Shown: positions 1-21,208 of the stretch, piece by piece
Layout: each line of letters opens with the position of its first letter
Position numbering within the stretch: position 1 is the first letter of the stretch
Source of the DNA: a virus
DNA length: 21,208 nucleotides
Virus record (IMG/VR): IMGVR_UViG_3300025645_007006
Coordinates: 1-21,208 of that record
Direction: 5' to 3' (one strand)
The notes under the pieces: generated by a model
The model's database searches: none
What the model saw: the letters and a program-made list of their open reading frames with translations, nothing else
Told to the model about the DNA's origin: nothing
Program-made: the position numbers and the translations under genes

Positions 1-1
1 T

Positions 2-88
2 GCATCAATGGCTGGTTTTATTACCAATGATTTAATGAATATCCTTCTCGATAAAATCGATAAACATAAAGGGAATAGAAAAGTATAA
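2..88 (+). CDS. 3' end of an unidentified upstream gene (partial)
   Basis: An open frame enters from the left edge and ends with TAA at 86-88. Only 28 residues are visible, with a lysine-rich end (DKIDKHKGNRKV). It is too short to identify. It is followed by a promoter that serves the next gene, so it probably ends a transcription unit. The reading frame is inferred from the absence of stops and from the spacing to the promoter. Confidence 0.5.
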   Translation, partial: ASMAGFITNDLMNILLDKIDKHKGNRKV

Positions 89-96
89 AAAACTAG

Positions 97-129
97 TTGG
101 ATTCCAACTTCTCCTTTCCTATATTTACG
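97..129 (+). promoter_or_regulatory. Phage promoter P1 (TTGG-N19-TATATTTACG)
   Basis: TTGG at 97-100 and TATATTTACG at 120-129 are 23 nt apart start to start, the same geometry as several other copies in the window. It resembles the Bacteroidetes -33/-7 promoter (TTG / TANNTTTG). The ATG of the next gene is at 133, only 3 nt after the box, so the transcript is probably leaderless. The upstream half contains a short inverted repeat, GTTGG-ATT-CCAAC (96-108). Confidence 0.7.
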
Positions 130-132
130 ACT

Positions 133-1317
133 ATGATAGAAAAAATAAAACAAGGGATGTTTCCATTCCTAATAGCCTTTTCGGCTTTGTCAGTTTCAAC
201 CTCAGCCGCTTTCTACTCAGTAAGTGGTCTTAGCAAATTATTTGCTGGAGCTTCTTTAGAGGTTATAATAATGGCAGGTTCATTAGAATTTGCTAAATTA
301 GTAACCGCTTCATTATTGTACCAATATTGGGATACAATTAATAAAACTTTACGAACTTATTTATCTATTGCTACTATAATATTAGTATTAATTACTAGTA
401 TGGGTATTTATGGCTTTTTAAGTGCTGCATATCAAGAAACATATTCTAAACTATCAGCAGTAGAAAATCAAAAAGGGTTTATTCAACAAAAAATTGACTT
501 TTACCAAAACGATGTAACACGATATGATACGGAAATTGAAAGAATATCTAGTAATATTAGTACTTTATCTAATGCAAAAGCTTCGACCATCCAAGTACGA
601 GACACCTCGGTATCTGGGGGCTTTAGACAAACAATCTCCACAACTGAGCTTAGAATGGCGCAAAGTCGTATTAATATTGAGGAGGAAAATCGTAAGTTGG
701 CGCAATCAAAACGAATAGTAGCATCAGATAGTTTACAAAAATTCCAACTACAAGTACTGGAACTTGATAATAACACCGAAGTAGCTGGTGAACTAGGACC
801 ACTGCAATATCTATCGAGTTTGACGGGTTATTCTATGGATAAAATTATAAATGTACTACTACTTATAATAATATTTGTATTTGATCCTTTAGCCATATCC
901 TTAGTAATATCAGCTAATTTTGCTTTTGATAAAGCATACCCTAAAAAGAAATACAAAGAAAACCTATATGGGGAATTTGAAGAGGATGATGGTTGGGATG
1001 AATTTATTGAGGAAGAGACCTTTGATGCAGAAAAGAAACCTGTTAATGAAGATTTTGATTGGGAGGCAGCAGAAAAAAGGATGGAGATTATAGGTCAAAA
1101 TGGTAATGATGGAGAACACTACTCAGAACTAGATTTAAACAAAGATGGCATAGTTAATTCTACTGAAATCGATGCCGCTGTAGCTAGGATAGCAGAAATA
1201 AAAAGACTTAGAGGAGGAAATATAAACCCAGAAGGGGAATTCCAAAAAGAAATAGAACGTTTATCAAATTTAGTAAAATTATCCTTAAAGGAAGACGACG
1301 AAACAAAAACTTATTAA
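133..1317 (+). CDS. Four-helix membrane protein with coiled coil and EF-hand-like loop
   Basis: A 394-residue protein. Three hydrophobic segments lie near residues 9-31, 42-64 and 76-98. A long polar, glutamine/glutamate-rich stretch that looks coiled-coil follows (about 100-210). A fourth hydrophobic segment at about 241-263 contains FDPLAISLV. The tail is acidic. Residues 334-345 read DLNKDGIVNSTE, a canonical EF-hand loop with ligands at positions 1, 3, 5, 9 and 12 and Gly at 6. The architecture recalls DUF4407-type membrane proteins (inference). I chose ATG at 133; the frame extends to a TTG at 97, but that overlaps the promoter and would lie upstream of the likely transcript start. Function unknown; a virion or host-envelope role is possible. 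Confidence 0.8.
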   Translation: MIEKIKQGMFPFLIAFSALSVSTSAAFYSVSGLSKLFAGASLEVIIMAGSLEFAKLVTASLLYQYWDTINKTLRTYLSIATIILVLITSMGIYGFLSAAYQETYSKLSAVENQKGFIQQKIDFYQNDVTRYDTEIERISSNISTLSNAKASTIQVRDTSVSGGFRQTISTTELRMAQSRINIEEENRKLAQSKRIVASDSLQKFQLQVLELDNNTEVAGELGPLQYLSSLTGYSMDKIINVLLLIIIFVFDPLAISLVISANFAFDKAYPKKKYKENLYGEFEEDDGWDEFIEEETFDAEKKPVNEDFDWEAAEKRMEIIGQNGNDGEHYSELDLNKDGIVNSTEIDAAVARIAEIKRLRGGNINPEGEFQKEIERLSNLVKLSLKEDDETKTY

Positions 1318-1334
1318 AGTAATGCGCGGGAGGC

Positions 1335-1367
1335 TTGGCTACCCGGGATATCTTTCGTATCTTCACG
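1335..1367 (+). promoter_or_regulatory. Phage promoter P2 (TTGG-N19-TATCTTCACG)
   Basis: TTGG at 1335-1338 and TATCTTCACG at 1358-1367, preceded by TTCG, have exact 23-nt spacing. A CCCGGG palindrome lies in the spacer. It sits between the EF-hand membrane protein and a run of small ORFs, leaving a leader of roughly 35 nt before the ATG at 1405. Confidence 0.65.
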
Positions 1368-1404
1368 TGTTGGTAAGAAAGCCAACAATTAAAAAATAAA
1401 GGTC

Positions 1405-1518
1405 ATGAAAGAATTTATCAAGTCAATTAAAGAAAACCCAAGAGAATTTGTAGAAACTGTAGTGCTTATGAGTACACTATCAATATTGTTTTATTTTTCA
1501 ATGTGGATTTTTTATTAA
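1405..1518 (+). CDS. Small single-pass membrane protein
   Basis: A 37-residue ORF: a charged N-terminus (MKEFIKSIKENPREFVE) followed by one hydrophobic helix ending FYFSMWIFY. It lies directly after promoter P2 and its stop overlaps the next start as TAATG, consistent with translational coupling. No family recognised. Confidence 0.55.
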   Translation: MKEFIKSIKENPREFVETVVLMSTLSILFYFSMWIFY

Positions 1519-2036
1519 TGAATAGCCCATACAAACCAACAACTACCAGAAAACAACTAGATGTAAAGTTTTCTAAGTTACGTAAACTAAACTACAATGC
1601 CTTTAGGTGGTGGAGAATGTATGATAACCCAAATAAACCCCTAGATAATAGAGCATTATTTCGTGATCGTATATTAAATGGTGATTTTGATTATTCACAT
1701 TACAAATACCAGGCAGATTGGTGTGAGCATGAAATGAATGACGTTGCTGCTAAGTATGGTGATGATATAGGAAGATATGTTGAAGAAACATCATTATTAC
1801 GTTCTCGTAGAAAACGTTTACTCGAGGATTTTGAAAAAGATGAAAACGGTAAATTAGAATTATTAATAAAAGCATTTACTGTTCATTTTAGATGCAATGA
1901 AGAACAAGTTTATGAAGAAATTTTCAAATGTAGTGGAGAACTGATAGATCTTTATTATATTATAGAAGAGAAGTACAAAATAGTCCATATGCCTTATCCC
2001 CTAAAGCGTAGAGGACGACCTAAAAAAGTTATATAA
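1518..2036 (+). CDS. Basic protein of unknown function with AT-hook-like tail
   Basis: A 172-residue protein. The start at ATG 1518 overlaps the preceding stop (TAATG); an upstream in-frame GTG at 1503 is less likely. The N-terminal third is rich in aromatic and basic residues (FRWWRMYDNP), the middle is helical and charged, and the C-terminus is RRGRPKKVI. GRP flanked by basic residues resembles an AT-hook core, so DNA binding is possible. No family recognised. The stop overlaps the next gene's ATG by 1 nt. Confidence 0.7.
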   Translation: MNSPYKPTTTRKQLDVKFSKLRKLNYNAFRWWRMYDNPNKPLDNRALFRDRILNGDFDYSHYKYQADWCEHEMNDVAAKYGDDIGRYVEETSLLRSRRKRLLEDFEKDENGKLELLIKAFTVHFRCNEEQVYEEIFKCSGELIDLYYIIEEKYKIVHMPYPLKRRGRPKKVI

Positions 2037-2257
2037 TGAAATTCAATTTTGAACATAATAAGTCCAATTTTAGCTTAAAATTTCCAAGTATAATACTTGG
2101 AATACCAACTGCAATAATAGGACATAGTATTCACGGTGGTTTTTTGTGGACATTGTTCGATTTATTATTTTGGCCATTTGTTTGGATTAAGTGGTTTGTA
2201 TATCATGAGGTAACAGTTACAATAATAAAGAATGCATTTAGTTGGTTCTTAAAATAA
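2036..2257 (+). CDS. Small membrane protein, unknown function
   Basis: A 73-residue protein with two hydrophobic stretches, about residues 18-31 (PSIILGIPTAIIGH) and about 36-56 (FLWTLFDLLFWPFVWIKWF), the second rich in tryptophan and phenylalanine. The start shares a base with the preceding stop (TAATG). Possibly an inner-membrane effector; no homolog recognised. Confidence 0.6.
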   Translation: MKFNFEHNKSNFSLKFPSIILGIPTAIIGHSIHGGFLWTLFDLLFWPFVWIKWFVYHEVTVTIIKNAFSWFLK

Positions 2258-2264
2258 ATAAAAT

Positions 2265-2942
2265 ATGAAAATTCTACACATTAGTGATACACATGGGTTC
2301 CATGAATTACTACAAATACCAGAAGGTATTGATATGGTTATTCATAGTGGAGATTGTAGTAACCCAAGAGACCCTTATACAAATGAACCTGAAGTAAGAA
2401 GATTTATTGACTGGTTTAGTAGTTTAGACATAAAGTATAAAGTATATGTTGCCGGAAATCATGATACATCAATTGAAAAAAAGTTAGTAACTAAAGCAGA
2501 CTTTAATGAACACGGCATTGTATACTTAGAAAACGAAACTTATGAAATAGAAGGTATTAAGATCTTTGGATCTCCACATACTCCTCAGTTTAATCAGTGG
2601 GCTTTCATGAAAGCTAGAAATAAGTTGGATAGAATTTGGGGAAGAGCAATCCCAGACGATGCTGATATTGTTATTTGCCATGGTCCACCACGAGGGGTGT
2701 TAGATTTGTCCTATGATAGAAATAATATTATGGAGCATTGTGGTGATAAATCACTAATGAATAGAGTTATGGAAGTAAAACCAAAACTAATGTTATTTGG
2801 TCACATCCACAACAACAAAGATATAGTAAATGCAGGTACTAGAAAGGTATATGGTTTAGATACTATATTCTCAAACGGTTCTGTAGTTACTGATGGAAAA
2901 TTTGGTAAATTAAGTAGTCAAGGAAATATATTTGAATTATGA
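2265..2942 (+). CDS. Calcineurin-like metallophosphoesterase
   Basis: A 225-residue protein with the full motif set of the metallophosphoesterase fold: DTH (residues 8-10), GD (29-30), GNHD (64-67), CHG (138-140) and GHIH (179-182). These bind two metal ions and hydrolyse phosphoesters. The length is normal for small phage members. The stop overlaps the next start as ATGA. Substrate is unknown; in this context a nucleotide or pterin phosphate is conceivable but unproven. Confidence 0.88.
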   Translation: MKILHISDTHGFHELLQIPEGIDMVIHSGDCSNPRDPYTNEPEVRRFIDWFSSLDIKYKVYVAGNHDTSIEKKLVTKADFNEHGIVYLENETYEIEGIKIFGSPHTPQFNQWAFMKARNKLDRIWGRAIPDDADIVICHGPPRGVLDLSYDRNNIMEHCGDKSLMNRVMEVKPKLMLFGHIHNNKDIVNAGTRKVYGLDTIFSNGSVVTDGKFGKLSSQGNIFEL

Positions 2943-3274
2943 GCAAACTAAAACAAACTAAAATACCATTATTAATAGATGAGGATGGAATTTTACAGCA
3001 CATCGTAATTGACAATGAATTCAATTGGAAACTTGTAAGAGAACGAGATGGATTAACAAAACAATCCAAGGGTGTTAAATGGATAGAGTGGAATGAAGAT
3101 GGTACTTTCAAAGAACAATTTCAAGAAGTTGCAATTGGTAGAAGTTTAATTATGTCACCATTCAATCACTCATTTACTTGGCAAACTACAACAGTAACAG
3201 AAATTGTAGAACAACGAGAGGATTATATTAAATTTAAGACAGGAAATAGTAATTACGAATTATTTAAAATATGA
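2939..3274 (+). CDS. Hypothetical protein, 111 aa
   Basis: A soluble mixed-charge protein. The end (IKFKTGNSNYELFKI) looks like beta-strand material. It overlaps both neighbours by 4 nt (ATGA), so it belongs to the same translationally coupled run. I do not recognise the family. Confidence 0.65.
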   Translation: MSKLKQTKIPLLIDEDGILQHIVIDNEFNWKLVRERDGLTKQSKGVKWIEWNEDGTFKEQFQEVAIGRSLIMSPFNHSFTWQTTTVTEIVEQREDYIKFKTGNSNYELFKI

Positions 3275-3519
3275 AAGAACAAGAAATTAAAGATTTAGGA
3301 TTTGAAGTACAACATGAAACAGTGGAAAGCTCAGGACACGATACAGATTGGCATTACTATACACTTGATATAGGTGATATTTGTTTAATTACAAATCCTA
3401 ATGATGAAGCAGTAAAGGATGGATGGGAAGCATCTATATTTGACTTTCCATCCTGTGTAATTAAAAATATTGGTGATTTGAAAGCTTTAATTAACATTAT
3501 AAAAAAGAATAGTATATGA
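3271..3519 (+). CDS. Hypothetical protein, 82 aa
   Basis: A small acidic protein with SSGHDTDWHYYTLDIGDICLI near the middle and SIFDFPSCVIKNIGDLKALINII near the end. It is coupled by ATGA overlaps to the genes on both sides, the downstream one being the DpdA-like gene. No family recognised. Confidence 0.65.
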   Translation: MKEQEIKDLGFEVQHETVESSGHDTDWHYYTLDIGDICLITNPNDEAVKDGWEASIFDFPSCVIKNIGDLKALINIIKKNSI

Positions 3520-4307
3520 TGGTATCACACGAAGTACCTAGATGTTTATTAACAATATCACGAGAATTCAATTCGTATTCATACTGCCTCCCCCATTTAT
3601 TGGATATAGACGAGGATTACAAAAACTTCTTCTATGAAGAAAAAACTAAGGGGAGATATATTATAATGGATAACTCACTCCACGAATTAGGAGAAGCATA
3701 TGATTTTGATAGATTAAAATATTGGGTTAACGAATTAGAACCAGATGAATTTATGGTACCGGATGTTTGGATGGATTGTCATCAAACAGCATCACAAGCC
3801 AAATATTGGAAACAATTTGAATTCCCAGAAAAAACTAAAAAGATAGCAGTAATTCAAGGTAAGGATAAAAATGACGCCTATTTATGTGCTGGGTTATTAA
3901 GGGAATTAGGTTACGATAAATTATGTGTATCTTACGGTGCTACCTGGTATAATGATTTCTTCCCACACACCAATGTGGATATGGGAAAAGCATTAGGTAG
4001 AGTACGATTTGTACAAGGATTATTAAACTTAGACCATTTAAAAGATGTTAAATTACATTTATTAGGCTGTGCTATACCACAAGAATTTGGTTGGTATGAT
4101 AATCATCCTCGAATTGAATCAATTGATACTTCAAACCCAATAATGGCTGCTTTAGAAGGCACTTGGTATGAGGACCATGGTTTAAATTCAAAACCAAAGG
4201 CAAACATGAATGATCATTTTGATATGATATATGATGAATTAGATTATTTAAATATTATTCACAATCTTAAAAAATTTAGAAAAATAAACAATCTACCTAT
4301 CACATAA
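3516..4307 (+). CDS. dpdA: DpdA-like 7-deazaguanine DNA transglycosylase
   Basis: A 263-residue protein resembling phage DpdA, a distant relative of tRNA-guanine transglycosylase (TGT) that swaps guanine in DNA for a 7-deazaguanine base. Visible landmarks: MDNSLHELGE (51-60) and PDVWMD (82-87), candidates for substrate-binding and first-Asp regions; AVIQGK (111-116), like the G-x-VQG of TGT; LHLLGCAIPQEF (180-191), like the TGT MGVG-P segment; and SIDTSNP (202-208), whose D204 is the likely nucleophile. At 263 aa it is shorter than TGT. Two adjacent ATGs (3516, 3519) are possible starts. FolE, QueD, QueE and QueC are all encoded within 6.5 kb downstream, which strongly supports the call. Confidence 0.8.
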   Translation: MMVSHEVPRCLLTISREFNSYSYCLPHLLDIDEDYKNFFYEEKTKGRYIIMDNSLHELGEAYDFDRLKYWVNELEPDEFMVPDVWMDCHQTASQAKYWKQFEFPEKTKKIAVIQGKDKNDAYLCAGLLRELGYDKLCVSYGATWYNDFFPHTNVDMGKALGRVRFVQGLLNLDHLKDVKLHLLGCAIPQEFGWYDNHPRIESIDTSNPIMAALEGTWYEDHGLNSKPKANMNDHFDMIYDELDYLNIIHNLKKFRKINNLPIT

Positions 4308-4310
4308 AAC

Positions 4311-4343
4311 TAGGATACCCAGTATACCTGTCGTATATTTACG
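4311..4343 (+). promoter_or_regulatory. Phage promoter P3 (TAGG-N19-TATATTTACG)
   Basis: TAGGATACCC at 4311 and TATATTTACG at 4334-4343, preceded by TCG, have the conserved 23-nt spacing. It lies in the 66-nt gap after dpdA. The leader to the ATG at 4374 is about 30 nt. Confidence 0.7.
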
Positions 4344-4373
4344 TATTAGAAACAATTAAAAAACCAAACAGTT

Positions 4374-4565
4374 ATGATGTCACTTTTCGATTACCAAGGT
4401 CACGCAGATAAAGACGGGACAGGATTAAGATTAAATGCTTACGCACAATTAAAAAAACAACCTTATAAAAAAAGGTTATTAGAGTTTAATGGTATGGAAG
4501 TATTTTTATATAACGAAGAATTTCTAAAGGAATTTTTTGAAATCCAAGAAATTTTTAAGGCATAA
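4374..4565 (+). CDS. Hypothetical protein, 63 aa
   Basis: First gene behind promoter P3. It begins with two consecutive ATGs (4374 and 4377). Soluble, lysine-rich, with an aromatic and acidic end (LYNEEFLKEFFEIQEIF). No family recognised. Confidence 0.6.
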   Translation: MMSLFDYQGHADKDGTGLRLNAYAQLKKQPYKKRLLEFNGMEVFLYNEEFLKEFFEIQEIFKA

Positions 4566-4568
4566 ATT

Positions 4569-5078
4569 ATGGCAAATAGCAATAGAACAGAGATCTATAT
4601 AGAAGGATCTAAGGAAGCAATTGATAATTTTGTAGAACGATTTGATAAATGTCATGATGGTCCTTACCCAAATCAAGAAGAAAATCCTCACATCGCTGAT
4701 GAATTTGGAGCAGATGCTGAATTATTTATTGATAAAGTTGGTTCAAAATGGATCCAAATTTGGGATGAAGGTATTTATCGTTCAAGTGATAATAGATGTG
4801 AAATTTATTTAGATACAGCTTGGTACCCACCATCAGATATGATTTTAGAAATTTATAGACAAATGGCTGAAATTGATGATGAAATCAAAGTATCAGGTAA
4901 ATACTGGGATGAAGGACATCAACCAATAGGAGTATTCGAAGTATACTATGGGCAGATAATTTCGGAAGAACAAAGTATTGATGATGATGAAGATCAAGAA
5001 TATTTTTGGGGTGATGTAATTGAACCTGCATTCGAAATCCTCCAAGAGAGATTAGATAAAGTAATGAAAGAAATATAA
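4569..5078 (+). CDS. Api92/YubB-like ferredoxin-fold protein (putative)
   Basis: A 169-residue acidic protein. The N-terminus (NRTEIYIEGSKEAIDNFVERF) reads as a beta strand plus helix. The central FxTAWYPPSDMILEIYRQ segment followed by a G-x-Y/F-W region recalls the Api92/YubB (DUF1281-type) ferredoxin-like domain common in phages and plasmids. Role unknown. The start has the favoured AAATT-ATG context. Family assignment is tentative. Confidence 0.6.
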   Translation: MANSNRTEIYIEGSKEAIDNFVERFDKCHDGPYPNQEENPHIADEFGADAELFIDKVGSKWIQIWDEGIYRSSDNRCEIYLDTAWYPPSDMILEIYRQMAEIDDEIKVSGKYWDEGHQPIGVFEVYYGQIISEEQSIDDDEDQEYFWGDVIEPAFEILQERLDKVMKEI

Positions 5079-5079
5079 T

Positions 5080-5256
5080 ATGGCAGAATTTATAAGACAC
5101 GCATTAGGTCTTTGTGGAGAGCACTACCATCCAAACCTATTGACACTTCTCATAGGAGGAGTTGGATTTTCAACTATTTTTTCGTATGTTCGATCATATA
5201 TAAAATGTAAATTTAATCAAGCGTTTGCCTATACGCAAAATACCTGGCAGTTATAA
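5080..5256 (+). CDS. Small single-pass membrane protein, 58 aa
   Basis: ATG at 5080 follows the previous stop by 1 nt. The protein begins MAEFIRHALGLCGEHYHPNL, then has one hydrophobic helix (LLTLLIGGVGFSTIFSYV) and a short tail. The LCGEHYHPN segment before the helix contains Cys and His residues. No family recognised. A promoter-like unit overlaps the coding sequence at 5162-5194. Confidence 0.6.
   Translation: MAEFIRHALGLCGEHYHPNLLTLLIGGVGFSTIFSYVRSYIKCKFNQAFAYTQNTWQL
5162..5194 (+). promoter_or_regulatory. Candidate phage promoter P4 (TTGG-N19-TATGTTCGAT)
   Basis: TTGG at 5162-5165 and TTTCG-TATGTTCG with exact 23-nt spacing, lying inside the small membrane ORF and 76 nt upstream of queC. 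An inverted repeat GTTG-GATTTT-CAAC covers 5161-5174, similar to that at promoter P1. The -7 box is weaker than in the other copies. Confidence 0.45.
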
Positions 5257-5269
5257 ATTTAAATAAATT

Positions 5270-6124
5270 ATGAGTAAAACAAAAAAACATTGTGTAATTA
5301 GTCTTTCAGGTGGAATGGATTCAAGTACTTTACTACTTAGAGCATTAAAAGATTACGACACTTGTACCGCTATCAGCTTTGATTATGGTCAAAAACACAG
5401 AGTAGAATTAGAAAGAGCTCAACAATTAGTAGATTATGTAAATGGTAACCCAACAAGAGTATTTAACATTCGTGAAAATATGGAGGGGTATTCTGAATTA
5501 TATTCTGAAGTAAATTATCGCCAAATTAAATTAGATGGATTAGCAGATTTACTAGATTCAGCATTAGTTGAAGGTGGGGATGATGTACCAGAAGGACATT
5601 ATGAGAATGATAATATGAAAGAAACAGTTGTACCTAATAGAAATAAAATATTTGCTTCTATTACACAAGCTGTAGCATTATCAGTAGCAAATAGAACAGG
5701 AGAAACTTGTGATATTGCTTTAGGAGTACATGCTGGGGATTTCGAAGTTTATCCTGATTGCAGACAAGAGTTTAGAGATGCAGATGATAAGGCGTTTCGT
5801 GAAGGTAATTGGAATGCTGAAAAAGTAGGTTATTTCACACCCTATATTAAAGGTAATAAATTCACAATATTACAAGATGGAGAAAAATTGGTTGAGGAAC
5901 TCGGTTTATCATTCGATGAAGTATATAAAAGAACAAATACTTCTTATAAGCCTTATCCTTCGGGAAATAGTGATTATAAGTCTGCTTCTAGTGTTGAGAG
6001 GATTGAGGCTTTTATTGCTTTGGGGAGAAAAGATCCTGTCATTTATGAGGATGAAACTGGAGTGGTTGATTACGAAGTAGCAGAAGCACACGTAAAACAA
6101 ATACTTGCACAACACGGTAAGTAG
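5270..6124 (+). CDS. queC: QueC-like 7-cyano-7-deazaguanine synthase lacking zinc cysteines
   Basis: A 284-residue PP-loop ATPase. The SGGMDSS motif (13-19) and FDYGQKHRVELERA (37-50) match QueC, which converts 7-carboxy-7-deazaguanine (CDG) to 7-amido-7-deazaguanine (ADG) and then preQ0 using ATP and ammonia. Normal QueC carries a C-terminal zinc site, SCY...CGxCxxCxxR. Here the equivalent stretch reads TSYKP (224-228) and DYKSASSVER (235-244), so every cysteine is replaced while the flanking VER-EAF is kept. There is no frameshift. Either zinc is dispensable here or the enzyme has altered chemistry. The start has the AAATT-ATG context. Confidence 0.85.
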   Translation: MSKTKKHCVISLSGGMDSSTLLLRALKDYDTCTAISFDYGQKHRVELERAQQLVDYVNGNPTRVFNIRENMEGYSELYSEVNYRQIKLDGLADLLDSALVEGGDDVPEGHYENDNMKETVVPNRNKIFASITQAVALSVANRTGETCDIALGVHAGDFEVYPDCRQEFRDADDKAFREGNWNAEKVGYFTPYIKGNKFTILQDGEKLVEELGLSFDEVYKRTNTSYKPYPSGNSDYKSASSVERIEAFIALGRKDPVIYEDETGVVDYEVAEAHVKQILAQHGK

Positions 6125-6128
6125 GTTA

Positions 6129-6257
6129 TAAGAGAGAGATAGTGAAGCTGTAATTGGGAAGTAGAGAGAATTAATTAGCGAAAAAAGGTTTGTAGTAGCT
6201 AGGCGTCTCTAATTGCACCCAATCAGAAACCTTGAAAGACCCGAAATGTCTCTCTTT
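6129..6257 (+). ncRNA. Predicted pseudoknotted structured RNA
   Basis: This segment has no credible ORF but four nested or crossing complementarities. Outer stem AAGAGAGA (6130-6137) pairs with TCTCTCTT (6249-6256). ATTGGG (6153-6158) pairs with CCCAAT (6218-6223). TAGAGA (6162-6167) pairs with TCTCTA (6206-6211). AAGGTTT (6185-6191) pairs with AAACCTT (6227-6233) and crosses the previous two, giving a pseudoknot. It lies between queC and the tRNA. It does not match any RNA family I can recognise (no group I core, RNase P or tmRNA landmarks). Boundaries are approximate. Confidence 0.45.
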
Positions 6258-6264
6258 AAGTAGG

Positions 6265-6277
6265 TCCACATTGTGGA
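6265..6277 (+). other. Small hairpin between structured RNA and tRNA
   Basis: TCCAC-ATT-GTGGA forms a 5-bp stem with a 3-nt loop inside the noncoding interval upstream of the tRNA. No T-run follows it, so it is not an obvious terminator. It may be a processing or folding element. Confidence 0.3.
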
Positions 6278-6330
6278 TATATGTTCCTTCATGGGATTAA
6301 GGATTGGTCATAACCGGTCGCCTACAGTAA

Positions 6331-6402
6331 TGTCCCATGGTGTAATTGGCAGCACTACAGTTTTTGGTACTGTTAGTCTAGGTTCGAGTCCTAGTGGGAT
6401 AA
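6331..6402 (+). tRNA. tRNA-Gln (anticodon TTG)
   Basis: A complete cloverleaf. The acceptor TGTCCCA (6331-6337) pairs with TGGGATA (6395-6401), with one G-U pair. D-stem GTGT/GCAC (6340-6343, 6352-6355). Anticodon stem ACAGT/ACTGT with loop TTTTGGT (6362-6368) and anticodon TTG at 6364-6366. T-stem CTAGG/CCTAG with loop TTCGAGT (6383-6389). The discriminator is A6402. The 3' CCA is not encoded. It would read CAA codons, the glutamine codon used heavily in these AT-rich genes. Confidence 0.95.
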
Positions 6403-6424
6403 CTAAAATTAACGTAGTCGAAAA

Positions 6425-6487
6425 GGTAGGGCAGTAAATAAGTTTATAGGTAGCATTTGATGTGTGAACCCTTATTGAATCCCTACC
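6425..6487 (+). ncRNA. Predicted long-hairpin RNA downstream of tRNA-Gln
   Basis: A 7-bp closing stem GGTAGGG (6425-6431)/CCCTACC (6481-6487) encloses AATAAG (6437-6442)/CTTATT (6471-6476), then GGT/ACC and GCAT/ATGT around a TTG loop. The closing stem resembles a tRNA acceptor stem, but at 63 nt the D and T arms are not convincing. It could be a decayed or minimal tRNA, a processing element, or a regulatory leader for the small ORF at 6510. Confidence 0.4.
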
Positions 6488-6509
6488 ACTACAAAATATT
6501 AAATAAATT

Positions 6510-6671
6510 ATGAAACAACAACTACCAGATGCAAAGAAGCATCAACAAATCAGTTTTATTAAATCGGGTATTCGTATCTTAGGTTACATTTCTTTATGTT
6601 ATAGCTTGGATATCGCCGTAGGTTTACTTATATTAAGTGAAGGAATAGGAATTATAGAAGAATTAGTTTAA
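6510..6671 (+). CDS. Small membrane protein, 53 aa
   Basis: ATG at 6510 has the favoured AAATT-ATG context and follows the RNA island. The N-terminus is basic (MKQQLPDAKKHQQ), then QISFIKSGIRILGY leads into a hydrophobic stretch ending EGIGIIEELV. One or two short membrane helices. I recall similar small proteins in marine phages but know no function. Confidence 0.6.
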   Translation: MKQQLPDAKKHQQISFIKSGIRILGYISLCYSLDIAVGLLILSEGIGIIEELV

Positions 6672-6680
6672 ATTAAAATT

Positions 6681-6932
6681 ATGAAAGAAATATTACAATT
6701 TAGTGCAAATTGGTGTCAACCTTGTAAAATGTTATCACCACGAATGGAAAAACTAAAATCTGAAGGTAAAATAAATTATCGTAAGATTGATGTAGATCAA
6801 GATCAAGATTTATCTATTAAATATGGAGTAAGAAATATCCCAACTTTAATTTTACTAGAAAATGGTGAAGTTAAAAACCGAGCAACAGGTGTACAATCTG
6901 AACAACAAATAATCAACTTTTATAATGGCTAG
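6681..6932 (+). CDS. Thioredoxin-like protein
   Basis: An 83-residue minimal thioredoxin fold. The active site is WCQPC (residues 11-15; WCGPC is usual), with KIDVDQD after the second strand and the cis-proline loop NIPTL. It is shorter than bacterial thioredoxin (about 105 aa), as is common in phages. A likely role is supplying reducing equivalents, for example to ribonucleotide reductase or another redox enzyme. Its stop overlaps the next gene's start by 8 nt. Confidence 0.85.
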   Translation: MKEILQFSANWCQPCKMLSPRMEKLKSEGKINYRKIDVDQDQDLSIKYGVRNIPTLILLENGEVKNRATGVQSEQQIINFYNG

Positions 6933-7173
6933 AACATCATTAGATATAATCTTAGAAGGAGTCAGCAATGGGACAATTAGTAGTGCAGATGCCAAAATAC
7001 TACTAGAGGCAATAAATCAAAAAGGAGGCACTAATTTTGTACCTGTACCTTATAGAGAGATAAACACACCAGATTGGACTTATGATCCTTATAGACCAGG
7101 TCAACCTTGGTATACAACTACAGGAACTGATAGTACAACACCAATAACAAATAAAACTACAACAAATGGGTAA
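6925..7173 (+). CDS. Hypothetical protein with Pro/Tyr/Thr-rich tail
   Basis: An 82-residue protein. The first 30 residues look like a short helical domain (ILEGVSNGTISSADAKILLEAI). The rest is low-complexity, rich in proline, tyrosine and threonine. It overlaps the thioredoxin upstream by 8 nt and queD downstream by 8 nt. No family recognised. Confidence 0.6.
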   Translation: MARTSLDIILEGVSNGTISSADAKILLEAINQKGGTNFVPVPYREINTPDWTYDPYRPGQPWYTTTGTDSTTPITNKTTTNG

Positions 7174-7630
7174 ATTTCAATCAAGTAAAGTATTTGACGG
7201 GTTTAGTACAGTGTTCCGTCAGTGGAAAGCAGAAACAACACACTGTAGATTTGTACACGGTTATGGTATTTCATTTAAAGTATACTTTGAAGGTGATTTA
7301 GATGAAAGAAACTGGGTATGGGATTTTGGCGGTATGAAACGAGCTAAGACATTAATTGACGGTAAACAACCAAAATTATGGATGGATTATATGTTTGATC
7401 ACACAATGATTGTAGCAGAAGATGATCCATGGGTAGAAGCATTTAAACAGATGGATGAAGCAAACGTAGCCCAAGTCAGAGTAATTCCAGCTACAGGGGC
7501 AGAAAGTTTTGCTAAATATATTTTTAATAAACTTAATGAATTTGTAAAGGCTGAAACTGACCATAGAGTTAGGGTAATTAAAGTTAAATTTATGGAACAC
7601 GGAAAAAACGCTGCTTACTATGCCGAATAA
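7166..7630 (+). CDS. queD: QueD-like 6-carboxytetrahydropterin synthase
   Basis: A 154-residue member of the 6-pyruvoyl-tetrahydropterin synthase family, which turns dihydroneopterin triphosphate into 6-carboxytetrahydropterin in queuosine/7-deazaguanine synthesis. Motifs: FSTVFRQW (13-20), CRFVHGYG (27-34) with catalytic Cys27 and His31, WVWDFGGMK (50-58), DH (78-79) and PATGAESFAKYIF (108-120). HGYG replaces the classic HGH, a variant I associate with a marine bacterial and phage subfamily. It sits with queE, folE and queC on the same strand and overlaps the glycosyltransferase by 11 nt. Confidence 0.85.
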   Translation: MGKFQSSKVFDGFSTVFRQWKAETTHCRFVHGYGISFKVYFEGDLDERNWVWDFGGMKRAKTLIDGKQPKLWMDYMFDHTMIVAEDDPWVEAFKQMDEANVAQVRVIPATGAESFAKYIFNKLNEFVKAETDHRVRVIKVKFMEHGKNAAYYAE

Positions 7631-8390
7631 AAAGGTTATTGATTGTTTTTTATTTTACAATGAAGTCAAAATGTTAGAGTTTAGACTTAAGGAACATTAT
7701 GATTATGTAGACCAATTTGTAATAGTAGAATCCAATAAATCTTTTACAGGCAAAGACAAAGAGTATTTTTTCCAAGAACACATTTACCGTTTTAGAGAAT
7801 ATATAGACAAAATTACTTATGTTAAGTTGAATGAAACTGAATCCCATAAATCAGCTTGGGATTCAGAGGAGTTCCAAAGAAATTGTATAAGTAAAGGGTT
7901 AGGTAAACTAAATCTATTAGATGGAGACATTGTTTTAATTTCTGATATTGATGAAATTTTAAATGTGGATATTATTCCTGATTTAAAGTTAATTAACACT
8001 TTAGAATTACATTCTCTAGAGTATGATATGTACTATTACAACATGGAGTGTTATAAGAAAGAGGCAAGGTGGAGATTCCCTAAAGCCATATCTTATTTTC
8101 ACTTTAAAGAAAACCCTTATCCCCATAAATTAAGATTAGCGACTACTAATTTTACTAAAAAGGCGGGATGGCATTTTTCATATTTTGGTGATCCAAAAAG
8201 CATAAGTGATAAATTATCTAATTTTTCACATCAAGAGTATAATATACCTAGTATAAATGATGTTAATGTAATTACTAAAAAAATTCAAAAAAAACAGGAT
8301 TTATTTGGGAGAGATTATGCTAAGATAACTCAAATTAAAATAGAAGATAATACATTTTTACCAAAAAATTATAAATTTTTAAAACAATAG
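7620..8390 (+). CDS. Glycosyltransferase, GT17-like
   Basis: A 256-residue protein resembling the beta-1,4-N-acetylglucosaminyltransferase family (GT17): VIDCFLFYNE (6-15), FVIVESNKSFTGK (33-45), a DGDIVLISDIDEI segment with a DxD metal/sugar-nucleotide motif (109-111), and a C-terminal AGWHFSYFG. Phage members may glycosylate host surface, virion proteins or DNA. Its placement between queD and queE is notable. It starts inside queD (11-nt overlap) and ends TAGTG against the queE region. Confidence 0.75.
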   Translation: MPNKKVIDCFLFYNEVKMLEFRLKEHYDYVDQFVIVESNKSFTGKDKEYFFQEHIYRFREYIDKITYVKLNETESHKSAWDSEEFQRNCISKGLGKLNLLDGDIVLISDIDEILNVDIIPDLKLINTLELHSLEYDMYYYNMECYKKEARWRFPKAISYFHFKENPYPHKLRLATTNFTKKAGWHFSYFGDPKSISDKLSNFSHQEYNIPSINDVNVITKKIQKKQDLFGRDYAKITQIKIEDNTFLPKNYKFLKQ

Positions 8391-8416
8391 TGAATAAAAA
8401 ACCACTCAAAAAAATT

Positions 8417-9205
8417 ATGGAACACAAACAATTAAAAAGAATCGAAGATTACGATAAGAATTTACCTATCGTAGAAGTTTACACTGCAGTACAATCAGAA
8501 GGTAGTAGAGCAGGTTATCCAACAGTAGTAATTAGAACTACGGGTTGCACACACCGTTGCTATTTTGGCGAAGGAGGGTGGTGCGATTCCTGGTATACTT
8601 CAATACACCCTGAAAAAGGACAATTCAACTTTAATGATATTAAAGATGCTTATGCCAAAAACCCACACATTAAAGAGATGATGTTAACTGGGGGTTCACC
8701 AACTATGCATGGTGCCTTAGTTAACGAATTAACACATTTTGCTCATGAAAATGATATATTCATTACTATTGAAACTGAGGGATCTCATTTTCTCGCCACT
8801 GACCATCCTATTCATTTATTATCTATTAGTCCTAAGTTTAGTAATTCTATACCAGTCGTTGGGGTAGAAACACCTCAAGGTACTATTACCGACCAAAAAA
8901 TGGTTAATAGACATAATAAGCTTAGACTTAATTATGAGGCAATGAAAAACTCAATAGCATACCATTCAGACTACCATATTAAACCAGTTTGGGATGGTAA
9001 AGATAAACAAGCACTAGCTGAAATTATGGAATGTTTAGAGATTTTAGATGTACCACAAGATAAAGTATGGTTTATGCCTGCTGGAGATTCAAGAGAAGGA
9101 TTATTTAAATCGTATCCTTTAGTATTTGATTGGGTTAGAGATAATGGTTATAGAATGACTTGGAGACCACATATTATTGCTTTTGAAGATCAACGTGAAG
9201 TATAG
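8417..9205 (+). CDS. queE: QueE-like 7-carboxy-7-deazaguanine synthase (radical SAM)
   Basis: A 262-residue radical SAM enzyme that contracts the 6-carboxytetrahydropterin ring to CDG. It starts EVYTAVQSEG-SRAGYPTVVIRTTGC as in QueE. The Fe-S cluster cysteines are C44, C48 and C56 (CTHRCYFGEGGWCD), a CX3CX7C variant of the usual CX3CX2C. MLTGGSP (GGE-like SAM motif) follows at about 93. I chose ATG 8417 because it has the AAATT-ATG context; a GTG at 8390 overlapping the previous stop would add nine lysine-rich residues. Confidence 0.87.
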   Translation: MEHKQLKRIEDYDKNLPIVEVYTAVQSEGSRAGYPTVVIRTTGCTHRCYFGEGGWCDSWYTSIHPEKGQFNFNDIKDAYAKNPHIKEMMLTGGSPTMHGALVNELTHFAHENDIFITIETEGSHFLATDHPIHLLSISPKFSNSIPVVGVETPQGTITDQKMVNRHNKLRLNYEAMKNSIAYHSDYHIKPVWDGKDKQALAEIMECLEILDVPQDKVWFMPAGDSREGLFKSYPLVFDWVRDNGYRMTWRPHIIAFEDQREV

Positions 9206-9237
9206 TGGATAAGCAAGAAGCCCTTCGTATATTGGGG
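9205..9237 (+). promoter_or_regulatory. Weak candidate phage promoter P5 (GTGG-N19-TATATTGGGG)
   Basis: The TTCGTATATT decamer at 9224-9233 is identical to strong copies elsewhere and GTGG lies at the right 23-nt distance, but the end of the box is GGGG rather than TACG. It would serve folE, whose ATG is at 9329. Confidence 0.35.
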
Positions 9238-9342
9238 GAAATAGAAGAGAACATCAACGTCTGTTGTGCCATAACTATGGAACCAGACGAGGTGTTAGTT
9301 TTAATTGATAAAATAAAAAGTTATATAAATGAACAAACGTAG
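9205..9342 (+). CDS. Small ORF (GTG start) between queE and folE
   Basis: A 45-residue frame starting at GTG 9205 within the queE stop (TAGTG) and ending 14 nt inside folE. It reads VDKQEALRILGEIEENINVC and continues to KIKSYINEQT: helical, charged and leucine/isoleucine-spaced. Coding is supported only by position and composition. A promoter-like sequence lies in the same interval and could be an alternative explanation. Confidence 0.4.
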   Translation: MDKQEALRILGEIEENINVCCAITMEPDEVLVLIDKIKSYINEQT

Positions 9343-10021
9343 AAAAATCCACGAAGAGTTAGAAGTGGTACAAGAAGGGTTTGCCAATGGTGTAGCACCT
9401 GGATTCCCATTAAATGATTTACAAAAACAACACATGATTGAAGATGCAACTGAGGCCTTTGGTGCCTTTTTAACAGCATTAAAATGTGATTGGAAAAGTG
9501 ATCCAAATTCAATGGAAACTCCTAAACGTGTAGCTAAAGCATATGTCAACGATTTATGGGCCGGTAGATACACAGCAATGTCCCCAATAACTTCATTCCC
9601 ATCGGATGGTTATGATGGTATTATTATTGAACGTAATATACCATTAACTTCAATGTGTTCTCATCATCACCAAACAATAGATGGTGTTGTTCATATTGGA
9701 TACATATCAGGAGAAGATGGTCAAGTAATTGGTTTATCTAAACTAAATAGAATTGTAGAGTTATTTGGTAGAAGAGGAGCAATACAAGAACAATTAACAT
9801 CAGCTATTCATAATGCAGTAGAAAAAATTACTGAGGGTAATAAAGGAGTTATTGTAACTGTAGTAGCAGGGCATAATTGTGTAAGTTGTAGAGGTGTTAA
9901 ACATCAAGGTGCTTCAATGATTACAACTAAGGCATCAGGTGTATTTAAAGATAATACAAATTTAGCCCGTAAAGAATATTTTGATTCAATCAAAATTAAT
10001 AACGGAGGACATAATATATAA
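9329..10021 (+). CDS. folE: GTP cyclohydrolase I
   Basis: A 230-residue FolE, the first step from GTP to dihydroneopterin triphosphate, feeding QueD. Zinc and catalytic motifs are intact: CSHHH (110-114), GLSKLNRIVELFGRR (135-149) and GHNCVSCRG (181-189). C110, H113 and C184 are the expected zinc ligands by comparison with E. coli FolE (Cys110, His113, Cys181). Normal length. It closes the complete preQ0 pathway in this window. Confidence 0.95.
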   Translation: MNKRRKIHEELEVVQEGFANGVAPGFPLNDLQKQHMIEDATEAFGAFLTALKCDWKSDPNSMETPKRVAKAYVNDLWAGRYTAMSPITSFPSDGYDGIIIERNIPLTSMCSHHHQTIDGVVHIGYISGEDGQVIGLSKLNRIVELFGRRGAIQEQLTSAIHNAVEKITEGNKGVIVTVVAGHNCVSCRGVKHQGASMITTKASGVFKDNTNLARKEYFDSIKINNGGHNI

Positions 10022-10026
10022 GAGAA

Positions 10027-10590
10027 ATGGCATTAAAAGCAGACAATAAAATATTTCTTAGTTGGGATGATGTTAATGACGCGGTTGATGACTTATGTAA
10101 TAAAATCCGACATGATCAACCTAACATAGATTCAGTTCATGGTATCGCTAGAGGAGGATTAATTCCAGCAGTATTAATATCACATAAATTAGGTTTACCT
10201 TATACTGATGTTATTTTACCTAATACTTTAGTAGTAGACGACATATGTGATTCAGGGGTTACATTAGAAAAAGCCCCAGGTGTTTGGACAGCAGTATTAC
10301 ATTATAAACCCCACACATCATGTTTTCAACCTAGTATGTGGGCTGACATACATGAAGGAGATGAATGGTTAATTTATCCTTGGGAAACTAAAGATTCAAA
10401 ACCTATTCAGGATTATCTCAAACCCGGAGCTAAAGAATGGAGAGATAAAGCAGATAAATTTTACAAATCTGAAGATGAATTTTCTCATCTAGCAGATGGT
10501 AATTATATTGGGGGGTTGACAATGCCTAAAGAAAATACTAATATGGTGGGTAAAAAAATGGAAGAATTTAAATTTAATAAACATAAATAA
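10027..10590 (+). CDS. Purine phosphoribosyltransferase-like protein
   Basis: A 187-residue type I phosphoribosyltransferase. HGIARGGLIPAVLIS (38-52) is the PRPP-loop-like segment. VVDDICDSGVTL (69-80) is the PRPP-binding signature. IYPWE (116-120) recalls xanthine/guanine PRTases (Gpt). It lies 6 nt after folE, so purine or 7-deazapurine salvage linked to the modification pathway is a reasonable inference. Substrate is unproven. Confidence 0.8.
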   Translation: MALKADNKIFLSWDDVNDAVDDLCNKIRHDQPNIDSVHGIARGGLIPAVLISHKLGLPYTDVILPNTLVVDDICDSGVTLEKAPGVWTAVLHYKPHTSCFQPSMWADIHEGDEWLIYPWETKDSKPIQDYLKPGAKEWRDKADKFYKSEDEFSHLADGNYIGGLTMPKENTNMVGKKMEEFKFNKHK

Positions 10591-10602
10591 ACAAAGAAAA
10601 TT

Positions 10603-10800
10603 ATGAATTATTGGCAAGTAGATGTAAAAATCACATTAGAAAACGAGCAAGGTAGAATACAAAAGATTACTGAAAAATATTTAGTAGAAGCAGTATCACC
10701 TACTGATGCAGAAGCTAAAGTCTTTAAAGAATTTGAAGGTGAAAGCAACTTTGAAGTAAATAAAGTAGTAAAAACAAAAATTATTAAAATAATATCTTAA
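10603..10800 (+). CDS. DUF4494-like small protein
   Basis: A 65-residue protein. The pattern WQVDVKITLENEQGRIQKIT, then EKYLVEAVSPTDAEAKV, matches the N-terminal part of DUF4494 proteins of Bacteroidetes (aromatic-x-V-K, T-E-x-YLV-A-S-TEAEA). It is shorter than the bacterial proteins. Function unknown. The start has the AAATT-ATG context; the stop overlaps the next ATG as TAATG. Confidence 0.65.
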   Translation: MNYWQVDVKITLENEQGRIQKITEKYLVEAVSPTDAEAKVFKEFEGESNFEVNKVVKTKIIKIIS

Positions 10801-11357
10801 TGAGTAATCAATTAGATTTTGGGTTTGATGATCCACAAAAGAAAAACACCGATGTGCCTTTTGTTAATGAAGTAGAAATCTTTAACAGTACGTTTGGAAA
10901 ACCAAATGCTTATGAACCAACAATACCAGAAAAAAAGGAGTGGCAATTTGTATACGACTTTGTACTTGAGGAACTCGAAGAATATAGACAAGCTTGCGAA
11001 AACGGAAACATCGTGGAAGTTTTGGATGCTTTGTGTGACCTTACTTATGTTGCCACTGGGAACGGTACTATGTTACATGGTCTTAAGGATAAGATATGGC
11101 CCGCGTATCAAGAAGTACAAGCAAGTAATATGTCAAAATCTTGCATATCTGAGGAAGAAGCCATGGAGACTATCACCCTCCGCTCTAAAGAACAAGCTGA
11201 GCCATGCCATAGTGAAAAAGTAGGTGATTATTGGATTGTATATAGAACAAGGGATAGGAAGGTAATGAAGAATATAAATTACTTTAGACCTGATTTATCA
11301 CAGTTCTTTACAACAGAAGAATTAGCTAAAAATTATCTAGCAGAAACAATTATATAA
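10800..11357 (+). CDS. MazG-like all-alpha NTP pyrophosphohydrolase
   Basis: A 185-residue protein. Residues 57-61 (EELEE) and 73-80 (EVLDALCD) form the ExxEE/ExxD metal-binding pattern of MazG/phosphoribosyl-ATP pyrophosphohydrolase-type enzymes, which hydrolyse NTPs or (p)ppGpp-like nucleotides to monophosphates. A C-terminal extension of about 65 residues (VGDYWIVYRTRDRKV and following) is unassigned. Phages use such enzymes to clean or rebalance nucleotide pools. Last gene before a terminator hairpin. Confidence 0.78.
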   Translation: MSNQLDFGFDDPQKKNTDVPFVNEVEIFNSTFGKPNAYEPTIPEKKEWQFVYDFVLEELEEYRQACENGNIVEVLDALCDLTYVATGNGTMLHGLKDKIWPAYQEVQASNMSKSCISEEEAMETITLRSKEQAEPCHSEKVGDYWIVYRTRDRKVMKNINYFRPDLSQFFTTEELAKNYLAETII

Positions 11358-11361
11358 AACT

Positions 11362-11394
11362 TAGGCTCCCGTAGGGAGCCTTCGTATATTTACC
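11362..11394 (+). promoter_or_regulatory. Phage promoter P6 upstream of DNA polymerase (TAGG-N19-TATATTTACC)
   Basis: TAGG at 11362-11365 and TTCG-TATATTTACC (box at 11385-11394) have exact 23-nt spacing. It drives the polymerase N-terminal gene at 11414 with a leader of about 15-20 nt. A terminator hairpin occupies the spacer. Confidence 0.75.
11364..11380 (+). terminator. Terminator-like hairpin overlapping promoter P6
   Basis: GGCTCCC-GTA-GGGAGCC is a perfect 7-bp GC-rich stem with a 3-nt loop, 7 nt after the MazG-like stop. The T-run is interrupted (TTCGTATATTT) and doubles as the -7 region of the next promoter, so the hairpin lies inside the promoter spacer. Confidence 0.7.
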
Positions 11395-11413
11395 CAAATA
11401 TAAAAGGTTATAA

Positions 11414-13168
11414 ATGTATAAAAAGTGTTACAAAGGAAGAAAAATCAAAAGCAATATATGGGAGATGCATTTATGGGAATCCGATGGTACACACCAAACG
11501 ATACCATTTGAAGATATTGCTTATGTAGAAGATGAAGACAACTATACTATTAAGGGTATAAATGGTGAATCTTTAAGACCAACAACTAATTGGTTCCACT
11601 CTAAAAACCCAGATTATAGACATAAAAATACCCCCAATTTACATTTTCATGATATGAACGCCCATCAAAAATTCCTTATTGAAAGATATGGAACTAATGA
11701 TGAACCATCTACAGGACACCAGGAATTATTTTATGATATTGAGTGTGAAATTGGAGGAGCATTAACTGAAGAATATATTGCAAGTGCCCCTATGCCTATT
11801 ACTTCAATAGCATTTTGGCACAAACAATCAGATAGTTGGGGGTGTTTAGTATTAGACCCAAAAGGTAAAGTTAAAATAGACAATGACCAAACAAAGAAAG
11901 TTGTTGCATTTAAAACAGAAAGAGAATTATTAATGTTTTGGGTAGAGGTTATTCAAGATATTAGACCGGACATATTAATTGGTTACAATAGTGATTATTT
12001 TGATAACCCTTACACTTACCATAGAATTTGTAACGTATGTGGAAAGGACATTGCTGACCAAATGTCACCCCTTTATGGGATATTGGAAGAACCTGTTACT
12101 TCAAAAAAATACAGTAAATTTTTCTTTAAACAGAATATGTTTGTTGATATTAAAGGGATTGAGTCTTTAGATTACATTCGTTTACATAAAAAGTATAGTT
12201 GGAAGGATGAACCGAGTTGGAAATTAGATGCTATTGGTGAAAAATATGCTGGTATGAAGAAGATTGAATATGATGGTAATCTTAATGATTTATACGCAGA
12301 TGATATAAATAAGTTTGTTAAATATAACTTTAGGGATGTTGAGATTTTAAAACTACTGGATGAAAAATTACAATATATTGCATTGACTAAAAATATATCT
12401 CATAAAGGAAAACATAATTATAGTGAAGTATATTTTAACAGTGTAACACAAGATGGAGCAATTTCAGCTTATTTATTAAGTCAAGGCATTGTACCAAATA
12501 ATAAAGAAAGTAATCCCATGAAAAAACAGGGGTATGCTGGTGGTTATTTATTTTGTCCTACTGCTGGGTTGTATAAGTATATGTTTGATGAGGATTTAAC
12601 ATCATTGTACCCTTCTATAATTATGTCTTTAAACATAGGTAGAGAAACTTATAAGGGTCGTATTATAGATGCTGACGACCGTAATAATAGGTTAGGTCTT
12701 AATGACCTAAAAGAACGTGATCCTGAAGAAGAATTAATAGTTGAAAACCATAAGGGAATACAAGCTAGAGTTGATGTTAAGAGATTAATAAAGATGATTG
12801 ACCAAAATAACTTAACTCTTTCAGCTAATGGGTCTATGTTTACTACAGACAGACAGTCAACCCTGTCTACAGTATTACATAAGTGGTTTACTGAAAGAAA
12901 GTTATATAAAGGTAAAATGAAAGAAGCATATAAATCTGGTGATAAAGAAAAAGGAGAATATTACCATTTAATGCAATATACTATGAAGATTTTACTTAAT
13001 AGTTTGTATGGGGCTACTGCTTTACCTTCATTTAGGTATGGAATGAATTATGCTATTTTAAGTGAAGCAATTACATTAAGTGGTCACAGAATTATACAAG
13101 AATCTGCTTTATGTGCTAATAAACATATGAATAAAGTTATTAGAAACGAAGTAAAATTAGATATATAA
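11414..13168 (+). CDS. 43A: DNA polymerase B family (gp43), N-terminal part: exonuclease and palm/fingers
   Basis: A 584-residue piece of a T4-like replicative polymerase. Exo I is YDIE (107-110), Exo II IGYNSDYFDNPY (189-200), and Exo III YNFRD (304-308). Motif A is DLTSLYPS (394-401). Motif B is KILLNSLYG (525-533). It ends about 50 residues after motif B, before motif C, with a normal TAA at 13166. The rest is encoded at 13892-14884. Together they give about 914 aa, near the length of T4 gp43 (898). A functional two-subunit polymerase is likely. Confidence 0.93.
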   Translation: MYKKCYKGRKIKSNIWEMHLWESDGTHQTIPFEDIAYVEDEDNYTIKGINGESLRPTTNWFHSKNPDYRHKNTPNLHFHDMNAHQKFLIERYGTNDEPSTGHQELFYDIECEIGGALTEEYIASAPMPITSIAFWHKQSDSWGCLVLDPKGKVKIDNDQTKKVVAFKTERELLMFWVEVIQDIRPDILIGYNSDYFDNPYTYHRICNVCGKDIADQMSPLYGILEEPVTSKKYSKFFFKQNMFVDIKGIESLDYIRLHKKYSWKDEPSWKLDAIGEKYAGMKKIEYDGNLNDLYADDINKFVKYNFRDVEILKLLDEKLQYIALTKNISHKGKHNYSEVYFNSVTQDGAISAYLLSQGIVPNNKESNPMKKQGYAGGYLFCPTAGLYKYMFDEDLTSLYPSIIMSLNIGRETYKGRIIDADDRNNRLGLNDLKERDPEEELIVENHKGIQARVDVKRLIKMIDQNNLTLSANGSMFTTDRQSTLSTVLHKWFTERKLYKGKMKEAYKSGDKEKGEYYHLMQYTMKILLNSLYGATALPSFRYGMNYAILSEAITLSGHRIIQESALCANKHMNKVIRNEVKLDI

Positions 13169-13170
13169 AC

Positions 13171-13229
13171 TCGCGCAAAAATAGAGGTAGCGCGTTAAAC
13201 GCGCGTAAAACGCGCATAAATCGCATAAT
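13171..13229 (+). repeat. GC-rich degenerate repeat with alternative hairpins inside the split polymerase
   Basis: A burst of CGCG in an AT-rich genome. GCGCGT-TAA-ACGCGC (13190-13204) and GCGCGT-AAA-ACGCGC (13201-13215) are overlapping 6-bp hairpins that cannot both form. ACGCGCGTAA, ACGCGCATAA and ATCGCATAA repeat at about 10-11 nt. It may be a scar of a mobile element, a terminator or an attenuator-like switch. Confidence 0.6.
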
Positions 13230-13232
13230 AAT

Positions 13233-13496
13233 ATGACACTTAAAAAACAATCAATTAGAAGTAACCAAATAATCACAGTAGAAGGTGGAATTATCCCTAA
13301 AGAAGAACTAATTTCTAGAAGTGAGGGTTGGAGTGAAACCCAAGAAAACTTTTTTAGAAAAATGCTTAAGCAGGGTGGTACATTTAAAGTAGCAGGTATA
13401 AAATATAAAGTAGAATTAATCGAAAGAAGTGATTTAGATTCAAACGGAAACAAACCAATAACAGTACCACCATTACCAGGTGAAAGAACATTTTAA
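13233..13496 (+). CDS. Hypothetical protein inserted between polymerase halves, 87 aa
   Basis: A basic N-terminus (MTLKKQSIRSNQIITVEGG), a central WSETQENFFRKMLKQGG helix and a proline-rich end (ITVPPLPGERTF). No endonuclease motif (GIY-YIG, HNH or LAGLIDADG) is seen. It lies just after the GC-rich repeat. No family recognised. Confidence 0.6.
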   Translation: MTLKKQSIRSNQIITVEGGIIPKEELISRSEGWSETQENFFRKMLKQGGTFKVAGIKYKVELIERSDLDSNGNKPITVPPLPGERTF

Positions 13497-13508
13497 AACC
13501 AAATATAT

Positions 13509-13892
13509 ATGTTAGTAGAAGTATCAAACGGAGAATTATTAGATAAAATATCAATTTTAGAAATAAAACTATTAACTATAAAAGATAAAAATAAGTTAAT
13601 TAATATTCAGAATGAATTTGATGCTTTAAACCCTTTAGTTGTAGAATTATTTGAAAAATCCGATGGTCAACTCCAAAATCATTATCTTGAATTAGCTAAG
13701 ATTAATGGTGAACTTTGGGATATAGAAGATTGGATTAGAGATTGCGAACGTGAGAAGAGATTTGACAAAGAATTTGTAGAACTGGCTCGTTCTGTGTATA
13801 TTACCAATGATAAAAGATGTGAAGTTAAAAAATTAATTAATATTTTAACATCGTCAGGATTAGTAGAAGAAAAATCATATAAAGGATATTAA
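13509..13892 (+). CDS. DUF6165-like protein inserted between polymerase halves
   Basis: A 127-residue protein beginning MLVEVSNGELLDKISILEIK, the typical opening of DUF6165 proteins, followed by helical, charged sequence (LWDIEDWIRDCEREKRFD). I associate the family with phages and surface-sugar gene clusters; its function is unknown. It is coupled to the polymerase C-terminal gene by TAATG (stop 13890-13892, start 13892). It is not a homing endonuclease. Confidence 0.65.
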   Translation: MLVEVSNGELLDKISILEIKLLTIKDKNKLINIQNEFDALNPLVVELFEKSDGQLQNHYLELAKINGELWDIEDWIRDCEREKRFDKEFVELARSVYITNDKRCEVKKLINILTSSGLVEEKSYKGY

Positions 13893-14884
13893 TGAAATAT
13901 TTAGAAGAAACACCTTGGTTTATTTGCGATACAGAAGACAAAAATTATTGTGCTTATGTTGATACTGATTCTAATTACTTTAATGCCGAACCATTATTAC
14001 TTCACTTATACCCAAATTTTGAAGAATTTGAAGATAATAAAAAGGATGATATTTTAGAAAAAGTAGCATTAAAATACCAAGATATTATTACAGAACATTA
14101 TGATAATTTAGCCGTAGATTGTTTTAATGTTAAACAGTTTGACTGGTTTGAACAACCTCATTGGTTAGAAATGAAAACTGAATGTGTTATCCGTTCTGCT
14201 TATTTTAGAAATACAAGAAGGTATGCTCAATGGATTACAAAACAAGAGGGTATTGCTAAAGAGACACTAGATATTAAAGGTTTAGAGTTTATGAAGGCAA
14301 ATTTTCCACCTATATTAGGAGAATTTTTTAATGGGATTTTAAAACAAGTACTTAAAGGCGAAAATAAAGATATTATTATAGATCAAATAAAAGTATTTAG
14401 AAAACAAATACTTGATGGTACTATACCTTTATCTCAGTTAGGTAACCCAACATCTGTAAAGAAAATATCTAAATATTCTGGAAGGAAACCATTAGCCGGA
14501 GAAATATTTACAGAAATTATTCAAGTACCAAGTACAACCCCAGGAGTTAAAAGAATGTTAGGTGCTCCTGCATCTGTACGAGCTTCTATTAAATATAATG
14601 ATTTACTTAAATTTTGGGGTTTAGATAGAAAACATAATTTAATCACGGATGCTGATAAGATTAAATGGGTATACTTAAAAGATAACCCATATAAAATTGA
14701 AGCTATAGCATTTGTAGAACACGATATGCCTAAAAAGATAGAGGATTTTTTAGCTGTTTATGCAGACAGAAAAATGATATTTGAATCTATTTTATTAAAT
14801 AAACTAGAGGGGTTTTTTAGTGACCTTCAATGGTCATTTGATATAAACCCTTATGTAAACGCTTTAGAATCTTTTGAAATTTAA
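13892..14884 (+). CDS. 43B: DNA polymerase B family (gp43), C-terminal part: catalytic motif C and thumb
   Basis: A 330-residue piece that begins just before motif C, YVDTDS (22-27), whose two aspartates (24, 26) bind catalytic metals. It continues through the rest of the palm and the thumb (about 190-290). The C-terminus ALESFEI could be the clamp-binding peptide, as in gp43 (inference). Neither half is catalytically complete alone, since motifs A and C are on different polypeptides. The sliding clamp gene follows after 11 nt. Confidence 0.9.
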   Translation: MKYLEETPWFICDTEDKNYCAYVDTDSNYFNAEPLLLHLYPNFEEFEDNKKDDILEKVALKYQDIITEHYDNLAVDCFNVKQFDWFEQPHWLEMKTECVIRSAYFRNTRRYAQWITKQEGIAKETLDIKGLEFMKANFPPILGEFFNGILKQVLKGENKDIIIDQIKVFRKQILDGTIPLSQLGNPTSVKKISKYSGRKPLAGEIFTEIIQVPSTTPGVKRMLGAPASVRASIKYNDLLKFWGLDRKHNLITDADKIKWVYLKDNPYKIEAIAFVEHDMPKKIEDFLAVYADRKMIFESILLNKLEGFFSDLQWSFDINPYVNALESFEI

Positions 14885-14895
14885 AAATAAAAATA

Positions 14896-15633
14896 ATGGT
14901 AAATAAAAATTTATTAACTTCATTCATTTCCAAATATTACCTTAATGGTAAATTTAATTCAGTAAAATGGAGAGTTAACGATAATAAATTAGTAGTATAT
15001 GCTGGCGAATCAGGTAGGGCATGTAAGGTAGAATTAAACAAATTTGATCTGGAAGATTGTGAACTAGGTATTTTTGATACAAATAAACTTAATAAGTTAA
15101 TATCTATAACAAGTGGTGAATTGTTAATTACTACTGATAGTCTAGGAGCATTATCAAATAAACTTAGTATTGCAGATTTAGGTTTTGATGTAATATATTC
15201 TTTATGTGATCCTTTAATTATCCCAAAAATTAAAATGTATAATGACCCTGAAGTTTGGGAAATGGAATTAGAATTAAGCCCAGATGATATTTCAAATTTA
15301 ATTAAGGCAAAAAATGCTTTATCAGATTATAATTACTTTACAATCAATGCCTCAAAAGATGCTGATGGGATTTTATTAAGTGAATTTACATTTGGGGATG
15401 GTAATAATTATTCAAACAAAATACAATATAAGATCCAAGGAAGAATTGATGATGAGCTATTAAATGATCCAATTCCGTTTGATTCAGAAATATTTAAAAA
15501 TATCCTTAATTCTAACAAAGATATGATTAAAAGTTCCTTTAAATTATCTAAAAAAGGAATGTTAAAATTAGAATTTGAAAGCGAAGATTTAACTAGTATA
15601 TATTACGTAGCAAGAAATGAACAACAAAATTAA
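14896..15633 (+). CDS. 45: DNA polymerase sliding clamp (gp45-like)
   Basis: A 245-residue protein with the two-domain strand-rich pattern of the T4-type trimeric clamp. The opening NLLTSFISKYYLNGKFNSVKW and the internal IKMYNDPEVWEMELELS and SSFKLSKKGMLKLEFESEDL are typical. It encircles DNA and tethers the polymerase; in T4 it also activates late transcription. It lies directly after 43B and before a 17-nt overlapping gene. Confidence 0.82.
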   Translation: MVNKNLLTSFISKYYLNGKFNSVKWRVNDNKLVVYAGESGRACKVELNKFDLEDCELGIFDTNKLNKLISITSGELLITTDSLGALSNKLSIADLGFDVIYSLCDPLIIPKIKMYNDPEVWEMELELSPDDISNLIKAKNALSDYNYFTINASKDADGILLSEFTFGDGNNYSNKIQYKIQGRIDDELLNDPIPFDSEIFKNILNSNKDMIKSSFKLSKKGMLKLEFESEDLTSIYYVARNEQQN

Positions 15634-16249
15634 AGATAGTAATCCTAAAAGCGATTGGGGTACTATAAAAACAGACCAATTTCCTATTAACCCTTCCTAT
15701 GATAAAAGGGTGTTTATAGTAGATAACTTTTTCACTGACCCATTAAAGGTTAGAGAATTTGCTCTTCAACAATGGTTTCATGATGATGAAGGTTTTTTAG
15801 GATTAAGAACTAGAAAACAATTCTTTTGGGAAGGGTTAAAAAATACCTTTGAAGAAATTATTGGTAAAAAAATTACAGATTGGGAAAATATGGGTATGAA
15901 CGCTAGATTCCAATCTCACAAAGCAGGGATACCAGGTGTTTATCATGCAGACAACCAATCTTGGGCTGGAGCTTTATACCTAAACCCAGATGCACCCTAC
16001 GAAGCGGGTACTTCATTTTGGGCACATAAAAAAACTGGGGGTAGACACGCATCTGATCCTGTACATATGTTTGATGGTATTAAATGGGTTGATCAAACTC
16101 CTTATGTTAAAGTTGATGAAGTTGGGAATGTGTTTAATAGACTAGTAATATGGGATGCTCAATTAATACATGCCGCACCTGTTTATTTTGGACATAATAT
16201 AGATACAGCTAGATTAACACAAGTATTTTTCTTTAATACAGGGAAATAA
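15617..16249 (+). CDS. 2OG-Fe(II) oxygenase-like protein
   Basis: A 210-residue protein with a probable non-haem iron triad: HAD (His110, Asp112) and His185 in WDAQLIHAAPVYFG, plus Arg199 (TARLTQVFFF) as a likely 2-oxoglutarate anchor. The segment GALYLNPDAPYEAGTSFW is typical of double-stranded beta-helix hydroxylases. Marine phages carry many such enzymes; targets may be proteins or DNA bases. It overlaps the clamp gene by 17 nt, so it should be co-expressed with the replisome. The substrate cannot be inferred. Confidence 0.72.
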   Translation: MNNKIKDSNPKSDWGTIKTDQFPINPSYDKRVFIVDNFFTDPLKVREFALQQWFHDDEGFLGLRTRKQFFWEGLKNTFEEIIGKKITDWENMGMNARFQSHKAGIPGVYHADNQSWAGALYLNPDAPYEAGTSFWAHKKTGGRHASDPVHMFDGIKWVDQTPYVKVDEVGNVFNRLVIWDAQLIHAAPVYFGHNIDTARLTQVFFFNTGK

Positions 16250-16277
16250 TTTTATATATGTATAACCGAATTTAATA

Positions 16278-16309
16278 TTGTATAGCTAGGGCATGCAGTT
16301 ATATTCACA
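16278..16309 (+). promoter_or_regulatory. Candidate phage promoter P7 upstream of hsp20 (22-nt spacing)
   Basis: TTG at 16278-16280 and TATATTCACA at 16300-16309 are 22 nt apart, one less than the other copies, and the TCG before the box is missing. It lies in the noncoding interval between the oxygenase stop (16249) and the hsp20 ATG at 16352. Confidence 0.45.
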
Positions 16310-16351
16310 AATAATAAACCGAGAGCTTTGGCCTCACAAAAACTAAATGAT

Positions 16352-16771
16352 ATGAGTACATTATTCAATGAACGGACACCGTTCGACTTACTATTCCGTA
16401 ATCTTTTTAAGACAGACGGAGTTTTCCAACCAACAACGTTTGAAAACAAACAACCACACCCACTAGATATTTTTTATGACGATGAAGGACTTCATTTTGA
16501 AGTTGCTTGTACTGGTCTAACTAAAAAAGACATTCAACTAGAAATTGATGGAGATCTTTTGAAGATTATCTATAATAAACCTAATGACGAAGAGTTTGAT
16601 TATAGTGGCTACATTTATAAAGGATTAGCCTCCAGATCTTTTAACTTAGGTTATAAAGTAGCATCTAAATTCGAACTAGAGAAATTAGAAGCTGAAATGA
16701 AAGATGGTTTGCTTCATCTATTTATTCCAATTGCGGAATCTAAAAAAGCAAAAACAATCAAAATAAAATAA
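16352..16771 (+). CDS. Hsp20-family small heat-shock protein
   Basis: A 139-residue protein. The N-terminal arm (PFDLLFRNLF) precedes an alpha-crystallin domain from about residue 37. YKGLASRSFNLGY corresponds to the R-x-F-x-R/L-x-F strand and AEMKDGLLHLFIP to the A-x-x-x-NGVL-x-I-x-IP motif. A C-terminal IKIK may serve as the I-x-I anchor. It is an ATP-independent holdase, also found in cyanophage T4-like genomes. ATG 16352 is preferred over the TTG at 16328. Confidence 0.88.
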   Translation: MSTLFNERTPFDLLFRNLFKTDGVFQPTTFENKQPHPLDIFYDDEGLHFEVACTGLTKKDIQLEIDGDLLKIIYNKPNDEEFDYSGYIYKGLASRSFNLGYKVASKFELEKLEAEMKDGLLHLFIPIAESKKAKTIKIK

Positions 16772-16789
16772 AAGTTTTACCAAAAAAGC

Positions 16790-16822
16790 GTGTCCTAGCG
16801 CAATATTATTCGTATATTCACG
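16790..16822 (+). promoter_or_regulatory. Phage promoter P8 upstream of the chaperonin operon (TATATTCACG)
   Basis: TTCG-TATATTCACG, with the box at 16813-16822. At the conserved 23-nt distance the upstream element is GTGT, a poor match to TTGG. The leader to ATG 16842 is about 15-20 nt. It should drive the 106-aa gene, groES and groEL. Confidence 0.65.
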
Positions 16823-16841
16823 TCTAATTAAAATCAGTTAT

Positions 16842-17162
16842 ATGACAACAAAACGAAAGTCAATTCAGACTATTACCGATCCCCACTTAGAACCTTTCTT
16901 TATTACTAAAGATGAGTACAGTTATACTGTAAAACAAAATGTAACTTCGGATGCATCTCATTTTAGGTCTAAAGGGAATGCTAAAACATATGAAAAGTCT
17001 TTGTATTACTATCCTACTATAGGAGCTGCTCTAATGAAAATAGCAGAATTACAATCAAATTTAGTAGACCATAAGAATTTAGACGAGTATATTACCAATT
17101 TTAAAACAATAACAAATAACCTTAAAAATTACATTGATGAAAAACTTAGTAGCATTTTATGA
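16842..17162 (+). CDS. Hypothetical protein, 106 aa, leading the chaperonin operon
   Basis: It opens with TITDPHLEPFFITKDEYSYTVKQ and ends in an Asp/Asn-rich helical part. I recall the DP-LEPF-I-KDEY-YTV opening from other phage proteins of unknown function. It overlaps groES by 26 nt, so translation of the two is probably coupled. Confidence 0.65.
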   Translation: MTTKRKSIQTITDPHLEPFFITKDEYSYTVKQNVTSDASHFRSKGNAKTYEKSLYYYPTIGAALMKIAELQSNLVDHKNLDEYITNFKTITNNLKNYIDEKLSSIL

Positions 17163-17502
17163 TGCATGTATTGTAAAACCCATTGAAACTGAAGAAACAG
17201 TTTATGGGAACATTATCGTTCCAGACATGGGGAAAGATACAAACACCTTTGGTACAGTTGTAGCTGTAGGTCCAGGACGATACACAATTTCAGGTGTCAA
17301 ACTAGAACCACAAGTAAAAATTGGGGATAAAGTAGTACTTCCAACACAAGGATTTACAAAACTCCCATTTGAGGGAACCGAATATTATATTGGTTCTGAA
17401 AACCAAGTATTAGCCAAAGTAGAAGAAACTGTTGAAGTTGAAGATATTTTAGCTGAAACCAAATTAAGTGAAATTGATGAAGAACATTTAAAAATTAAAT
17501 AA
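17137..17502 (+). CDS. groES: GroES-like co-chaperonin
   Basis: A 121-residue protein. DACIVKPIETEETVYGNIIVP matches the GroES start and mobile-loop region. GTVVAVGPGRY and KIGDKVVLP follow in order. It has an acidic extension of about 25 residues beyond normal GroES (about 97 aa). The cap for the GroEL encoded 2 nt downstream, functionally comparable to T4 gp31. ATG 17137 is preferred over TTG 17134. Confidence 0.9.
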   Translation: MKNLVAFYDACIVKPIETEETVYGNIIVPDMGKDTNTFGTVVAVGPGRYTISGVKLEPQVKIGDKVVLPTQGFTKLPFEGTEYYIGSENQVLAKVEETVEVEDILAETKLSEIDEEHLKIK

Positions 17503-17504
17503 TA

Positions 17505-19133
17505 ATGGAGAATAAAATTTTATACGGCAAAGATGCCAGAACAAAATTAAAAGTAGGGATTGATAAACTAGCGGATGCTGTAGTATCAACATTAGGACCA
17601 AATGGTAGAAATGTTGTTATATTCAAAAATGAAATGGAACCACCTCAATCAACTAAAGATGGAGTTACAGTAGCTAAAGCGTTTTCATTAAATGATCCTA
17701 GTGAAGCATTAGGAACACTATTAATTAAACAAGCAGCTATTAAAACAGCAGATAAAGCAGGGGATGGTACTACAACTTCAACTTTATTAGCAAGGGACAT
17801 GATTTCTTTAGGATTAAGCCACTTAGATAGTGGAAAAAACGCAGTATCAATTAAAAGACAAATTGATGTTGCAACAAAAGAAGTAATAGAAGAATTAAGA
17901 GATAACATCTCAGAAGATATTTCATCTGAGGACCAATTAGAACAAATCGCAACTATATCTGCTAATAATGATTTAGAAACCGGTAAATTAATTGCCCAAG
18001 CAATTGAAAAAGTTGGTTTAGAAGGTGTTGTACATATAGCAGAATCAAAAACAGGTGATACTTACTTAGAAACTGTAGAAGGAATGCAGTTTGATAGAGG
18101 TTATAAATCTCCATATTTTGTAACTGATAACAATTCAATGTCATGTTTTCTAGATAATCCAGCTATTTTGATAATGGATCATAAATTAAACACAGTTAAA
18201 GAATTATTACCAATTTTAGAAGCAGTATCAAGTCAAGGTAAATCATTATTGATTATTGCTGAAGATATTGATAACGAGGCATTGGCTACTCTTATTGTTA
18301 ATAAAATGAGAGGTACAGTTAATGTATGTGCTGTTAAAGCTCCAGATTTTGGGGACCGTAGAAAATTAATATTAGAAGACATAGCGGTAACAACAGGAGG
18401 TCAAGTATTCAGTAAGGATAAAGGAATGAAGCTTGATAAATTTAGTTGGGATTGGTTTGGTGAAGCAAGAACAGTAACTGTAGAAAAAGAAAAAACAACA
18501 ATTGTTGATGGAAAAGGAACAGTAGAAGGAATTGAAGCACGTATTGATGAACTACAAACACAAATCGGAAAATCTCAAACCCCATACGAGAAAGAACAAT
18601 TACAAAACCGACTTTCAAAATTTGTTGGTGGTGTAGCTATTGTACACGTAGGTGGAAATACAGAAACTGAAATGTTAGAGAAGAAAGATAGAGTGGATGA
18701 TGCCTTACATGCTACTAAGGCTGCTATTGAAGAAGGCATTGTACCTGGAGGTGGAAAAGCACTTTTAGTTGCTCGTCAAGCTATTAATTTAGGTAGTATT
18801 GGAGCCCAAATTGTATTTGATGCTTGTGGTTCACCATTTGAACAAATCCTAAAAAATGCAGGGATTGAATCAATTGATTCACAAATTTTAGCTCGTGATA
18901 TTATTAAGAATAATAGCACTTGGGAATCATATAACCTTAAATCTGAATTAATTGAAGACTTTAAAGAATCGGGGATTATTGATCCAACTAAAGTAACTAG
19001 ATTAGCACTTCAAAATGCTTCTTCTATTGCAGGAACAGTATTATTAACTGAATGTACATTAACTCAAGATAAATCATCGGATTCTGACAAAATGGCAATG
19101 TTGCAAAACAATGCTCAAGGAGGAATGATGTAA
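17505..19133 (+). CDS. groEL: GroEL-like chaperonin
   Basis: A 542-residue, full-length group I chaperonin. The equatorial domain has TLGPNGRNV (29-37), KDGVTVAK (51-58) and the ATPase loop DGTTT (87-91, Asp87 as in E. coli). VDDALHATKAAIEEGIVPGGG near 395-415 carries the second catalytic Asp. The C-terminus ends QGGMM, like the flexible GGM tail. The apical domain has diverged (FSWDWFGEARTV), possibly for phage-specific substrates. No sign of decay. Confidence 0.96.
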   Translation: MENKILYGKDARTKLKVGIDKLADAVVSTLGPNGRNVVIFKNEMEPPQSTKDGVTVAKAFSLNDPSEALGTLLIKQAAIKTADKAGDGTTTSTLLARDMISLGLSHLDSGKNAVSIKRQIDVATKEVIEELRDNISEDISSEDQLEQIATISANNDLETGKLIAQAIEKVGLEGVVHIAESKTGDTYLETVEGMQFDRGYKSPYFVTDNNSMSCFLDNPAILIMDHKLNTVKELLPILEAVSSQGKSLLIIAEDIDNEALATLIVNKMRGTVNVCAVKAPDFGDRRKLILEDIAVTTGGQVFSKDKGMKLDKFSWDWFGEARTVTVEKEKTTIVDGKGTVEGIEARIDELQTQIGKSQTPYEKEQLQNRLSKFVGGVAIVHVGGNTETEMLEKKDRVDDALHATKAAIEEGIVPGGGKALLVARQAINLGSIGAQIVFDACGSPFEQILKNAGIESIDSQILARDIIKNNSTWESYNLKSELIEDFKESGIIDPTKVTRLALQNASSIAGTVLLTECTLTQDKSSDSDKMAMLQNNAQGGMM

Positions 19134-19164
19134 TAATTAATAATTAATAAATAAATAAAAAAGA

Positions 19165-19332
19165 ATGACAAAACAAGAAATTTTTGAAATTATTGAAGCG
19201 AACTTCAATATTTTAGCAGAAGAGCATGTAGGAACCACAAAAGCAAGTCAAGGACGGGCTAGAAAGGCAGCACAAGCAATTAAGAGAGTAATTACAGATT
19301 ATAAAAAAGCATCTGTAGCAGAATCTAAATAA
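19165..19332 (+). CDS. Hc1-like histone H1-type DNA-binding protein
   Basis: A 55-residue basic helical protein. The core TTKASQGRARKAAQAIKRV and end DYKKASVAESK match the small histone-H1-like (Hc1) proteins of Bacteroidetes (KAAGxRARKA...EFRKxSV). Likely a nucleoid- or genome-binding protein for phage DNA or the host nucleoid. It lies 31 nt after groEL and is followed by a terminator. Confidence 0.75.
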   Translation: MTKQEIFEIIEANFNILAEEHVGTTKASQGRARKAAQAIKRVITDYKKASVAESK

Positions 19333-19339
19333 TTTAATT

Positions 19340-19358
19340 GGGGAAGCTTGTCTTCCCC
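19340..19358 (+). terminator. Intrinsic terminator after the chaperone/histone block
   Basis: GGGGAAG-CTTGT-CTTCCCC is a perfect 7-bp stem with a 5-nt loop, followed by ATTTATTTTT. It lies 7 nt after the histone-like stop. As at 11364, the stem overlaps the spacer of the next promoter. Confidence 0.8.
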
Positions 19359-19380
19359 ATTTATTTTTCGTATATTATAC
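19348..19380 (+). promoter_or_regulatory. Phage promoter P9 (TTGT-N19-TATATTATAC)
   Basis: TTGT at 19348-19351, inside the terminator loop, and TTTTCG-TATATTATAC (box at 19371-19380) have exact 23-nt spacing. The next ATG is at 19383, two nt after the box, so the transcript is probably leaderless. It serves the clamp-loader genes. Confidence 0.7.
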
Positions 19381-19382
19381 CT

Positions 19383-19652
19383 ATGGAAAAAATAACAAAA
19401 GAAGAGTATATTTTAATTGCTCGTAGAGTTCCTCCAGGGGATAAATGGAGATTAGTTGCTAATGAACCTGATGGTCCGTTACACAAATCCCTAACTGATA
19501 CATTAGAAGCATATATGACTAAAACAGGATTTAGAGGAGAATATAGATTAGCTCCATTAAAAAGTGAATTATATGCTATATCAACAACAGAAGAAGAAGT
19601 AAAACCAGAACCAATTAAACAATATTCAATTTACGGGGAATATGGAAACTAA
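19383..19652 (+). CDS. Hypothetical protein upstream of gene 44, 89 aa
   Basis: It starts at ATG 19383 directly after promoter P9. The frame is open back to a TTG at 19338, but that lies in the terminator and promoter. The protein begins MEKITKEEYILIARRVPPGD, includes LHKSLTDTLEAYMTKTGFRGEYRL, and ends in a Glu/Pro-rich tail. It overlaps gene 44 by 11 nt. No family recognised. Confidence 0.7.
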   Translation: MEKITKEEYILIARRVPPGDKWRLVANEPDGPLHKSLTDTLEAYMTKTGFRGEYRLAPLKSELYAISTTEEEVKPEPIKQYSIYGEYGN

Positions 19653-20550
19653 TACACTATTTAATGAAAAATATCGCCCAGTTTCACTTGAAAACTACGT
19701 AGGTAGTTCTAGTCTAAAAGAAACTATTTCTAAGCAATTAGAAGCCAACGATATTCAAAATTATTTATTTTATGGTCCAGCTGGAACAGGTAAGACTACC
19801 TTAGCAAAAATTTGTATTAAAAACCTTGATTGCGATTACCTTTATATTAATGCCTCAGATGAAAGAGGTATTGAAACAATTAGAGATAAAGTATCAGGAT
19901 TTGCTAGTACAATGTCATTTGAACCCATTAAAGTGGTTATTTTAGACGAAGCTGATTTTCTTACTATTCAGGCGCAAGCCTCCCTTCGTAATATCATTGA
20001 AACTTTCTCTCGTACGACAAGGTTTATTATGACGTGTAATTTTGTAGAGCGTATTATTGATCCTCTGCAATCAAGATGTCAAGTATTAAAAATAGTCCCT
20101 CCAACAAAAAAGGAAATAGCAATCCATTTAGCTGGTATTTGTGATAAGGAAAATATAAGTTATGAACCGAATGCCATTGGTAGTATTGTCAAACAATATT
20201 ATCCTGATTTGCGTAAAATGCTTAACACTATTCAAACAAGCAGCAAAACAGGAAAACTAAAAGTTGACAATTCCTTATTAATATCTACTAACTATTTGGA
20301 TGCTATTGTGGAGGAACTTAAAGGTAAATCCCCTAAATTTAATACTATTAGACAAATTATAGCAGATTCAAATGTTAATGACTTTGAAGAGGCATTTAAG
20401 TATCTTTTTGATAATGTAGAGAAATACCTCCCAGGAAAAGAAGGTACTGCAGCTATAATCATTAATGAACATCAATATAAATCTAACTTTCGTATCGACA
20501 AAGAAATAAATCTAATGTCACTAATTCAAAATTTAATTAATAATAAATAA
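19642..20550 (+). CDS. 44: Clamp loader large subunit, AAA+ ATPase (gp44-like)
   Basis: A 302-residue AAA+ protein. Walker A is GPAGTGKT (45-52), Walker B VVILDEAD (98-105), sensor 1 TCN (131-133), and the arginine-finger motif SRC (144-146). The opening EKYRP-SLENYVG is typical of RFC/gp44 clamp loaders. With gp62 it opens the gp45 clamp and loads it at primer-template junctions. Length is close to T4 gp44 (319). Confidence 0.94.
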   Translation: METNTLFNEKYRPVSLENYVGSSSLKETISKQLEANDIQNYLFYGPAGTGKTTLAKICIKNLDCDYLYINASDERGIETIRDKVSGFASTMSFEPIKVVILDEADFLTIQAQASLRNIIETFSRTTRFIMTCNFVERIIDPLQSRCQVLKIVPPTKKEIAIHLAGICDKENISYEPNAIGSIVKQYYPDLRKMLNTIQTSSKTGKLKVDNSLLISTNYLDAIVEELKGKSPKFNTIRQIIADSNVNDFEEAFKYLFDNVEKYLPGKEGTAAIIINEHQYKSNFRIDKEINLMSLIQNLINNK

Positions 20551-20561
20551 AACAGTAAATT

Positions 20562-20804
20562 ATGGAACAACCAGTTCAACAACCACAAATTGATTTGAAA
20601 TCTACAACCGGCCTTAAAAACGAAGAAGGTGGTAGTGTATTCATGTCCGGAGTTATTTTAAGAAAAATTTCTAAATTCGTAGCAGGTACAGATAATGATG
20701 CGATCATGCCTATTCCTGTATTTTACGATCCATCAACCAACAAAATTCTTGGTGAAGGAATTCCTGTAGAATTAAGAGAGGAACTTAAAGACGAACTTTG
20801 CTAG
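20562..20804 (+). CDS. Hypothetical protein between genes 44 and 62, 80 aa
   Basis: A Gln/Pro-rich N-terminus, then SVFMSGVILRKISKFVAG and a PIPVFYDPSTNKILGEGIPVELREE tail. I recall similar short proteins in marine T4-like phages, with no function known. The start has the AAATT-ATG context. Confidence 0.65.
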   Translation: MEQPVQQPQIDLKSTTGLKNEEGGSVFMSGVILRKISKFVAGTDNDAIMPIPVFYDPSTNKILGEGIPVELREELKDELC

Positions 20805-21208
20805 ATGAATAACATCTTTGATTGGTTAAAAGCAATTAATAACACCAAACCCCCAGTCGAATCTTTTACAGACAAAGATTGGGAGGTTTGGAATAGTTAC
20901 ATGATACACAGATTTATATCAATGAATCCTGATTATATAGAAATTGTAAATTATGTTCAAGATCTACCTCCACAAGAAAAAAGGATGATATATTCTATAT
21001 ATAAAGAATTCATTCCTAAAAACCATAAGTGGAGTAAATATATTAAATCTAAGGTAAAACAACCTAACACTGATTTAGTTAACCATATCAAAGAAAACTT
21101 CCAATGTTCAAGTAAAGAAGCAAGAGAATATATAACTTTGTTGGATACCCCACAAATTAGTCGTATATTATCGAATAGAGGATTAAATACAAAAGAAATA
21201 AAACCATT
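20805..21208 (+). CDS. 62: Clamp loader small subunit (gp62-like), 3'-truncated by window edge
   Basis: It begins at ATG 20805 directly after the preceding TAG. 134 complete residues are visible and the frame is open at the window end. NNIFDWLKAIN, then YMIHRFISMNPDYIEIVNYVQ, PPQEKRMIYSIYKEFIPKN and a later KSKVKQ stretch resemble the divergent gp62 proteins of marine T4-like phages. Sequence similarity to T4 gp62 (187 aa) is low, so position after gene 44 carries weight. It would form the clamp loader with gp44. Confidence 0.72.
   Translation, partial: MNNIFDWLKAINNTKPPVESFTDKDWEVWNSYMIHRFISMNPDYIEIVNYVQDLPPQEKRMIYSIYKEFIPKNHKWSKYIKSKVKQPNTDLVNHIKENFQCSSKEAREYITLLDTPQISRILSNRGLNTKEIKP
21141..21173 (+). 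promoter_or_regulatory. Phage promoter P10 inside gene 62 (TTGG-N19-TATATTATCG)
   Basis: TTGGATACCC at 21141-21150 and TCG-TATATTATCG (box at 21164-21173) have exact 23-nt spacing. Seven bases of its upstream part (GGATACCC) match promoter P3. It lies near the visible end of gene 62 and would serve a gene beyond the window. Confidence 0.6.

What the first reader, a model, noticed from the sequence alone, without database searches (positions are those of the whole stretch)
11414..14884. Replicative polymerase split in two before motif C with non-endonuclease cargo
43A ends after motif B and 43B begins just before YVDTDS, with no duplicated or missing conserved motif, so two polypeptides must assemble to bring motifs A and C together. 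Split gp43 is known in some T4-like phages, where a homing endonuclease sits in the gap. Here the 723-nt gap holds a GC-rich repeat, an unknown ORF and a DUF6165-like gene instead.
Basis: partly seen in the sequence, partly recalled or inferred. Interest (0 to 1): 0.65.

Follow-up and report, generated by a model that had tools for sequence, protein, structure and literature searches.

The report
Phage DNA polymerase split in two
An uncultured group of T4-type marine phages, probably infecting Flavobacteriaceae, makes its replicative DNA polymerase as two separate proteins broken next to the catalytic motif; every relative found has the same break, and the gap between the two genes holds one conserved small gene and a changing set of mostly sugar- and surface-modification genes.

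Summary
43A (11414-13168) carries the exonuclease and polymerase motifs A and B; 43B (13892-14884) carries motif C and the thumb. They map to about residues 9-607 and 611-899 of RB69 gp43 without loss. It is no assembly error: 98 distinct gap sequences from related contigs show the same split and none is fused; both halves are under strong purifying selection. Splicing is very unlikely: no intron or intein signal, gap lengths in all three phases, one gap of only 9 nt. Best reading: an ancestral, stable two-subunit family B replicase made from one operon. The nearest unsplit relative (43% identity) shows that the break arose once in this clade. The known split gp43 of phage 44RR is broken elsewhere, before motif B, so this is a new variant of a known kind. 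The gap is an insertion hotspot: an 87-aa gene in 97 of 98 gaps, often DUF6165, plus variable, mostly glycan-type genes, and no recognised endonuclease. The 'GC-rich repeat' is a conserved leader of the 87-aa gene. More distant relatives are broken at the same loop, one type by an endonuclease-like cassette with a predicted 5-nt ribosomal hop.

The parts
11414..13168 (+). 43A: N-terminal part of a T4-type family B DNA polymerase: N-domain, 3'-5' exonuclease, motif A (about 12593-12616), fingers, motif B (about 12986-13012)
   Evidence: Pfam DNA_pol_B_exo1 8e-16 and DNA_pol_B 5e-23; PHROG 262 positions 26-569; RB69 gp43 9 to about 607
13169..13232 (+). GC-rich conserved leader element in front of the 87-aa gene
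   Evidence: 13 distinct variants from related contigs, 90% mean column identity, 44 of 75 columns invariant; lies before the 87-aa gene even where a cupin gene separates that gene from 43A (L013); absent in L003/L004, where the 87-aa gene starts in the stop of 43A; no Rfam match; no unusual folding energy
13233..13496 (+). gapORF: conserved 87-aa protein of unknown function, found between 43A and 43B throughout the clade
   Evidence: present in 97 of 98 distinct gaps; median dN/dS 0.10; no family, PDB or fold match; homologue between groEL and the clamp loader in the sister group (L190:4001-4249)
13509..13892 (+). DUF6165 protein (127 aa), the commonest optional cargo of the gap
   Evidence: PF19662 E 1.1e-13; in 43 of 70 distinct gaps; median dN/dS 0.15
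13892..14884 (+). 43B: C-terminal part of the polymerase: motif C YVDTDS (about 13955-13972), rest of palm, thumb; starts with a clade-specific 16-20 residue head M-K-(H/Y)-L-E-E-T-P-W
   Evidence: PHROG 262 positions 565-849; RB69 gp43 608-899; model Z 20.5; median dN/dS 0.05
14896..15633 (+). putative sliding clamp directly after 43B (median spacing 23 nt in relatives)
   Evidence: orthologue L190:691-1410 matches PHROG 223 processivity factor E 9e-7; the window protein itself has only weak matches; spacing
10800..11357 (+). MazG-type pyrophosphohydrolase gene directly before 43A (median spacing 0 nt in relatives)
   Evidence: PF01503 1.3e-9, PHROG 671 9e-28; spacing

Best explanation
The replicative polymerase of this T4-type phage lineage is a stable two-subunit family B enzyme. 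In the common ancestor the gene broke in the surface loop that, in RB69 gp43, joins the palm helix after the fingers (residue ~607) to the motif C strand (residue ~611). 43A brings the exonuclease, motif A, fingers and motif B; 43B brings motif C and the thumb. Both are translated from one co-directional operon and should dock through the palm sheet to rebuild the active site and bind the clamp encoded next door. No splicing rejoins them. Once broken, the gap became a tolerated insertion site: a small replication-module gene (gapORF) settled there early, and DUF6165 plus glycan-type cargo came and went. Shown: the split, its ancestry, conservation, selection and domain mapping. Inferred: assembly, activity, and how the break arose.
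For: Complementary match to one polymerase profile and one structure. Same split in all 98 distinct gaps, none fused, across metagenomes and in contigs of MAGs named Flavobacteriaceae. Strong purifying selection on both halves, median dN/dS 0.066 and 0.047. The clade is monophyletic (100/100) with the unsplit L312 as sister. No PolA or Pol III alpha in eight related contigs of 55-119 kb, all partial. Gap lengths fall in all three phases, down to 9 nt; no intron found at the gathering cut-off or at E up to 10 across the gap. Precedent: gp43A and gp43B of Aeromonas phage 25 co-purify with polymerase activity (PMC2988022).
Against: No protein or activity data exist for this clade. The longest related contig is 119 kb, so a second replicase elsewhere in the genome is not excluded. 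The 43B head is predicted with low confidence (residues 1-18 pLDDT under 50), so no docking surface is shown; no complex of the two halves was modelled.
Confidence: 0.88

Rival explanations
1. On the origin of the break (compatible with the two-subunit reading): it is a relic of a homing-endonuclease or intein cassette that inserted at the motif C site; the endonuclease was lost and other genes moved in.
For: In relatives outside the clade the same loop is broken by an endonuclease-like cassette (L247, L264, L307, L308), is split in megaphage LR756508 with inteins at motif B and at motif C, and motif C appears interrupted in frame by an intein-like insert in L138. Motif C DNA is a conserved homing target, and split PolB3 genes of Methanobacteriales are thought to come from erratic intein excision (PMC4104785).
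Against: No endonuclease or intein remnant was recognised in the gaps of the window clade or in its sister L312. L341 has a split with only 9 nt between the halves, which a simple stop-and-restart mutation could also give.
Confidence: 0.4
2. The two ORFs are joined after transcription or translation, by intron splicing, trans-splicing split inteins or stop readthrough.
For: In the window the two ORFs happen to be in the same frame; split polymerases joined by a split intein are known in Nanoarchaeum (PMC4104785).
Against: No HINT or intein sequence at the end of 43A or start of 43B in any member; no intron match; gap lengths in all phases; 253-266 nt gaps are filled by gapORF; both halves carry clade-specific terminal residues that an exact join would not need.
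Confidence: 0.03
3. The split is a sequencing or assembly artefact, or 43A/43B is a decayed pseudogene.
For: None beyond the window being a metagenomic contig.
Against: 98 distinct gap sequences with the same break, dN/dS 0.05-0.07, all catalytic motifs intact.
Confidence: 0.01

Closest known systems
Split gene 43 (43A/43B) of Aeromonas phages 44RR2.8t and 25
   Same: T4-type gp43 encoded as two adjacent genes; subunits of phage 25 co-purify with polymerase activity (PMC2988022); the gap may or may not hold an endonuclease
   Different: 44RR is broken in the fingers before motif B (43A 498 aa, 43B 391 aa), so motifs B and C sit together; here the break is after motif B and before motif C. The 44RR spacer is short and untranslated; here it holds a conserved gene and cargo.
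Split B-type polymerase of Methanothermobacter thermautotrophicus (Kelman 1999, cited in PMC4104785)
   Same: Family B replicase made as two polypeptides from two genes
   Different: Archaeal PolB3, not a phage gp43; the exact break site was not compared here
Nanoarchaeum equitans PolB with split intein (cited in PMC4104785)
   Same: Family B polymerase encoded in two parts
   Different: Trans-spliced by a split intein; no intein signal in the window clade
Uncultured megaphage LR756508.1 (L018)
   Same: gp43 split in the same loop with unrelated genes between, clamp-like gene soon after
   Different: Carries inteins in both halves and a longer 43A tail; groups with unsplit relatives (95/91), though one shared split clade is not rejected (AU p 0.059)
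T4 gene 39/60 split by a homing endonuclease, with a 50-nt translational bypass (PMC5009743, PMC2988022)
   Same: A replication gene split by a homing endonuclease, as the L247/L307 cassette appears to do at this same loop
   Different: Topoisomerase rather than polymerase; the window clade itself has no endonuclease and no bypass

Membership tests
T4-type (gp43) family B DNA polymerase | Exo motifs, motifs A, B and C in colinear order, homologous to gp43 | tested here: met
T4-type (gp43) family B DNA polymerase | Encoded in a T4-type phage with gp23 capsid protein and clamp/clamp-loader genes | tested here: met
   Gp23 (PF07068) in 3 of 8 related contigs, not in the window itself; Gp44 lid in the window clamp loader 19642-20550; clamp orthologue
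Split gp43 of the 44RR/25 type | Two adjacent co-directional genes that together make one gp43 | tested here: met
Split gp43 of the 44RR/25 type | Break in the fingers before motif B | tested here: not met
   the window junction lies after motif B, before motif C
Split gp43 of the 44RR/25 type | Subunits co-purify and are active | not testable with these tools
   needs biochemistry
Split-intein ('fractured') gene | Intein N- and C-fragments at the break | tested here: not met
   termini of all clade members read; no Hint or intein family in 43A or 43B at E up to 1
Intron-interrupted gp43 | Group I or II intron between the halves | tested here: not met
   gaps down to 9 nt
DUF6165 (PF19662), window 13509-13892 | Score above the Pfam gathering cut-off | tested here: met
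   51.5 bits against 27

The most novel reading that the evidence does not exclude
The loop before motif C is a recurrent breakpoint of T4-type replicases: mobile cassettes (an endonuclease with a 5-nt ribosomal hop, or inteins) open it, and in the window clade the cassette has been lost, leaving a fixed two-subunit replicase whose gap now carries gapORF, a dedicated polymerase partner or assembly factor.
Probability: 0.15. Interest if true: 0.8.

Novelty: new variant of a known kind. Interest (0 to 1): 0.6.

Why it matters
It gives a second natural breakpoint for a T4-type replicase, one that separates catalytic motifs A and B from C within the palm itself, and shows that such a split can be fixed in a whole phage lineage. 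That makes it testable whether a replicative polymerase can be reassembled from two chains cut next to its catalytic aspartates. The gap also shows how a broken essential gene can become a place where phages carry optional genes, and the relatives suggest that the same loop is hit repeatedly by mobile elements.

Tried and rejected
gapORF as a third polymerase fragment: its profile against the 43A tail of LR756508 scores 3.5 bits, while shuffled tails reach 14, and the sister group has gapORF elsewhere beside an unsplit polymerase. gapORF function: no Pfam, PHROG, PDB sequence or fold match (model pLDDT 68). GC-rich element as a known RNA: no Rfam match, and single variants fold no better than shuffles. 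Direct relatives of LR756508 43B by single-sequence scan: none confirmed in IMG/VR; the alignment-based scan gave its distant relatives. Near DNA matches among named phages: none. One origin for all splits at this loop: the window clade and LR756508 fall apart in the trees, but the AU test is borderline (p 0.059). An intron in the L247-type cassette: no Rfam match. Papers on this clade or on DUF6165 in phage polymerases: none found in the held library; the main paper on split gp43 (Petrov 2010, J Mol Biol) is not held, so its content is taken from PMC2988022.

Full report
WHAT IS THERE. The window is a 21,208-base uncultured virus record. 43A (11414-13168, 584 aa) and 43B (13892-14884, 330 aa) are the two halves of one T4-type family B polymerase. 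43A has the exonuclease motifs, motif A (D394LTSLYPS) and motif B (K525...N529SLYG). 43B starts 23 residues before the DTDS of motif C and runs to the end of the thumb. Against RB69 gp43, 43A covers about 9-607 and 43B 608-899; the AlphaFold2 model of 43B, built from 38 sequences, superposes on RB69 611-899 with Z 20.5. Nothing conserved is lost. At the junction the split form has about 20 more residues than unsplit relatives: a few at the end of 43A and a clade-specific head, MK(H/Y)LEETPW, at the start of 43B.

THE SPLIT IS REAL AND OLD. Scans of IMG/VR with 43A, 43B and gapORF and of 84,980 prokaryote genomes gave loci with both halves. Among 178 such loci there are 98 distinct gap sequences and no fused gene. 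Three of the four genome contigs come from MAGs named Flavobacteriaceae and one from an unnamed bacterium; this suggests, but does not prove, a flavobacterial host. Both halves are under strong purifying selection: median dN/dS 0.066 for 43A and 0.047 for 43B over 23-24 pairs. In a maximum-likelihood tree the clade is one group (100/100), and its sister is L312, an unsplit 858-aa polymerase 43% identical to 43A over residues 70-576. So the break most simply happened once, after the ancestor shared with L312.

NO REJOINING. Rfam shows no intron. The ends of the halves carry no intein sequence. Gap lengths fall in all three reading phases, several gaps of 253-266 nt are filled by gapORF, and in L341 only 9 nt separate the stop of 43A from the start of 43B. 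These facts leave two polypeptides. Assembly through the palm is an inference, supported by the published co-purification and activity of the split gp43 of Aeromonas phage 25 (PMC2988022). In eight related contigs of 55-119 kb no PolA or Pol III alpha was found, and three carry a T4-type gp23 capsid gene; all are partial.

THE GAP. gapORF (13233-13496) is present in 97 of 98 distinct gaps and is conserved (dN/dS 0.10). It has no recognised family or fold. In the sister group a homologue lies between groEL and the clamp loader (L190:4001-4249), in the record that carries the unsplit polymerase. So gapORF is an independent replication-module gene that sits in the gap in this clade, not a piece of the polymerase. 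DUF6165 is in 43 of 70 gaps. The rest is variable: MannoseP_isomer cupin, CTP_transf_like, FkbM and other methyltransferases, DegT aminotransferase, GNAT, formyl transferase, a weak glycosyltransferase 2 match, and several families without a Pfam match. No endonuclease was recognised. The gap (median 670 nt, up to 4.2 kb) is far more variable than its neighbours: mazG-43A has a median of 0 nt and 43B-clamp 23 nt.

THE GC-RICH 'REPEAT'. The 64 nt at 13169-13232 are a conserved element found in 13 distinct variants of related contigs, each directly before gapORF where that could be read. In L013 it follows a cupin gene rather than 43A, so it belongs to gapORF. L003 and L004 lack it. Its function is unknown; a leader or promoter is likely.

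SAME LOOP, OTHER BREAKS. Unsplit relatives have a short loop here. Three kinds of break were seen outside the clade. (a) Megaphage LR756508 is split at this loop and has an intein at motif B in 43A and another at motif C in 43B. (b) L247, L264, L307, L308 and the further contigs L333 and L334 carry a cassette: a 43A tail that looks like part of a Hint domain by eye, a ~275-aa ORF with a weak Ros/MucR-like N-terminus and an EYDE..HF motif that resembles PD-(D/E)XK homing endonucleases (reading by eye; Pfam gives no nuclease), and a 43B head ending YTDT-stop. Between the GAC codon of motif C and the ACU of TDS there is a 5-nt insertion (ACCUA or ACGUA) absent from unsplit relatives. A hop from the Thr codon ACC/ACG over UA to the Thr codon ACU would restore YTDTDS (YVDTDS in L307) exactly. 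A hairpin ends next to this site with z -6.5 and -5.4, and two divergent lineages keep it through compensatory changes. This resembles T4 gene 60 (PMC5009743). L305, unsplit, is the sister of L307 (100/100), which suggests the cassette moves. (c) L138 appears to have an in-frame intein-like insert at motif C. These are predictions, and none is part of the window.

COMPARISON. Split gp43 is known, but the 44RR break is in the fingers before motif B. The break here, between motifs B and C, fixed across a clade and used as a cargo site, is a new variant of a known kind.

Noticed in passing
L247:4818-6060, L264, L307:4820-6060, L308, L333, L334: Endonuclease-like cassette splits gp43 at the same loop, with a predicted 5-nt ribosomal hop (ACC/ACG-UAA to ACU) that would restore motif C, and a covarying hairpin beside it; resembles T4 gene 60 with its homing endonuclease.
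   Followed up: partly
L018 (LR756508.1 257000-270000): 4161-5141 and 8504-9439: Megaphage gp43 split at the same loop with two inteins, at motif B in 43A and at motif C in 43B, and about 3 kb of unrelated genes between the halves.
   Followed up: partly
L341:2956-5202 (Flavobacteriaceae MAG contig CAJQMN010000047.1): Minimal split: 43A with a tail of about 30 residues ending PRPYGI, stop, 9 nt, then 43B; no gapORF found in that assembly.
   Followed up: partly
L055, L056, L070, L074 ends of 43A: 43A carries a C-terminal extension ending PRPMW, similar to the PRPYGI tail of L341; function unknown.
   Followed up: no
window 5270-10021: Genes for preQ0-type 7-deazaguanine synthesis: QueC, PTPS (QueD-like), radical SAM (QueE-like), GTP cyclohydrolase I; suggests modified phage DNA.
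   Followed up: no
window 19165-19332: Small basic protein with a weak Hc1 histone H1-like match between groEL and the clamp loader.
   Followed up: no
contig of L035 (G009:C1:1058-2503): gp23 capsid gene match contains two in-frame TAA stops, possibly an intron or frameshift.
   Followed up: no
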